A DNA stretch of 55,297 bases from Bacillota bacterium (GTDB lineage: Bacteria; Bacillota; UBA994; UBA5500): assembly GCA_012735505.1 (NCBI GenBank), contig JAAYHE010000070.1, positions 1-55,297 of the forward strand, written 5' to 3'. Below, one piece after another: positions 1-55,297 of the stretch. Under the pieces are notes generated by a model that made no database searches, was not told the DNA's origin, and saw only the letters and a list, made by a program, of their open reading frames with translations. Within the stretch, counting starts at the first letter, position 1. Each line of letters opens with the position of its first letter. The position numbers and the translations under genes are program-made.

Positions 1-317
1 GTATGGTCTTGGCGGCACCTGGTTCCATCAAGCCTCATACCAAATTCAAGGCCGAAGTCTACGTCTTGCGTAAGGAAGAGGGTGGCCGTCATACCGCTTT
101 CTTCGCTGGCTATCGTCCCCAGTTCTATTTCCGCACCACCGACGTTACTGGCGTTATCACCCTGCCTGAAGGTGTAGAAATGGTAATGCCTGGCGATAAC
201 GTCAATCTAGAAGTAGAGCTCATCACTCCGATCGCCATGGAGAGGGGCGTACGCTTTGCTATTCGTGAAGGTGGCCGTACTGTAGGCGCTGGCGTTGTGC
301 CCGAGGTTATTAGCTAA
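1..317 (+). CDS. tuf: Elongation factor Tu, C-terminal part (cut by window edge)
   Basis: This is the last ~105 codons of EF-Tu, the GTPase that delivers aminoacyl-tRNA to the ribosome. The reading frame is open from base 1; the first visible ATG is an internal Met. The text covers the end of domain 2 and domain 3, with the family signatures [31 protein letters not shown] and the closing [10 protein letters not shown]. It ends with TAA and is followed at once by an intrinsic terminator. Its place before rpmG-secE-nusG is the usual Bacillota order. The GTPase domain lies outside the window. Confidence 0.97.
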
Positions 318-362
318 CCGGCATTCTGCGCTAGTGCGTTTGTATGGCTATTGCTAAAACTG

Positions 363-394
363 CTAGGCGCGGCTGAGTGCCGCGCTTAGTTTTT
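363..394 (+). terminator. Intrinsic terminator after tuf
   Basis: An 11-bp stem (363-373 with 379-389, one G-T wobble) with loop TGAGT is followed by TTTTT. It ends the tuf transcript before the rpmG-secE-nusG unit. Confidence 0.85.
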
Positions 395-464
395 GAATAG
401 GGGTAGCTAGGCCAAACGCCATGACGTGCAGTTGAGTACCGTTTCGTAAAGGGGCTATGCCCCA

Positions 465-491
465 TTGACATAACATATCTGCTGTGATAAC
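465..491 (+). promoter_or_regulatory. Candidate sigma-A promoter for rpmG-secE-nusG
   Basis: A perfect TTGACA at 465-470 is followed after 15 bp by GATAAC (486-491), preceded by an extended -10 TG. TAACTT at 488-493 gives 17 bp spacing but matches less well. The position between the tuf terminator and rpmG is where a new promoter is expected; the exact -10 is uncertain. Confidence 0.5.
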
Positions 492-545
492 TTAGTTTAG
501 TAATCTGAGTTTAGCATTCGATCAGGAAGTGAGGTGTCAACGCAT

Positions 546-695
546 ATGCGCGTAGGCATTACTTTAGCTTGCACCGAGTGCAGGCAGCGTAACTATCGCA
601 CCAGTAAGAACAGAAAAAACACTGCTGAACGCCTCGAGCTGAAGAAATATTGCAAATTCTGCAGGACCCAGACAACTCACCGGGAAACCCGTTAG
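546..695 (+). CDS. rpmG: 50S ribosomal protein L33, zinc-binding form
   Basis: This encodes a 49-residue L33, a small large-subunit protein near the E site. The start [12 protein letters not shown] follows the ribosome site GAGGTG at 531-536. Two CxxC pairs (CTEC at residues 9-12 and CKFC around 36-39) form the zinc ribbon of the C+ class of L33. The rest is rich in Arg, Lys and Thr, with RNYRTSKNR typical of the family. It is first in the rpmG-secE-nusG unit. Length is normal and the identity is secure. Confidence 0.96.
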
Positions 696-721
696 TCTTT
701 GCTAAATAGGGGTGAATAGTT

Positions 722-937
722 ATGAGCCTAATGGCTAGACTTGCAGGTAGTGGGCGCCGATTAGTCAAATTCCTGCGGGAAGTGCGCATGGAGCTAAAGC
801 GCGTCGTATGGCCTAGTCGTCGACAAACTGTAGTTTATACGGCTGTCGTACTGGGAGCGGTAGCTTTTATTACCGTTCTACTTTACGTTGTGGACACATC
901 GATCAGCGTTATATTTCGATGGCTGTTGGGCGTCTAA
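722..937 (+). CDS. secE: Preprotein translocase subunit SecE
   Basis: This is a 71-residue SecE, the small clamp subunit of the SecYEG protein-export channel. It has the short single-span form usual in Gram-positive bacteria: an amphipathic N-terminal helix, the conserved motif ELKRVVWPSRRQT (residues ~25-37), and one membrane helix (residues ~40-62). AGGGGTG at 707-713 precedes the ATG. It lies between rpmG and nusG, the near-universal order. The length and WPSR motif make the call firm. Confidence 0.96.
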   Translation: MSLMARLAGSGRRLVKFLREVRMELKRVVWPSRRQTVVYTAVVLGAVAFITVLLYVVDTSISVIFRWLLGV

Positions 938-962
938 TCGTGCAAGTAGGGACCTCGTTCGA

Positions 963-991
963 AGGAGGGCAGGGGCCATAAGCCCCGCATG
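963..991 (+). promoter_or_regulatory. Hairpin between the nusG ribosome site and start codon
   Basis: The strong ribosome site AAGGAGG (963-969) is about 20 bases from ATG 989, too far for normal initiation. The gap contains GGGGC-CATAA-GCCCC (972-986), a perfect 5-bp GC stem. If folded, the hairpin brings the ribosome site to roughly normal spacing; if it binds a factor, it could gate nusG translation. The sequence is seen directly; the role is inference. Confidence 0.5.
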
Positions 992-1522
992 ATTATGGAG
1001 AAAAAATGGTATGTCGTTCACACTTATTCTGGTTATGAAAATAAGGTGAAGACCAACCTAGAAAAACGCGTCCAATCTATGGAGATGGAGGACAAGATCT
1101 TCCGGGTTATAGTACCAATGGAGGACGAGGTAGAAACAGCGCGCGACGGCAAAAAGAAAGTAGTTAAGAAGAAAGTTTTCCCTGGGTATGTCCTGGTAGA
1201 AATGATCGTCACCGATGATTCTTGGTATGTGGTGCGTAATACTCCAGGCGTGACCGGATTTGTTGGTGCCGGCACGAAGCCAATCCCCTTGGAGGACCAC
1301 GAAATTCGCCGTATTCTAATGCAATTAGGCGGAGATGAAGTCAAAGTACGTATTGATTTTGAAGTTGGTGAATCGGTGCGTATTGTTAGTGGACCCTTCG
1401 AGAACTTTGTGGGAGTCATTGAGGAGATTAACCACGACAGACAGAAGGTCAAGGTGCGTGTTTCGCTTTTTGGACGTGAAACCCCAGTGGAATTAGACTA
1501 CACCCAAGTCAGTAAGATCTAA
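989..1522 (+). CDS. nusG: Transcription termination/antitermination factor NusG
   Basis: This is a 177-residue NusG, which binds RNA polymerase and couples transcription with Rho, ribosomes or pausing. The N-terminal NGN domain (residues ~5-110) starts with [15 protein letters not shown] and contains the hallmark [10 protein letters not shown] and [11 protein letters not shown]. The C-terminal KOW domain (~125-177) contains [21 protein letters not shown] 995 (MEKKWYVV) is an equally possible start, since ATG 989 adds only Met-Ile. The initiation region contains an unusual hairpin (see 963-991). rplK follows 33 bp downstream. Confidence 0.96.
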
Positions 1523-1555
1523 TATTTGTGTAAGGGATAAGGGAGGTGGACGTTC

Positions 1556-1981
1556 ATGGCTAAGAAAGTAACTAGAGTTGTCAAATTACAGCTGCCAGCT
1601 GGCAAAGCAACACCCGCTCCACCGGTTGGACCTGCCCTGGCTCAGACTGGTATCAACATGATGGGGTTCTTGAAAGAGTTTAACGAACGTACAGCCAAAC
1701 AGGTAGGGCTTATTATCCCGGTAGAAATTTCTGTCTACCAGGATCGTTCTTTTACCTTTGTTTTGAAAACCCCGCCGGCTGCGGTTTTGCTTAAGAAAGC
1801 AGTGGGTATCGAGTCTGGCTCTGGTGAACCAAACCGGAACAAGGTAGCGCAGGTTACTCGCGCTCAGGTGCGAGAAATTGCCGAGACTAAAATGCCTGAT
1901 CTTAACGCAGCTACTATCGAGGCAGCGATGCGTATGGTTGAGGGAACAGCTCGCAGCATGGGAATTACCGTGGTTAACTAA
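1556..1981 (+). CDS. rplK: 50S ribosomal protein L11
   Basis: This is a 141-residue L11, part of the GTPase-associated centre and needed for the stringent response through RelA. Visible signatures are [21 protein letters not shown] (first 30 residues), the loop [12 protein letters not shown], and the C-terminal rRNA-binding domain with KMPDLNA and [17 protein letters not shown] precedes ATG 1556. It lies directly before rplA, as in nearly all bacteria. Confidence 0.97.
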
Positions 1982-2064
1982 ATTCCCGTATGCGTTTTAA
2001 TATAGAGGAAATCTCGCCAGAGATGTGGGAGGGTTTTTCCGCTAATACCACAGGAGGTGCAAAC

Positions 2065-2769
2065 ATGCCTAAACGCGGCAAAAAGTATCAAGAGGCTTTG
2101 AAACAGTTTGATCGCCAAGAGTTTTATGATGTCCCCGAAGCTATCGAACTAGTTAAGCAGATTGCTAACGCTAAGTTCGACGAGACAGTTGAAGCCGCTG
2201 TCAGATTGGGTGTTAACCCGAAACATGCTGACCAGCAGGTACGTGGGGCAGTCGTTTTACCCCACGGTACGGGAAAGAACGTGCGTGTCTTAGTGTTTGC
2301 TAAGGGAGAAAAGGCTGCAGAAGCCGAAGCAGCCGGTGCCGATATCGTGGGTGCTGAAGAACTTATCGAGAAAATCCAGGGCGGTTGGCTCGATTTTGAC
2401 GTAGCTATTGCTAGCCCTGATATGATGAGTCTAGTAGGTCGCCTAGGCCGTATTTTGGGGCCACGAGGTTTAATGCCCAACCCGCGCACAGGCACGGTGA
2501 CCATGGATGTAGGTAAAGCTGTGCAAGAAAGTAAGGCTGGTAAGATCGAGTACCGGGTAGACCGAGCTGGTAACATACATGCTCCTATCGGTAAGGTTTC
2601 TTTCCCGGTCGAAAAACTGGAGGAAAACTTCCGGACCTTGATGGACGCTTTGATTAAGGCTAAGCCAGCAGCTGCTAGAGGACAATATGTGCGCAGTGTG
2701 ACCTTGTCATCCACCATGGGCCCTGGCGTACGGGTCAATATTGCCCGGGCCACAGAGATTACGCAATAA
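2065..2769 (+). CDS. rplA: 50S ribosomal protein L1
   Basis: This is a 234-residue L1, the protein of the mobile L1 stalk. The frame is open further upstream to 1990, but AGGAGGTG at 2052-2059 and the family N-terminus [12 protein letters not shown] fix the start at 2065. The signatures [39 protein letters not shown] and GTVTMDV are all present. L1 commonly represses its own L11-L1 mRNA; no L1 site was identified here. A new promoter follows for rplJ-rplL. Confidence 0.96.
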
Positions 2770-2792
2770 CTTTTGTTCCAAAAAATATAGGG

Positions 2793-2821
2793 TTGACTAG
2801 CACTAGTCGCCCTGATATACT
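2793..2821 (+). promoter_or_regulatory. Sigma-A promoter of rplJ-rplL
   Basis: TTGACT (2793-2798), 17 bp, then TATACT (2816-2821). It starts the L10 leader transcript just past the rplA stop. Confidence 0.8.
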
Positions 2822-2827
2822 TTTCCT

Positions 2828-2987
2828 TGACCGTAGACAGCAGGTGCCCTTAGGGTCTAATGGTGTTTAACCGCCTGCCGAGGTGAAAGCTCTTTGGCGA
2901 ACATGAATCTTTTGTTTGCTATGGCCTTCGCTGTCTGCGAAGGCCTTTTTGGTTTTTCCCCTATTTTCGCCAGAGGAGGTGGGAAAG
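2828..2987 (+). promoter_or_regulatory. L10-type ribosomal protein leader (rplJ attenuator)
   Basis: The ~160-base leader between promoter and rplJ has the features of the Bacillota L10 leader. It contains GACCGTAGACAGCAGGTG, then CCGCCTGCCGAGGTGAAAG, so the CAGCAGG and CCTGC arms can pair, and it ends in an intrinsic terminator. In B. subtilis the L10-L12 complex binds such a leader and promotes early termination. The same autoregulation is inferred here. Confidence 0.8.
2923..2950 (+). terminator. Terminator inside the rplJ leader
   Basis: A perfect 9-bp stem GGCCTTCGC/GCGAAGGCC (2923-2931 with 2937-2945), loop TGTCT, is followed by TTTTT. It lies before the rplJ ribosome site, so it must be read through for L10 synthesis. 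This is the expected attenuator terminator. Confidence 0.85.
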
Positions 2988-3512
2988 ATGAGCATTTCTC
3001 GTAAGCAAAAGCAGTTGGTCGTGCAGGAACTAGTTGAAAACCTAGGCCAGGCGAAGGGGGCCGTTCTCGCCGATTTTAAAGGCATCAATGTGAATAAGCT
3101 TACCGAGCTACGGCGACAACTGCGCCAAGAAGGGATAGAGTTTAAGGTAGTTAAGAATACCCTCGCTAAACGGGCTGCGAGCGAGTTAGGTCTAGAGGAA
3201 CTCCATCCCTATTTAGAGGGTCCTACTGGCATTGCTTTTAGCTTAGAGGATCCTGTTGCTCCGGCTAAGGCCATCTCTGGTTTTATTAAGGCCAATAGGA
3301 TGTTGGCAATTAAAGCCGGTTTGGTAGAAGGCAAAGTCATCTCAGATGCTGGAGTTCAGTCTTTGGCTGATTTGCCATCACGAGAGGTGTTGCTTGCCCA
3401 GGTGGTCGGTGGCATAGCTGCTCCGCTATCTGGTTTTGTAAATGTGTTGCAGGGGCCGATGCGCAAGCTAGTCTATGCGCTTGAGGCTATCCGCGAACAG
3501 AAAGAAGCTTAA
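2988..3512 (+). CDS. rplJ: 50S ribosomal protein L10
   Basis: This is a 174-residue L10, the base of the L7/L12 stalk. The open frame reaches back to 2916, but AGAGGAGGTGGG before ATG 2988 and the N-terminus MSISRKQKQLVVQEL set the start; the longer frame would run through the leader terminator. Conserved parts include VLADFKGINVNKLTELRRQLR, FKVVKNTLAKRA, GPTGIAFS and the C-terminal helix that binds L12 dimers. It is followed by rplL and is probably autoregulated through the leader. Confidence 0.96.
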   Translation: MSISRKQKQLVVQELVENLGQAKGAVLADFKGINVNKLTELRRQLRQEGIEFKVVKNTLAKRAASELGLEELHPYLEGPTGIAFSLEDPVAPAKAISGFIKANRMLAIKAGLVEGKVISDAGVQSLADLPSREVLLAQVVGGIAAPLSGFVNVLQGPMRKLVYALEAIREQKEA

Positions 3513-3571
3513 GTTTCTCCCGACGGCATAATTGCCGCATGTGGGGTTATCCGCTTAAGGAGGTGAAATAG

Positions 3572-3949
3572 ATGACTAAGGAACAAATTTTAGAGGCTGT
3601 AAAGAACATGACCGTTCTAGAGCTATCCGAATTAGTTAAAGCTCTGGAGGAGGAGTTTGGCGTTAGCGCTGCCGCGCCTATGGCTATGGCTATGCCTATG
3701 GCTGGTGGTGCTGCTCCTGCCGAGGAGGCTGAAGAACAGACCGAATTCGACGTCATCCTCACAGCTGTTGGTGACAAGAAGATCAACGTTATCAAGGTAG
3801 TGCGTGAAATCACCCAGCTAGGTCTCGTCGAGGCTAAGGGCTTGGTTGATAGCGCTCCTAAGGCGGTTAAGGAGAAAGTCAGCAAGGAAGAAGCAGAAGC
3901 TATTAAGACTAAGCTCACCGAGGCTGGCGCTACCGTAGAGATCAAGTAA
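3572..3949 (+). CDS. rplL: 50S ribosomal protein L7/L12
   Basis: This is a 125-residue L7/L12, the multicopy stalk protein that recruits translation GTPases. The N-terminal dimerisation domain ([31 protein letters not shown]) is joined by an Ala/Met/Pro/Gly hinge (residues ~32-52, with repeated MAM/PMA) to the C-terminal domain with [23 protein letters not shown] and [25 protein letters not shown] precedes the ATG. A strong terminator follows. Confidence 0.97.
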
Positions 3950-3963
3950 CTTAGATGATAAAC

Positions 3964-3997
3964 AAAAGCACCTGACCGTTAGGCCAGGTGCTTTTTT
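3964..3997. terminator. Terminator between rplL and lplA, possibly bidirectional
   Basis: AAAGCACCTG pairs with CAGGTGCTTT (3965-3974 with 3985-3994), followed by a T run to 3997. A-rich sequence on the left arm gives a T run on the other strand, so it could also end the converging gcv-lplA transcript. Confidence 0.85.
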
Positions 3998-4008
3998 CGT
4001 GTGCGCTA

Positions 4009-4998
4009 TTAGCTAATCAGTAGCTGCAGGAAATCTTCTAGCGATAAGTCGCTAAAGTAGTTGCCAAAATCCAGGCTGGCTAGCGCCCTTTGTAAAGCTT
4101 GTTGTTCGTAACGTAAACCGATTAGCAGCGCGGTTATGTCACTCATGTCGGCATTGCTAAAGAAGTCACCATAGATGGTGCAGTCCTGGATACGTCCGTT
4201 GCTGACCTGCAGGCGGACGTCTACTTCGCCAAAGTCGAAGCGTTGGCTGCGTTGGAGATTGAATTTAGGTGCTTTCCCGTAATTCCATTCCCAAGTGGCG
4301 TATTTCTCCGCTCGTAGCTGCCTGATGGCCGCCAAATCACCAGCCGTTAAATGATAGTCCTTTAGCTCTGCTCCAAACTCCTCCGTTACAGCCTCCATAA
4401 CCGCGGCTCTAAAGGCGACCTGATCTACCGGCTGCGGTAAATGATCGGCAATGTTGGTAACGCGACTGCGAACCGATTTTATGCCTTTGGAGGCGATTTT
4501 TTGTGGCTTTACTTGCAGGGCTTGCCCTAAGACGCTGAGGTCGGAGGCAAAAAGTAGTGTGCCATGATGCAGGAGGCGTCCGCCGCGCCTGTATTCCGAG
4601 TTGCCGGAGAACTTGCGTCCGTCTATGAGAATATCGTTGCGCCCAGAGGCTTCTGCTTCCACACCTAGGCGGGCCAAAGCGCGCACGATAGGGCGGGCGA
4701 AGCGGGCAAAGTCAAAGCCTGTGCCCGTATCTTTAACAATGAAGGTGAAGTTGATATTACCGAGATCGTGATACACGGCCCCGCCACCGGTGAGACGGCG
4801 GACGAGGGCGATATTGTGTTGCTTAATATATTCGCTATTGACTTCTTCCCAAGCGTTCTGATGACGGCCGATCACAATGGTCGGGCGGTTTTGCCAGAGC
4901 ATAAAGCAATCTTCGCGCTGGCTGAGCGTAGTCAGTGAATATTCTTCTGCCGCCATGTTGAAATAAGGGTCTGTTGACGAATTAATGATATTTAGCAT
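4009..4998 (-). CDS. lplA: Lipoate-protein ligase A
   Basis: This 329-residue enzyme attaches free lipoate to carrier proteins by way of lipoyl-AMP. The large N-terminal domain has the hallmark RRLTGGGAVYHD at residues 67-78, RPTIVIGRHQNAWEEVN before it, and FSGNSEYRRGGRLLHHGTLL with the catalytic-site residues. The C-terminal ~90 residues match the accessory domain. It is the last gene of the gcvT-gcvH-gcvPA-gcvPB operon, so its likely target is GcvH Lys63. No lipoate synthase (lipA/lipB) is visible, which suggests salvage, at least from this locus. Confidence 0.94.
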   Translation of the reverse strand: MLNIINSSTDPYFNMAAEEYSLTTLSQREDCFMLWQNRPTIVIGRHQNAWEEVNSEYIKQHNIALVRRLTGGGAVYHDLGNINFTFIVKDTGTGFDFARFARPIVRALARLGVEAEASGRNDILIDGRKFSGNSEYRRGGRLLHHGTLLFASDLSVLGQALQVKPQKIASKGIKSVRSRVTNIADHLPQPVDQVAFRAAVMEAVTEEFGAELKDYHLTAGDLAAIRQLRAEKYATWEWNYGKAPKFNLQRSQRFDFGEVDVRLQVSNGRIQDCTIYGDFFSNADMSDITALLIGLRYEQQALQRALASLDFGNYFSDLSLEDFLQLLIS

Positions 4999-5034
4999 GA
5001 GTCTAGTCTCCCACGGTAAAGCGAACCGGGCTGG

Positions 5035-6477
5035 TTAAGCCCGGTAGCGCAGGATCGGTTTTCTAGCAGCGCCAACTTCGTCGACGCGGTGGATAGGCAT
5101 CTGGTGAGGCGCTTCGGTTAACAAGTCGGGTTGGGTTTTCGCTTCCTGGGCAATAGCTGCCATGGCGGTTGCGAAATTGTCGAGGCGTTCCCGCGTTTCG
5201 GTTTCTGTCGGCTCGATCATCAAGGCTTCACCCACAATCAGGGGGAAATAGATGGTCGGTGGATGGTAGCCGTAATCGAGGAGTCGTTTGGCTATATCTA
5301 GAGTAGTGACGCCATGCTTGGCTTTCAGGTCGCCGGGTGTAGCTATAAATTCGTGCTTGCACAAACGATCAAAGGGGATCTCATAGTGCTCCCGCAGTAG
5401 TGTGCGCAAGTAGTTGGCGTTAAGCACAGCATTTTCGCCCACTTCGCGTAGGCCTTCGCCACCTAGTGTCAGGAGATAGGTATAGGCCCGCACCAAGACC
5501 CCGAAGTTGCCGTGGAAGGCAAGCATACGGCCGATACTGTCTGGCCGGTCGGTGTCTAAGTAGTAGCCTGATTCGTCCTTAGCTACTACTGGCACTGGCA
5601 AGAAGGGCTCTAATTCCTTCTTGACACCAACTACACCGCTACCCGGTCCTCCGCCTCCATGGGGAGTGCTAAAAGTCTTGTGGAGGTTAAGATGCACGAT
5701 GTCGAAGCCCATATCGCCGGGGCGGGCAACCCCTAGCATGCCGTTGAGGTTGGCTCCATCGTAGTAAAGCAGACCACCGTTTTCGTGCACAATCTGGGCA
5801 ATTTCTTCGATATCTGTTTCAAATAGTCCGAGGGTGTTAGGGTTGGTTAACATGATACCAGCCACTTCATCGCTCATAACTGCCCGCAGACTATCAACGT
5901 CCACTAATCCCCGTTCATTCGACTTGACTTCGACTACTTGGAAACCTGCCATGCTGGCCGTCGCCGGGTTGGTGCCGTGGGCGCTGTCGGGTACGATCAT
6001 CTTGTTACGCTGGTGTTCACCCCGCTTAGCGTGATAAGCGCGCATGAGCAGGGCGCCCGTTAGTTCGCCTTGGGCTCCGGCCGCTGGTTGCAGAGTAAAG
6101 CGGTCCATACCGGTGACTTCGCAGAGCATTTGCTCTAAGTGATACATTAACTGCAAAGCCCCTTGGCAGCTTGCTTCTGATTGTAGCGGATGTATGGCCG
6201 CAAAGCCAGGCAAACGGGCTGCCCATTCGTTGATCTTAGGGTTATATTTCATGGTGCAAGAACCCAGAGGATAAAAGCCGTTATCGACACCGTAGGCTTT
6301 TCGCGACAGATTGGTAAAGTGCCGTACTACCTCATTCTCAGGTAGGTCTGGCAGCGGCGGCTCAGCCTCGCGCATAAGTTCTGCCGGTATAATGTTCTCG
6401 TCGGGCACATCTAGGGGTGGGAGGCGAAAATTGTTGCTCCCAGTTACACTGGCTTCGAACAGGAGTTTAGGTTTCAT
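5035..6477 (-). CDS. gcvPB: Glycine dehydrogenase (decarboxylating) subunit 2
   Basis: This is the C-terminal half of the split P-protein, 480 residues. With GcvPA it decarboxylates glycine and passes aminomethyl to lipoylated GcvH. The PLP lysine is in [18 protein letters not shown] (Lys267); [23 protein letters not shown] and YDGANLNG are also conserved. The frame extends upstream to 6579 inside gcvPA, but the family N-terminus [10 protein letters not shown] and a GGGGGGAATG-type ribosome site in the end of gcvPA place the start at 6477, one base past the gcvPA stop. Translational coupling of the two halves is likely. Confidence 0.95.
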
Positions 6478-6478
6478 G

Positions 6479-7786
6479 CTACATTCCCCCCAGTACGTCG
6501 ACCAGCCGGTCGATTTCTTCCTTAGTGCGCTTTTCGGTAAAGGCCAGAAGCATAGCATCCGGTAGTTCGTAACCGCCAATGATGCCTTCCTCTAGCAACA
6601 GCTGATTGGCTCGACTCGGGTCATCTAACTTCACAGCAAATTCTTTGAAAAATGGCTGATCGTATTTAAGGGTTAAGCCGACGCCTTCCAGTTGCATGGC
6701 GGCGTAAACAGCTAGTTGATGGGAGCGCAGGGCGATTTCTCTTAGCCCGCGCGGGCCCACTAATGCTAGATAGATGGTAGCAGCTAAAGCGTTCAGGGCC
6801 TGGTTAGAGCAAATATTGGAGGTAGCCCTTTCCCGACGAATATGTTGCTCCCTAGCTTGCAGGGTCAGGACAAAGGCTCGCTCTCCCGCGGCATCGGTTG
6901 TTTGCCCAACGAGTCGGCCTGGTACACGGCGCATTAACTTGTTGGTAGTGGCAAAGAAGCCGAGATAGGGTCCGCCAAAAGCTAGGGGTGAACCGAGAGA
7001 TTGCCCTTCCCCTACAACCACATCGGCACCGAGTTCGGCCGGAGGTTTAAGCAGGCCGAGGGAGATCGGGGCTACAGCCATGATCAGCAGAGCTTTGTGA
7101 GCATGGGCTTTCTCCGCAATAGCTGCGGCCTTAGTTTCTAGGATGCCCAAGAAGTTAGGGTGCTGTAGCACCACGGCTGCCGTTTCATCATCGATGGCGG
7201 TCAATAATTCATCGGCGGCTGCGCCGTCTGTAATGGCAACCGTCTGTGGCTCGAAACCGCCAGCACGGGCATAAGTGGCTAGCACTTGGCGATAAGCCGG
7301 GTTGACAGTATCGGGCAATAGGATCTTCTGACGCCTAGTTGCCGCTGCTGCCATATTGCAGGCTTCGGCCAGGGCACTGGCACCATCGTACATGGAGGCA
7401 TTAGCCACGTCCATGCCAGTCAGTTCGCAAATCAGCGACTGGTATTCAAAAATTGCCTGCAGAATGCCCTGGCTTAACTCTGCTTGGTAAGGCGTATAGG
7501 TGGTGTAAAATTCCGAGCGCAGTAGCAATTGATCGATAACCACCGGGATATAGTGGTCGTAGGCACCTGCCCCCAGGAAAGTGGGGTAGTCGGCAGTCGA
7601 TAGATTCTTCTTGGCTAAGGTAGACAACTCACGCCTGACTTCTAGCTCTGACAAGCCTGGTCCTAAGTCCAGCTTTTGCAAGCGATACTTGGCAGGGATG
7701 TCGGCGAACAGCTCTTCCATGCTGGAGAGGCCGATGACATCCAACATCTCCTGCCTGACAGACTTGGGATTAGGTACGTAGGCCAT
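6479..7786 (-). CDS. gcvPA: Glycine dehydrogenase (decarboxylating) subunit 1
   Basis: This is the N-terminal half of the split P-protein, 435 residues, as found in most Bacillota and Archaea. The first residues [32 protein letters not shown] and [14 protein letters not shown] are family signatures. GGGGGC precedes the ATG. It lies between gcvH and gcvPB with almost no gap, so the P-protein subunits are made together. Confidence 0.95.
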
Positions 7787-7805
7787 GTTCTAGCCCCCTT
7801 TGCCT

Positions 7806-8186
7806 TTATTGGTTCTCGACGAAGTTTTTGTATTGCTCAGCCGATAGGAGAGAGTCGATTTCGCCGAGCTCACTCATTTCTACTACAGCAATCCAGGCTC
7901 CATAGGGGTCGTCGTTGATGAGCTCGGGGGAATCTTCTAAGTCGGTGTTGACTTCGATAACCCGGCCGCTAACAGGGCTATGGATGTCGGCGATAGCTTT
8001 TACCGATTCGACAACCCCTAGCTGTTCGTTAGCCATCAATTCTACGTCAAGCTCGGGCAGTTCAATGAAAACGATGTCACCTAGCTCGCTTTGGGCGAAA
8101 TCGGTGATGCCAATGTAAGCTCTGTCTCCGTCCACCCTGACCCACTCGTGACTTTCGGTGTAACGTAAATCTTCGCGAATTTCCAT
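7806..8186 (-). CDS. gcvH: Glycine cleavage system H protein
   Basis: This is the 126-residue lipoyl carrier that shuttles the aminomethyl group between P and T proteins. The N-terminus REDLRYTESHEWVRVDGDRAYIGITDFAQ is typical. The lipoylated lysine is Lys63 in the motif VVESVKAIADIHSPVSG. Length is standard. It is second in the operon, after gcvT. The neighbouring lplA probably supplies its lipoate. Confidence 0.97.
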   Translation of the reverse strand: MEIREDLRYTESHEWVRVDGDRAYIGITDFAQSELGDIVFIELPELDVELMANEQLGVVESVKAIADIHSPVSGRVIEVNTDLEDSPELINDDPYGAWIAVVEMSELGEIDSLLSAEQYKNFVENQ

Positions 8187-8271
8187 GCGTTAAATTCTCC
8201 CTTCCTGTGTTTTTTCTAAAGGCCTATGCTAAGCGCACACGGTGCGCCTTAGTATCTGGTGTTGTCACAAA

Positions 8272-9375
8272 CTACTTCTTGGCTCGGCGGCGCCGTCGGT
8301 AAAACAGCCCTTGCCCGATACGCGCAGGTATAGTGCGCTTCCTGACCAATATATCGATTGTCTCGCCGGCTTGTGCGTAGGCCGTTTCGATGAGGGCGAG
8401 ACCGATATTCTTCTCGAGAGTGGGGGCATAAGAGCCGGACGTCACATGACCGATAGTGCGCCCGTCCTTTTGCACCGGATAACCGCTACGAGCTACGCCT
8501 CGGCCTTGCATCTCAAATTCGACCAGGCGACGCGGAGGACCGCTGGCTGCTTGTTGCTTGAGGGCGTCTTGCCCAATGAATTTTTCCTTGTCGAGGTTTA
8601 CAAACATATGTAGCCCAGCCTCTAGTGGCGTAATGTCGGGCCCGATTTCTTGCCCATAAAGGGGCAGCTTGGCTTCAAAGCGAAGGGTATCGCGGGCTCC
8701 GAGGCCGATAGGTGCTATGTCTTCTCCACCTGCACGCAGCAATTCTTGCCAAACATGGCTCGCGTCTTGCGGCGCTAGGTAAATTTCAAAGCCTTGTTCT
8801 CCCGTATAGCCAGTGCGGGAGATGAGGGCTGGCCGACCAGCTACTGTGCTTTCCGGCAAGAAACGAAAGGGCTTCAGGCGGCTGAGGTCGTCGGGGCAAA
8901 GAGTTTGCAAAATTGCTTCTGCCTTGGGGCCCTGTAAGGCGAGTATGGCATAGTCGTCGGACGCATCGTCGACCTGGCTTTCGGGCAGTTGATGCTGCCT
9001 GATCCAGTTTAGATCCTTATCTTTGTTAGCGGCGTTAACTACTAGCAGCCACTTATCAGAAGAAAATTTGTAGGCAATAAAATCGTCGATAACACCACCG
9101 TCTTCAGTGCACATTAAAGTATAGACAACCTGTTGCTCGTGGGCGGTACTAACATCAGAAGTAACTAGCAGCTGTAGCAACTCTTCTGCCTGCGGACCGC
9201 TGATCATGATGGCCCCCATATGCGAAACATCAAAAAGGCCAGCTGCTGCACGCACCTGTTTGTGTTCGGCGATGATGCCTTGGTATTCGATGGGCATCTC
9301 CCACCCGGCAAAATCAACCATTTTAGCCTGGTGAGCTAGGTGCTGCTCATACAGAGGAGTTCTTTTGAGGGTCAA
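8272..9375 (-). CDS. gcvT: Aminomethyltransferase (glycine cleavage T protein)
   Basis: This 367-residue protein transfers the one-carbon unit from aminomethyl-GcvH to THF, giving 5,10-methylene-THF and ammonia. Visible signatures are TPLYEQHLAHQAKMVDFAGWEMP at the N-terminus, FDVSHMG, SRTGYTGEQGFEIY and the C-terminal KFIGQDAL and GHVTSGSYAPTL. The start is TTG at 9373-9375, with AGGGAG about nine bases upstream; there is no in-frame ATG nearby. It is the first gene of the operon, behind the glycine riboswitch. The C-terminus ends in a run of Arg/Lys (RRRRRAKK), longer and more basic than I expect. Confidence 0.95.
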   Translation of the reverse strand: MTLKRTPLYEQHLAHQAKMVDFAGWEMPIEYQGIIAEHKQVRAAAGLFDVSHMGAIMISGPQAEELLQLLVTSDVSTAHEQQVVYTLMCTEDGGVIDDFIAYKFSSDKWLLVVNAANKDKDLNWIRQHQLPESQVDDASDDYAILALQGPKAEAILQTLCPDDLSRLKPFRFLPESTVAGRPALISRTGYTGEQGFEIYLAPQDASHVWQELLRAGGEDIAPIGLGARDTLRFEAKLPLYGQEIGPDITPLEAGLHMFVNLDKEKFIGQDALKQQAASGPPRRLVEFEMQGRGVARSGYPVQKDGRTIGHVTSGSYAPTLEKNIGLALIETAYAQAGETIDILVRKRTIPARIGQGLFYRRRRRAKK

Positions 9376-9466
9376 TTCAATCGCTCCCTTCCCCGATTGT
9401 GAATTCAGCTGGAGACTACGCCGTTACTTTTTTTATTCTTTCCCTAAAGAGCCTGCTTAACTGGAT

Positions 9467-9508
9467 GAAAAAACAGGGCAGCAAGAGAAATATGCCCTTG
9501 TGCCCTGT
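9467..9508 (-). terminator. Terminator of the glycine riboswitch expression platform
   Basis: On the minus strand ACAGGGCA pairs with TGCCCTGT (plus 9501-9508 with 9473-9480), followed by a T run (plus 9467-9472). It directly follows the second aptamer, so glycine binding probably prevents it and switches the operon on. Confidence 0.85.
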
Positions 9509-9690
9509 CTTTATCCTGAGAGATTCGCTTTGCAGCTTGCTCCTTCGGCGTCTATCAAGACTTTCCAGAGTCATGTCAGCCTCCGGTCCTGTTACCTGAG
9601 AGTTTCGCCACCAGGTCGGGTAGCCCGTGGCTTGCTTCTTCGGTAGGGAAAAGCTTTCCCTTCTTCCGTCGGCTTCATCCATAAACATAT
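9502..9690 (-). promoter_or_regulatory. Tandem glycine riboswitch controlling gcvT-H-PA-PB-lplA
   Basis: Reading the minus strand, two copies of the glycine aptamer core are visible. Aptamer 1 has ACCGAAGAAGCAA and CTCTCAGGTAACAGGACCG. Aptamer 2 has CGCCGAAGGAGCAA and CTCTCAGGATAAAGACAGGG. The two are separated by a short linker, as in the classic cooperative pair. A terminator follows, and the gene downstream is gcvT, the canonical target. Rfam glycine family membership is inferred from motifs. Confidence 0.95.
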
Positions 9691-9702
9691 TTAGTTATCT
9701 CG

Positions 9703-9732
9703 ATTATAGGATAAACTTGCTAGCAGTGTCAA
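9703..9732 (-). promoter_or_regulatory. Sigma-A promoter of the gcv operon
   Basis: Minus strand TTGACA (plus 9727-9732), 18 bp, TATAAT (plus 9703-9708). Both hexamers are perfect. Transcription would start about where the first glycine aptamer begins. Confidence 0.88.
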
Positions 9733-9815
9733 CATAAAGGAAAAGTTAACATTATCACAAGCATAAGTATAAGTAAATAGAGTAGCAGAAAAAATTAAAA
9801 ACTGCCCCAGAAATG

Positions 9816-9840
9816 AAAAAAGCGAAGCCATAAGCTTCGC
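9816..9840 (-). terminator. Terminator of abrB
   Basis: Minus strand GCGAAGC-loop-GCTTCGC (plus 9834-9840 with 9822-9828) followed by TTTTTT. It lies about 20 bases past the abrB stop. The stretch 9733-9815 between this and the gcv promoter holds nothing I recognise. Confidence 0.85.
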
Positions 9841-9862
9841 ATCTAGTAAATATGTATAATGC

Positions 9863-10111
9863 CTACTCAACTTCCTGTGCCAACTGCTGTAGACAAGAGC
9901 GGCAGATATTCTTACCGCGATAGTTGATCACGTCGTCCGCGTTGCCACAGAAAATGCAAGCTGGCTCATATTTCTTCAGGATGATCTTCTCACCATCTAC
10001 GTAGATCTCTAAAGAATCCTTTTCGTCGATACCTAAAGTGCGGCGCAGCTCGATAGGAATAACGACTCGCCCCAGCTCGTCCACCTTGCGAACAATACCA
10101 GTAGACTTCAT
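9863..10111 (-). CDS. abrB: AbrB-family transition-state regulator with C-terminal zinc ribbon
   Basis: This is an 82-residue DNA-binding protein. Residues 1-50 are the swapped-hairpin AbrB domain, MKSTGIVRKVDELGRVVIPIELRRTLGI, nearly identical to B. subtilis AbrB. The C-terminal part differs from Bacillus: CIFCGN and ICRSC (two CxxC pairs 17 residues apart) form a probable zinc ribbon in place of the Bacillus C-terminal domain. AAGGAGGG precedes the ATG. It is divergent from metG, the same arrangement as B. subtilis abrB-metS. It probably represses post-exponential genes; targets are unknown. Confidence 0.93.
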   Translation of the reverse strand: MKSTGIVRKVDELGRVVIPIELRRTLGIDEKDSLEIYVDGEKIILKKYEPACIFCGNADDVINYRGKNICRSCLQQLAQEVE

Positions 10112-10162
10112 AATTTATTGCCCTCCTTTTTATGACACAAGTCGACAAGTTCTCTAAGCGTT

Positions 10163-10191
10163 ATCATACCAATTGTACCAATAGTTGTCAA
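10163..10191 (-). promoter_or_regulatory. Sigma-A promoter of abrB
   Basis: Minus strand TTGACA (plus 10186-10191), 17 bp, TATGAT (plus 10163-10168). It sits ~50 bases before the abrB start. In B. subtilis abrB is repressed by Spo0A; I saw no clear 0A box here. Confidence 0.85.
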
Positions 10192-10435
10192 TGATGTTAG
10201 AGAAAAATTATAGCAACAAATCCTAATTAGACCATTACTGTGATTATTTTCTTGGCGATTCTGATACTATAGACCCTTGTAATATGCGTCTTAATAGTAC
10301 AGAAGACCTAGGTGTATTCCTTATTCTACATAGTTTGCCACAATCCTGCACCGCAGCAGGATAAATTTGCCGGAACTTGTCTGGATTGATTAGCTAGCTG
10401 TGATGGCCGTATGCGATAAGGGGCATGTCTTTGCC

Positions 10436-10464
10436 TTGACAGGTAGGTTAGATTGTGATATATT
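10436..10464 (+). promoter_or_regulatory. Sigma-A promoter of the metG T-box transcript
   Basis: TTGACA (10436-10441), 17 bp, TATATT (10459-10464). The start would be near 10471, just before the T-box. The ~240 bp between this and the abrB promoter holds no gene and nothing I recognise. Confidence 0.85.
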
Positions 10465-10474
10465 TGGCTGCAAA

Positions 10475-10727
10475 TTATCAAATAGCAAAAGCGATGATGG
10501 AAAGGGTAGCTGTTAGTTCCGTTTCTAAGAGAGCCGGGTGAGGTGTAAGCCGGTAAACGGGAGACAGTGAAGATGGCTCCGGAGCTGGGCAGTTGAAATA
10601 ATAGTAGGCTGTCTCCGCTAGGTAGCGGTTATTTCTGCCTGGGTCGCAAGACCCGCAGAGGCCAGCAGTTCGCTGGTGAAGCAGGGTGGTACCACGGACC
10701 CCCGTCCCTGAATGGGATGGGGGTTTT
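10475..10727 (+). promoter_or_regulatory. T-box leader, methionine-specific, upstream of metG
   Basis: The ~250-base leader has the parts of a T-box in order: a stem I region from ~10490, a specifier loop with GTGAAGATGGCTC whose codon is ATG (10573-10575), the linker stems, then the T-box GCAGGGTGGTACCACGG (10681-10697) with the TGGTACC bulge (10687-10693) that pairs with the NCCA end of uncharged tRNA, and a terminator. Specifier and downstream gene agree on Met. Uncharged tRNA-Met should favour the antiterminator and metG expression. Confidence 0.95.
10698..10727 (+). terminator. T-box regulated terminator before metG
   Basis: ACCCCCGTCCC (10698-10708) pairs with GGGATGGGGGT (10714-10724), then TTTT. 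Its left arm lies next to the T-box bulge, so it is the competing structure to the antiterminator. Confidence 0.9.
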
Positions 10728-10751
10728 ATAATTTTCAAAGGGGGAATATGT

Positions 10752-12659
10752 ATGTCAAAGCCAACTTATTATTTGTCTACGCCGCTTTACTACACGAGCG
10801 GTAAGTTGCACATTGGCCATGCCTATACGACGGTAATTGCAGACGCTATTGCCCGCTATAAAAGGTTAAGAGGTTATGATGTTTGTTTTCTAACGGGCAC
10901 CGACGAGCATGGCCTAAAGGTGCAGAAAAATGCCGAGGCGGCAGGGAAAGATCCGCAAGCTTTTGTAGACGAACTAGTCGCCAGCATTAAAGACCTGTGG
11001 CGGCTACTAGATGTCGATTACGACATTTTTATTCGTACCACAGATGAACATCATGTGCAGTCTGTACAAACTATTTTTAACAAGCTCTACGAACAGGGAG
11101 ACATTTATAAAAGTGAATATAAGGGCTGGTATTGTACTCCGTGTGAGGCTTTCTGGACCGAGTTACAACTCAAAGATGGCAAATGCCCCGATTGCGGTCG
11201 GGAGGTAGAGTGGGTCACGGAGGAAAGCTACTTTTTCCGCTTGTCTAAATATCAAGATCGGCTGCTGGCTCACATTGAAGCACATCCCGAATTTATTCAG
11301 CCGGTGTCGCGACGTAACGAGATGGTCAACAACTTCCTAAAGAGGGGTCTAGAAGATCTTTGCGTATCACGTACAACCTTTAATTGGGGTATCCCAGTTC
11401 CCTTTGACCAGAAGCATGTGATTTACGTTTGGTTAGATGCGCTCAGCAACTACATCACAGCTCTCGGTTACGCGAGTGAAGATGACACTGCCTTCCGGCG
11501 TTATTGGCCGGCAGACGTGCACATTGTAGGCAAGGAGATTGTGCGTTTTCATACTATTATCTGGCCCATTCTCCTGATGGCTTTAGATCTGCCTCTGCCA
11601 AAGCAGGTCTTTGGCCATGGTTGGCTACTCTTTGACGACGATAAGATGTCTAAATCCAAGGGCAATGTGATTGACCCGGTAGCCATGGTAGATCGTTATG
11701 GTTCCGACACAGTGCGCTATTACTTGTTGCGTGAAATAGCTTTTGGCGCCGACGGCAACTATACCCAGGAGCTCTTTGTTACCCGTAGCAACGTTGATCT
11801 AGCTAACGACTTAGGCAACCTGTTGAGCCGTACGGTGGCCATGATAGAAAAATATTGTGCTGGGCAGATTCCCGCGTCCGAGCGTGCTACCGACTTTGAC
11901 GAATCGCTCGTAGCTGTGGCGGCTGTAACTAAAGCTCGGGTAGAGGAAGCCATGGATGGCTTGCGGCCCCACGAAGCTTTAGAGGCCATTTGGGATCTAG
12001 TGAAGCGTGCTAATAAGTATATCGACGAAACAACCCCTTGGATATTGGCTAGGCAGGAAGCTACACGCCCCGAGTTGGTCACTGTTCTCTATCATTTAGC
12101 CGACGTTTTGCGCCTAGTGGCCGTTCTCTTGCAGCCTTTCTTACCCCGTACGCCAGCAAAGATCTGCTCCCAGTTAGGGTTGCCTGTCGAAGTAATCGCC
12201 GACTGGGACAGTGCTACTCCTGGTCAGTTGCAGGCTGGAGCACGCGTGTATAAGGGCGAGCCCCTTTTCCCACGCCTTGATCTAGCTACTGAGCTGGCGG
12301 CTTGGGAGAAGAAGCCCTTATCGCCGCCTTTGGCACCCGAAATCGATATTGATCTTTTTGGGCAGATTGACTTGCGGGTCGTAACCGTGCTAGAGGCGGA
12401 GCGGGTGCCTAAGGCTGACCGTTTGTTAAAGCTAAAGGTTGCTTTAGGCGATGAAGAGCGCCCTATTGTAGCTGGCATTGCTCAACACTATCGACCGGAA
12501 GAATTGGTTGGCAAACAAGTGGTAATTGTAGCCAACCTCAAGCCGGCCAAGATCAGGGGTGTCGAATCCCAGGGAATGATTTTGGCTGCTAGCGACGATA
12601 ACGGCTTGGCCGTGCTAACGCCAGACCGGCCTCTGGCCGCGGGCAGCAAAGCAAGGTAG
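10752..12659 (+). CDS. metG: Methionyl-tRNA synthetase
   Basis: This 635-residue class I synthetase charges tRNA-Met. The HIGH motif is HIGH (residues 20-23), a zinc knuckle CTPC...CPDC lies around residues 127-147, and KMSKS starts at residue 298. A C-terminal EMAP/Trbp-type tRNA-binding domain (~535-635, with IDLFGQIDLRVVTVLEAE and VAGIAQHYRPEELVGKQVVIVANL) makes it the dimeric type. The upstream frame (from 10686) is rejected because it lies in the T-box terminator; GGGGG precedes ATG 10752. tatD follows with 11 bp spacing. Confidence 0.96.
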   Translation: MSKPTYYLSTPLYYTSGKLHIGHAYTTVIADAIARYKRLRGYDVCFLTGTDEHGLKVQKNAEAAGKDPQAFVDELVASIKDLWRLLDVDYDIFIRTTDEHHVQSVQTIFNKLYEQGDIYKSEYKGWYCTPCEAFWTELQLKDGKCPDCGREVEWVTEESYFFRLSKYQDRLLAHIEAHPEFIQPVSRRNEMVNNFLKRGLEDLCVSRTTFNWGIPVPFDQKHVIYVWLDALSNYITALGYASEDDTAFRRYWPADVHIVGKEIVRFHTIIWPILLMALDLPLPKQVFGHGWLLFDDDKMSKSKGNVIDPVAMVDRYGSDTVRYYLLREIAFGADGNYTQELFVTRSNVDLANDLGNLLSRTVAMIEKYCAGQIPASERATDFDESLVAVAAVTKARVEEAMDGLRPHEALEAIWDLVKRANKYIDETTPWILARQEATRPELVTVLYHLADVLRLVAVLLQPFLPRTPAKICSQLGLPVEVIADWDSATPGQLQAGARVYKGEPLFPRLDLATELAAWEKKPLSPPLAPEIDIDLFGQIDLRVVTVLEAERVPKADRLLKLKVALGDEERPIVAGIAQHYRPEELVGKQVVIVANLKPAKIRGVESQGMILAASDDNGLAVLTPDRPLAAGSKAR

Positions 12660-12670
12660 GTCTTGCCAAT

Positions 12671-13462
12671 ATGATTATTGATACCCATGCGCACTTGAGT
12701 GATAGAAGGCTGGCAGGTGAGTTGCAGCATTGGCTGCAACTTGCCCGGCAGGCTGGGGTAAAGTGGATAATTAATGTCGGGGCGGATCTGGCGAGCTCGA
12801 GGTTGGCGGTAGAACAAGCCGCCAGGCACGAAGGGCTCTGGGCTGCGGTAGGAGTACACCCGCACGATGCCAAAGATTGGACTCCAGCAATGGCAGCCGA
12901 GCTAGAGGAGTTGGCGCGCCACCCTAAAGTTTGTGCCTATGGCGAAATTGGCCTAGACTACCACTACGATTTTTCACCCCGCCCGGTGCAAAGAGAGGTG
13001 TTTATCGAGCAGTTGCGCTTAGCCCGCGCCCTTAACTTGCCCGTTATTATCCACGACCGGGAAGCCCATCAGGATGTATTGAATATTCTGCGGGCAGAAG
13101 GGCCTTTTCCCGCGGGCGGTGTGATGCACTGTTATTCGGGCAGTGCTGAGATGGTGCCTGCTTACTTGGAGCTGGGCTTTTATATTTCTTTTGCCGGGCC
13201 ACTAACCTTTCGCAATGCTAAGAAACCGCGCTTGGCAGCCCGCCAAGTGCCTATGGATCGCCTATTGGTGGAAACTGATTGCCCCTACCTGAGCCCCGAA
13301 CCGTATCGGGGGAGGCTGAACCACTCGGCTCGCGTGGTGCACGTGGTGGAGCGTTTAGCGGAAATAAAAGAAGTAGATTTTGCTACTATGGCAGCCCAAA
13401 CAACCAGAAATGCCGAACAGCTTTTCGGGTTGAAAGGAGCGGATGCAACTGAAGCTAACTAA
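12671..13462 (+). CDS. tatD: TatD-family metal-dependent hydrolase (YabD-like)
   Basis: This 263-residue TIM-barrel deoxyribonuclease has MIIDTHAHL (His6, His8), GEIGLDYHYD (Glu92), VIIHDREAH, MHCYSGS and the late ETDCPYLSPEPYRG, all metal-site blocks of the TatD/YcfH family. The start lies just after the metG stop. The 3' end overlaps rsmA by 20 bp, so the two are co-translated. In many Bacillota an RNase M5 gene (rnmV) sits between tatD and rsmA; it is absent here. Confidence 0.94.
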   Translation: MIIDTHAHLSDRRLAGELQHWLQLARQAGVKWIINVGADLASSRLAVEQAARHEGLWAAVGVHPHDAKDWTPAMAAELEELARHPKVCAYGEIGLDYHYDFSPRPVQREVFIEQLRLARALNLPVIIHDREAHQDVLNILRAEGPFPAGGVMHCYSGSAEMVPAYLELGFYISFAGPLTFRNAKKPRLAARQVPMDRLLVETDCPYLSPEPYRGRLNHSARVVHVVERLAEIKEVDFATMAAQTTRNAEQLFGLKGADATEAN

Positions 13463-14303
13463 ACCTAGCGTGGTGCAAACTTTGTTGCGCCAGCATAATT
13501 TACGCCCCAGCAAAGGCCTGGGGCAGAACTTTTTGATCAACGAGCATTATCTGGCACAGATTGTAGCGGCAGCGGAACTTTCTCCTGCTGACCTCGTAAT
13601 AGAAATAGGCCCGGGGCTAGGTACTCTTACCCAGGCGCTCGCCTCGCAGGCTGGCCGGGTGATCAGTATTGAAAAAGACCAGCGCTTGGCACCTGTGCTG
13701 GCAATTAGTCTTGCGCCCCATAAGCAGGTGCAGCTAGTTTGGCAGGATGCGCTGACGGTAGACTACCAACAACTTGTAGGCGAGGCTACCCAACCAAAGG
13801 TGGTGGCGAATCTACCCTATTACATTACCACGCCCTTAATCTTGCGTTTACTGCAGGCGGAGGTTCCTTGGCGGTGTTTAGTTTTCTTAGTACAGGCTGA
13901 GGTTGCCGACCGTATGCAGGCTTCGCCAAGCAATAAGGACTATGGCTTGTTGAGCGTGGCTTGCCAATATAAACATGAGGTCGAGATAGTTACCCGAGTG
14001 CCAGCTAGTGCATTTTATCCGGCTCCTACGGTAGCGTCGACAGTGGTGAAGCTGCAGGCACCTGCCTCGGGGCGGCCGCGGGAGTTGGCAGTAGAAGAGC
14101 CTTGGTTCTGGCAGGTGGTGCGAGCAGCCTTCGGACAGAGGCGGAAAACACTAGCCAACTCACTCAGCGCTGGCTTGCCTCTGACCAAAGAACAGATCCA
14201 GCTGGGCCTGGTGGCCCAAGGGGTTGAACCGGGAGCGAGAGGGGAAGATTTAACAGTAGATGAATTAGTAGGCGTGGCCAATGAATTAGGCTGCAGACGG
14301 TAA
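13443..14303 (+). CDS. rsmA: 16S rRNA dimethyladenosine transferase
   Basis: This 286-residue KsgA-type enzyme dimethylates two adjacent adenosines near the 3' end of 16S rRNA using SAM. Motifs: KGLGQNFLIN (residues 24-33), the SAM loop EIGPGLGTLT (54-63), IEKD, and the catalytic VANLPYYITTPLI near 120. GAAAGGAG precedes ATG 13443, inside the tatD coding end. Its location between tatD and veg matches the B. subtilis order. Confidence 0.95.
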   Translation: MQLKLTKPSVVQTLLRQHNLRPSKGLGQNFLINEHYLAQIVAAAELSPADLVIEIGPGLGTLTQALASQAGRVISIEKDQRLAPVLAISLAPHKQVQLVWQDALTVDYQQLVGEATQPKVVANLPYYITTPLILRLLQAEVPWRCLVFLVQAEVADRMQASPSNKDYGLLSVACQYKHEVEIVTRVPASAFYPAPTVASTVVKLQAPASGRPRELAVEEPWFWQVVRAAFGQRRKTLANSLSAGLPLTKEQIQLGLVAQGVEPGARGEDLTVDELVGVANELGCRR

Positions 14304-14317
14304 AGGAGGTGGCGCTA

Positions 14318-14794
14318 ATGCAGTTTTATAGCCCGACAGACGGGAATCTCGACTTGGGGCAGTTAATGAATGTCTTGGCTAAGTATGTGACGGAACAGCC
14401 AGATGCCGAGTACAAGCTAATCATTGGCACCGATTCGCAGACTACTGCCCAGTCGACCCATTTCGTGACTGCATTAGTCGCCCATCGAGTGGGCAAGGGA
14501 GGGCGCTATTTTGTCCGCCATCAACATCACCCCCCGATATCCAGTTTGCGGCAAAAACTGATGTATGAAACTGCCCTCAGCCTTGAAACAATAACTACGA
14601 TTCAAGCTGAACTGTTGCATCATAATCTATTGGCCAACTACGAATTAGAAGTTCATGTGGATGCGGGTAGCCGCGGTGCCACCCGTGACATGATCCGGGA
14701 ATTAGTGGGAATGGTAATGGCCAGCGGTTTTGCTGCCAAAGTAAAGCCTGACGCTTACGCGGCTAGCAAAGTAGCAGACAGGTTCACTAAGTAG
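14318..14794 (+). CDS. YkuK-family RNase H-like protein (DUF458)
   Basis: This 158-residue protein matches the DUF458/YkuK family: YKLIIGTDSQTT and FVTALVAHRVGKGGRYFVRHQHHPP in the first half, and VHVDAGSRGATRDMIRELVGMVMASGF in the second. Acidic residues in GTDSQ and VHVDAG fit an RNase H-like fold, but activity is not established. AAAGGAGGTGG at 14302-14312 points to ATG 14318 rather than the GTG at 14309. It follows rsmA by 14 bp, in the place where B. subtilis has yabG. Confidence 0.82.
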   Translation: MQFYSPTDGNLDLGQLMNVLAKYVTEQPDAEYKLIIGTDSQTTAQSTHFVTALVAHRVGKGGRYFVRHQHHPPISSLRQKLMYETALSLETITTIQAELLHHNLLANYELEVHVDAGSRGATRDMIRELVGMVMASGFAAKVKPDAYAASKVADRFTK

Positions 14795-14834
14795 GAGTAC
14801 GGTTACACCTATTTAACAAATGACGCAGATTTGC

Positions 14835-14864
14835 TTGACACTATTCTGTTCTCCCTGCTATAAT
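14835..14864 (+). promoter_or_regulatory. Upstream veg promoter P1
   Basis: TTGACA (14835-14840), 18 bp, TATAAT (14859-14864). Both hexamers are perfect. Confidence 0.88.
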
Positions 14865-14875
14865 ATTTGTTTTGT

Positions 14876-14904
14876 TTGACAGGAAACCACTTCTGTGTTA
14901 AAAT
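14876..14904 (+). promoter_or_regulatory. Downstream veg promoter P2
   Basis: TTGACA (14876-14881), 17 bp, TAAAAT (14899-14904). Together with P1 it makes a strong tandem promoter. The B. subtilis veg promoter is also known as one of the strongest. The P2 start point near 14911 rules out the in-frame ATG at 14903 as the veg start for P2 transcripts. Confidence 0.85.
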
Positions 14905-14941
14905 GGACAAGGTGAGAAGTCTAAGAGAGAGGTGGTTGTCT

Positions 14942-15211
14942 TTGGCGGCAAAAAATGCTCTGGCTGAGATTCGTCAGGATCTAGAAGCCCATGTCGGGGA
15001 AAAAGTGTGGGTGAAAGCAAATCGCGGCCGACGTAAGACTATCATCCGTGAAGGTATTTTAGAAAGTACCTACCCATACCACTTCCTAGTCAAACTCTGT
15101 GACGAAAAACATGCGGTGAGAGTGATTTCTGTCAGTTACGCTGATGTATTGACCCAGACGGTAGAGCTTTCTATAGGAAAGCCCAGTGAAGCAATGGTGT
15201 CTAGTAACTGA
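14942..15211 (+). CDS. veg: Veg protein
   Basis: This 89-residue protein is homologous to B. subtilis Veg, which is linked to biofilm matrix expression. The alignment runs from LAEIRQDLEAHVGEKVWVKANRGRRKTIIREGILESTYP to VSYADVLTQTVEL. The frame is open to 14867, but the second veg promoter overlaps ATG 14903, and GAGAGAGGTGG (14925-14935) fits TTG 14942 with 6-base spacing, giving the family length. TTG at 14936 is too close to the ribosome site. It has its own tandem promoter and terminator, so it is monocistronic. Confidence 0.88.
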   Translation: MAAKNALAEIRQDLEAHVGEKVWVKANRGRRKTIIREGILESTYPYHFLVKLCDEKHAVRVISVSYADVLTQTVELSIGKPSEAMVSSN

Positions 15212-15240
15212 GCGTTTCTACCAATAAAACTTTCCTCCAA

Positions 15241-15273
15241 AACCCTCCTAGCAGTTGCTAGGAGGGTTTTTTT
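15241..15273 (+). terminator. Terminator of veg
   Basis: AACCCTCCTAGC (15241-15252) pairs perfectly with GCTAGGAGGGTT (15257-15268), followed by TTTTT. Confidence 0.92.
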
Positions 15274-15342
15274 GCATATCCTGCCTCTTGTTGGGGCATC
15301 ATAGCCTATGTTCAGACAAATTTTTTCCTGTATAAAGGAGAC

Positions 15343-16185
15343 ATGCCATTGGCGAATAGCAATGGTCGCCTAGTTATTATTGGCGGAGCAGAGGATAAAG
15401 ATGGGGAATGCCTAGTCCTAGAGGAAGTGGTGAGACTGGCAGGAGGCCAGAAAGCCCGCTTGTTGGTGTTAACCGCCGCTACTGGCCACCCCGAGGAGGT
15501 AGGTAGCACCTACAGGGAAGTTTTTAGGCGCTTAGGCGCGGCGGAAGTGGCGGTGCTAGATATCAATACTCGTTTACAGGCAGAGAATCCGCTGGTGGTA
15601 GAGCTGGTAAATGCTTGCAGTGGCATATTTTTTACCGGCGGAGACCAGCTACGCATCACCGGCCTGATCGGTGGAACTCCATTGTTTCGCCAGCTAAAGG
15701 AGGCTTACCAACGCGATGTGGTGATCGCTGGCACGAGTGCTGGGGCTTCGGTTATGAGTTCTACGATGATCGTAGGTGGTAGTGATGAAAAGGAACCGAC
15801 TTGTGGCGCAGTCCGGCTTGCCCCTGGTTTTGGCTTGGTGTCAGATGTAGTGATCGATCAGCATTTCGCCCAAAGAGGGCGGTTAGGTCGGCTGTTGTCT
15901 GCGGTCGCTCAAAACCCCTATGTATTAGGAATAGGTATTGATGAAAATACGGCCATGATAGTTGACGGCCCCAAATTTAGTGTTATAAGTGCCGGAACAG
16001 TTAGTGTGATAGATGCCCAACATATTTCTTTCACTAACGTTTCGGAAGTAAGCCCCCAAGAGGCTCTAGCTTTGGCTGATGTGCGTTTACATGTCTTGCC
16101 AGACGGCTATTCTTTTGACTTGCAAAAGCGCCAGCCAAGGCTGGGTGTCGACAGGGCTAGCAGGAATGCTAAGGGAGGCAATTAG
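15343..16185 (+). CDS. cphB: Cyanophycinase
   Basis: This 280-residue serine peptidase of the S51/dipeptidase E superfamily hydrolyses cyanophycin (multi-L-arginyl-poly-L-aspartate) to beta-Asp-Arg. The nucleophile is Ser132 in AGTSAGAS. RLVIIGGAEDKDG at the N-terminus, IFFTGGDQLRIT and DQHFAQRGRLGRL are typical of the family. AAGGAGA precedes ATG 15343. It is two bases from cphA, so degradation and synthesis are co-expressed. There is no signal peptide, so the intracellular form is likely. Confidence 0.93.
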   Translation: MPLANSNGRLVIIGGAEDKDGECLVLEEVVRLAGGQKARLLVLTAATGHPEEVGSTYREVFRRLGAAEVAVLDINTRLQAENPLVVELVNACSGIFFTGGDQLRITGLIGGTPLFRQLKEAYQRDVVIAGTSAGASVMSSTMIVGGSDEKEPTCGAVRLAPGFGLVSDVVIDQHFAQRGRLGRLLSAVAQNPYVLGIGIDENTAMIVDGPKFSVISAGTVSVIDAQHISFTNVSEVSPQEALALADVRLHVLPDGYSFDLQKRQPRLGVDRASRNAKGGN

Positions 16186-16187
16186 CT

Positions 16188-18827
16188 GTGAAAAACTTAG
16201 GGTTGCGCATTTTTACCGGGCGCAACGTATATACCCACCGTCCAGCTGCAAGGCTACTGCTCGATTTAGGTGAACTTACAGGCAAGGAGAGCAAGAGCAT
16301 AGCAGGCTTTAACGAGGCCTTGCTGGCTTTACTGCCAGGCTTAGCTACTCATGGCTGCGCAGCCATGCAGGAGGGTGGCTTCGTCAAGCGGCTGCGGGAA
16401 GGGACCTATTTTGGCCATGTTCTAGAACACGTTATTTTAGAGTTACAGCAGCAGTTAGGTTTAGAAGTCAAATATGGTAAGACGCGAGCCACAGACCAGT
16501 GGGGAGTTTACGAAGTCATTTTTGAATGTCCTTGTTCGGGGTTAGCAGAAGAGCTCGTAAGGGTTAGCCTAGAGATTATGCAAAGTTTGCTGGAGCAGCG
16601 GTGCTATGATCTAGAGGCTGCTTTAGCCCACTTGCAGCGACGGCGGTGGCAAGTTGACCTCGGTCCTAGCAGTAAGGCCCTTTGGCAAGCTGCCCGGGCT
16701 CGCGGTATTAGTGTTAGACGTATCGGCAAGGGCAGCCTGTTGCAGCTGGGCACGGGGCGGTATCTAAAGCGCCTCCAGGCCACTTTAACAAGCGAGAGCA
16801 GTTGTCTAGCTGCCGATATAGCTGGGGATAAATCGTTGGCTAAACTGGTGCTAGAGTCAGCCGGTATACCGGTGCCGCGGGGGCAAGTAGTTGGTTCAGC
16901 GGAAGAAGCGATTGTCGCCTGGCGGCAAATGCAATGTCCGGTAGTGACCAAGCCCTGTGACGGCAATCAGGGCCGTGGGGTGTCCCTCAATTTGAATAGC
17001 GAGGAAGAAGTATTATTAGGCTGGCAGATCGCTTCTCGTTATAGCGAGGAAGTCTTGCTCGAGGAGTATGTAGCCGGTAAACATTATCGCTTGCTAGTAG
17101 TCAACGGCCGCTTGGTAGCAGCGGCTGAGCGTATACCAGCGCACGTGGTAGGCAACGGGTATGACACGGTTCTTGCCCTAATCGAAAAAACAAATGCGGA
17201 CCCTAACCGGGGCGAAGAACATGAGAAACCGCTGACCAAGATAGTTGTTGATGATATTGCTGAAGCCGTTTTAGCGCGGCAAGGATACAATTTACATAGC
17301 GTACCAGCCAACGGTGCCATCGTCTGGTTGCGCAATAACGCTAATTTGAGTACTGGTGGTACGGCTAGGGATGTGACCGATTTAGTACATCCCCAGCTGG
17401 CCCAGACGGTTGTGCGGGCTACTCGGCTGATAGGCCTGGACGTGGCCGGAGTGGATTTAGTTACTAGGGACATCAGTGAGCCGTTCCTTGTGGGCACAGG
17501 AGCCATTATCGAGATTAATGCAGCTCCTGGTATTCGCATGCATCACTTTCCTACTGAAGGCAAGAAGCGCGATGTGGCTGCTGCCATTATCGCTAGCCTT
17601 TACCCTGCAGGGGCGCCGAGTGAAATTCCCCTGGTGGCTATCACTGGAACCAACGGCAAGACGACTACCTGTCGGCTCATAGCTCATACTTTGCGCCAAT
17701 GTTATGAGACGGTCGGCTACACTAGTACGGGCGGTATTTACCATAACGACCAGTTAATAGTGTCTGGGGACACAACCGGGCCGTGGAGTGCACGCGTTTT
17801 GCTCGACGATCCAGCGGTGGATGTGGCGGTAGTAGAGATGGCTCGCGGAGGTCTGCTGCGAGGCGGCTTACCCTTTGACCACTGTGATGTAGCCGTGCTT
17901 ACTAATATTTCTGAGGATCACCTCGGGCAGGATAGTTTAGACAGCCTGGAAGATCTAGCCTGGGTAAAATCTTTGGTGTTAGAGTCGGCGCGCCCCACAG
18001 GCTATGTGGTTATGAACGCCGACGATGAGCAAAGCGTCTCCCTTTTGAGCCGGCAAAAAGCTAACGTTATCCTCTTTAGTTTGCAGGCCGATAACGTTTG
18101 GGTGCGGCGTCATTTAGGGGCCGGCGGTAGGGCAGTGTTTGTGCAAGATGAAAGAATTTGCTTAGCTGAAGGAGAGCGTTGTCATTCACTATTGCCTGTA
18201 GCCGAGGTGCCAATTACCTTTGGCGGTACGGCTAGTTATAACTTAGCCAATGCCTTGGCAGCCTGTGCTGCTATGTGGGGGCTAGGGGTTGAAGCCGACA
18301 TTATGAAAGGTGGGTTAACGACCTTCATGCCCGACGAAAAGCATAATCCGGGCCGGCAAAACTTGTTTATGATCGGCCAGCAACCAATCTTGGTCGACTA
18401 TGCGCATAATGTCGCGGGTATCAAAGGTTTAGCCCAGTTAGCCCGTTCGCTGACCAAAGGGAAGGTACTAGGGGTGATAGCCGCCCCGGGTGATCGTCGA
18501 TCGGCCACCATCTTTAACGTTGGGCAAGCTGCGGGGCAAGGCTTTGATCAGCTGTTTATCAAGGAAGATAGGCAGCGGCAGGTGCGTGCTCCGGGCGAAG
18601 TGGCTGAGATATTGCGGCAAGGAGCGCTGGCAGCGGGTTTGCCAGAAGCGTCGGTGCAGGTACACTTAGAAGAGCGGGCAGCTCTGTGGGCCGCTTTCAC
18701 GGCTGCTCAGTCCCACGATCTGATTGTTGTCCTATATGAAGACTTAGATTACACTATGTCTCTGCTAGGCGAGCTGGCCCGGGAAGCCCACCGCCTGCGT
18801 CAAGCCCATGTAGTTGCTGGCGTATAG
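16188..18827 (+). CDS. cphA: Cyanophycin synthetase
   Basis: This 879-residue two-module ligase builds cyanophycin from Asp and Arg with ATP. The N-terminal region (1-160) carries GTYFGHVLEHVILELQ, an ATP-grasp domain (~215-480) contains VVTKPCDGNQGRGVSLN and IEINAAPGIRMHHFP, and the C-terminal Mur-ligase-like module begins with the P-loop GTNGKTTT at residue 487, with YDH-type blocks VDYAHNVAGIKG and GVIAAPGDRR. Length is normal for CphA. It starts with GTG 16188 behind AAGGGAGG. The pair is inserted between veg and ispE of an otherwise sporulation-linked region. Confidence 0.95.
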   Translation: MKNLGLRIFTGRNVYTHRPAARLLLDLGELTGKESKSIAGFNEALLALLPGLATHGCAAMQEGGFVKRLREGTYFGHVLEHVILELQQQLGLEVKYGKTRATDQWGVYEVIFECPCSGLAEELVRVSLEIMQSLLEQRCYDLEAALAHLQRRRWQVDLGPSSKALWQAARARGISVRRIGKGSLLQLGTGRYLKRLQATLTSESSCLAADIAGDKSLAKLVLESAGIPVPRGQVVGSAEEAIVAWRQMQCPVVTKPCDGNQGRGVSLNLNSEEEVLLGWQIASRYSEEVLLEEYVAGKHYRLLVVNGRLVAAAERIPAHVVGNGYDTVLALIEKTNADPNRGEEHEKPLTKIVVDDIAEAVLARQGYNLHSVPANGAIVWLRNNANLSTGGTARDVTDLVHPQLAQTVVRATRLIGLDVAGVDLVTRDISEPFLVGTGAIIEINAAPGIRMHHFPTEGKKRDVAAAIIASLYPAGAPSEIPLVAITGTNGKTTTCRLIAHTLRQCYETVGYTSTGGIYHNDQLIVSGDTTGPWSARVLLDDPAVDVAVVEMARGGLLRGGLPFDHCDVAVLTNISEDHLGQDSLDSLEDLAWVKSLVLESARPTGYVVMNADDEQSVSLLSRQKANVILFSLQADNVWVRRHLGAGGRAVFVQDERICLAEGERCHSLLPVAEVPITFGGTASYNLANALAACAAMWGLGVEADIMKGGLTTFMPDEKHNPGRQNLFMIGQQPILVDYAHNVAGIKGLAQLARSLTKGKVLGVIAAPGDRRSATIFNVGQAAGQGFDQLFIKEDRQRQVRAPGEVAEILRQGALAAGLPEASVQVHLEERAALWAAFTAAQSHDLIVVLYEDLDYTMSLLGELAREAHRLRQAHVVAGV

Positions 18828-19203
18828 GTGTTTCCCTGTGGCTGCAAGGATGAGGTCGCGGTCATGCTAGAGCGCCTGTAGCCAGCGGTTGTCGGAATGA
18901 GCTCAGTTCGCCAAGGGGAGCGACGGCACTCGCCAAGCTCGGCCTGTTGTCGCTCCTATCCCTTGGCTCCTTCGCTCTTTAGATTTTATGGCTCCAACGC
19001 CCTGTGCACATGACGCGCGACCCTTGCTGGGGCTGGATAAGGCCTTGCGATGGGGTTTCGGTTGGCTAAGCGAGTTTGTAACCTGGGGTCGCGGTCATAC
19101 AGGAGCGCCTGCAGCCAGCAGTTGCCTGAATGGGCTAAATTCGCAGGCGTCGGAAATCAACTTTTCCCCGTAGCGAGGTTTGTACTAGAATAGGGGTGAG
19201 GTG
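18828..19203. repeat. Gene-free gap after cphA with a diverged direct repeat
   Basis: No credible gene is present in this 376-bp GC-rich gap. It holds a 59-bp imperfect direct repeat, copy A 18854-18912 and copy B 19087-19145, 48 of 59 positions the same by my count, both starting GGTCGCGGTCAT and sharing GAGCGCCTG and AGCCAGC. Between them lies a long inverted repeat: CCAAGGG-GAGCGAC (18911-18924) with GTCGCTC (18949-18955) and CCCTTGG (18960-18966). Pieces such as GGCTCCAACG and ATGACGCGCG recur in the gap after pth. Confidence 0.7.
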
Positions 19204-20073
19204 ATGGCTTTGCAGATTGTTGAGCTTGCCCCGGCTAAGGTTAACCTCTGGTTGCGGGTACTTGGACGCCGCCCCGACGGCTACCACGAGATTGAAACTA
19301 TCCTCCAGACGATTGATTTGGCCGATCGGCTCATTTTAGAAGAGGCCGAGGCTGGTATAAGGTTGGAATGTAGCGATCCGCGTTTAAGCTGTGACGAAAG
19401 CAATCTTGTCTACCAGGCGGCTAAATTACTGCGGTCTCTCGCTCCCGACCGGGGAGCACATATATACTTAGAAAAAAATATCCCTTGGCAGGCGGGTCTG
19501 GGAGGAGGAAGCTCAGATGCGGCTGCCGCCTTGCGTGGTTTAAACCGACTCTGGGAGCTAGGGCTGGCGACAGAAGACTTGTTACCTATGGCGAGCTCTC
19601 TAGGATCGGATGTTTCTTTTTTCTTGACCGGAGGGACGGCAGTAGCCACAGGCCGTGGTGAAAATATCCGAACGTTGCCTTTGCAATTAAACTTGGCTCT
19701 CGTCTTGATTAAGCCACCCTTTGGTCTTTCCACCCCGCAAGTGTATTCCCAGTGGGCAGCTAGTTTGGCTCACTTGCCTGCCTATAGCTTGTCAGATTGG
19801 TTAGCGGCCCTGCCTAGGGCTAACATAGAGGAATTGGGCCTGCTCTTGCATAACGACTTAGAAGAACCAGCCTTTAGGCTGCAACCCCAGCTAGCTGAAG
19901 TAAAAAGACAGTTACAAGCAGCTGGCTTTCCCACACTTTTATCTGGCAGTGGTTCTTGTCTATTCGCTTTGCTGCCTAATACAGAAGGTAGTAGCGCCAG
20001 CGGCAATTTATCGACTATCCGGCGCTTACTGCCAGACCAATTCCGGTGTTTCTTAACATATACTCGATTTTAG
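19204..20073 (+). CDS. ispE: 4-diphosphocytidyl-2-C-methyl-D-erythritol kinase
   Basis: This 289-residue GHMP kinase phosphorylates CDP-ME in the MEP isoprenoid pathway. The substrate-side motif ELAPAKVNLWLRVLGRRPDGYHEIETI opens the protein, and the ATP loop PWQAGLGGGSSDAAAAL lies at residues 94-110; GSDVSFFL follows. AGGGGTG (19192-19198) is five bases from ATG 19204; GTG 19201 would also be in frame. Its position between veg and spoVG matches B. subtilis. Confidence 0.95.
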   Translation: MALQIVELAPAKVNLWLRVLGRRPDGYHEIETILQTIDLADRLILEEAEAGIRLECSDPRLSCDESNLVYQAAKLLRSLAPDRGAHIYLEKNIPWQAGLGGGSSDAAAALRGLNRLWELGLATEDLLPMASSLGSDVSFFLTGGTAVATGRGENIRTLPLQLNLALVLIKPPFGLSTPQVYSQWAASLAHLPAYSLSDWLAALPRANIEELGLLLHNDLEEPAFRLQPQLAEVKRQLQAAGFPTLLSGSGSCLFALLPNTEGSSASGNLSTIRRLLPDQFRCFLTYTRF

Positions 20074-20219
20074 ACCATATAAAGGGAAAAAGTCGGCAGG
20101 CGGCGAATAAGCATAGAGGTAGAGAGGGTTTGGTCCGCAGTTAACGAGATTTCAAAGTGTGTGGAGGGGTTATCAGCCTGTTAATTGCGTGGGCCGGACA
20201 TTCGCGGGGGGAGAGATTG

Positions 20220-20903
20220 ATGACAGAGCGCCTGAGTTCAGTTAGACTTAAGAACTATAAGCCGCTAAGAGAAATCGTTTTTGAACATTTGCGAGAGGCC
20301 ATCATTCAAGGTAAATTACGTCCAGGTGAAAGATTAATGGAAACGCAGCTCGCCGAAGAAATGGGAGTGAGCCGCACGCCGGTAAGGGAAGCGATTAGAA
20401 AATTAGAGTTAGAAGGGTTAGTGGTTATGATCCCGCGCCGGGGTGCTTATGTATCAGATTTAACCGTTAAAGATGTGGCAGAGACTTTTGAAATACGTTC
20501 GGCCCTTGAGGCCTTAGCCGCTGGCTTGGCTGCGGAACGAATCTCGCCGGCAGAGTCGGAAGAACTGGATCAAATCCTCGTGCAGATTGCTGATAGCATC
20601 GAAAAAAACGATCTGCAGCAAACGGTAGCACTCGACGAGCAGTATCATAACCTACTTTATCGTGCGAGCCGCAATGATCGCTTAGTGCAGATCCTAAATA
20701 ACCTGCGGGAGCAAATTCAGCGTTTCCGTATTGCGTCGCTAGGAATGCCAGGCCGCGCCCAAGCAGTATTGCAAGAACACAAGGGGATTGCAGAAGCTGT
20801 GGCAGCGGGCAACAGCGGATTGGCCCGGTGTTTGGCGCAACAGCATATTGCTAATGCAGAAAACGTACTTATGGATTGGATGAAGGAACAGAAAAAAATG
20901 TAA
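20220..20903 (+). CDS. GntR-family transcriptional regulator (FadR/FCD type)
   Basis: This 227-residue regulator has an N-terminal winged helix (residues ~15-80) with LREAIIQGKLRPGERLMETQLAEEMGVSRTPVREAIRKLE, and a C-terminal all-helical FCD domain with DEQYHNLLYRAS, EHKGIAEAV and AQQHIANAE, whose His residues usually bind a metal and an organic acid effector. GGGGGAGAG precedes ATG 20220; the longer frame from 20157 lacks a family match. It occupies the place of purR in B. subtilis but is unrelated to PurR. Effector and targets are unknown; the next gene, 28 bp on, may be one. Confidence 0.88.
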   Translation: MTERLSSVRLKNYKPLREIVFEHLREAIIQGKLRPGERLMETQLAEEMGVSRTPVREAIRKLELEGLVVMIPRRGAYVSDLTVKDVAETFEIRSALEALAAGLAAERISPAESEELDQILVQIADSIEKNDLQQTVALDEQYHNLLYRASRNDRLVQILNNLREQIQRFRIASLGMPGRAQAVLQEHKGIAEAVAAGNSGLARCLAQQHIANAENVLMDWMKEQKKM

Positions 20904-20930
20904 GGTGAGTAGGGCTAGGGGGGTAAATCC

Positions 20931-21695
20931 TTGAACGCTATTATTCTGGCTGGTGGAACAGAAGAAGATAAATTGGCGCAAAAGCATGGTGTAAGAAATA
21001 AAGCTTTCTTGCCGATCAATGATTTACCGATGATCGCGTATGTGGTGGATGCTTTGCTTAGATGTCCTTACATTGACGAGATAATTGTGGTTGGGCCAGT
21101 TGAAGATCTAGCTGTTTCGCTGCCCCAGGGGCAGATACGCTTTCTGCCCGAGCAAGGTGATCCCATAGACAACGTCTTAGCCGCTACCAAATTGTTGCCT
21201 CAAGATGAAAAGATATTAGTCTGCACTTCGGATATTCCCATGATTACACCCGAGGCTCTTAGTTCTTTGTTTGTCGCAGTTGCTGAGCGAGAGGCAGATA
21301 TTTACTATCCTATTATCCGGCAGGATGATTGTGAAGAACGCTATCCTGGCGTTAAGCGCACCTATGCAAAATTGAAAGACGGGTCTTTTACCGGGGGGAA
21401 TGTTTTCATTTTCAACCCCCAGAAAGTCTTGCACCTGGCCAAAGTGTTTAAAAAGCTAGTGGAAGAGCGTAAGCGTCCTGTGCGGATGTGTTTGGCTTTT
21501 GGCCTGCCTGGTCTTATGTTTATTTTCCGCTTTGCTTTAGGCTTGCTTACGGTCAGCGAACTCGAGCGTAGAATATCACATATTCTGAACATCACTGGCG
21601 CGGCTATCTACTGCTCTTACCCAGAAGTGGGTACCGATGTTGATAAGGACAGCGATCTAGACTTAGCCCGTAGGGTGCTGGCTGCAGGTAGCTAG
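20931..21695 (+). CDS. MobA-like nucleotidyltransferase of unknown substrate
   Basis: This 254-residue protein has the nucleotidyltransferase fold of the MobA/GlmU type: MNAIILAGG (1-9), VRNKAFLPINDLPMIAYVVDAL, a metal-binding CTSDIPMITPEAL, and the closing GTDVDKDSDLDLA. A hydrophobic central-C-terminal stretch (LAFGLPGLMFIFRFALGLLTV, residues ~184-204) may be a membrane-contact helix. The start is TTG with a GGGGGG site upstream. It follows the GntR regulator closely and lies before spoVG-glmU. The CDP- or GDP-linked substrate cannot be told from sequence. Confidence 0.8.
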   Translation: MNAIILAGGTEEDKLAQKHGVRNKAFLPINDLPMIAYVVDALLRCPYIDEIIVVGPVEDLAVSLPQGQIRFLPEQGDPIDNVLAATKLLPQDEKILVCTSDIPMITPEALSSLFVAVAEREADIYYPIIRQDDCEERYPGVKRTYAKLKDGSFTGGNVFIFNPQKVLHLAKVFKKLVEERKRPVRMCLAFGLPGLMFIFRFALGLLTVSELERRISHILNITGAAIYCSYPEVGTDVDKDSDLDLARRVLAAGS

Positions 21696-21723
21696 GCAGG
21701 GCTGTCGCTGCTTGGCATGTAGG

Positions 21724-21760
21724 GAGGGCGTATTGCAAATTTTGCAATACGCCCTCTTTC
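21724..21760. terminator. Bidirectional terminator between the MobA-like and GSP17M-like genes
   Basis: A nearly perfect palindrome, GAGGGCGTATTGCAAA (21724-21739) with its complement at 21741-21756, then TTTC. It sits between converging genes and probably stops both. Confidence 0.85.
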
Positions 21761-21764
21761 TTAT

Positions 21765-22289
21765 TTATTTAGCGTCGTGCACTTCCACATCTTTAGCGCC
21801 TTTACTGCGGAAAATCTTGGCTGCTTCGTCTGCCCTGTTCTCGCTCACCTTAACAATGGCGAGCAGATCCCCCTCTTTGACTCGGTCTTCGTAATGCCGG
21901 CCACGCTCTTCTGGGATGCCCCAATCGATGAGTCCGCCAGCAATGCCGCCAGTTGCAGCTCCCGTTAGCGCGCCGGCAATAGGACCGGCCGCCAACAAGG
22001 GGCCGACTCCGGGAACAGATAGAGCGCCCACGCCCAGAGCTAGGCCGGCTAAACCACCCCAAGTAGCACCCGAGGTGACTCCGTCGCCGAGAGAGTCGGT
22101 ACGGGATTCGAAATCGGAGCTGCTGATGCCATTAGTCATCCCAGGTGAGCCGAGTCTGCCTCTGTCGCCGCCTGTATCCTTTTGCACCAAGTTAATTTCG
22201 TTTTCGGTATAGCCCTTTGTCCGCAGGGTGGCGATGGCTTCGCGGGCTGCTGATTCCGATGTAAATAGACCGATAACTGTCTTTTGCAC
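21765..22289 (-). CDS. General stress protein 17M-like protein with glycine-zipper segment
   Basis: This 174-residue protein begins with a YflT/GSP17M-like alpha-beta domain (QKTVIGLFTSESAAREAIATLRTKGYTENEINLV). The middle (~75-130) is a hydrophobic Gly/Ala-rich zipper that could enter a membrane (ATWGGLAGLALGVGAL, AGALTGAATGGIAGGL). The end repeats the alpha-beta pattern (GDLLAIVKVSENRADEAAKIFRSKGAKDVEVHD). GGAGGG at 22296-22301 fits GTG 22289 better than TTG 22292. It is the only minus-strand gene between metG and ftsH. It is probably a stress envelope protein; the function is not established. Confidence 0.75.
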   Translation of the reverse strand: MQKTVIGLFTSESAAREAIATLRTKGYTENEINLVQKDTGGDRGRLGSPGMTNGISSSDFESRTDSLGDGVTSGATWGGLAGLALGVGALSVPGVGPLLAAGPIAGALTGAATGGIAGGLIDWGIPEERGRHYEDRVKEGDLLAIVKVSENRADEAAKIFRSKGAKDVEVHDAK

Positions 22290-22382
22290 CAAAATCCCTC
22301 CTTGTAAGGTGTCGATCAGTTCCTTGTGTTGGTAGAAGACATCAAAGGCGACCCAGTAGTCACCCTATTTAGTATCTGTTTA

Positions 22383-22412
22383 TTGACAACTGAAAATTCA
22401 ACATTATTTAAT
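22383..22412 (+). promoter_or_regulatory. Possible sigma-A-type promoter before spoVG
   Basis: TTGACA (22383-22388), 18 bp, TTTAAT (22407-22412). It lies ~90 bases before spoVG. The sigma-H motif known for B. subtilis spoVG was not clearly seen. Confidence 0.45.
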
Positions 22413-22502
22413 TCAAAAATTGCGAGATTTAAGAAGGGAAAGGCAGCCTCGGCGGCGAACACATAATGCGAAACAGCCAAGATATGCAAGGGAGTGAACA
22501 GT

Positions 22503-22769
22503 GTGGAAATTACAGACGTACGAGTTCGCAAAATCAACACAGAGGGGCGCATGAAGGCAATTGTCTCTATTACGCTGGATGACGAGTTCGTCATTCATGA
22601 CGTAAGAGTCGTTGAAGGCAACAACGGACTTTTCGTAGCGATGCCAAGTCGCAAGACTCCAGACGGCGAGTTTAGGGATATAGCCCACCCCATCAATTCA
22701 GAGACACGGGAACGTATGCAGAAAGCAGTCCTCGAAGCGTACGAGCGGCAACTGGCCATCGTGTCCTAA
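22503..22769 (+). CDS. spoVG: Septation/sporulation regulator SpoVG
   Basis: This 88-residue nucleic-acid-binding regulator affects septation and sporulation. [65 protein letters not shown] matches B. subtilis SpoVG almost position by position. The start is GTG 22503 behind AGGGAGTG; GTG 22494 adds three residues and overlaps the ribosome site. It is monocistronic, with its own terminator, before glmU as in B. subtilis. Confidence 0.95.
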
Positions 22770-22770
22770 T

Positions 22771-22793
22771 GAGCCCGGCAGGGCTCTTTTTTT
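22771..22793 (+). terminator. Terminator of spoVG
   Basis: GAGCCC-GGCA-GGGCTC (22771-22786) followed by TTTTTTT. Confidence 0.88.
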
Positions 22794-22890
22794 GGCACTA
22801 GTAGCGCTTTTCGCGTTACGGATTGAATAAAGTGATGCTTGCACAGCAACTATCAGCTTGTGGTCCTTTTACCACCCTATTCGCCTTTCT

Positions 22891-22920
22891 TTGGCACTCT
22901 ATTAGTGATTGGTATATAAT
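22891..22920 (+). promoter_or_regulatory. Promoter of glmU-prs
   Basis: TTGGCA (22891-22896), 18 bp, TATAAT (22915-22920), about 37 bases before the glmU start. Confidence 0.7.
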
Positions 22921-22956
22921 AATTGCTGCAGAGCATAACTGGAAGGAAGTGAGCGT

Positions 22957-24324
22957 TTGCAGACCAGCGCCATTATCTTAGCTGCGGGTGCAGGTAAACG
23001 CATGAAATCGAACACCAATAAGGTCCTGCACAACCTCTGTGGCAGACCTCTGGTGGAGCACGTGATCCGGGCTTGTCAGGCTATAGGCATAAGCAGTTTT
23101 TACGTGGTCATTGGGCGCGACGCTGCTTTGGTGCAAGAGCGGCTAGGGGAAGAATATACCTACGTCTTGCAGGCTGAGCAGTTGGGCACGGGCCACGCCG
23201 CCTTGCAGGTAGAACCTAGCTACCGTGGGGAAGAACATGTTTTTGTGCTTTGTGGCGATGCTCCTCTCATTACCGGCGCTACACTAGACAAGATGCGCCA
23301 AATACATCTGGCTGAGGCAGCCGACGCCACCGTGTTAACAGCGATTTTCCCCGAGCCTGGCGATTACGGCCGCGTGCTGCGCGATGATGCAGGGCAGGTG
23401 TGCGGTGTAGTAGAAGCGAAAGATGCTACCCCAGAACAAAGGGCAATTAAGGAGATCAACACTGGTTTCTACTGTTTCCGCGGAGACAAGTTGTTCGCAG
23501 CACTGAGGCAATTGACCAACGACAATGCCCAGGGAGAATATTACCTGACAGACGTTATTCAGGTGATCCACCAGTCTGGAGGACGTGTCGCTAGTTGCCT
23601 TTTGGAGGATAATGACGAATCGCTCGGCATCAACGACCGCATTCGGTTGGCGCAGGCCGAAGGCATTTTGCGGCGCCGTATCCGCAACCGGCTGATGCTA
23701 GAGGGAGTCACCTTTCTCCAGCCAGAAACGTGCCTAGTCGATGATACCGTCACTATAGGTCAGGATACTATTATTTACCCGGGGGTCATGCTCGAGGGGA
23801 ATACTAGCATTGGGAAGAACTGCATCATCGGGCCTTATACTCGCTTAGAAAATTGCCAAGTAGGCGATGATGTAACGATCGAGTTTTCTGTGGCTAGGGA
23901 AGCTATGATAGGCGACAGCTGTATTATCGGCCCATATGCTTATTTACGCCCCCAAGCCGAATTGGCTGCTGGCGTGAAAGTAGGCGACTTTGTGGAGCTG
24001 AAAAATAGCCAAATCGGCGAGGGCAGTAAAATTCCGCATCTTAGCTATGTAGGAGATGCCACTGTCGGTGCCCGGGTGAACATCGGAGCCGGGACTATTT
24101 TAGTTAACTATGACGGGCGTCAAAAACATCGATCTATCATAGAAGACGATGCTTTTATCGGTTGCAACAGCAATTTGGTATCCCCAGTGCGCATTGAAAA
24201 AGGAGCTTATGTGGCTGCGGGATCAACTATTACACAAGATGTGCCGGCCGATGCATTAGCTATTGCTCGCTCTCGGCAAGAAAATAAACCTGATTGGGTT
24301 AAGAAAAGGCGTCAGCTAGAATAG
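22957..24324 (+). CDS. glmU: Bifunctional N-acetylglucosamine-1-phosphate uridyltransferase / glucosamine-1-phosphate acetyltransferase
   Basis: This 455-residue enzyme makes UDP-GlcNAc for cell wall synthesis. The N-terminal pyrophosphorylase domain has IILAAGAGKRMKSN, LCGDAPLI and EINTGFYCF. The C-terminal left-handed beta helix (~250-440) has hexapeptide repeats such as IGPYTRLENCQVG and NIGAGTILVNYDG. It starts with TTG 22957 behind AAGGAAGTG. prs follows at 15 bp, as in B. subtilis (gcaD-prs). Confidence 0.96.
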   Translation: MQTSAIILAAGAGKRMKSNTNKVLHNLCGRPLVEHVIRACQAIGISSFYVVIGRDAALVQERLGEEYTYVLQAEQLGTGHAALQVEPSYRGEEHVFVLCGDAPLITGATLDKMRQIHLAEAADATVLTAIFPEPGDYGRVLRDDAGQVCGVVEAKDATPEQRAIKEINTGFYCFRGDKLFAALRQLTNDNAQGEYYLTDVIQVIHQSGGRVASCLLEDNDESLGINDRIRLAQAEGILRRRIRNRLMLEGVTFLQPETCLVDDTVTIGQDTIIYPGVMLEGNTSIGKNCIIGPYTRLENCQVGDDVTIEFSVAREAMIGDSCIIGPYAYLRPQAELAAGVKVGDFVELKNSQIGEGSKIPHLSYVGDATVGARVNIGAGTILVNYDGRQKHRSIIEDDAFIGCNSNLVSPVRIEKGAYVAAGSTITQDVPADALAIARSRQENKPDWVKKRRQLE

Positions 24325-24339
24325 GGAGGTTTTCATTAT

Positions 24340-25284
24340 ATGACCGCTGGGCGTCCCCTGCGACTGTTTTCTTGTAACGCAAACCGTGCTTTAGCAGAAG
24401 AAATCGCTGCTTGGTTAGACTTACCCCTTAGCGCCTGCGAAGTTGGTCGCTTTCGCGACGGAGAAATCCAGGTGCGCATCAACGAGAGTGTGCGAGGTGC
24501 TGATGTTTTTGTGCTGCAGCCCACCTGCGCCCCCGTCAACGAGCACCTGATGGAACTGTTAGTTACCATAGATGCTCTACGGCGTGCTTCTGCCGCCCGC
24601 ATTACAGCTGTAATTCCATACTATGGTTATGCTAGGCAGGATCGGAAAGCACGAGCCAGAGATCCGATTACGGCCAAGTTAGTGGCCAATTTAATAACCG
24701 TAGCGGGAGCAGACCGCGTATTGACCATGGATTTACATGCTGGACAAATTCAAGGCTTCTTCGATATACCTGTGGACCATTTGTTAGGTGTACCTATTTT
24801 GGCGGACTATTTTGCTAAGAAGGGCCTGGAAGATATGGTAGTCGTTTCGCCCGATGTTGGTGGTGTGACCCGGGCTAGGAACTTAGCCGATCGCCTCGAC
24901 GTGCCTATCGCTATTATCGATAAGTATCGGCCTGAGGCTAACGTGGCACAGGTGATGAACGTTATCGGTTCGGTGAAGAATAAGCGGGCGATCTTGATAG
25001 ATGATATTATTGATACAGCTGGAACTATCACCCAAGGAGCACAAGCCTTGATCGACCGCGGAGCAATTGAGGTGTACGCTTGCTGCACCCATGCCGTGCT
25101 CTCGCCCCCGGCAGTCGAGCGACTGACCAATTCGGTCTTTAAAGAGGTTGTGGTCACTAATACGATTCCTTTGGCTGAGGAAGCTAGAATACCGCTGATC
25201 AAGCAGCTCTCGGTGGCGCCTTTATTCGGCCAAGCGATTCGTAATATTCATCGAAACCTTTCTGTTAGTACTTTGTTTGATTAA
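24340..25284 (+). CDS. prs: Ribose-phosphate pyrophosphokinase
   Basis: This 314-residue class I PRPP synthetase joins ribose-5-phosphate and ATP. Signatures: [81 protein letters not shown] and the PRPP loop [20 protein letters not shown] precedes the ATG. PRPP links to hpt downstream in the window and to nucleotide and His/Trp synthesis. Confidence 0.97.
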
Positions 25285-25292
25285 AGGGTTTT

Positions 25293-25415
25293 CTTAGCAA
25301 CGCTGCGCGTTGCTAAGAAGGTACAGGCCGATAATTGCTGCGCAACCATCACTTTATGTTACCCGCAACACTAAAGTGTTGCTAATGCCTAGGTCTGGGG
25401 GTGTCTGGGCCTAGG
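25293..25415. promoter_or_regulatory. Run of three palindromes before the L25 gene
   Basis: CTTAGCAACGC...GCGTTGCTAAG (25294-25318), GCAACACT...AGTGTTGC (25366-25383) and CCTAGG...CCTAGG flanking GTCTGGGGGTGTCTGGG (25388-25415). The first could end the prs transcript but has no T run. The role is unknown; it may be a structured leader for the L25 gene. Confidence 0.5.
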
Positions 25416-25454
25416 CGTGTTTGCTACATTTCAATGATGATGGAGGAATTAAAC

Positions 25455-26078
25455 ATGTCTACAGTGAACATTACAGCTACTGTACGTGAACCTATGAGTC
25501 GCGGCGCTAACAATAGGCTGCGTAAACAGGGTTTTACCCCTGGTGTACTTTATGGTGGTGCTAAACGTATTAATGTGCCTATTCAAATCCCAACCCGCGA
25601 GCTGGCTGCAGCTCTCGAGAAATCAACCGACAGCGCTTTTCTTACCCTGCAGCTCGATGGTGGCAATACCTACCTAGTTTTGCCACGAGAAATCCAGTAC
25701 GGCGCGATCAAGCGCGATTTGCGCCACATCGATCTGCAAATAGTGGAAAGGGACGAAGAAGTGCGCACTACTGTGCCGGTACGTATTGTGGGTACTAACG
25801 AAGAACCTTTACAGTATGGGTTACTGGAAATTGAGGTTAAGGGTAAGCCAGCCGATTTGCCTGGCTCTTTGAACGTAGATGTTTCCGCGTTAGCAGTAGG
25901 CGACACTATTTTCGTTAGCGATTTAGAGATTCCGGCTGGAGTAGAGTTAATCAGCAACCCAGAAGATATGGTGGTGGGCGTGGTTGCTAGCACCGAGGCT
26001 CCAGTAGAGGAAGCGGGCGAAGAAGTGGCAGAGGATGCTGCTGGTGAGCCCGAGGCAACCGAATCGCCTAACAGCTAG
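25455..26078 (+). CDS. rplY: 50S ribosomal protein L25/general stress protein Ctc
   Basis: This 207-residue L25 of the long TL5/Ctc type binds 5S rRNA. The N-terminal domain has VREPMSRGANNRLRKQGFTPGVLYGG; the C-terminal TL5 domain has VRIVGTNEEP, GLLEIEVKGKPADLPGSLNVDVS and PEDMVVGVV. An acidic Glu/Ala-rich tail (~185-207) closes it. The frame starts at 25401, but GGAGG at 25442-25446 marks ATG 25455. B. subtilis ctc is a sigma-B gene in the same place. Confidence 0.94.
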   Translation: MSTVNITATVREPMSRGANNRLRKQGFTPGVLYGGAKRINVPIQIPTRELAAALEKSTDSAFLTLQLDGGNTYLVLPREIQYGAIKRDLRHIDLQIVERDEEVRTTVPVRIVGTNEEPLQYGLLEIEVKGKPADLPGSLNVDVSALAVGDTIFVSDLEIPAGVELISNPEDMVVGVVASTEAPVEEAGEEVAEDAAGEPEATESPNS

Positions 26079-26153
26079 TCGGGACGTAATTTTCCTGAAA
26101 ATGAAATTCCCAGGTCTGCAATAGCAGCCTGGCCTGGGGTTTTGATCAAGGTA

Positions 26154-26186
26154 GAGTGCAGCAGTCTCTGCTGCGCTCTTGCTTTT
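26154..26186 (+). terminator. Terminator after the L25 gene
   Basis: GAGTGCAGCA (26154-26163) pairs with TGCTGCGCTC (26169-26178, one wobble), followed by TTGCTTTT. A weaker hairpin (CCAGG/CCTGG) lies just upstream. Confidence 0.75.
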
Positions 26187-26218
26187 CATACTGTTAAGGC
26201 AGAGCGGAGGCGTGCGAT

Positions 26219-26779
26219 GTGAAACTAATAGTTGGGCTGGGCAATCCTGGGCCTAGATATGCTGATACGCGACACAACGTTGGTTTTCGTGTCATTACCC
26301 AGTTGGCTAAAGAGCATAATATCAAGGTGACTGGTAGCCTGGGCCCCGCTATTGTTGGCGAGGGGCAGATAGGCGGCCAGCCGGTGTTGCTGTTACAGCC
26401 GACTACTTTCATGAACAGGAGCGGGCCAGCGGTTACCTATGCCATGCGGCAACGACAGATTGCGCTGGAAGATATCTTGCTCATTTATGATGATTTAGAC
26501 TTGCCACTGGGTAAGATAAGATTACGGGCGACGGGTAGCTCGGGGGGACACAATGGTATGCGTTCGGTCATTGCTGCCCTAGGCACCCAAGAATTTGCCC
26601 GTTTGCGTGTGGGTATCGGTCGCTCAAACCAGTCGGATGTAATCGACTACGTGTTAGAGCCCTTTTCGCGAGAGGAGATACCCATTATTATGCAAGTAGT
26701 GGAAACAGCTAGCGAGGCTGTAGCTGTATGGGTCAGCCATGGCATAGCACAGGCTGCATCCCAGTTTAATGGTCTGTAA
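26219..26779 (+). CDS. pth: Peptidyl-tRNA hydrolase
   Basis: This 186-residue enzyme frees tRNA from peptidyl-tRNA dropped by ribosomes. MKLIVGLGNPGPRYADTRHNVGF includes Asn9 and catalytic His19; LLQPTTFMNRSGPAV and LIYDDLDLPLGKIRLRATGSSGGHNGMRS are conserved. The start is GTG behind GGAGG. In B. subtilis this is spoVC, whose mutation also blocks sporulation, and it is also upstream of fin-mfd. Confidence 0.96.
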   Translation: MKLIVGLGNPGPRYADTRHNVGFRVITQLAKEHNIKVTGSLGPAIVGEGQIGGQPVLLLQPTTFMNRSGPAVTYAMRQRQIALEDILLIYDDLDLPLGKIRLRATGSSGGHNGMRSVIAALGTQEFARLRVGIGRSNQSDVIDYVLEPFSREEIPIIMQVVETASEAVAVWVSHGIAQAASQFNGL

Positions 26780-27130
26780 GAGGCAAGGCTAATACGCTGG
26801 GCTACAAAGCCGCGAAGCGAGGTTGGTCAAGACCATGCTTGTGCGCCTGTGCTTCCTCGGCCTGGGGCAACTGCTTGGGCCCTGAAGCAGGCTCCAACGA
26901 GCCTACGCAGTAACCCCAGGCTGCGTGTTAGCACGCAGGTTGCGGTTTACGGATGACGCGCAACGCCTTGCTTGCCAGGCCGGTGCTAAGAGCCAACGCA
27001 GGCGCTACGCCCTTACAGATATAGCGCCATGTGGGTACGAGGTGTAGGGGCATTTTGAAACACGCCCGCCCGGGAGGCGGCAGGCCGGCCGGGGAACAGT
27101 TTTGTTCCAACCCGCGTCCTTAGTGAATGT
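26780..27130. repeat. Gene-free gap after pth with dispersed repeat copy 1
   Basis: No gene is seen in this ~350-bp GC-rich gap. It contains a 22-bp block (26946-26967, TTTACGGATGACGCGCAACG...) and a 50-bp block (27047-27096, GGGGCATTTTGAA then CGCCCGCCCGGGAGGC). Both recur after the spoIID-like gene, with 2 and 5 mismatches, in the same order and at similar spacing. CATGCTTGTGCGCCTGT (26834) and GGCTCCAACG (near 26890) resemble blocks in the gap after cphA. There is no transposase or clear terminal repeat. Confidence 0.75.
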
Positions 27131-27144
27131 AAGGAGGTTTGCCT

Positions 27145-27543
27145 GTGCGCTCGCTCATAGCGTTGGCCATCGCTAGCGGGATGGCCTATGTGGCCAATCG
27201 GTATCTAGTATCACGGTTGGGTACTATCGCATTGATTACCCTAGTGCCACCTTTGGAGGAGCTCCTCAAAACAGGTGCAACGATTCTGCTGCAGGCCTCG
27301 ATTTGGTGGGTACATCTAGGCTTTGGTCTATTAGAAGCAGCCGTTAATCTGGGGCGCAACCCTCGCAGTTTGCCAGAGGTGGGTTTTCTTGCAGCCATAG
27401 GCAGCATAGTAGGACACGCTGCTTTTGGCGTTATCACTTTGTGGGGGCAAAGCAGGAGTGGCCATTGGCTGGGAGGATTAGCCTTAGGTAGTGGCCTGCA
27501 TTTGCTGTGGAATATGTGGGTTGTACGGCTAAGTGAATGTTGA
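27145..27543 (+). CDS. Small membrane protein resembling a PrsW-type intramembrane protease
   Basis: This 132-residue protein is almost all membrane helix (about five segments). It carries the pattern of PrsW/CPBP-clan glutamic membrane proteases: PPLEELLKT (Glu38-Glu39-x-x-Lys42), GFGLLEA (Glu64), GHAAFG (His91) and HLLWN (His119-x3-Asn123). It is much shorter than PrsW proteins I know (~200 or more residues). AAGGAGG (27131-27137) fits GTG 27145 best; TTG 27139 is also in frame. It is 11 bases before fin, an anti-sigma factor gene. The family match is by motif only; proteolytic activity and substrate are inference. Confidence 0.55.
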   Translation: MRSLIALAIASGMAYVANRYLVSRLGTIALITLVPPLEELLKTGATILLQASIWWVHLGFGLLEAAVNLGRNPRSLPEVGFLAAIGSIVGHAAFGVITLWGQSRSGHWLGGLALGSGLHLLWNMWVVRLSEC

Positions 27544-27554
27544 GGAGGATTAGC

Positions 27555-27779
27555 ATGCGGGTGCGTTACGTCTGTGATAGCTGCCGGGATGTTATCTATG
27601 AGGTAGAGGATCCAAGTATCACTGAAGAAAAGATAGGCCTCGACCTTTTGACGCCGGAAGAAAGACAGTATTTTGTAGAGAATCAGACCGATGCAGTCGT
27701 TTTGTCTATCCTGTGCGACGAATGTTCTGCTTTGCTTTCCGGTACCGATTGGCCCGAAAAGCCGTCGCTATTACACTAG
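27555..27779 (+). CDS. fin: Anti-sigma-F factor Fin (YabK)
   Basis: This 74-residue zinc-type protein has YVCDSC at the start, LGLDLLTPEERQYFVENQ in the middle and ILCDECSALL near the end. This is the same layout as B. subtilis Fin (CxxC, LG...LTxEER, CxxC), which inhibits sigma-F after engulfment and helps the switch to sigma-G. Its position pth-[ ]-fin-mfd-spoVT also matches. GAGGAGG precedes ATG 27555. Sequence similarity is moderate, but motif plus synteny make the call good. Confidence 0.85.
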   Translation: MRVRYVCDSCRDVIYEVEDPSITEEKIGLDLLTPEERQYFVENQTDAVVLSILCDECSALLSGTDWPEKPSLLH

Positions 27780-27810
27780 TCTCCAGAAAAAAGCTTTAGC
27801 TGCTATATGC

Positions 27811-27845
27811 GCCACCTTGGGAATAGTTCTAAGGTGGTGTTTTTC
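27811..27845 (+). terminator. Terminator after fin
   Basis: GCCACCTTGGGAA pairs with TTCTAAGGTGGT (27811-27838, wobbles), followed by TTTTT at 27840-27844. Confidence 0.75.
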
Positions 27846-27941
27846 CAATTACCTATATTGTGTAAGCCTACATAGCTGGCATGTTAGAATTGTAGTAGAC
27901 AAATAGTGGGCATTCTGTTTTTTTGGAGGGGGGATGGGAAA

Positions 27942-30900
27942 ATGAAGAGCCTTATTGCACTTTTGGAGCAAAGTGCCAGCTGGGAAGAGATTCAGCAGGC
28001 CTTGGCTAATAAACAAAATAACTTGCTAGTTTCGGGGGTAAGTGGCTCGGCTAAGAGTTTCTTAGGGGCTGGTCTAAAGGCCAGCCAGGGCGGTACCCTC
28101 CTTTACATTGCTCCGAATAGCAATGCGGCGGAGCAAGTTTTTGCCGACATGCAAACCCTATTGCCTGAAGAAAATCTGTATTTTTTCCCTGCCCGTGAAA
28201 ATCCCCTCTATGGCATAGCAGCTCTCAGCCCTGAACTGATGGCTGAACGGCAAAAAACCCTCTATGCACTTAGTAGCGGGGAGCCTTGTTTGGTTGTCTC
28301 ATCTTGGGACGCACTTTTTTATCGCTTGCCGGTACCTTCTGTATTTAGCTCGCAGGGGATAGAGTTGTTCTATGGCCAACAACTCGCTTTGGCAGACCTG
28401 ACCCGCCTATTGGTGCAGGGAGGATACGAGCGAGTGCCTCTAGTGGAACACCCGGGCCAATACAGCCAACGGGGCGGCATAATCGACATTTATGGGCCTG
28501 GCTATGATTGGCCTGTGCGTATAGAATTTTTTGGTGATGAGATTGATCTCATCAAACAATTTGACTTGACTAGTCAACGTTCGTTAGCTAATGTGGAACG
28601 AGTGTTAGTCTTACCTGCGCAGGAGAGCGTTTGGCCCGAGTCTGCTAATGTAGCCGGCTTACAACGCCTAGAAACAGCCCTTGCTCAGGCGATAGAAGCT
28701 AACCCTTCGCTAGCTAGCTCGCTAACAGATCACGTAGGGGCTGATTTGGAGCGGCTACAGGCGGGACTAGTCTTTCCTGGGAGAGAGCGTTATCTGCCAT
28801 TTTTTCTAGAGGAAGACTGGAGCCTATTAGACTATTTGCCGCCTACAGCGCGAGTAATAATCGACGAACCCACGAAGGTCTGGGAGCAAGCCGAGGCCGA
28901 TTATAAGTTGTTCATGGAGGGCTTTACCGGCCTATTGGAAGAGGGGCGGGTGCTGCCAGCCCATGCTGATATCGTGCTGTCGCCGGAAGAGCTCCTAAAA
29001 CGTTTGCCCCGTGGGCGAACCCTATTTTTTTCCCTCTTTCCCCGGCGGCCTGCGCCTTGGCGCATCGACCAGCACGTTTCTTTCTTAGCTAAAGGGGTGC
29101 AGAGCTTTCACGGACAATCTGCCTTTTTGCGGCAGGAAACTAGCCGCTTATTAGATAATGACTATCGAGTGGTGATCATGTCTGGCGACAGTGAAGGGCA
29201 AGAGCGAATGTTAGCCTATTTGCGCGAGGAGGGCTTAACCCCGCTCTTGCTGCAAGCCGGCGCTGACCTGCCACCAGCAGGAACCATTGCCGTGGCCGCC
29301 GGGCATTTGGTTAGCGGCTTTGAATTCCCGGACATGCGCTTGTGTGTGTTTGCAGCTGGCGACATTATGCAAAGGCTGCGCCCGAGCAGGAGGGTGTGCC
29401 TGAGCCAGGCAGAAGGAGCCCGCTTAGCCAATTATCGCGATCTTAACGTTGGCGATTACGTAGTGCATGTGCACCACGGTATCGGCCAATATTTAGGCAT
29501 CACCACCCTAGAAATAGGAGGGCTACATAGAGACTATTTGCAGATCAAGTATGCAGGCAAAGATAAACTATATGTGCCAACCGATCAAATAGATTTGTTG
29601 CAGAAATATGTTGGGGCAGAGGGACGCACTCCCAAGATTTATAGCTTGGGCGGTGGGGATTGGCAAAAGGTTAAGAGCCGAGTGAAAAAGTCGGTGCAGG
29701 AGATGGCCAAAGAACTCTTGGCTCTCTACGCGGCTCGAGAAAATGAAGCGGGCTTTAGTTTCCCTCCCGACGACGAGTGGCAGCAACAAATGGAGGCGCG
29801 TTTCCCCTATCGGGAGACTGATGACCAATTGCGGGCCATCACCGATATTAAAGCTGATATGGAATCGCCCAAGCCTATGGATCGCCTCTTATGTGGAGAC
29901 GTAGGCTATGGGAAAACTGAAATTGCCGTTCGGGCTGCCTTTAAGGCGGCGACGGCGGGCAAGCAAGTAGCTGTGTTGGTGCCGACCACTATTTTAGCCG
30001 AACAGCACTATAACACTTTTAAAGAGAGATTTGCTGGCTTCCCGTTGGAATTGGGGCTATTGTCTCGTTTTCGTAGCCCAGCTGCCAACCGAGAAACCGT
30101 GCGTCGCCTAGCACAGGGTTTAGTAGACGTCGTCATCGGTACCCACCGCTTACTACAGTCAGACGTTAAGTTTTGGGATCTAGGGTTGCTCATTATTGAC
30201 GAAGAACAGCGTTTTGGCGTCAAGCATAAAGAGCGTTTAAAGATGTTGAAGCAGAATGTAGATACCCTTACGTTGACTGCTACTCCCATACCAAGGACCT
30301 TGCATATGGCTTTGGTAGGCATGCGAGATATGAGTGTAATCGAAACTCCTCCCGAGGATCGTTTTCCCGTGCAAACCTATGTGGTGGAGCATAACGACGA
30401 ATTAGTGCGTAATGCCATTCGTCGCGAATTACAACGTCAGGGGCAAGTATATTACGTGCATAACCGGGTGCGCAGTATTCGGCGCGTAGCTAGTCGTTTG
30501 GCCGAATTGGTCCCGGAAGCGCGTATCGCTTACGGGCACGGGCAGATGAGCGAAGAACGACTAGAGCGGCTAGTGCTGGACTTTGTAGCAGGGGAATATG
30601 ACGTTTTGGTTACCACGACTATCATAGAATCAGGTCTAGATATTCCCAACGTTAATACCATGATAGTGGAGGATGCAGACAAGTTCGGTTTGGCTCAGCT
30701 TTACCAGCTCCGCGGTCGTGTCGGCCGCTCTAATCGGGTGGCATTTGCTTATTTCACTTATCGGCCGCAAAAGTCGTTATCAGAAGTAGCCGAGAAAAGG
30801 CTGCAGGCTATCAAAGAGTTTACCGAATTAGGTGCTGGATTTAAGATAGCTATGCGCGACCTGGAGATTCGCGGTGCTGGTAATATATTGGGCCCAGAGC

Positions 30901-31469
30901 AGCACGGGTTCATGGTGGCTGTAGGCTTCGACCTCTACTGCCAGCTGTTAGAAGAGGCTGTGCGAGAGCTGAAAGGACAGGCACCAGTAAAGAAAGCGGA
31001 TGTAGAGCTAGACCTATCGCTAGATGCATTTATCCCCGATCGTTATATTCGCGATGGCAAGCAGAAGGTGGAAATGTATAAGAAAATCCGGGCCGCGACC
31101 GAGCTGGCCGATGTTGATGACATCGAGGATGAAATGTTCGATCGTTACGGTAACATGCCGGAGAGTGTTCGCAATTTGCTCTTGGCCACCCGCATGCGGG
31201 TTTTGGCGCAGAAATTAGACATAGGGCGGATAGTGATAGGGGAAGACAGCTTGCAGATACAGTTAGCTGCAGGCGCCTACTGGTTGCCTGAACAGATAGA
31301 GTTCCTTTACCGTCAGACAGAGGGGCAAATGCGGCTGCAGCCTAACAAGCCGGGAGTATTTGTCTGGCGCCAGACAAACACTTTTCCCGTCGCTATGGCT
31401 AAGCGATGGGTACAACTGATGACTGAACTTGTCGAGTTAATGCCAGAGGGGGAAAAAGCTATTGGGTAA
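27942..31469 (+). CDS. mfd: Transcription-repair coupling factor
   Basis: This 1175-residue ATP-dependent translocase removes stalled RNA polymerase and recruits UvrA. The N-terminal UvrB-like part has [20 protein letters not shown] and [11 protein letters not shown]; the RNAP-interacting region has [20 protein letters not shown]; the translocase has Walker [10 protein letters not shown] (residue 652) and [15 protein letters not shown] (Asp753); the C-terminal TRCF domain follows. GGAGGGGGG precedes ATG 27942; the earlier in-frame ATG 27906 has no site. It overlaps the next gene by 8 bp. Confidence 0.97.
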
Positions 31470-32427
31470 GTCATATCAACCGGCTGCTCAGAACAAATAT
31501 TGGCTAATTCCTTTGGCCGTTCTAATGTTCGTAGTCGTCGGTTTTGCGTTGCTTACAACTAGGGTGGCCGCTCTTGTCGGGGGGAAGATAATTACGCCGG
31601 CTGAGCTGGAAACGAGGTTAAACATTGTCCAATTTAGTTACGATCTACAATTTAGTAATGCCCCGGGCTATCAGCCCGATTTTGCTAGCCAGAATCGGCG
31701 CCAGGTTCTTAGCCAGCTAGCCGAGGAACAATTTTTACTGGAAGCAGCCGCCACGTTAGCAACACCACAGGAACAAGAAGAACATGCCAACCAATTGTTG
31801 GCATGGTTGCGGCATAATTTGTTTCAAGGTGACCTGGCTAGATATGAAGAAACCTTAGCCAAATATCATCTGACTGAAGCTGATTTAATAACATATTTTA
31901 GCAACAACCTGCTCTTAACACGTCTGCGCGAGCAGGCCATAAAGGAAGTGAGTGTAAGCGAAGAAGAAGCAAGACAGTTTTACGAAGAGCATCCAGAGCG
32001 TTTTGAGCATCCAGAAATGGTGAAAGTTGCGCATATATTGGTATCCGATAAGGCTTTGGCTGAGGAGCTGTTACAACAGTTAAAGGCAGGAGCAGATTTT
32101 GCTGCTTTAGCTAAAGAACACTCTTTGGATAAAGAGAGTGTTGCTCATGGCGGTTTGCTTCCTTGGTTTAGTCGGGGGCAAATGGAAGCCCATTTCGAAG
32201 AAGCTGCATTTTCTCTAGAGCCAGGCCAAATTAGCTCGGTTATTGAGACGAGCCATGGGTACCATATTATTAGAGCTGAGAGTAAAGAACCAGCGAAGAA
32301 GCAATCGTTTTCAGAAGTGGCCAAACAAGCAAGCGATCAAGCCCTGCTGGCCAAGCAGGACGCCGTTTGGAGCGAATATCGTCGTCAGCTTCGTGGCCGC
32401 AAATTGATACTATTGTTCTCTCGCTAG
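31462..32427 (+). CDS. Parvulin-type peptidyl-prolyl isomerase, membrane-anchored (PrsA/SurA-like)
   Basis: This 321-residue protein has one N-terminal membrane segment (residues ~14-36, no lipobox), a SurA_N-like helical region (~40-180, with [11 protein letters not shown]), and a parvulin rotamase domain (~190-285) with [35 protein letters not shown] and [10 protein letters not shown]. It probably helps fold exported proteins or spore-envelope proteins outside the membrane. The TTG start overlaps the mfd stop and has GAGGGGG upstream. Several clostridia have an isomerase here. Confidence 0.88.
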
Positions 32428-32437
32428 TTTCACATAA

Positions 32438-32467
32438 GCATAATATGAGTTGGCCAGTTAAATACTA
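32438..32467 (+). promoter_or_regulatory. Candidate sigma-G promoter of spoVT
   Basis: GCATA (32438-32442), 18 bp, AATACTA (32461-32467), against the sigma-G pattern GnATR-18-CATnnTA with one mismatch. spoVT is sigma-G-dependent in B. subtilis. The match is short, so this is a hypothesis. Confidence 0.45.
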
Positions 32468-32511
32468 CACTTACCTGTAACTGTCAGTAGCTCAATAAGG
32501 AGGCAGAACTC

Positions 32512-33060
32512 ATGAAAGCAACAGGCATCGTTCGGCGCATTGATGATCTTGGACGCGTTGTTATACCAAAAGAAATTCGCCGTACTCTACGTATCCGCGA
32601 AGGCGATCCACTAGAAATCTTTGTCGACCGTGATGGAGAGGTTATCCTTAAGAAATATTCTCCGATTGGCGAGTTAGGTGATTTTGCTCAAGAATACGTT
32701 GAGTCGTTATATGATTCAACTGGCCATACCTGCTTGATTACAGACCGCGACTTGGTTATTGCGGTAGCCGGTGCTTCGAAAAAGGAATTTCTCAATCAGC
32801 CGCTGGGTAGTTTAGCTGAAATGGCTATGGAAGAGCGGCGCACCATTACCGTCAATGATACAAGTTCTGGCTGCGCCATCGACTGGCTTGATGGCACCTG
32901 CAAACTGACTGCTCAGGTTGTTTCCCCCATTGTCGCCGAAGGGCATCCGCTAGGTTGCGTTATTATCTGCAGCAAGGAGCCAAACGCGCAGCTGGGTGAG
33001 GTGGAAACCAAGCTAGCAGAAACGGCGGCAAGTTTCTTGGGTAAACAGATGGAAGGTTAA
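32512..33060 (+). CDS. spoVT: Stage V sporulation protein T
   Basis: This 182-residue forespore regulator modulates sigma-G genes. The N-terminal AbrB-type domain (1-50) is MKATGIVRRIDDLGRVVIPKEIRRTLRIREGDPLEIFVDRDGEVILKKY; a GAF domain follows (~55-180, HTCLITDRDLVIAVAGASKKEF and SPIVAEGHPLGCVIICSKE). AAGGAGG precedes the ATG. Its length and the mfd-spoVT order match B. subtilis. A candidate sigma-G promoter lies upstream. Confidence 0.96.
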   Translation: MKATGIVRRIDDLGRVVIPKEIRRTLRIREGDPLEIFVDRDGEVILKKYSPIGELGDFAQEYVESLYDSTGHTCLITDRDLVIAVAGASKKEFLNQPLGSLAEMAMEERRTITVNDTSSGCAIDWLDGTCKLTAQVVSPIVAEGHPLGCVIICSKEPNAQLGEVETKLAETAASFLGKQMEG

Positions 33061-33108
33061 GCTTAGGGCTTGCTCTATAATATCTTTCCTAGAATATGTA
33101 TTTTGGCG

Positions 33109-33141
33109 GGGCTGTCCCTTGCAAGTTGGGGCAGCCTTTTA
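33109..33141 (+). terminator. Terminator after spoVT
   Basis: GGCTGTCCC (33110-33118) pairs with GGGGCAGCC (33128-33136), then TTTT. Confidence 0.75.
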
Positions 33142-33184
33142 TTTGCTAGAAAAGAGAGTATAACAGATAGCAAAGCCCCATACA

Positions 33185-33193
33185 TGCTATAAT
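33185..33193 (+). promoter_or_regulatory. Extended -10 element before the YabM-like gene
   Basis: TGCTATAAT (33185-33193) is a perfect extended -10, ~70 bases upstream of the gene; no good -35 is seen at 17 bp. Confidence 0.5.
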
Positions 33194-33262
33194 GAAAAGG
33201 ATTTAGCCAGCCAACTCTAGTTGTGAACCAGGTGAAAAATTTCGGAAAGGGATGAGCCAATA

Positions 33263-34885
33263 GTGAAAGATCGAGACGACAATCGATTTATTAAGAACGC
33301 TGCCATTTTGACGGTGGCTGGCATCTTTGTTCGTGCTCTCGGTGCTGTTTATCGCATCCCCTTAGCCCGCTTTGCCGGTGCTGAGATTACCGGCCTTTAT
33401 CAAATGGCTTATCCTATCTACTCCGCCTTGCTAGCTATCTCAACTTCGGGGCCTCCTATCGCTATAGCCAAGATGGTGGCTGAAAGGGTAGCAAGAAATA
33501 GATACCGCGCTGCCCAGCGGATCTTCCAGATATCGATCTTAACCCTAGGGGTCGTGGGTTTACTATCCACGATCGTTCTCATGCTGGCATCGCCCTACTT
33601 GGTCAGCCATGTGCTAGAGGATGAACGGGCTTTAGGCGCCCTCTTAGCTATGGGGCCGGCTATTTTTCTGATTGCCTTAGTTTCTGGTATGCGGGGCTAT
33701 TTTCAAGGCTTGCAGCAAATGGTCCCTTACGCCATCAGTCAGATAGCCGAACAGGTTGTGCGAGTAGGTGTCGCCTTAGGTTTAGGCTTGTACCTCCTAT
33801 CTATGGGCCAAGCCCCGGGTGTTGTGGCGGCAGGTATCTCGTCGGGGGTCACTTTTGGGGGACTAGCGGCTTTACTGGTACTCATCTTTGCCTATATCAG
33901 GTTGAAGCGGCGTTTAGCCGTAAAGTGGCGGCGAGAGACGCGGGCAGGTGAAAGTGGGCGCAGGATAGTGCGCGAACTGGCGGCGTTAGCCATCCCCATT
34001 ACTATCGGGGGAATAGTTTTGCCTCTGATGCAGCTGATTGACGCCGCAGTAGTGCCCCGCCGCCTCTTAGTAGCGGGCTTTACCCAGTCGGAAGCAACTG
34101 CCTTATATGGCCAGCTTTCGGGCATGGCTACCCCGTTGATCAATCTGCCCCAGATGTTCACAGTCGCTCTCGTGGCTAGCCTAGTGCCTTCTATCGCTGG
34201 GGCTATGTCTTTAGGACAGCGCCACTTGGTGCAGTCTCGCTCTGCCTTAGCTTTGAAATTAGCCATGCTTATTAACTTGCCGGCTGCGGTCGGCCTGTCG
34301 GTTTTAGCAACTCCCATTGGTATTCTGCTTTACGGAAAGGAAAGTGGGGCAGGGGTAGGTTACCCCCTCTCGGTGCTCGCTTTTGTAGTTGCTTTTCTGG
34401 CATTGCAACAAACTACTACCGGTGTACTACAGGGTTTGGGGAGAACTCACATTCCAGTTGTAAACTTGTTTTTTGGGGCTTTAGCTAAATTAACCTCTAC
34501 GTATTTTCTTACTGCCATTCCGGTCCTCAATATTCGAGGCTCGGCCTTGAGCACAGTCATCGGATTTGCCGTTTCTTCTGCTCTCAACTATCGGGCTATG
34601 CGCTGGGTAGCAGGTGTGAAAATCCCTATCGGCCAGACCTTTATCAGGCCTAGTTTGGCTGCGGCCGGTATGGGTGTGGTAGCCGTCTATAGTTACCGTT
34701 GGTTTGCCAGCTCTGTCTCTGGCAATATAGCTACTTTGCTGGCTGTCATGGTGGCGGCCGCTTTTTACGGCGTTTTGGTGCTGGTAACCGGCTCTATAAC
34801 GGCGCGGGAGTTAGCTTTCATTCCTAAAGTTGGGGAGCCTTTAAGCCGATTATTATTAAGACTAAAACTCATACGGGAGGGATAA
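33263..34885 (+). CDS. Polysaccharide biosynthesis/lipid II flippase family protein (SpoVB/YabM-like)
   Basis: This 540-residue MOP-superfamily membrane protein has ~14 hydrophobic segments. It has the SpoVB/YtgP/YabM start NAAILTVAGIFVRALGAVYRIPLARFAGAEITGLYQMAYPIY and GLQQMVPYAISQIAEQVVRVG. Relatives move lipid-linked wall or polysaccharide precursors, including for the spore cortex. Its place after spoVT and before mazG equals B. subtilis yabM. GTG start. Spo-specific (SpoVB) and vegetative roles cannot be separated by sequence. Confidence 0.9.
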   Translation: MKDRDDNRFIKNAAILTVAGIFVRALGAVYRIPLARFAGAEITGLYQMAYPIYSALLAISTSGPPIAIAKMVAERVARNRYRAAQRIFQISILTLGVVGLLSTIVLMLASPYLVSHVLEDERALGALLAMGPAIFLIALVSGMRGYFQGLQQMVPYAISQIAEQVVRVGVALGLGLYLLSMGQAPGVVAAGISSGVTFGGLAALLVLIFAYIRLKRRLAVKWRRETRAGESGRRIVRELAALAIPITIGGIVLPLMQLIDAAVVPRRLLVAGFTQSEATALYGQLSGMATPLINLPQMFTVALVASLVPSIAGAMSLGQRHLVQSRSALALKLAMLINLPAAVGLSVLATPIGILLYGKESGAGVGYPLSVLAFVVAFLALQQTTTGVLQGLGRTHIPVVNLFFGALAKLTSTYFLTAIPVLNIRGSALSTVIGFAVSSALNYRAMRWVAGVKIPIGQTFIRPSLAAAGMGVVAVYSYRWFASSVSGNIATLLAVMVAAAFYGVLVLVTGSITARELAFIPKVGEPLSRLLLRLKLIREG

Positions 34886-34887
34886 GC

Positions 34888-35694
34888 ATGACTAGCCCGC
34901 AAGAGCCTGGGCAGCTGCTGAACGAGCTGGCAGAAATTATGGACAAGCTGCGCTCACCCGCAGGATGCCCCTGGGATCGGGAGCAAGACCATCTGTCGCT
35001 AAGACCTTACCTGATAGAAGAAGCTTATGAGGTATTGGAGGCTATCCAGCTGGGTGATCCGCATAAGTTGGCAGAGGAGTTGGGAGACTTATTACTGCAA
35101 GTTGTCTTCCATGCTCAGATTGCCAAGGAAAATGGTACTTTTGACTTAGCAGAGCCCTTGCGACAGATAGTGGCCAAGATGCGACGTCGCCATCCCCATG
35201 TTTTTGCCGATGTGCACGTGAACTCGAGCGCCGAAGTGATGCACAACTGGGAGGCTATAAAAGCCAAAGAAAGATCTGGCGAGCCGTCTACCTCCCTTCT
35301 AGCAAGAGTGCCGCGCAATATGCCTAGTTTGCTGCAGGCCTATAAGGTGCAAGAAAAAGCTGCGCAGGTAGGATTCGACTGGGATGATATCCATGGAGCT
35401 TGGTCTAAAGTTGAGGAAGAACAGCAAGAGTTGCTAGAAGCTGTGCGAGCAGAAGATACTGCCAAAATTAGTGAAGAACTAGGCGATCTGCTCTTTGCTA
35501 TAGTGAATGTAGCCAGGTTTTTACAGGTAGAGCCTGAGACAGCTTTGCTCAGTACGGTAATCAAGTTTCGCCACCGCTTTGCCTATATCGAACAGCAAGC
35601 GCAGGCGGCTGGACGCAGCCTAGAAGATTACACGCTGGAAGAACTGGATCAGTGGTGGAACGAAGCCAAAAATCTATCTGCGGAACTTGATTAG
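34888..35694 (+). CDS. mazG: Nucleoside triphosphate pyrophosphohydrolase MazG
   Basis: This 268-residue protein has two MazG repeats: one around 15-105 (CPWDREQDHLSLRPYLIEEAYEVLEAI, EELGDLLLQVVFHAQIA) and one around 160-260 (VGFDWDDIHGAWSKVEEEQQELLEAV, EELGDLLFAIVNVARFL). The EExxE...ExxD metal ligands are visible in both. It is two bases after the flippase gene. B. subtilis YabN has an extra N-terminal methylase domain; this one has only the MazG part. Confidence 0.95.
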   Translation: MTSPQEPGQLLNELAEIMDKLRSPAGCPWDREQDHLSLRPYLIEEAYEVLEAIQLGDPHKLAEELGDLLLQVVFHAQIAKENGTFDLAEPLRQIVAKMRRRHPHVFADVHVNSSAEVMHNWEAIKAKERSGEPSTSLLARVPRNMPSLLQAYKVQEKAAQVGFDWDDIHGAWSKVEEEQQELLEAVRAEDTAKISEELGDLLFAIVNVARFLQVEPETALLSTVIKFRHRFAYIEQQAQAAGRSLEDYTLEELDQWWNEAKNLSAELD

Positions 35695-35786
35695 AGAAAT
35701 TAGGAAAAAAGTCGTTTTTTAGCCGATTTCTTAAAGGATTTGGTAGTTTTTTATCGAAACATGTAGCTGGGTAGAATATGCTACTT

Positions 35787-35824
35787 GCAACGCACAAAAC
35801 GTTGCGGGTGCTGAGCTAGCAACG
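35787..35824 (+). promoter_or_regulatory. Three-segment alternative pairing leader before hup
   Basis: GCAACG (35787-35792), CGTTGC (35800-35805) and GCAACG (35819-35824) occur in a row. The middle segment can pair with either neighbour, so two exclusive hairpins are possible. The second ends just before the ribosome site AAGGAGGT (35832-35839). Function is unknown. Confidence 0.5.
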
Positions 35825-35847
35825 TACCTTTAAGGAGGTTTGTTCGC

Positions 35848-36120
35848 ATGAAAAAAACTGAATTGGTAAGCAGAATAGCAGAAAAATCTGGGCTGAACAA
35901 GAAGCAGTCGGAAGCAGCTCTAGACGCATTTGTAGAAGTCGTACAGGAAGCTTTGCAGGCAGGCGAAAAGGTACAACTGATTGGTTTTGGCACTTTCGAA
36001 GTTCGCCATCGTGCCGAAAGAACCGGACGCAACCCTGGTACGGGAGAAGAGATTATCATCCCAGCCAGCCGAGTGCCTGCTTTCAAAGCCGGAAAAGTAC
36101 TAAAAGAAGCCGTTAAGTAG
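35848..36120 (+). CDS. hup: DNA-binding protein HU
   Basis: This 90-residue histone-like protein bends and compacts [63 protein letters not shown] and the C-terminal [12 protein letters not shown] are textbook HU. AAGGAGGT precedes the ATG. In many clostridia hup lies between mazG and yabO, while B. subtilis lacks it there. Confidence 0.96.
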
Positions 36121-36147
36121 AGCAGATAAGGTAAATAGCTACATAAG

Positions 36148-36183
36148 GAAAATCAGGTTCGGACACCGAGCCTGATTTTCTTA
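36148..36183 (+). terminator. Terminator after hup
   Basis: A 15-bp stem, GAAAATCAGGTTCGG (36148-36162) with 36166-36180, followed by TTCTT. The loop is only three bases. Confidence 0.75.
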
Positions 36184-36200
36184 ATGAAAGGGGGAAAAAT

Positions 36201-36458
36201 ATGCGCTTAGACAAATATCTAAAGGTTTCCCGACTTATCAAGCGGCGCACCCTAGCCAAGGAAGTGTGTGATCAGGGGCGAGTGCAGGTTAATAATCGAC
36301 CGGCCAAGGCCGGCAGCGAATTAAAGGTGGGCGACATAATCACCATAGATTTTGGCCAGCGGGTATTGCGGGTGCGGGTGGAACGATTACAAAATACAGC
36401 CCGTAAGGAAGAAGCTGAGTTACTCTTTACTGTGTTAGAAGATATGCGCGCCCTGTAA
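36201..36458 (+). CDS. rqcP: RqcP, S4-domain ribosome quality control factor (YabO)
   Basis: This 85-residue protein is mainly an S4 RNA-binding domain: MRLDKYLKVSRLIKRRTLAKEVCDQGRVQVNNRPAKAGSELKVGDIITIDFG. It matches B. subtilis YabO/RqcP, which stabilises the P-site tRNA with RqcH during C-terminal alanine tailing of stalled chains. RqcH is not in this window. AAAGGGGG precedes the ATG. Position before yabP matches B. subtilis. Confidence 0.9.
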   Translation: MRLDKYLKVSRLIKRRTLAKEVCDQGRVQVNNRPAKAGSELKVGDIITIDFGQRVLRVRVERLQNTARKEEAELLFTVLEDMRAL

Positions 36459-36556
36459 GGTGCGCGCAAGGCACCAACCTTGCGACTTGGTATCTTTTTT
36501 CCCGCTAAGCTGGGGATAATACTGCTGACCAGATAATTGATGGGAGGCAGTACAAG

Positions 36557-37528
36557 GTGAGAAAACGACGCTGGCAGACTATAGCAGTTATTCTTTTGGT
36601 GCTTTCCCTATTAGTTTCGTGCCGCGTTAATCGGCGCCCAGCGCCCAGTAAAGGAGCTCCTGCTATCCCCAAAGCCATTTCTAGGGGAGCTAACAAAGAG
36701 CCTAATCTGAAGGTGTATGTCAAGGAGACCGGGAAGATCAAAACTATGCCTTTGGAAGAATATATCTGCGGCGTAGTGGCTGCCGAAATGGATCCGACTT
36801 GGCCTTTAGAAGCGCTGGCGGCGCAGGCTATTCTGGCACGCACTTTCACCCTTGAAAAAATAGCGCGTGAAGGTGGTGTTCCTTCCCGGGGTGCCCACGC
36901 TTCTACCGACATTGAGGAATTTCAAGCATACGATGCTAGCCGGATTAACGACAGGGTACGGGAGGCGGTTCGGCGTACCCGGGGAGTAGTCGTCGCCTAT
37001 AACGGGCGGTTTATCCGCGCTTGGTTCCATGCCAACTCGGGCGGCAAAACGGCAACAGCTGCCGATGGGCTGGCCTTCAACAAGGAACCCACGCCTTATA
37101 TCATTTCTGTAGACGATCCCATCAGTTTGGAAGCTGCCCCTGCTAAAGACCGGGTCTGGACAGCTTCGTTTAGCAAAGCTGAGATTCGCAAGGCCTTAGA
37201 AAAAATCGGGCAAAACCCGGGCTCTTTTGATAAGGTTACCATTGCTAGCAGGAGTGACTCGGGGCGGGTAGCGGCTTTCCGCATCGGTCGCGCAACGGTT
37301 TCTGGTCCTGCCCTCCGCCTAGCACTAGGTTCTACCAAATTAAAATCCACCTTGATCGACGAGATAGAGGTCAAGGGTGATCGGATAGTGTTTAAGGGTA
37401 AGGGCTATGGGCATGGCGTCGGCATGTCCCAATGGGGTGCTAAAGGCCGCGCCGAGCAGGGAGCCAAAGCGGCCGACATTATCAAAGTCTATTTTCACAA
37501 TGTGACCTTGCATCAGATTTGGGATTAG
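36557..37528 (+). CDS. SpoIID/LytB-domain lipoprotein
   Basis: This 323-residue protein has an N-terminal signal with a lipobox-like LVSC (Cys22), then the SpoIID domain (~50-320): LEEYICGVVAAEMDPTWPLEALAAQAILARTFTL, WFHANSGGKT, and the closing GKGYGHGVGMSQWGAKGRAEQG. SpoIID proteins are peptidoglycan lytic transglycosylases acting in engulfment. The start is GTG behind GGAGG. Lipid anchoring and the locus suggest a paralogue of the SpoIID found in the DMP engulfment machine, not necessarily spoIID itself. It is not at this place in B. subtilis. Confidence 0.87.
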   Translation: MRKRRWQTIAVILLVLSLLVSCRVNRRPAPSKGAPAIPKAISRGANKEPNLKVYVKETGKIKTMPLEEYICGVVAAEMDPTWPLEALAAQAILARTFTLEKIAREGGVPSRGAHASTDIEEFQAYDASRINDRVREAVRRTRGVVVAYNGRFIRAWFHANSGGKTATAADGLAFNKEPTPYIISVDDPISLEAAPAKDRVWTASFSKAEIRKALEKIGQNPGSFDKVTIASRSDSGRVAAFRIGRATVSGPALRLALGSTKLKSTLIDEIEVKGDRIVFKGKGYGHGVGMSQWGAKGRAEQGAKAADIIKVYFHNVTLHQIWD

Positions 37529-37635
37529 CGGGTTGCTTGTGCATGCACTTTACGGATGACACGCACCGCCACTGCACGGGAGCGGTTGCTGCGCAATCCA
37601 GGTGACGTATTGTTATATCGGTAGGGGCGTCATGA

Positions 37636-37668
37636 AAAATGCCCAGCCCCCCTAGGCTGGGGCATTTT
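37636..37668. terminator. Terminator after the spoIID-like gene, overlapping the repeat
   Basis: AAAATGCCCAGCC (37636-37648) pairs with GGCTGGGGCATTTT (37655-37668, one bulge). It works in either direction. Its right arm forms the start of the 50-bp repeat block; the copy after pth lacks the left arm. Confidence 0.7.
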
Positions 37669-37811
37669 GAATAGCGCCCGCCCGGGAGGCCGCAGGCCGA
37701 CCGGGGAATTGGTCTGTTTTGCCCACGAACAGTGGTCAGTCGCAGTAATGCTGGCGCGCTTTGTTTGTCGTTGCACGGGAGTGTTGGTTATGCAATATAC
37801 GCGATATACGG

Positions 37812-37835
37812 GGGGACGGTCTAGCGACCGTCCCC
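37812..37835. terminator. Strong hairpin before yabP
   Basis: GGGGACGGTC (37812-37821), loop TAGC, GACCGTCCCC (37826-37835), then TTGTGTT. The T run is poor, so it may be a terminator or just a stable structure. Confidence 0.5.
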
Positions 37836-37941
37836 TTGTGTTATACAGAGCTACCCCCTGTTCTAGCTGCTGCGTCTAACTCATATTATCTAGCAAGATG
37901 GACAGCCTGAAACAAGTCTTATGGGGTAAGGGGGGATAGTG

Positions 37942-38238
37942 ATGAATCAGTCCAATGAACAGTATTTGCATCGCGTCGTCGTCACCAATCGGGAACATGC
38001 CCAGGTAGAAGGAGTCATGCGGGTAGACAGCTTTGATGACCGCGAAATAATCTTAGAGACCGAGCTAGGCATGATGGCTATTCGCGGGGAAGAACTGCAC
38101 ATCAAAGAGCTCAGCCTCGACGAAGGGCATCTGCGGATCGAAGGCATCGTCAAATCGCTCGACTACCTAGAAGATGGCATAGTAATCGGTGGTGGAAAAA
38201 GCCGGAGCAAAGGGCTTCTCAACCGTCTCTTTGGGTAA
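37942..38238 (+). CDS. yabP: Sporulation protein YabP
   Basis: This 98-residue protein matches the YabP/YqfC family: HRVVVTNREHAQVEGVMRVDSFDDREIILETELGMMAIRGEELHIKELSLDEGHLRIEGIV. In B. subtilis yabP is sigma-E-controlled and needed for normal spore assembly. GGGGGAT precedes the start; ATG 37942 fits better than GTG 37939. yabQ follows after a 200-bp spacer, unlike the tight yabP-yabQ pair I expect. Confidence 0.9.
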   Translation: MNQSNEQYLHRVVVTNREHAQVEGVMRVDSFDDREIILETELGMMAIRGEELHIKELSLDEGHLRIEGIVKSLDYLEDGIVIGGGKSRSKGLLNRLFG

Positions 38239-38265
38239 GAAAGTGCAAAGGTATTTGAAGCCAAA

Positions 38266-38308
38266 AGTAGGAGCAGAAGGCTAGTCTACGGCTGCCGCTG
38301 CTCCTACT
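38266..38308. other. 11-bp perfect inverted repeat between yabP and yabQ
   Basis: AGTAGGAGCAG (38266-38276) and CTGCTCCTACT (38298-38308) enclose a 21-base loop. No T run follows on either strand. It could be an mRNA structure or part of a protein-binding site; its role is unknown. Confidence 0.55.
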
Positions 38309-38441
38309 ATGGTAGAGGTCGTTTTGAGCGATTGAATCAAAAATGGAGCAATGCCTCTTTGGGGGCAAGTAATAAATTTGCTTACTAGCTGACCTTCATT
38401 CGGCTTTTTGCATATTATATTTGTAACGCGGAGGTGCCACA

Positions 38442-39023
38442 ATGCCGGTAGCCCAGTCTCTTAGTGCTTTGATTTTTGTTTTCCTTGGGTTTTGCTTCGG
38501 CTTCTTCCTAGATCTCTATCGCGTTATCCGCCGGCTAAGTGCCCCCGGACCTCTGCTGACGGCTATTACTGACCTGCTATTTTGGGTTACCTATACAATT
38601 TGGGTCTATATTGCGCTACTAAAATTAAACTCTGGTGAAGTGCGTTTTTACCTGCTCTTAAGCATAGCTATAGGGGCTGGCTGCTATTACTACTGGTTTA
38701 GCCGGCGCTTAATGCAGGCTTGGTATTATGTTCTTTTTCGTTTAGTAACAGTTGCAGAACGCATCGTCGAGACCATTAACGTCGTCATAGAAACAAGCAT
38801 GCGGATAATCTTGTGGCCTTACCGGGTGTTAGAGACTTACCTGCTTCGTCCCATTTTCATCGTTCTGGCGTGGCTGCTATCGCCATTGTTAGCCTTGTTC
38901 AATTACGTTAACGGCCTGCGGAAAAAAGCAACGCAGGGCGCCGCCAATCGGGGCAAAGCACTTGTCCGCTCCATGCGTCAAGCCTTAGCCAAGTTGCTGG
39001 CACCACCGCCTATCGACGAATAA
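38442..39023 (+). CDS. yabQ: Spore cortex biosynthesis protein YabQ
   Basis: This 193-residue membrane protein has three to four N-terminal hydrophobic segments (~5-130) and a basic C-terminal tail. LGFCFGFFLDLYRVIRRL and a following TDLLFWVTYTIWVY are the YabQ signature. B. subtilis YabQ sits in the outer forespore membrane and is needed for cortex. GGAGGTG precedes the ATG. It is followed by divIC, as in B. subtilis. Confidence 0.88.
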   Translation: MPVAQSLSALIFVFLGFCFGFFLDLYRVIRRLSAPGPLLTAITDLLFWVTYTIWVYIALLKLNSGEVRFYLLLSIAIGAGCYYYWFSRRLMQAWYYVLFRLVTVAERIVETINVVIETSMRIILWPYRVLETYLLRPIFIVLAWLLSPLLALFNYVNGLRKKATQGAANRGKALVRSMRQALAKLLAPPPIDE

Positions 39024-39110
39024 TTTTAGCATTTGTAGAAGGGAAATCAGGCCATCATGTAGAAAGAAGACATGCTAGCCATAATTGTTATCAGATCGTA
39101 GGTGATGTAT

Positions 39111-39476
39111 GTGCCGAATAGGGCGAGGCAAATAGTTCCTTTCCCGGTGAGTCCGGGTAAGACTAGCAAGCGGCCGCGCAACAAGGTAAAACTGCGATGG
39201 CCTCGTTTGCTAGTGTTTGCATTGCTGCTCACTTATTTTGCGTGTGCCGGCGTCCAATGGGTGCGGCAAGAAATGCGCATGCGTGCCCTCAAGCAGCAAT
39301 ATGAGGCCTTGCTGATAGAAATGCAGAGGTTGCATGCTGATAACAAGTTGTTACAGCAGCAAATTGAACGTTTGCAGAATGATCCTACCTATCTAGAACA
39401 ATTGGCTAGAGAAATGGGGATGGTTAAACCCGGAGATACAATTTATTTACCAATTGAGGTAGAAAATCCTCGTTAG
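39111..39476 (+). CDS. divIC: Septum formation initiator, DivIC/FtsB-like
   Basis: This ~121-residue bitopic division protein has a basic cytoplasmic head, one membrane span (~33-50, LLVFALLLTYFACAGV), then a coiled coil (RMRALKQQYEALLIEMQRLHADNKLLQQQIERLQ) and the closing DPTYLEQLAREMGMVKPGD, typical of the DivIC/FtsL/FtsB family. AGGTG at 39100-39104 fits GTG 39111; ATG 39105 would be too close. It lies between yabQ and yabR, the B. subtilis divIC position. Confidence 0.88.
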   Translation: MPNRARQIVPFPVSPGKTSKRPRNKVKLRWPRLLVFALLLTYFACAGVQWVRQEMRMRALKQQYEALLIEMQRLHADNKLLQQQIERLQNDPTYLEQLAREMGMVKPGDTIYLPIEVENPR

Positions 39477-39564
39477 GGGAAAAAGATGTGGATTGACGCT
39501 GCCTCACTTATCAGCTATAATTGCGGCGTTAGCCAAAATTAATTTGGAGGGAAATCCGACAGTA

Positions 39565-39951
39565 ATGGCTTTAGAAGTAGGCGCTATCGTTAGTGGTTTG
39601 GTAACCGGTATTACGCATTTTGGGGCGTTTGTAGAACTAGAAACAGGGCAAACTGGGCTAGTGCATATTTCAGAAGTTGCTGATGCCTATGTAAAGGATA
39701 TCAACGACTATCTGAAAATAAACGACCGTATAACTGTAAAGGTGATTAACGTTGATGGGCAAGGCAAGATTGGTTTATCTATTCGACAAGCCCGTCGTCG
39801 TCCCACAATGTCCTTAGATGAGCAGTTAGCCCGTTTTATGAAAGAAAGTGAAGAGCGCCTAGCAAGCCTGCGTAAGAACACTGATTCGAAACGCGGCGGC
39901 CGTGGTGGATATCCGCGTGGTGGGCGGCACATGGCTGGTAGGAGACCTTAA
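39565..39951 (+). CDS. yabR: S1 RNA-binding domain protein (YabR-like)
   Basis: This 128-residue protein begins with one S1 domain (residues 2-75): ALEVGAIVSGLVTGITHFGAFVELETGQTGLVHISEVADAYVKDINDYLKINDRITVKVIN. A low-complexity RGG tail follows (KRGGRGGYPRGGRHMAGRRP), also RNA-binding in type. The frame opens at 39493, but GGAGGG and the family start MALEVG place the start at 39565. It lies between divIC and the tRNAs-spoIIE, as in B. subtilis. Confidence 0.9.
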   Translation: MALEVGAIVSGLVTGITHFGAFVELETGQTGLVHISEVADAYVKDINDYLKINDRITVKVINVDGQGKIGLSIRQARRRPTMSLDEQLARFMKESEERLASLRKNTDSKRGGRGGYPRGGRHMAGRRP

Positions 39952-39970
39952 ATTGGTATGTCCGCGGCCC

Positions 39971-39999
39971 TTGACGTCCGCGATCTAATGTTGTAAAAT
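39971..39999 (+). promoter_or_regulatory. Promoter of the tRNA-Met/tRNA-Lys pair
   Basis: TTGACG (39971-39976), 17 bp, TAAAAT (39994-39999), ending 21 bases before the tRNA-Met 5' end. Confidence 0.82.
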
Positions 40000-40019
40000 T
40001 GTTCTTGTCCTAAGGAAGT

Positions 40020-40096
40020 GGCGGCGTAGCTCAGTTGGCTAGAGCATGCGGTTCATACCCGCAGAGTCACTGGTTCGAGTCCAGTCGCCGCCACCA
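40020..40096 (+). tRNA. tRNA-Met (CAU), elongator type
   Basis: A full cloverleaf with acceptor GGCGGCG/CGCCGCC, D-arm AGCTCAGTTGGCTAGAGC, anticodon loop TTCATAC, T-arm CTGGTTCGAGTCCAG and an encoded CCA. Position 1 pairs with 72, so it is not the initiator. It is close to B. subtilis elongator tRNA-Met, which also lies before spoIIE. A lysidine tRNA-Ile is less likely. Confidence 0.95.
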
Positions 40097-40106
40097 ATTT
40101 AAATAA

Positions 40107-40182
40107 GCGCCATTAGCTCAGCTGGCAGAGCAACTGACTCTTAATCAGTGGGTCCGGGGTTCGAATCCCTGATGGCGCACCA
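40107..40182 (+). tRNA. tRNA-Lys (CUU)
   Basis: A full cloverleaf with acceptor GCGCCAT/ATGGCGC, D-arm AGCTCAGCTGGCAGAGC, anticodon stem ACTGA/TCAGT with loop CTCTTAA (anticodon CTT), T-arm CCGGGGTTCGAATCCCTG and an encoded CCA. It lies 10 bases after tRNA-Met. B. subtilis has tRNA-Glu at this place, as I recall. Confidence 0.95.
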
Positions 40183-40193
40183 TGAGTAAACAC

Positions 40194-40223
40194 AGGCCTT
40201 GCACAGAGTGCAAGGCCTTTTTG
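40194..40223 (+). terminator. Terminator of the tRNA pair
   Basis: AGGCCTTGCA (40194-40203), loop CAGAG, TGCAAGGCCT (40209-40218), then TTTT. Confidence 0.9.
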
Positions 40224-40276
40224 TTTATGTATAACGCCCATATATATGCATTAATAGGGGGCTATAGAATAAACTT

Positions 40277-40491
40277 TTTTGTCGTTTAGCAAAAACTTAT
40301 CGACATCTTGCCCTTTCCCCTCGCCCTCTTTGGGGCTGTGGGTGGCTGTTTTGGCGGTAGGCCTATCGTGCGAGCCCAACATCTGGGGTGATGCCTAATT
40401 TGGGGCCACAATATTCGCGCTATTCGTGTCATATTTTCTGTAGAAGCGGTCGCACCGTTTGACACATCTTCTGCCAAGCCTTGCCTATAAT
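40277..40491 (+). promoter_or_regulatory. spoIIE promoter with 21-bp spacing and possible Spo0A boxes
   Basis: TTGACA (40459-40464) and TATAAT (40486-40491) are both perfect but 21 bp apart, too far for ordinary sigma-A use. The B. subtilis spoIIE and spoIIG promoters have the same abnormal spacing and need Spo0A~P. The reverse strand over the -35 reads GTGTCAAA, one base off TGTCGAA. Further 0A-like sites are TGTCGTT (40280-40286) and ATCGACA (40299-40305). The promoter spacing is clear; the boxes are candidates. The rest of 40224-40530 holds no gene. Confidence 0.75.
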
Positions 40492-40530
40492 GAGAGCACA
40501 GTAAGCCATTTGAAACGAGGTGTGCGGCTG

Positions 40531-42951
40531 ATGCTTAATAAGGCAAGAATTGATTCTCCCGTATTTGGTCAATATGAGATGGTGACCGAGAGCATCTGGC
40601 GTCGGCGTTGGCAAGATCTAAGATTATGGGTCACTAGCAGCGCGCGGTTAAGGGTGTTACTAATAGCTCTGCTTTTAGGTAGAGCAGTAGTTTTTGGCGA
40701 GCTGGCTCCCTTCGGCCTAGCCCTATTTGTGGCTACACGCTGGTCCCAGCCGGAACAGAGTTGGCCAGTGGCGATCGGCTTGTCTGTGGGGGCTCTGTTG
40801 CGTTCTCCCGGAGCAATGGTCAGTCTGCTAGGCGGCATGGGAATTTATCTTAGTCTGGAACGTTACCTGCTGGGGCAGCGTTGGCGCAACCTGTTTACCA
40901 GTATGGCCATGGCTAGCCTTAGCTGCTTGTTGGTTAAGTTTCCCGTTTTCCTACTACAGCCACCCTCCTTGTTTGACCTAACTAGCACCGCCTTAGAAGC
41001 AGGTTTAGTGACAATGCTGGCCTATGTGTTTGCCCAGAGCAGCAAGTTTTTGTTCCAGCAAGGTAAGGAGCAGCTTATGGGCGAACAAGCTCTAGCTGTT
41101 GCTATTACGATGGCGGCTATGCTGGTCGGTTTGGACGGCTGGTATCTGTGGGGAATTTCTCTAAAGGCGGTTGCGGCTGCCTATTGTGTCATGCTCAGCG
41201 CCTATCTAGGTGGCCCGACTTGGGGCTGCATGGCCGGTGCCACTATCGGTGTGGTGCAGAATTTAGCCCACCCTTCCTTGCTAGGCCAGGTTGGCCTTTA
41301 CGCAGGCGCAGGCTTGTTAGCCGGCCTCTTTAAGGATATGAAGAAGATTGGTGTTGGTCTAAGCTTCGGCTTGGCCTTGCTTCTCTTAACTGTGTACGGT
41401 AGCCAGCCGGGAGATCTACATCTAATGGCCTACCAGACGATGATAGCTTTCGCTATCTTCTTCTTCACCGGTAGCATGTGGCGGCAATGGTTTAAGCCCG
41501 ATTCACTGAGAAGTTCGTCCTCTGGACAATCGCCACAGCGGTTACACCAATTAACTGCGGGGCGATTACACGACCTAGAAGCCGTCTTTACCCAGCTAGC
41601 AGAAACCTTCAACGAAAAAGAAGAAGACGAGGGCTTCTTAGTAGAAAAAAACTTCAATGACTTAATGGATCATATCGTGACAGATGTTTGTGAGCGCTGT
41701 GCTCACTTTGGCAAGTGCTGGCAACAGGATTTCTATAAGAGTTATCATAACCTGTTAAACGTGTTAGCTTTGGCTGATGCCCACGGCGAGCTTTCTGCTA
41801 ACCGCATTCTGGAGCCCATAGCCAAGAGCTGCCATAAGGCGGCAGAGCTGATTACATGTGCCAACTACTTAGTGAAAGTGTACAAATTGAATCTATATTG
41901 GCAGAAAAAGATGCGCGAAAGCCGTTCGCTAGTGGCTAACCAATTGCGCGGTGTGGCGGCAATAATGCATAGCTTATCTAAAGACATGCGGATGGAGTCT
42001 GACCCACAGCATGATCTCGTAGAAGAAATAAAGGAGCAAATAGCAGCTCTCAAGCTGCCAGTGCCGCAAGTAGAGGTATATAGGCGGCAAAACAGGATCG
42101 ACGTGGTGTTGACCAAAACAGCCTGTCGGCCAGATGAAAGCCTATGTGTCGACCATTTGATTCCCTTAGTCAGTTGTTTGGTGGGGCGTCCAGTCACCCG
42201 TATGCACTCTAAGTGCCCGGGACGCAACGGCAAAGGTAAGTGTACCCTCTGCTTGTCCACTAGCCAACCTTTCCATGTTGATTCGGGCATCGCTCAGATC
42301 TGTCGTACAGGGGCTGGTGTTTCTGGCGATACTGCTAGCATCAAGGAGCTGCCCAACGGCAAGCTAGCGGTGTTGCTCAGTGACGGTATGGGGAACGGTC
42401 CGGAAGCCAGCCGGGAAAGCCGGGCTACTGTAGCCGTACTAGAGCAGTTGTTGCGTTCGGGCTTTGATCAAGAAACAGCTGTTCAGACCATCAATTCGGT
42501 CTTAATGTTGCGTTCGCCCAAGGAAAGCTTTGCTACGGTGGATATGGCCGTCATAGATCTGTATACTGGTATTGTGGAATTAACCAAAATTGGCGCTTCA
42601 GCCACTTTCCTAAAACGAGGCGATCATATAGAATGTATTCAGTCTAGTTCTTTGCCCGCAGGTATCCTACATAAGATTGATACTGACAGCAGGCGCGTAG
42701 CCTTACAACCTGGTGATACTCTCATCATGTTAACCGACGGCTTGCTGGATTCCCAGAAAGATGTTGCCAATAAAGAAGAGTGGTTTGAAAAGATCCTGCG
42801 GCAAGCCAACCAGGAAGATCCACAAGAGCTGGTTCAGTATTTAATCGATAGGGCTAGTATGAACATTCGCAACCAGGTAATGGATGATATGACGGTTATA
42901 GCTATCCGCCTAACCAAAGGGACTCCAGCTTTTATTCCCTTGGTTAGTTAA
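40531..42951 (+). CDS. spoIIE: Stage II sporulation protein E
   Basis: This 806-residue membrane phosphatase dephosphorylates SpoIIAA-P to free sigma-F in the forespore and helps place the polar septum. The N-terminal ~330 residues have about ten hydrophobic segments; a central oligomerisation region with CERCAHFGKCW follows; the C-terminal PP2C domain has LLSDGMGNGPEASRESR (Asp618) and LTDGLLD (Asp736). CGAGGTG precedes ATG 40531; the frame upstream lies in the promoter. Its promoter has the Spo0A-dependent layout. Confidence 0.96.
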   Translation: MLNKARIDSPVFGQYEMVTESIWRRRWQDLRLWVTSSARLRVLLIALLLGRAVVFGELAPFGLALFVATRWSQPEQSWPVAIGLSVGALLRSPGAMVSLLGGMGIYLSLERYLLGQRWRNLFTSMAMASLSCLLVKFPVFLLQPPSLFDLTSTALEAGLVTMLAYVFAQSSKFLFQQGKEQLMGEQALAVAITMAAMLVGLDGWYLWGISLKAVAAAYCVMLSAYLGGPTWGCMAGATIGVVQNLAHPSLLGQVGLYAGAGLLAGLFKDMKKIGVGLSFGLALLLLTVYGSQPGDLHLMAYQTMIAFAIFFFTGSMWRQWFKPDSLRSSSSGQSPQRLHQLTAGRLHDLEAVFTQLAETFNEKEEDEGFLVEKNFNDLMDHIVTDVCERCAHFGKCWQQDFYKSYHNLLNVLALADAHGELSANRILEPIAKSCHKAAELITCANYLVKVYKLNLYWQKKMRESRSLVANQLRGVAAIMHSLSKDMRMESDPQHDLVEEIKEQIAALKLPVPQVEVYRRQNRIDVVLTKTACRPDESLCVDHLIPLVSCLVGRPVTRMHSKCPGRNGKGKCTLCLSTSQPFHVDSGIAQICRTGAGVSGDTASIKELPNGKLAVLLSDGMGNGPEASRESRATVAVLEQLLRSGFDQETAVQTINSVLMLRSPKESFATVDMAVIDLYTGIVELTKIGASATFLKRGDHIECIQSSSLPAGILHKIDTDSRRVALQPGDTLIMLTDGLLDSQKDVANKEEWFEKILRQANQEDPQELVQYLIDRASMNIRNQVMDDMTVIAIRLTKGTPAFIPLVS

Positions 42952-42984
42952 GCCCTTCATGGGTAACCATCTCTCCTCTCCATT

Positions 42985-43018
42985 GACCACACTCCCAGCG
43001 GGTGTGGTCCTTTTTTTT
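42985..43018 (+). terminator. Terminator of spoIIE
   Basis: GACCACAC (42985-42992) pairs with GTGTGGTC (43002-43009), followed by eight T. Confidence 0.9.
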
Positions 43019-43105
43019 CGCTACAATTTTTGGTTACAATAGGGAAAGAGGATGAAGATGGGCGTATTGCAAAAAGCTTCGCCCAAGGGGGTGATGATCC
43101 TGCCT

Positions 43106-44539
43106 ATGCTGCAAAGGGTAGAAAGATTTATTAGACATCATAATTTATTGCAGCCAGGTGACCGTCTGCTGGTAGCCGTTTCTGGCGGGCCTGATTCGGT
43201 TTGTTTGCTACACGTCTTACATCGCTTGAGTGCTAGCTGGGGGTGGTCTCTCATTGTGGCCCATTTAGAGCATGGTTTCAGGGGGGAGGCTTCCTTAGGA
43301 GACGCCTGTTTCGTCAAGCGCCTGGCAGATGAACTCGGGTGGCCGGTTGTTATCGAGCATCGCGATCTGCCACAAATCATTGCTAGCCAGGGAGGTTCTT
43401 CCCAAGACGTCAGCCGCAGGGAGAGGCATCAATTCTTACAGCAAACAGCTCGTGCCCAGCAGGTGCAAGCTATCGCTTTGGCCCATCAAAGAGAAGACCA
43501 GGCAGAAACAGTGCTCTTGCACCTTTTGCGGGGGGCCGGTTTGGCCGGTTTGGCCGGCATGTCTGCCCGCGAAGTCAGAGAGGGACAAGTTCCTTTAGTT
43601 CGCCCTCTTTTGGCTGAGAGCAAGGCAGATATTCTTGGCTACTTAAGGCAGCAACAGGTTGGTTTTCGGGTTGATGCTAGCAATGCCCTGGCCGCTTACT
43701 CCCGCAATCGGTTGCGGTTAGAAGTTTTTCCTGTCTTGAAAACCATTAACCCCGATGTAGAAGCAGCCTTAGCCCGCGCAGCTGAAGTCATGCAGGCGGA
43801 AGATGCCTACCTACAACAGCTAGCAGAAGCTGCTTTTGATCAAGTTTGCCAGCGAGAAAACGACAGCTTATTTTTGCATGTGACATATCTAGATAAACAA
43901 CCTTTGGCTCTCCGGCGTCGCGTTCTACGCTTAGCGTGGCAGGAGGTTAACGGCCACGCCCAGGATCTAACTTTTGCTCACGTAGAGGCTGCCTTGCGAC
44001 TTTTGACCCAGCCGGTTGGGACCGTTACTAGTTGGCCCCTGGCTTGGCAGGTGCGGCGCAGTTTTGATGCTTTAGTGTTGGAACGAGTGCAAGCTGATCC
44101 GAGCCGAGAGGTGTATGAGTTGCCTATTCCTGGTATAATTAAACTAGCGTCTGGACAAGGACAAATCGAGGCGCGCATAATCCGGGTTGAAGATTTTTCG
44201 GGCTTCTCTAACGATCCTTTCATTGCTTACTGCGACCTACAGGCCCTAGGCACACGACAGCTGCAAGTGCGCTATTGGCAAGCCGGCGATTGGTTCTATC
44301 CTTTAGGTCTGGGAGGTCGTAAGAAGTTGCAAGACTTCTTTATTGACGAAAAGGTAGATAGGCGGGAGCGGGAACGTATTCCTTTAGTTGTTAAAGGTTC
44401 AGATATAGTTTGGGTGGCGGGCCAACGTTTAGATGAAAGATGGCGCGTCACATCTTGTTCTCAAGAGATACTCTGTTTACAATATAAAAGATATTGCTAC
44501 GGAAATTATGAAACTAGAAGGGAGTCTACTCATGCATAA
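43106..44539 (+). CDS. tilS: tRNA(Ile)-lysidine synthase
   Basis: This ~477-residue enzyme converts the anticodon C34 of tRNA-Ile(CAU) to lysidine. The ATP PP-loop SGGPDS is at residues 26-31, LEHGFRGEASLGDACFVKRLADELGWPV and HQREDQAETVLLHLLRGAGLAGLAGM follow, and the C-terminal domain is present (QARYWQ-type, FPLGLGGRKKLQDFFID). The frame runs back to 43052, but that start is only ~12-17 bases from TACAAT (43035-43040). The family N-terminus MLQRVERF fits ATG 43106, with AAGGGGGTGA upstream. ATG 43058 or 43094 cannot be excluded. Confidence 0.94.
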   Translation: MLQRVERFIRHHNLLQPGDRLLVAVSGGPDSVCLLHVLHRLSASWGWSLIVAHLEHGFRGEASLGDACFVKRLADELGWPVVIEHRDLPQIIASQGGSSQDVSRRERHQFLQQTARAQQVQAIALAHQREDQAETVLLHLLRGAGLAGLAGMSAREVREGQVPLVRPLLAESKADILGYLRQQQVGFRVDASNALAAYSRNRLRLEVFPVLKTINPDVEAALARAAEVMQAEDAYLQQLAEAAFDQVCQRENDSLFLHVTYLDKQPLALRRRVLRLAWQEVNGHAQDLTFAHVEAALRLLTQPVGTVTSWPLAWQVRRSFDALVLERVQADPSREVYELPIPGIIKLASGQGQIEARIIRVEDFSGFSNDPFIAYCDLQALGTRQLQVRYWQAGDWFYPLGLGGRKKLQDFFIDEKVDRRERERIPLVVKGSDIVWVAGQRLDERWRVTSCSQEILCLQYKRYCYGNYETRRESTHA

Positions 44540-45074
44540 AGACCTGGAGAGCATACTAATTTCAAGGGACGAAATCGCCGCAAAGGTAGCAGAGCTAGGT
44601 CGGCAGATTTCAGCCGACTACGAAGGACAGGATCTGCTCGCTATTTGCGTGCTAAAAGGGGCGATAATTTTCACGGCCGACTTAATTCGGCACTTAACGG
44701 TTAACGTTACTGTAGATAGCATTGCGGTTTCTAGTTATGGTAAATCTACTCATACCTCCGGTGTAGTGCGCTTTCTGAAAGACTTAGATGAAAGTGTTGA
44801 GGGGCGTCATCTGTTAGTAATCGAAGATATTATTGATACTGGCCTCACTCTTAAGTACCTAACTGAAAACTTACGTTCACGCAATCCCAAGTCTCTCAAG
44901 ATTTGCACCCTCTTGGACAAACCGTCGCGACGGCAGGTCGATCTACAGCCAGATTACTGTGGTTTTTCTATTCCTGATAAGTTTGTCGTTGGTTATGGAC
45001 TAGATTTTGCCGAACGCTATCGTCAACTACCCGATGTAGGTGTGCTCAAGCCTGAAGCCTATCGTCTTCAATAA
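44532..45074 (+). CDS. hpt: Hypoxanthine phosphoribosyltransferase
   Basis: This 180-residue purine salvage enzyme joins hypoxanthine or guanine to PRPP. The PRPP loop VIEDIIDTGLTLKYL is at residues 97-110; LLAICVLKGAIIFTADLIR and VAVSSYGKSTHTSG-type blocks and VVGYGLDFAERYRQLP are conserved. The frame extends to 44433, but the family start MHKDLE at 44532, with GAAGGGAG upstream, overlaps the tilS stop by 8 bp, showing translational coupling. tilS-hpt-ftsH is the standard Bacillota order. Confidence 0.96.
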   Translation: MHKDLESILISRDEIAAKVAELGRQISADYEGQDLLAICVLKGAIIFTADLIRHLTVNVTVDSIAVSSYGKSTHTSGVVRFLKDLDESVEGRHLLVIEDIIDTGLTLKYLTENLRSRNPKSLKICTLLDKPSRRQVDLQPDYCGFSIPDKFVVGYGLDFAERYRQLPDVGVLKPEAYRLQ

Positions 45075-45085
45075 AGGTCCTTTGC

Positions 45086-45114
45086 TTGTCGAGGCAACCA
45101 GCTTTTGTTACAAT
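45086..45114 (+). promoter_or_regulatory. Promoter of ftsH with a structured leader
   Basis: TTGTCG (45086-45091), 17 bp, TACAAT (45109-45114). The leader carries a nested hairpin: GAGCC (45153-45157) with GGCTC (45177-45181) outside, and CGCTA/TAGCG inside. Confidence 0.6.
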
Positions 45115-45222
45115 AAAAAGAGTTAGTGCTTTTCTGCTTCGAGGACAAGACGGAGCCAAAACGCTACCTTAGCGGGGGCTCTGAATTAGTAAAGTTTTTA
45201 GGGAGAGGGGCTGCGGAATAGC

Positions 45223-47178
45223 TTGAATAGGAATATGCGCACGGCTAGTCTCTACCTGTTGCTGATCCTTATTGCCCTATCGTTATACCAGATGTTTCAG
45301 GGCGCATCTCAACCAGTACAGGAGATTAGTTATGGCACTTTTTATGCTGACGTACAAGCCGGAAATATTGCCAAGGCCAAAATGGTAGGCAACGAGGTCA
45401 CCGGCGAATTGAAAGACGGTACTAGGTTTCGTACCACCATCCCGCCTACGGATGTGGAGACCATCCAGTTATTGCGCGAAAAAGTGCCGGGCTTTGATTA
45501 CAGCAATCCGGCCCAACCGCCCTGGTGGACCACAATAGCATCTTATGTCTTGATGTTCGCCATCTTTGGCGGTCTCTGGTTTTTCATGATGCAACAGTCG
45601 CAAGCAGGCGGAAACAAGGTGATGAGTTTCGGGCGTAGCCGTGCCAAATTGCACAGCGACACCAAGAAACGTATTACTTTCGCCGATGTGGCCGGATATG
45701 AAGAAGTTAAAGAAGAGTTGCAGGAAGTGGTCGATTTTCTCCGCCAGCCTAAGAAGTTTGTGGAGATAGGCGCCCGCATTCCCAAGGGTGTGCTCTTGGT
45801 AGGCCCTCCTGGCACAGGAAAAACCTATATGGCCCGGGCCGTAGCTGGCGAGGCAGGGGTGCCGTTCTTTAGTATTTCAGGTTCCGACTTTGTTGAGATG
45901 TTTGTCGGCGTCGGTGCATCGCGAGTGCGGGATCTGTTTGAGACGGCCAAGAAAAACTTACCCTGCATCATATTTATAGACGAGATTGATGCTGTCGGGC
46001 GGCAACGGGGCGCAGGCCTCGGAGGTGGCCACGACGAGCGGGAGCAAACTTTGAACCAGTTGTTGGTGGAAATGGATGGCTTCGACGCCAACGAGGGTAT
46101 TATCGTCATGGCGGCAACTAACCGCCCGGATATTTTAGATCCAGCCCTCTTGCGTCCTGGGCGCTTCGATCGGCAAATAACCGTTGGTCGGCCCAATATC
46201 AAAGAGAGAGAAGCGATTCTACGCTTGCACACTCGCAACAAGCCGATGGGTGAAGATGTAGACGTCAACATTTTGGCGCGCCAGACCTCAGGTTTTACAG
46301 CTGCAGATCTGGAAAACTTGGTTAACGAAGGTGCGCTCTTGTCGGCTCGCCGCAATAAGAAGCGTGTGGGTATGGGAGAACTCGAAGAATCCATCAGCCG
46401 TGTCATCGCCGGACCGGCGAAGAAAACCCGAGTCTTGGGTGACAAGGAGCGCCGTTTGGTTGCTTTCCATGAGGCTGGGCACGCTTTGGTACGCTACTTG
46501 TTGCCGAATACTGACCGTATTCACATTGTGAGTATTGTCCCGCGGGGTAACGCCGGGGGCATGGTCATTCATTTGCCTAAAGAAGACCGCTTTATGATGA
46601 CTAAGAGTGAAATGCTCAATATGATTACGGCCCTATTAGCGGGGCGCGTGGCTGAGGAACAGGTCTTAGGTGAAGTCAGCACGGGAGCAGAAAACGACTT
46701 AGAGCAGGCTACTACCCTTGCCCGCCGCATGGTTATGGAGTATGGCATGAGCGATAACCTTGGTCCTGTTTCCTTTGGTTACAAGGATGAACATCAGGTT
46801 TTCCTCGGACGCGATATCTCGCGGCAGCGTAACTACAGTGAAGAAATTGCCTATGCCATCGATAAAGAAATTCGTCGGATTATCGACGAGTGCTATGCAG
46901 AAGCTGACCGGCTAATTCGTGAAAATCGCAGCAAGCTCGACGAACTAGCCCATACCTTGCTAGAACAAGAAACGCTGCGGGGTGAAGAAGTGGCCGAGAT
47001 TATGGAAGGCCGTAAACCGGAAGCAGTGGAAGCTAAGCCAGAAACTGCGGAAACAGAGATTGTACCGGAAGTGGATACATCTGCAGCGGCACCCGAGTCG
47101 GGCGAATCTGAGCCGGAGTCAGACGAGGCTGCACCAGAAGCAGAACCATCAGAGCCTGAATCCAAACAAGAACAATAA
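45223..47178 (+). CDS. ftsH: ATP-dependent zinc metalloprotease FtsH
   Basis: This 651-residue membrane AAA+ protease has two membrane spans (~8-25 and ~105-125) around an extracytoplasmic loop. Walker A is GPPGTGKT (194-201), Walker B FIDEIDAV follows, the second region of homology is [17 protein letters not shown], and the zinc site is HEAGH (416-420). The C-terminal ~50 residues are a Glu/Pro/Ala/Ser-rich acidic tail, probably disordered. TTG 45223 is used, although ATG 45235 is possible. It degrades membrane and regulatory proteins; in B. subtilis it is needed for sporulation. Confidence 0.96.
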
Positions 47179-47185
47179 AAAAACA

Positions 47186-47218
47186 GGGCGTATCGCGTGA
47201 ACGTGATACGCCCTTCTT
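47186..47218. terminator. Bidirectional terminator between ftsH and the spoIIM-like gene
   Basis: GGGCGTATCGCG (47186-47197) pairs with CGTGATACGCCC (47202-47213), with TTCTTGTTT on the right and an A run on the left giving T on the other strand. The two genes converge here. Confidence 0.85.
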
Positions 47219-47230
47219 GTTTGTTAGAGT

Positions 47231-47866
47231 CTAGATACCTGCGCCGAATAATGCCATCACCTTCGGTGTAATTGCCACTTCAATAACTGCAGCTATACCC
47301 AACAGGCCGACACACATGATCATGATTCCGATTCCTTGCAACAACTCGCGCCGGTAGCCCCGCCAGGCGTTAGGTTTAGGGGGAATAAAGGGGCTTTTAT
47401 TGCGGTTGAACAGGGGCGCCAGCCCCAGGCGTAGGCCCAGACTCGCTCCTAACAACAAGGCCGGAATCTCAAAAATTCCGTGGGGTATAATGCCGGCCAG
47501 GAAACCGGCAAGGGAAGCTTGCTGGGTGAATAACACTCCTGTCACGCCGATAACGGCACCGTTGACGAGTAAGGTAAAGACCGGATAGGCGCCTAGTAAC
47601 AAACCGAGAGCCGCCATGACAGCTACCGCCCGCAGGTTATGCAGAAAGAGGGTCCAAATCCCGCTAGCCAACGTACCAGCAAAAATGTCTTGCCCCAGCT
47701 GCTTAAGCTGCTCCTCGACGGCTGCAAGAATCTCTTGAATAACCTCCGGATAATAAATCACTGCCATAACTCCTAGCACGATGCCGATGGTAAACAAAAC
47801 GGTGGCTGCAATCAGGTAACTCCGATAGGGGGCAATTAGCTCAAAGCGTGGGCGGGATGTATACAT
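47231..47866 (-). CDS. SpoIIM-family membrane protein (DUF95)
   Basis: This 211-residue protein has about five membrane segments and family hallmarks of SpoIIM: GTLASGIWTLFLHNLRAVAVM, GVTGVLFTQQ, GIIPHGIFEIPALLLGASLGLRLG (PHGIFEIPA motif) and a last IEVAITP. SpoIIM is the scaffold of the DMP engulfment complex (SpoIID-SpoIIM-SpoIIP); many Bacillota also have SpoIIM-like paralogues. GGAGGAG precedes ATG 47866. It is not beside spoIIM's usual partners, so it may be either spoIIM or a paralogue. Confidence 0.82.
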   Translation of the reverse strand: MYTSRPRFELIAPYRSYLIAATVLFTIGIVLGVMAVIYYPEVIQEILAAVEEQLKQLGQDIFAGTLASGIWTLFLHNLRAVAVMAALGLLLGAYPVFTLLVNGAVIGVTGVLFTQQASLAGFLAGIIPHGIFEIPALLLGASLGLRLGLAPLFNRNKSPFIPPKPNAWRGYRRELLQGIGIMIMCVGLLGIAAVIEVAITPKVMALFGAGI

Positions 47867-48020
47867 ACAACTCCTCCTTCAAAATAGCCTTAAGACGGTG
47901 AGGGGTAGTTAATTACTTCCTTGGAAACACTAATGATGCGCTCTTTTCATGCTAACAACCAATTTAAGTAACGTCAAGAAGCCATGTTTTGATTTATTGT
48001 ATGGTATTAGGAGGAAAGGC

Positions 48021-48695
48021 ATGCAACAAGCTAGTGCTGTATTACAGCGCACCCATGCCGATGGAAAGTTCCTGCGCTTCATATTTCGCACGCCTATTTT
48101 GCAGCCCGGCGACGACCTCCTACGGCTAATAGAGCAGAAGCTGATGGCTGCCTTATCGCCTGGCGACATAATAATTATCAGCAGTCGGGCGGTAGCTGCC
48201 TGCCAAGGGCAGCTGTTGCCTGTAAGCAGCATCGAGATACAGGGCCCAGCTACAAGATTGGCTAAATGGTGGCAGCGCTTAAGACCGACCGATCTCCTAG
48301 CTCATCCGGTCACCATGCAAAAGGCCATAGATTTAGTAGGCCTTTGGCCTATGGTGGCGGCCACAGTCTGGCGGGCCTGTGGGTTCGGCAACTGGCGCTT
48401 GCTAAAGGTGCAGCCTGTAGTTCTTCTGCGATTGGGCGAGGCAGCAGATCTGCCTGTTTATCAGGGGCAGTTAATTTTGCCGCCGCGAGATGCAGCAGAA
48501 GTGGCCCACTCAATTTGGCAGGCTACCGGCTATCGAGTTGCCGTTGTCTCTGCTGGCCCTCAAGGCCGGGTGCGCCTAGTGGGTGCGAGTCCTGGGGTTA
48601 ACCCGCGCCTGCTAGCCGGGTCCTTGCTCGACAATCCCCTGGGCGATGGTTGCCAACAAACGCCTCTGGCTATTTTGCGCCAGGTATGGAAGTAG
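48021..48695 (+). CDS. Coenzyme F420:L-glutamate ligase-like (CofE-like) domain protein
   Basis: This 224-residue protein shows the CofE/FbiB-type fold start: RTPILQPGDDLLRLIEQKL then LSPGDIIIISSRAVAACQGQLLP. The later PLGDGCQQTPLAILRQVW also fits. Clostridial genomes carry such stand-alone proteins without F420 genes, so the true substrate is unknown. AGGAGG (48008-48014) marks ATG 48021; the frame back to 47949 overlaps the divergent promoter space. It is divergent from the SpoIIM-like gene. Confidence 0.7.
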   Translation: MQQASAVLQRTHADGKFLRFIFRTPILQPGDDLLRLIEQKLMAALSPGDIIIISSRAVAACQGQLLPVSSIEIQGPATRLAKWWQRLRPTDLLAHPVTMQKAIDLVGLWPMVAATVWRACGFGNWRLLKVQPVVLLRLGEAADLPVYQGQLILPPRDAAEVAHSIWQATGYRVAVVSAGPQGRVRLVGASPGVNPRLLAGSLLDNPLGDGCQQTPLAILRQVWK

Positions 48696-48775
48696 GGTGT
48701 GCAGGAAAAGAGTTATCCCTCTAGAAATTATACGTTAGCGGCGATTTGCGCAGATATCCAGTAGGAGGCGCTAGC

Positions 48776-48844
48776 ATGGTCGTAAATATGCATGATAAAG
48801 GACGTAAGAAGCAGTTCCGAGGGAGCTGCTTTTTCACTCTTTAA
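48776..48844 (+). CDS. Possible 22-residue leader peptide before hutH
   Basis: ATG 48776 has a good ribosome site, AGGAGG (48763-48768), seven bases upstream and reads MVVNMHDKGRKKQFRGSCFF before TL and a stop TAA. An intrinsic terminator (48810-48834) lies inside its last third. A short ORF overlapping a terminator before an operon is an attenuator layout, but there is only one His codon, so classic His-codon attenuation is unlikely. Confidence 0.4.
   Translation: MVVNMHDKGRKKQFRGSCFFTL
48810..48834 (+). terminator. Terminator-like hairpin before hutH
   Basis: AGCAGTTCC (48810-48818) pairs with GGAGCTGCT (48822-48830, one wobble), followed by TTTT. It lies ~50 bases before the hutH start, so it should either end the upstream transcript or control hut expression. 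Confidence 0.65.
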
Positions 48845-48883
48845 CGCGTTAACGGACTAAAGCAAGATTGGAGGCAGCAAACG

Positions 48884-50422
48884 ATGATCACGATTAGCGG
48901 AGAAGGCTTGCGCTTACGGCAAGTAGTTGCTGTTGCCCGCGAGGGTGCCAGGGTAACTTTGGCTGAGGAGGCTAAGGCGCGTATAGCCTCTGCTAGACAG
49001 GTAGTAGAAGAGATGGTGGAGCAAGAGAAAATTGTTTACGGAATCACTACCGGTTTTGGGAAATTCAGTGACACCTATATCGACAAGAGCGCTTCGGCTT
49101 TATTACAACAAAATCTGATCTTCTCCCATGCCTGCGGGGTGGGCGATTTCTTGCCTAGCGAGGTGGTGCGAGCGGCCATGCTGCTACGCGCTAATTCGCT
49201 GGCTAAGGGTTTCTCGGGGGTCAGGCTAGAGGTAGTGCAGTTAATCCTCGACATGCTCAATCGCGGGGTAACTCCTTTGGTTCCTAGCCAAGGTTCTTTG
49301 GGTGCTAGCGGCGACCTAGCTCCCCTATCCCATATGATTTTGGTGCTGCTCGGAGAAGGAGAAGCCACTTACCAAGGCAAACAATGTAAAGGGGGAGAAG
49401 CTTTACGCTTAGCAGGCTTGGAGCCGATTCAGCTGAGCGCTAAAGAAGGCTTAGCCCTAATCAATGGTACACAAGTCATGTTGGCTCTCCTTGCCTTGGC
49501 GGTGGTCGATGCCTTTGACTTGCAGCAAGCGGCTCTGATTACTGCCAGCTTAACGGTGCAAGCCCTGCGGGGGATTAGGGCCGCTTACGACCCGCGGGTC
49601 AGCCAAGTGCGGCCTCATGTGGGGCAGATCGCGGCTGCTGCGGGTATGCGTCGCATGCTCGAGGGAAGCAAGCTTACCACAGCGCCGGGTGAGCTGAGGG
49701 TGCAAGATGCTTATGCTTTGCGCTGCATCCCCCAGGTGCACGGAGCCATTTATAACAGTTGGCGGCATGTATGCGAGGTGGTTGGAGTAGAGGTCAATAG
49801 CACTACCGATAACCCCCTGGTTTTTGCCGAACAAGGCGATGCCGTTTCAGCTGGTAACTTCCACGGCGAGCCCTTGGCTTTACCTGCCGACTATTTGACC
49901 ATAGCCATGTCCGAGTTAGCCAATATTGCCGAACGACGGATTGAACGTTTGGTTAATCCCCAGTTGTCTGGCCTGCCGGCTTTTCTCAGTACTCGTGGTG
50001 GCCTTAATTCGGGCTTCATGATTGCCCAATATACGGCTGCTTCTTTAGTGTCGGAGAACAAAGTCCTATCCCATCCGGCTAGCGTCGATTCCATACCATC
50101 GTCAGCCAATCAAGAAGACCACGTCAGTATGGGGACTATCGGTGCCCGCAAGTTGCGGCAGGTAATCGAGAATGTCCGTAACGTATTAGGTATCGAATAT
50201 CTAGCAGCCTGCCAAGCTCTAGACTTGCAGGAGGCGGCTGGCTTATCTCCTTTATCGGAACCGGCTTATCAGTTATTAAGACAAACCGTGCCTATGTTGC
50301 AGGAAGATCGCATCATGTATCCAGACATCCGACAGGCGGCGGCTTTGTTGGCCGACGGTGCCCTATTACAGGCAGTAATTGGCGAGGAAGAGCCTTTATT
50401 ACCTGTTTTACCTTGTTGCTAA
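48884..50422 (+). CDS. hutH: Histidine ammonia-lyase
   Basis: This 512-residue enzyme removes ammonia from L-histidine to give urocanate. The MIO cofactor triad Ala141-Ser142-Gly143 is in GSLGASGDLAPLSHM; YGITTGFGKFSD near residue 53, NGTQVMLAL and NSTTDNPLVFAEQGD are also conserved. GGAGG precedes the ATG. It is the first gene of a histidine-to-one-carbon cluster, with a hairpin and a small leader ORF upstream. Confidence 0.96.
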   Translation: MITISGEGLRLRQVVAVAREGARVTLAEEAKARIASARQVVEEMVEQEKIVYGITTGFGKFSDTYIDKSASALLQQNLIFSHACGVGDFLPSEVVRAAMLLRANSLAKGFSGVRLEVVQLILDMLNRGVTPLVPSQGSLGASGDLAPLSHMILVLLGEGEATYQGKQCKGGEALRLAGLEPIQLSAKEGLALINGTQVMLALLALAVVDAFDLQQAALITASLTVQALRGIRAAYDPRVSQVRPHVGQIAAAAGMRRMLEGSKLTTAPGELRVQDAYALRCIPQVHGAIYNSWRHVCEVVGVEVNSTTDNPLVFAEQGDAVSAGNFHGEPLALPADYLTIAMSELANIAERRIERLVNPQLSGLPAFLSTRGGLNSGFMIAQYTAASLVSENKVLSHPASVDSIPSSANQEDHVSMGTIGARKLRQVIENVRNVLGIEYLAACQALDLQEAAGLSPLSEPAYQLLRQTVPMLQEDRIMYPDIRQAAALLADGALLQAVIGEEEPLLPVLPCC

Positions 50423-50448
50423 AATAAATCAGAACAGGAGTGTGGAAC

Positions 50449-51345
50449 ATGCGTGTTGTAGAATGTGTCCCGAATTTCAGCGAAGGTAGACGTCCTGAGG
50501 TGATCGAGGCCATAGTCAATGCGGCTAAAGAAGTTCCTGGCATCACCGTCCTAGACGTCAATCCCGACCACGATCACAACCGGGTGGTAGTGACCTTCAT
50601 CGGTGAGCCCGAGGCAGTGAGTGAAGCTGCCTTCCGCTCTTGCAAAAAGGCTAGCGAACTGATTGACCTTAACCAGCACCACGGAGAGCATCCGCGCATG
50701 GGCGCGACCGACGTGATCCCGTTCGTGCCTTTGGCTGGCGTTACCATGGAAGATTGCGTACAATTAGCGGAAGCCCTAGGCGAACGCATCGCTCGCGAAC
50801 TAGACATTCCCGTATACTTATATGAACAGGCAGCCCGGGTGCCTGAACGTCGCAATCTGGCTGACGTGCGGCGCGGCGAATTTGAGGGGCTGCGGACAGC
50901 AATTAAGGAAGAGGGTAAGCAGCCTGATTTTGGGCGGCCCGAATTGCATCCTACCGCTGGCATTACTGCTGTAGGTGCACGTCCACCTCTAATTGCTTTT
51001 AATGTTAACTTAGATACCGACGACCTTAAATTAGCTAGACGCATTGCCCGACGGATCCGCGAATCGGGCGGCGGTTTCAAAGCCGTGAAAGCGCTAGGTG
51101 TAATGCTCGGCGAACGCAATTTGGCACAAGTTAGTATGAACATGGTAGACTATAGGGTGACAGGTTTGCTGCCAGTATACGAAGCTATTAAAGAACAGGC
51201 AGCCGCGGCTGGCGTAGGCATTGTTGGCAGCGAAATTGTTGGGCTCTTACCTTTACAAGCCTTGCTGGATGTTGCCCTGCAGGCCATAAAAGTAGAATCG
51301 TTTGATACGTCTCAGATCATAGAAACCCATCTTCGGAGCGAATAG
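50449..51345 (+). CDS. ftcD: Glutamate formimidoyltransferase
   Basis: This 298-residue enzyme moves the formimino group from N-formimino-glutamate to THF. It is the transferase half only: VVECVPNFSEGRRPEVIEAI (N-terminus), HHGEHPRMGATDVIPFVP with the active-site His, and HPTAGITAVGARPPLIAFNVNL. The cyclodeaminase half is a separate gene (fchA) three genes on. AGGAG precedes ATG 50449. hutI follows at 2 bp. Confidence 0.95.
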   Translation: MRVVECVPNFSEGRRPEVIEAIVNAAKEVPGITVLDVNPDHDHNRVVVTFIGEPEAVSEAAFRSCKKASELIDLNQHHGEHPRMGATDVIPFVPLAGVTMEDCVQLAEALGERIARELDIPVYLYEQAARVPERRNLADVRRGEFEGLRTAIKEEGKQPDFGRPELHPTAGITAVGARPPLIAFNVNLDTDDLKLARRIARRIRESGGGFKAVKALGVMLGERNLAQVSMNMVDYRVTGLLPVYEAIKEQAAAAGVGIVGSEIVGLLPLQALLDVALQAIKVESFDTSQIIETHLRSE

Positions 51346-51347
51346 CT

Positions 51348-52619
51348 ATGTTGGCGGATTTGCTTGTGACCAACATTGGCGAGCTGGCTACTACAGTCGG
51401 ATATAGCCAAAGGCCGCAGCGGGGGCAGGAGCTGGGTGATCTAGCCTTTTACCAAGATGCCTTTCTGGCGGTTAAAGATGGGCGCGTCATAGCTGTAGGG
51501 GCTATGTCAGAAGCTAGCCGATATCAGGGGCCCGACACCAAGGTGTTAGACGCAGCGGGAAAGACAGTTTTGCCTGGTTTTGTCGACCCCCACACCCACC
51601 TAGTGTTTGCCGGCTGGCGGGAAAAAGAATTAGCTATGAAATTGGCTGGCAAACCGTATCTGGAAATTTTAGCGGCTGGATACGGCATCTTGAGTACGGT
51701 GCAGGCGACGCGTTCAGCCAGCAGAGACGAATTGGTGCAGGGAGCTTTAAAAAGCCTCGACCGGATGCTGTTACATGGTACGACCACGGTAGAGGCCAAG
51801 AGCGGCTATGGTTTGACGACAGAGAGTGAACTGAAACAATTGGAGGCAGCCCAGCAAGCGGGTCGCTTGCACCCGGTGGATATTGTATCTACCTTCCTGG
51901 GTGCTCACGCTATCCCACCGGAATATAAAGATTATCCAGAAGCCTTTGTCAACCTCGTTATTGAAGAAATGTTGCCGGCGGTAGCCGACCAGAAATTGGC
52001 AACCTTTTGTGATGTTTTCTGCGAGGAAGGCGTTTTTTCCATCGAGCAAAGCCGGCGTATCTTACAGGCTGCTCGCCAGCTCGGTTTTAAATTGAAACTG
52101 CATGCCGACGAGCTAGTTCCTTTAGGAGGCGCGCAACTGGCTGCCGAGTTGCAGGCAACTTCAGCCGACCACTTGTTATATGCTAGTCAAGAGGGTATTG
52201 AGGCTATGGCTACAGCCGGGGTGGTCGCGGTCTTGCTACCAGGAACTAGCTTCACCTTGCGTTCGGCGCAACGTCCTAACGTTGCAGCCATGTTGACAGC
52301 CGGTGTGCCGATTGCCTTGGCCACCGATTTCAACCCTGGCACTTGTCCGACAGAATCGATGCAGATGGTATTGACCTTAGCTTGGCAGAGCCTTGGTCTG
52401 ACGCCGGCTCAGGCTTTAGCAGCTAGCACTATCAATGCTGCCCATGCCATTGGCGTAGCCGACCGGGTTGGCAGCCTCGAGCTAGGGAAAGCTGCCGATT
52501 TTGTAGTTTACGATGCCCCTAATTTGGATTTTGTCGCCTATCATTTTGGGGTAAACTTAGTACAGCATGTTTTCAAGGGTGGCCAGCAGGTGGTTGCCGA
52601 CGGACATTTCTGTTATTAG
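51348..52619 (+). CDS. hutI: Imidazolonepropionase
   Basis: This 423-residue amidohydrolase opens 4-imidazolone-5-propionate to N-formimino-glutamate. The metal site is VDPHTHLVFAG (His82, His84), with LKLHADEL and LATDFNPGTCPTESM later. Length and motifs are standard. It lies between ftcD and a small membrane peptide. Urocanase (hutU), which makes its substrate, is not in the window. Confidence 0.95.
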   Translation: MLADLLVTNIGELATTVGYSQRPQRGQELGDLAFYQDAFLAVKDGRVIAVGAMSEASRYQGPDTKVLDAAGKTVLPGFVDPHTHLVFAGWREKELAMKLAGKPYLEILAAGYGILSTVQATRSASRDELVQGALKSLDRMLLHGTTTVEAKSGYGLTTESELKQLEAAQQAGRLHPVDIVSTFLGAHAIPPEYKDYPEAFVNLVIEEMLPAVADQKLATFCDVFCEEGVFSIEQSRRILQAARQLGFKLKLHADELVPLGGAQLAAELQATSADHLLYASQEGIEAMATAGVVAVLLPGTSFTLRSAQRPNVAAMLTAGVPIALATDFNPGTCPTESMQMVLTLAWQSLGLTPAQALAASTINAAHAIGVADRVGSLELGKAADFVVYDAPNLDFVAYHFGVNLVQHVFKGGQQVVADGHFCY

Positions 52620-52654
52620 CAAGACCCTCATCAGTTTTTCTTGGAGGTGAGCAT

Positions 52655-52786
52655 ATGGCCGGGGAGGAAAAGCGTACGCAACAAACCAAAGAAAAACCTG
52701 AGAAAGAATCCTTTCTCAAGTGGTTGATTATCGGTATCGTCTTAGGCTTTTTGACGTTTACAATTCTGCCTTTGCTCGGGCTATAA
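52655..52786 (+). CDS. 43-residue single-span membrane peptide
   Basis: A short ORF begins with ATG 52655 behind GGAGGTGAG (52643-52651) and reads MAGEEKRTQQTKEKPEKESF followed by one membrane span (~LKWLIIGIVLGFLTFTILP, residues 21-39). The N-terminal half is highly charged and the end is short, so an N-in topology is likely. It lies between hutI and fchA, in the same direction. No known family is recognised; a partner of the cluster or a general small membrane protein are both possible. Confidence 0.7.
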   Translation: MAGEEKRTQQTKEKPEKESFLKWLIIGIVLGFLTFTILPLLGL

Positions 52787-52834
52787 CCCTTGGTTACGCC
52801 TAGTAAGAGCGATACAGGAAGGAGCTGACGATTC

Positions 52835-53470
52835 TTGAAGCAGTTTGACACTTATACCTTACGTGCTTACCTCGACGAATTGGCAGGCAAGGGTGCTACA
52901 CCTGGCGGCGGCAGTGCTGCAGCTCTGATCGGTGCTTTAGGTGCTGCTTTAGTATCTATGGTGGCTAACCTGACTGCCGGACGCAAAAAGTATGCCGATG
53001 TAGAAGAAGATATGCAGAAGCTGTTGGTAGAGACCGCTAAACAGCAGGAGAAGATGCTATCTCTAGTGAGCGAAGATTCGGTTGCCTTTGATGGTGTGAT
53101 GGCTGCTTATGCTATGCCCAAGAAGACGGCAGAAGAAAAGGAAGCAAGACAAAAAGCTATCTGGGAGGGTTATAGGGCCGCTTGCCAGGTGCCCCTCAGC
53201 GTTGCCAATCATGCTATAGAGATTCTTAAACTAGCGGTTGTGGCAGCTGAAAAGGGTAACACTAATGCTGTTTCCGATGCCGCAGTAGCTGGTTTTGCGA
53301 CTTACGCTGCTTTAAATGCGGCTTTGCTTAATGTGCGGATTAACGTAAAATATTTGCCAGATGACGAGTGGACCCGGGCGACGCAAGAGAAGGTGGCGCA
53401 GCTGGTGGCCGCAGGCAAAGAATTGCAAGACCGGGTACAAGCAATAACTGATACCATACTTGACGCATAA
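52835..53470 (+). CDS. fchA: Formimidoyltetrahydrofolate cyclodeaminase
   Basis: This 211-residue helical enzyme closes 5-formimino-THF to 5,10-methenyl-THF with release of ammonia. The N-terminus has YLDELAGKGATPGGGSAAALIGALGAALVSMVANLT, the family core, and KGNTNAVSDAAVA lies in the second half. The TTG start is behind AAGGAG. fhs follows at 12 bp. It completes the one-carbon part of histidine breakdown with FtcD. Confidence 0.93.
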   Translation: MKQFDTYTLRAYLDELAGKGATPGGGSAAALIGALGAALVSMVANLTAGRKKYADVEEDMQKLLVETAKQQEKMLSLVSEDSVAFDGVMAAYAMPKKTAEEKEARQKAIWEGYRAACQVPLSVANHAIEILKLAVVAAEKGNTNAVSDAAVAGFATYAALNAALLNVRINVKYLPDDEWTRATQEKVAQLVAAGKELQDRVQAITDTILDA

Positions 53471-53482
53471 GGAGGCAGAACA

Positions 53483-55153
53483 TTGAAGACAGATATTCAG
53501 ATAGCGCAAGAGGCTAAACTAAAACCGATTGTGGAAGTTGCGGCTGATATCGGCATTTCGGAAGACGAGCTGGAGCTCTACGGTAAATACAAGGCTAAAG
53601 TAGACATGTCCGTATGGGAGCGGCTCAAAGACAAACCCGATGGCAAACTAATTTTGATGACCGCCATCAACCCAACAGCTGCAGGCGAAGGCAAAACGAC
53701 AACTACCGTCGGCTTAGGGCAAGCCTTAGCCCGTCTCGGCAAAAAGACGATGATAGCTTTGCGCGAACCTTCTCTCGGTCCTAGTTTTGGCGTTAAGGGT
53801 GGCGCAGCCGGTGGCGGTTATGCTCAGGTAGTGCCCATGGCTGATATCAACCTGCACTTCACCGGCGACATACATGCCATCACAACAGCCCACAACTTGC
53901 TAGCAGCCGTATTAGACAACCATCTCCAGCAAGGAAACGAGCTCAACATCGACCCGCGTCGTATAGTCTTGCGGCGGGTTATGGATATGAACGAACGGGC
54001 CTTGCGCAACATTGTTATCGGTCTTGGCGGTCATACCAATGGTGTACCGCGTCAGGATGGCTTCGACATTACCGTCGCCTCTGAGGTCATGGCTATTCTG
54101 TGTTTAGCTAGCGACCTAATGGACCTGAAAGAGCGCTTAAGCCGGATGATTGTGGCTTATACATACGACCGCAAGCCAGTAACGGTGGCTGACTTAGAAG
54201 TACAAGGCGCTATGACCCTGCTGCTGAAGGACGCCATCAAGCCCAACCTAGTGCAAACGCTTGAGAATGGTCCTGCCTTTGTGCATGGTGGCCCCTTCGC
54301 TAACATTGCGCATGGTACTAATACCTTGATTGCTACTAAGATGGGGCTCAAGTTAGCCGATTACTTCCTCACCGAAGCAGGTTTTGGTGCCGACTTAGGG
54401 GCTGAGAAATACTTCAACATCGTGTCTCGTTACGGCAATCTCAAGCCAGACCTAACTGTAATTGTGGCTACTGCACGCGCTCTGAAGTTGCATGGTGGTG
54501 CCAATAAGAAAGACCTCGCCAATGAAGATCTAGTAGCTCTAGAGAAAGGCTTTGCCAACTTAGCCAAACATATCGAGAATGTGGGTAAGTTTAAGGTGCC
54601 CGTGGTAGTGGCCATTAACCGCTTCCCGACCGATACTCCAGCCGAGTTGCAGCTTATTGCTGATAAGTGCCAAGAGCTGGGCGTACCGGTGGCCCTCTCC
54701 GATGTGTTTGCTAAGGGCGGCGAAGGTGGTGTCGAGTTGGCTGAAACAGTGCTCAAGGTGCTGGAAGAACAGCCTTCCCAGTTCGAGCCCTTGTACTCCT
54801 TAGAGGAAAGCATCAAGACCAAGATCGAAATTATCGCCAAAGAGATTTACGGCGCCGATGGCGTAGAATATACCAGCGAGGCCAATACTGCTATTCGCAA
54901 CTATACTCGCCTCGGGCTAGACAAATTGCCTATCTGCATGGCTAAGACCCAGTATTCGCTTTCAGACAATCCAAAGCTCATCGGCCGTCCCGAAGGCTTC
55001 AACATTACGGTGCGCGAAGTTAGGGCTTCTGTTGGTGCTGGCTTCTTAGTGGCCATTACCGGCGACATTATGACCATGCCAGGTCTGCCCAAGCGACCGG
55101 CTGCCCAGGATATCGATATCGACGCCGACGGGCGCGTAACCGGGCTGTTCTAA
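53483..55153 (+). CDS. fhs: Formate-tetrahydrofolate ligase
   Basis: This 556-residue enzyme interconverts formate, THF and ATP with 10-formyl-THF, ADP and phosphate. The P-loop [18 protein letters not shown] is at residues 65-82; [23 protein letters not shown] and [19 protein letters not shown] follow. Length is standard. In histidine-fermenting clostridia the reverse direction yields ATP. The TTG start is behind AGGAGG. A terminator follows, so it probably ends the operon. Confidence 0.97.
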
Positions 55154-55206
55154 GCAACTAAAGTGACAGAAAGGGGCTGTTGCACTAACAGCTCCTTCAA
55201 GCACAC

Positions 55207-55244
55207 AAAAGGCGGTGACTGGTTAAAGCCAGACGCCGCCTTTT
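55207..55244 (+). terminator. Terminator after fhs
   Basis: AAAAGGCGG (55207-55215) pairs with CCGCCTTTT (55236-55244); inner CTGG/CCAG also pair. It ends the hut-fch-fhs cluster. The last 53 bases of the window hold no identified gene. Confidence 0.85.
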
Positions 55245-55297
55245 GCTGTAGAATATAGTTGTGAAACAAACATTCTTACGGCCAAATTATACACTGA

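Follow-up and report, generated by a model that had tools for sequence, protein, structure and literature searches.

Immediately upstream of fin, which encodes a homologue of the anti-sigma-F factor, the genomic DNA analysed here (i.e. a stretch of 55,297 nt, termed the window) contains a short membrane protein gene, ORF X. The questions raised by this locus are what kind of protein X is, whether it is tied to Fin and whether it could act in sporulation. A sequence-only reading had suggested a compact PrsW-like membrane protease beside Fin, with a possible part in forespore signalling. All coordinates are positions in the window, all features lie on the forward strand and residue numbers are those of the window X protein.

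ORF X and its family of orthologues

ORF X (27145..27543) encodes a five-helix membrane protein of 132 amino acids, assigned to a PrsW/CPBP-like superfamily from its homologues and an AlphaFold2 model. The gene has a GTG start and a TGA stop (27541-27543), and a ribosome-binding site (AAGGAGG, 27131..27137) is located 7 bases 5' of the GTG. The GTG at 27145 is a better start than the TTG at 27139 chosen by the program, because the latter lies just 1 base past the ribosome-binding site. The stop codon is 11 bases 5' of fin (27555..27779; Pfam PF10955, E = 5.3e-12), confirming that the two genes abut. The residues named in the sequence-only reading (i.e. Glu38, Glu39, His91 and His119) were all present, as additionally were K42, E64 and N123. 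Motif 1 (E38-E39-x-x-K42, 27256..27270) is located in predicted helix 2, motif 2 (H57-x-x-F60-G61-x-x-E64, 27313..27336) in predicted helix 3, motif 3 (H91-x-x-F94-G95, 27415..27429) in predicted helix 4 and motif 4 (H119-x-x-W122-N123, 27499..27513) in predicted helix 5.

A search of 61 relatives with the window protein identified X in 28 genomes. A profile of these 28 members then detected X in 135 of 399 genomes drawn evenly across the phylum, with exactly one copy in each (E-values of 1e-15 to 1e-44) and representation in 56 of the 141 families of the sample. X founds a widespread single-copy orthologous family, present in one third of the sampled phylum, whose predicted active site is intact in all but one broken copy. 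Members are ~125-145 amino acids in length and homologues are ~25-40% identical to the window protein.

The X proteins from all 135 loci (134 intact and one broken) were aligned. Nine positions, i.e. E38, E39, K42, G61, E64, H91, G95, H119 and N123, were invariant in 134/134 intact members, including all four of the glutamates and histidines whose conservation had been in question. G61, E64, H91 and G95 were found in all 135 proteins, F60 in 133, H57 in 128, P35 in 127 and N18 in 123. Nine invariant columns at this level of identity place the motif match far beyond chance.

Several minor features emerged from these comparisons. Position 68 (27346..27348), one turn past the invariant E64, is Asn in the window protein alone and Asp or Glu in the other 134 of the 135 members. 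The broken copy (L227, G388:C8:32590-35805) is disrupted at both ends, with the motif 1 glutamates and the HxxxN end gone and the middle intact. A contig scan matched seven named loci with a five-row subset of the X family and none with the window protein alone; species of Moorella and of Thermoanaerobacterium are among the carriers of X.

Relationship of X to intramembrane proteases

Searches of Pfam, NCBIfam, PADLOC and PHROGs with the window protein gave no usable match and nothing over cut-off, with PF13367 (PrsW) absent from the Pfam matches at E <= 10; a PspC match (E = 0.44) was discarded as chance. Neither Pfam nor NCBIfam contains a model for the X family, and no sequence relative was found in the PDB. 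Amongst the 28 members, the Pfam PrsW-protease model weakly matched 10 (best E = 0.0013, below cut-off), the Rce1-like model (PF02517) weakly matched four and YhfC (PF10086) matched none; no X member passed any Pfam cut-off.

When the 28-row X profile was compared by hhalign with ten PrsW proteins encoded in the same genomes, the E-value was 8.8e-5 (3e-6 with sides swapped) over 95 aligned columns. EExxK was in register in this alignment, as were the Glu that follows it, the His and the HxxxN/D at the end. The score of 34.5 exceeded the maximum of 23.9 obtained in 150 column shuffles, in which hydrophobic and polar columns were kept apart, and the scores of 15-17 for reversed profiles. As judged from these profiles, distant homology of X to the PrsW/CPBP/APH-1 superfamily is statistically supported.

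Structural models were generated with AlphaFold2 from eight sequences only. Both the window protein (pLDDT 93.1) and the orthologue from Moorella sulfitireducens (pLDDT 92.0) yielded confident models with five helices. In BFVD, CAAX prenyl protease 2 came out on top twice (prob 0.96 and 0.84, with weak E-values). In the PDB, the best match of the Moorella model was gamma-secretase APH-1B (8oqy_C; prob 0.85, TM 0.53, E not significant), and the superfamily was absent from the best matches of the window model. Two of the three fold searches thus placed CAAX-protease or APH-1 structures at the top, although the E-values were weak (0.4-0.7 for the CAAX protease and APH-1B matches). CAAX prenyl protease 2 and APH-1B are members of one superfamily (PMC6588880).

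Comparison with the known families separates X from each of them. The active site of PrsW lies within a four-helix core, where TMH3 carries EExxK, TMH5 a His and TMH6 HxxxD (PMC4602095). In both PrsW and X, EExxK is followed by GF(G/A)xxE, the helix after that carries a His and HxxxN/D is located in the final core helix; in X this PrsW order of motifs occupies successive core helices of the alignment and model. X differs from PrsW in size (132 versus about 220-240 amino acids), in lacking both the N-terminal EP-containing part and the EPxDG stretch, in having shorter loops (26 versus 39 residues from EE to E) and in possessing an extra, nearly invariant H57. The full-length PrsW architecture, with ~200 or more amino acids and extra N-terminal helices, contrasts with the five helices of X. 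With the CPBP or type II CAAX proteases (Rce1-like, PF02517), X shares a double Glu motif, two functional His residues and HxxxN. Type II CAAX proteases carry EExxxR and lack the TMH5 His (PMC4602095), whereas all intact X members carry EExxK, fall below the PF02517 cut-off and have a His in helix 4. APH-1, which belongs to the same superfamily, is eukaryotic and larger, functions as a scaffold and has QExxR where X has EE.

From the motif pattern, the Pfam cut-offs and the architecture, X is therefore a superfamily member that is PrsW-like in motif but is not PrsW. The host genome also contains a separate true PrsW (G000:C8), so that X is no substitute for this protein. The most fitting reading makes X a compact family of its own, new to the PrsW/CPBP/APH-1 superfamily of glutamic intramembrane proteases. 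The proposal of a compact PrsW-like protease thus held for the superfamily, for PrsW as the closest relative by profile alignment and for the invariance of the predicted catalytic residues, but not for membership of PrsW or any other curated family by Pfam cut-off.

Genomic context of X and its relation to Fin

In the window, X is preceded by pth (spoVC, 26219..26779) and followed by fin (yabK), a terminator-like hairpin (27809..27840; 14 pairs followed by a T run, -20.9 kcal/mol, z = -4.7) and mfd (27942..31469), a DNA-repair gene. X and fin form a pair ending at this strong terminator hairpin. Across the family, mfd was the most constant neighbour, being located 3' of X in 125 of the 132 loci with room for it, while pth, the most frequent upstream neighbour, was found 5' of X in 96/128; loci without pth upstream mostly still had X beside mfd. 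X is best explained as a gene inherited vertically in clostridia-type spore formers, in which it has stayed at the pth-mfd locus. Exceptions were observed in two related genomes (L015 and L085), where X is no longer at the mfd locus and the gene 3' of it was read from sequence as a GerMN-type lipoprotein, and in L024, where an aroE-like gene follows X.

The gap between the pth and X frames has a median of ~37 bases. The window gap (26780-27130) is unusually long for this locus at ~360 bases and is GC-rich; no repeats, Rfam match or sigma-70 site were detected within it. Similarly, there was no Rfam match around the X locus and no sigma-70 promoter in a scan of the window.

In ~30/135 loci, X and mfd were separated by a small frame that resembles Fin and has two CxxC pairs; elsewhere mfd lay directly 3' of X. 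At four loci (L011, L012, L017 and L095), the fin position is occupied by small frames that have both CxxC pairs and yet a poor or no Pfam Fin score, which suggests that Fin may be more widespread than the Pfam model shows. In genomes lacking X, the pth-mfd gap is short or contains fin alone. X shares the chromosomal slot of Fin in the pth-fin-mfd locus of Bacilli, with fin adjacent where both occur; X is an extra gene relative to that arrangement and was absent from the Fin-bearing Bacilli-like genomes examined.

A specific tie between X and Fin had been offered only as a guess in the sequence-only reading and was not supported by this comparison. By Pfam and a manual tally, fin was present in 17/135 genomes with X and 27/264 without X (Fisher p = 0.5), each gene occurring with or without the other, and Fin was rejected as a specific partner since co-occurrence was at chance level. 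As fin is no commoner with X and is found in only some X loci, Fin is an occasional occupant of the X slot. Fin is best explained as an operon neighbour in some lineages and is not a likely substrate of X.

Association with sporulation and possible function

SpoIVA was detected in 129/135 genomes with X as compared to 207/264 without X (p = 2e-6). The six exceptions are mostly incomplete assemblies and all contain SpoIIR and/or SpoVAC, so sporulation genes are present in 135/135 X genomes. The converse fails: the 207 SpoIVA-positive genomes without X indicate that many spore formers lack X, which is therefore not essential to sporulation in general. As genomes share ancestry, the p-values given here, including those for promoter sites below, are too small.

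Regions upstream of X were searched with a pattern derived from the sigma-F consensus, i.e. G[TCA]ATA, 14-16 bases and GGNNANA[AC]T. The spacing between sigma-F boxes is commonly 15 (PMC5942855). Sites were found 5' of X in 9/134 loci (~7%) as compared to 3/1933 other same-strand windows (p = 3e-9), with 1/1933 on the opposite strand, 0/95 5' of pth and 0/124 5' of mfd (0/219 together). Three related sites had been seen before the first box of the pattern was widened at its second position, and exclusion of these sites gave p = 4e-6; the pattern chosen beforehand matched 5/132 X loci as compared to a mean of 0.8 and a maximum of 4 in shuffled sequences. Several of the nine loci (L013, L016 and L022 among them) have no Fin-like frame, so that fin promoters alone do not account for the signal. 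No sigma-F-type site was present in the 160 bases 5' of X in the window. A sigma-G pattern was also tried and rejected, as the only sites matched fit sigma-F better. At L192, L176 and L180, the strict sigma-F-type pattern also occurred outside the region upstream of X. These data provide moderate support for a sporulation role of X: the suggested forespore connection is supported in part, with sporulation genes in every X genome and sigma-F-type sites enriched across the family, although no such site was found in the window itself.

Proteolytic control is central to sporulation, as exemplified by SpoIVB, SpoIVFB and SpoIIGA, and control in the forespore differs between clostridia and B. subtilis. 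We consider the chances about even that X is an active intramembrane protease, as predicted, that is made in the forespore and has a sporulation role. By analogy to the roles of the Glu pair, His and Asn in Rce1 catalysis, E38/E39 of helix 2, together with H91 of helix 4 and H119 of helix 5, would activate water, the reaction intermediate would be stabilised by N123, and the protein cut by X would be a membrane protein of the sporulating cell. That X is catalytic, how it is placed in the membrane, that it is made in the forespore and that it has a substrate in sporulation are all inferred. A more specific version is tentative and clearly the less probable of the two: here, X would be a glutamic intramembrane protease of the forespore, so far overlooked in clostridia-type bacteria, that cleaves a protein of the forespore membrane at a fixed point in sporulation.

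Other functions were weighed against the same evidence. X could be an active protease with a general role in the envelope, in quality control or in the signalling of stress, comparable to that of B. subtilis PrsW, which cleaves the anti-sigma factor RsiW; the restriction to spore formers would then simply reflect the clades in which X occurs. We give this about one chance in four: X sits among the vegetatively needed genes glmU, prs, pth and mfd, the gap to pth is often short, which suggests read-through, and most members lack a sigma-F-type site just as many spore formers lack X, but an envelope function leaves the occurrence of sporulation genes in every X genome and the enrichment of sigma-F-type sites 5' of X, and not of pth or mfd, to be accounted for. 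It is rather unlikely that X has the superfamily fold and residues and performs no proteolysis, acting as a membrane scaffold or binding subunit in the manner of APH-1 in gamma-secretase. The very small size of X, the APH-1B match of the second (i.e. Moorella) model and the deviation of the window copy at position 68 would fit such a subunit, whereas catalysis is the easier explanation for EExxK glutamates and two histidines that never vary in intact members.

Two further explanations appear highly improbable. In one, X acts on or with Fin as a two-gene switch over sigma-F, as the arrangement of the window pair ahead of its terminator and the Fin-like frames at other loci might suggest; against this, Fin is a soluble protein, the two genes are distributed independently, mfd directly follows X in many loci and fin occurs without X in other genomes. 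In the other, X would be a small membrane protein from outside the superfamily that matches the motif by coincidence, as might be supposed from the lack of a curated family match for the window protein, but this is countered by invariance over 134 members, the controlled profile comparison and the fold matches.

A search of openly licensed papers found no description of the X family, and neither PrsW nor YabK nor mfd is mentioned in a survey from 2012 that covers the sporulation genes of Bacilli and Clostridia (PMC3533761). The family is real, well conserved and part of a known superfamily, and is apparently undescribed; X may be an enzyme of spore development that has so far gone unnoticed. 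If X is such a forespore protease, it would provide a proteolytic checkpoint that B. subtilis lacks and be among the smallest proteins of its superfamily. At 125-145 residues, X may represent the PrsW/CPBP fold pared down to its catalytic core, a size that would suit structural work.
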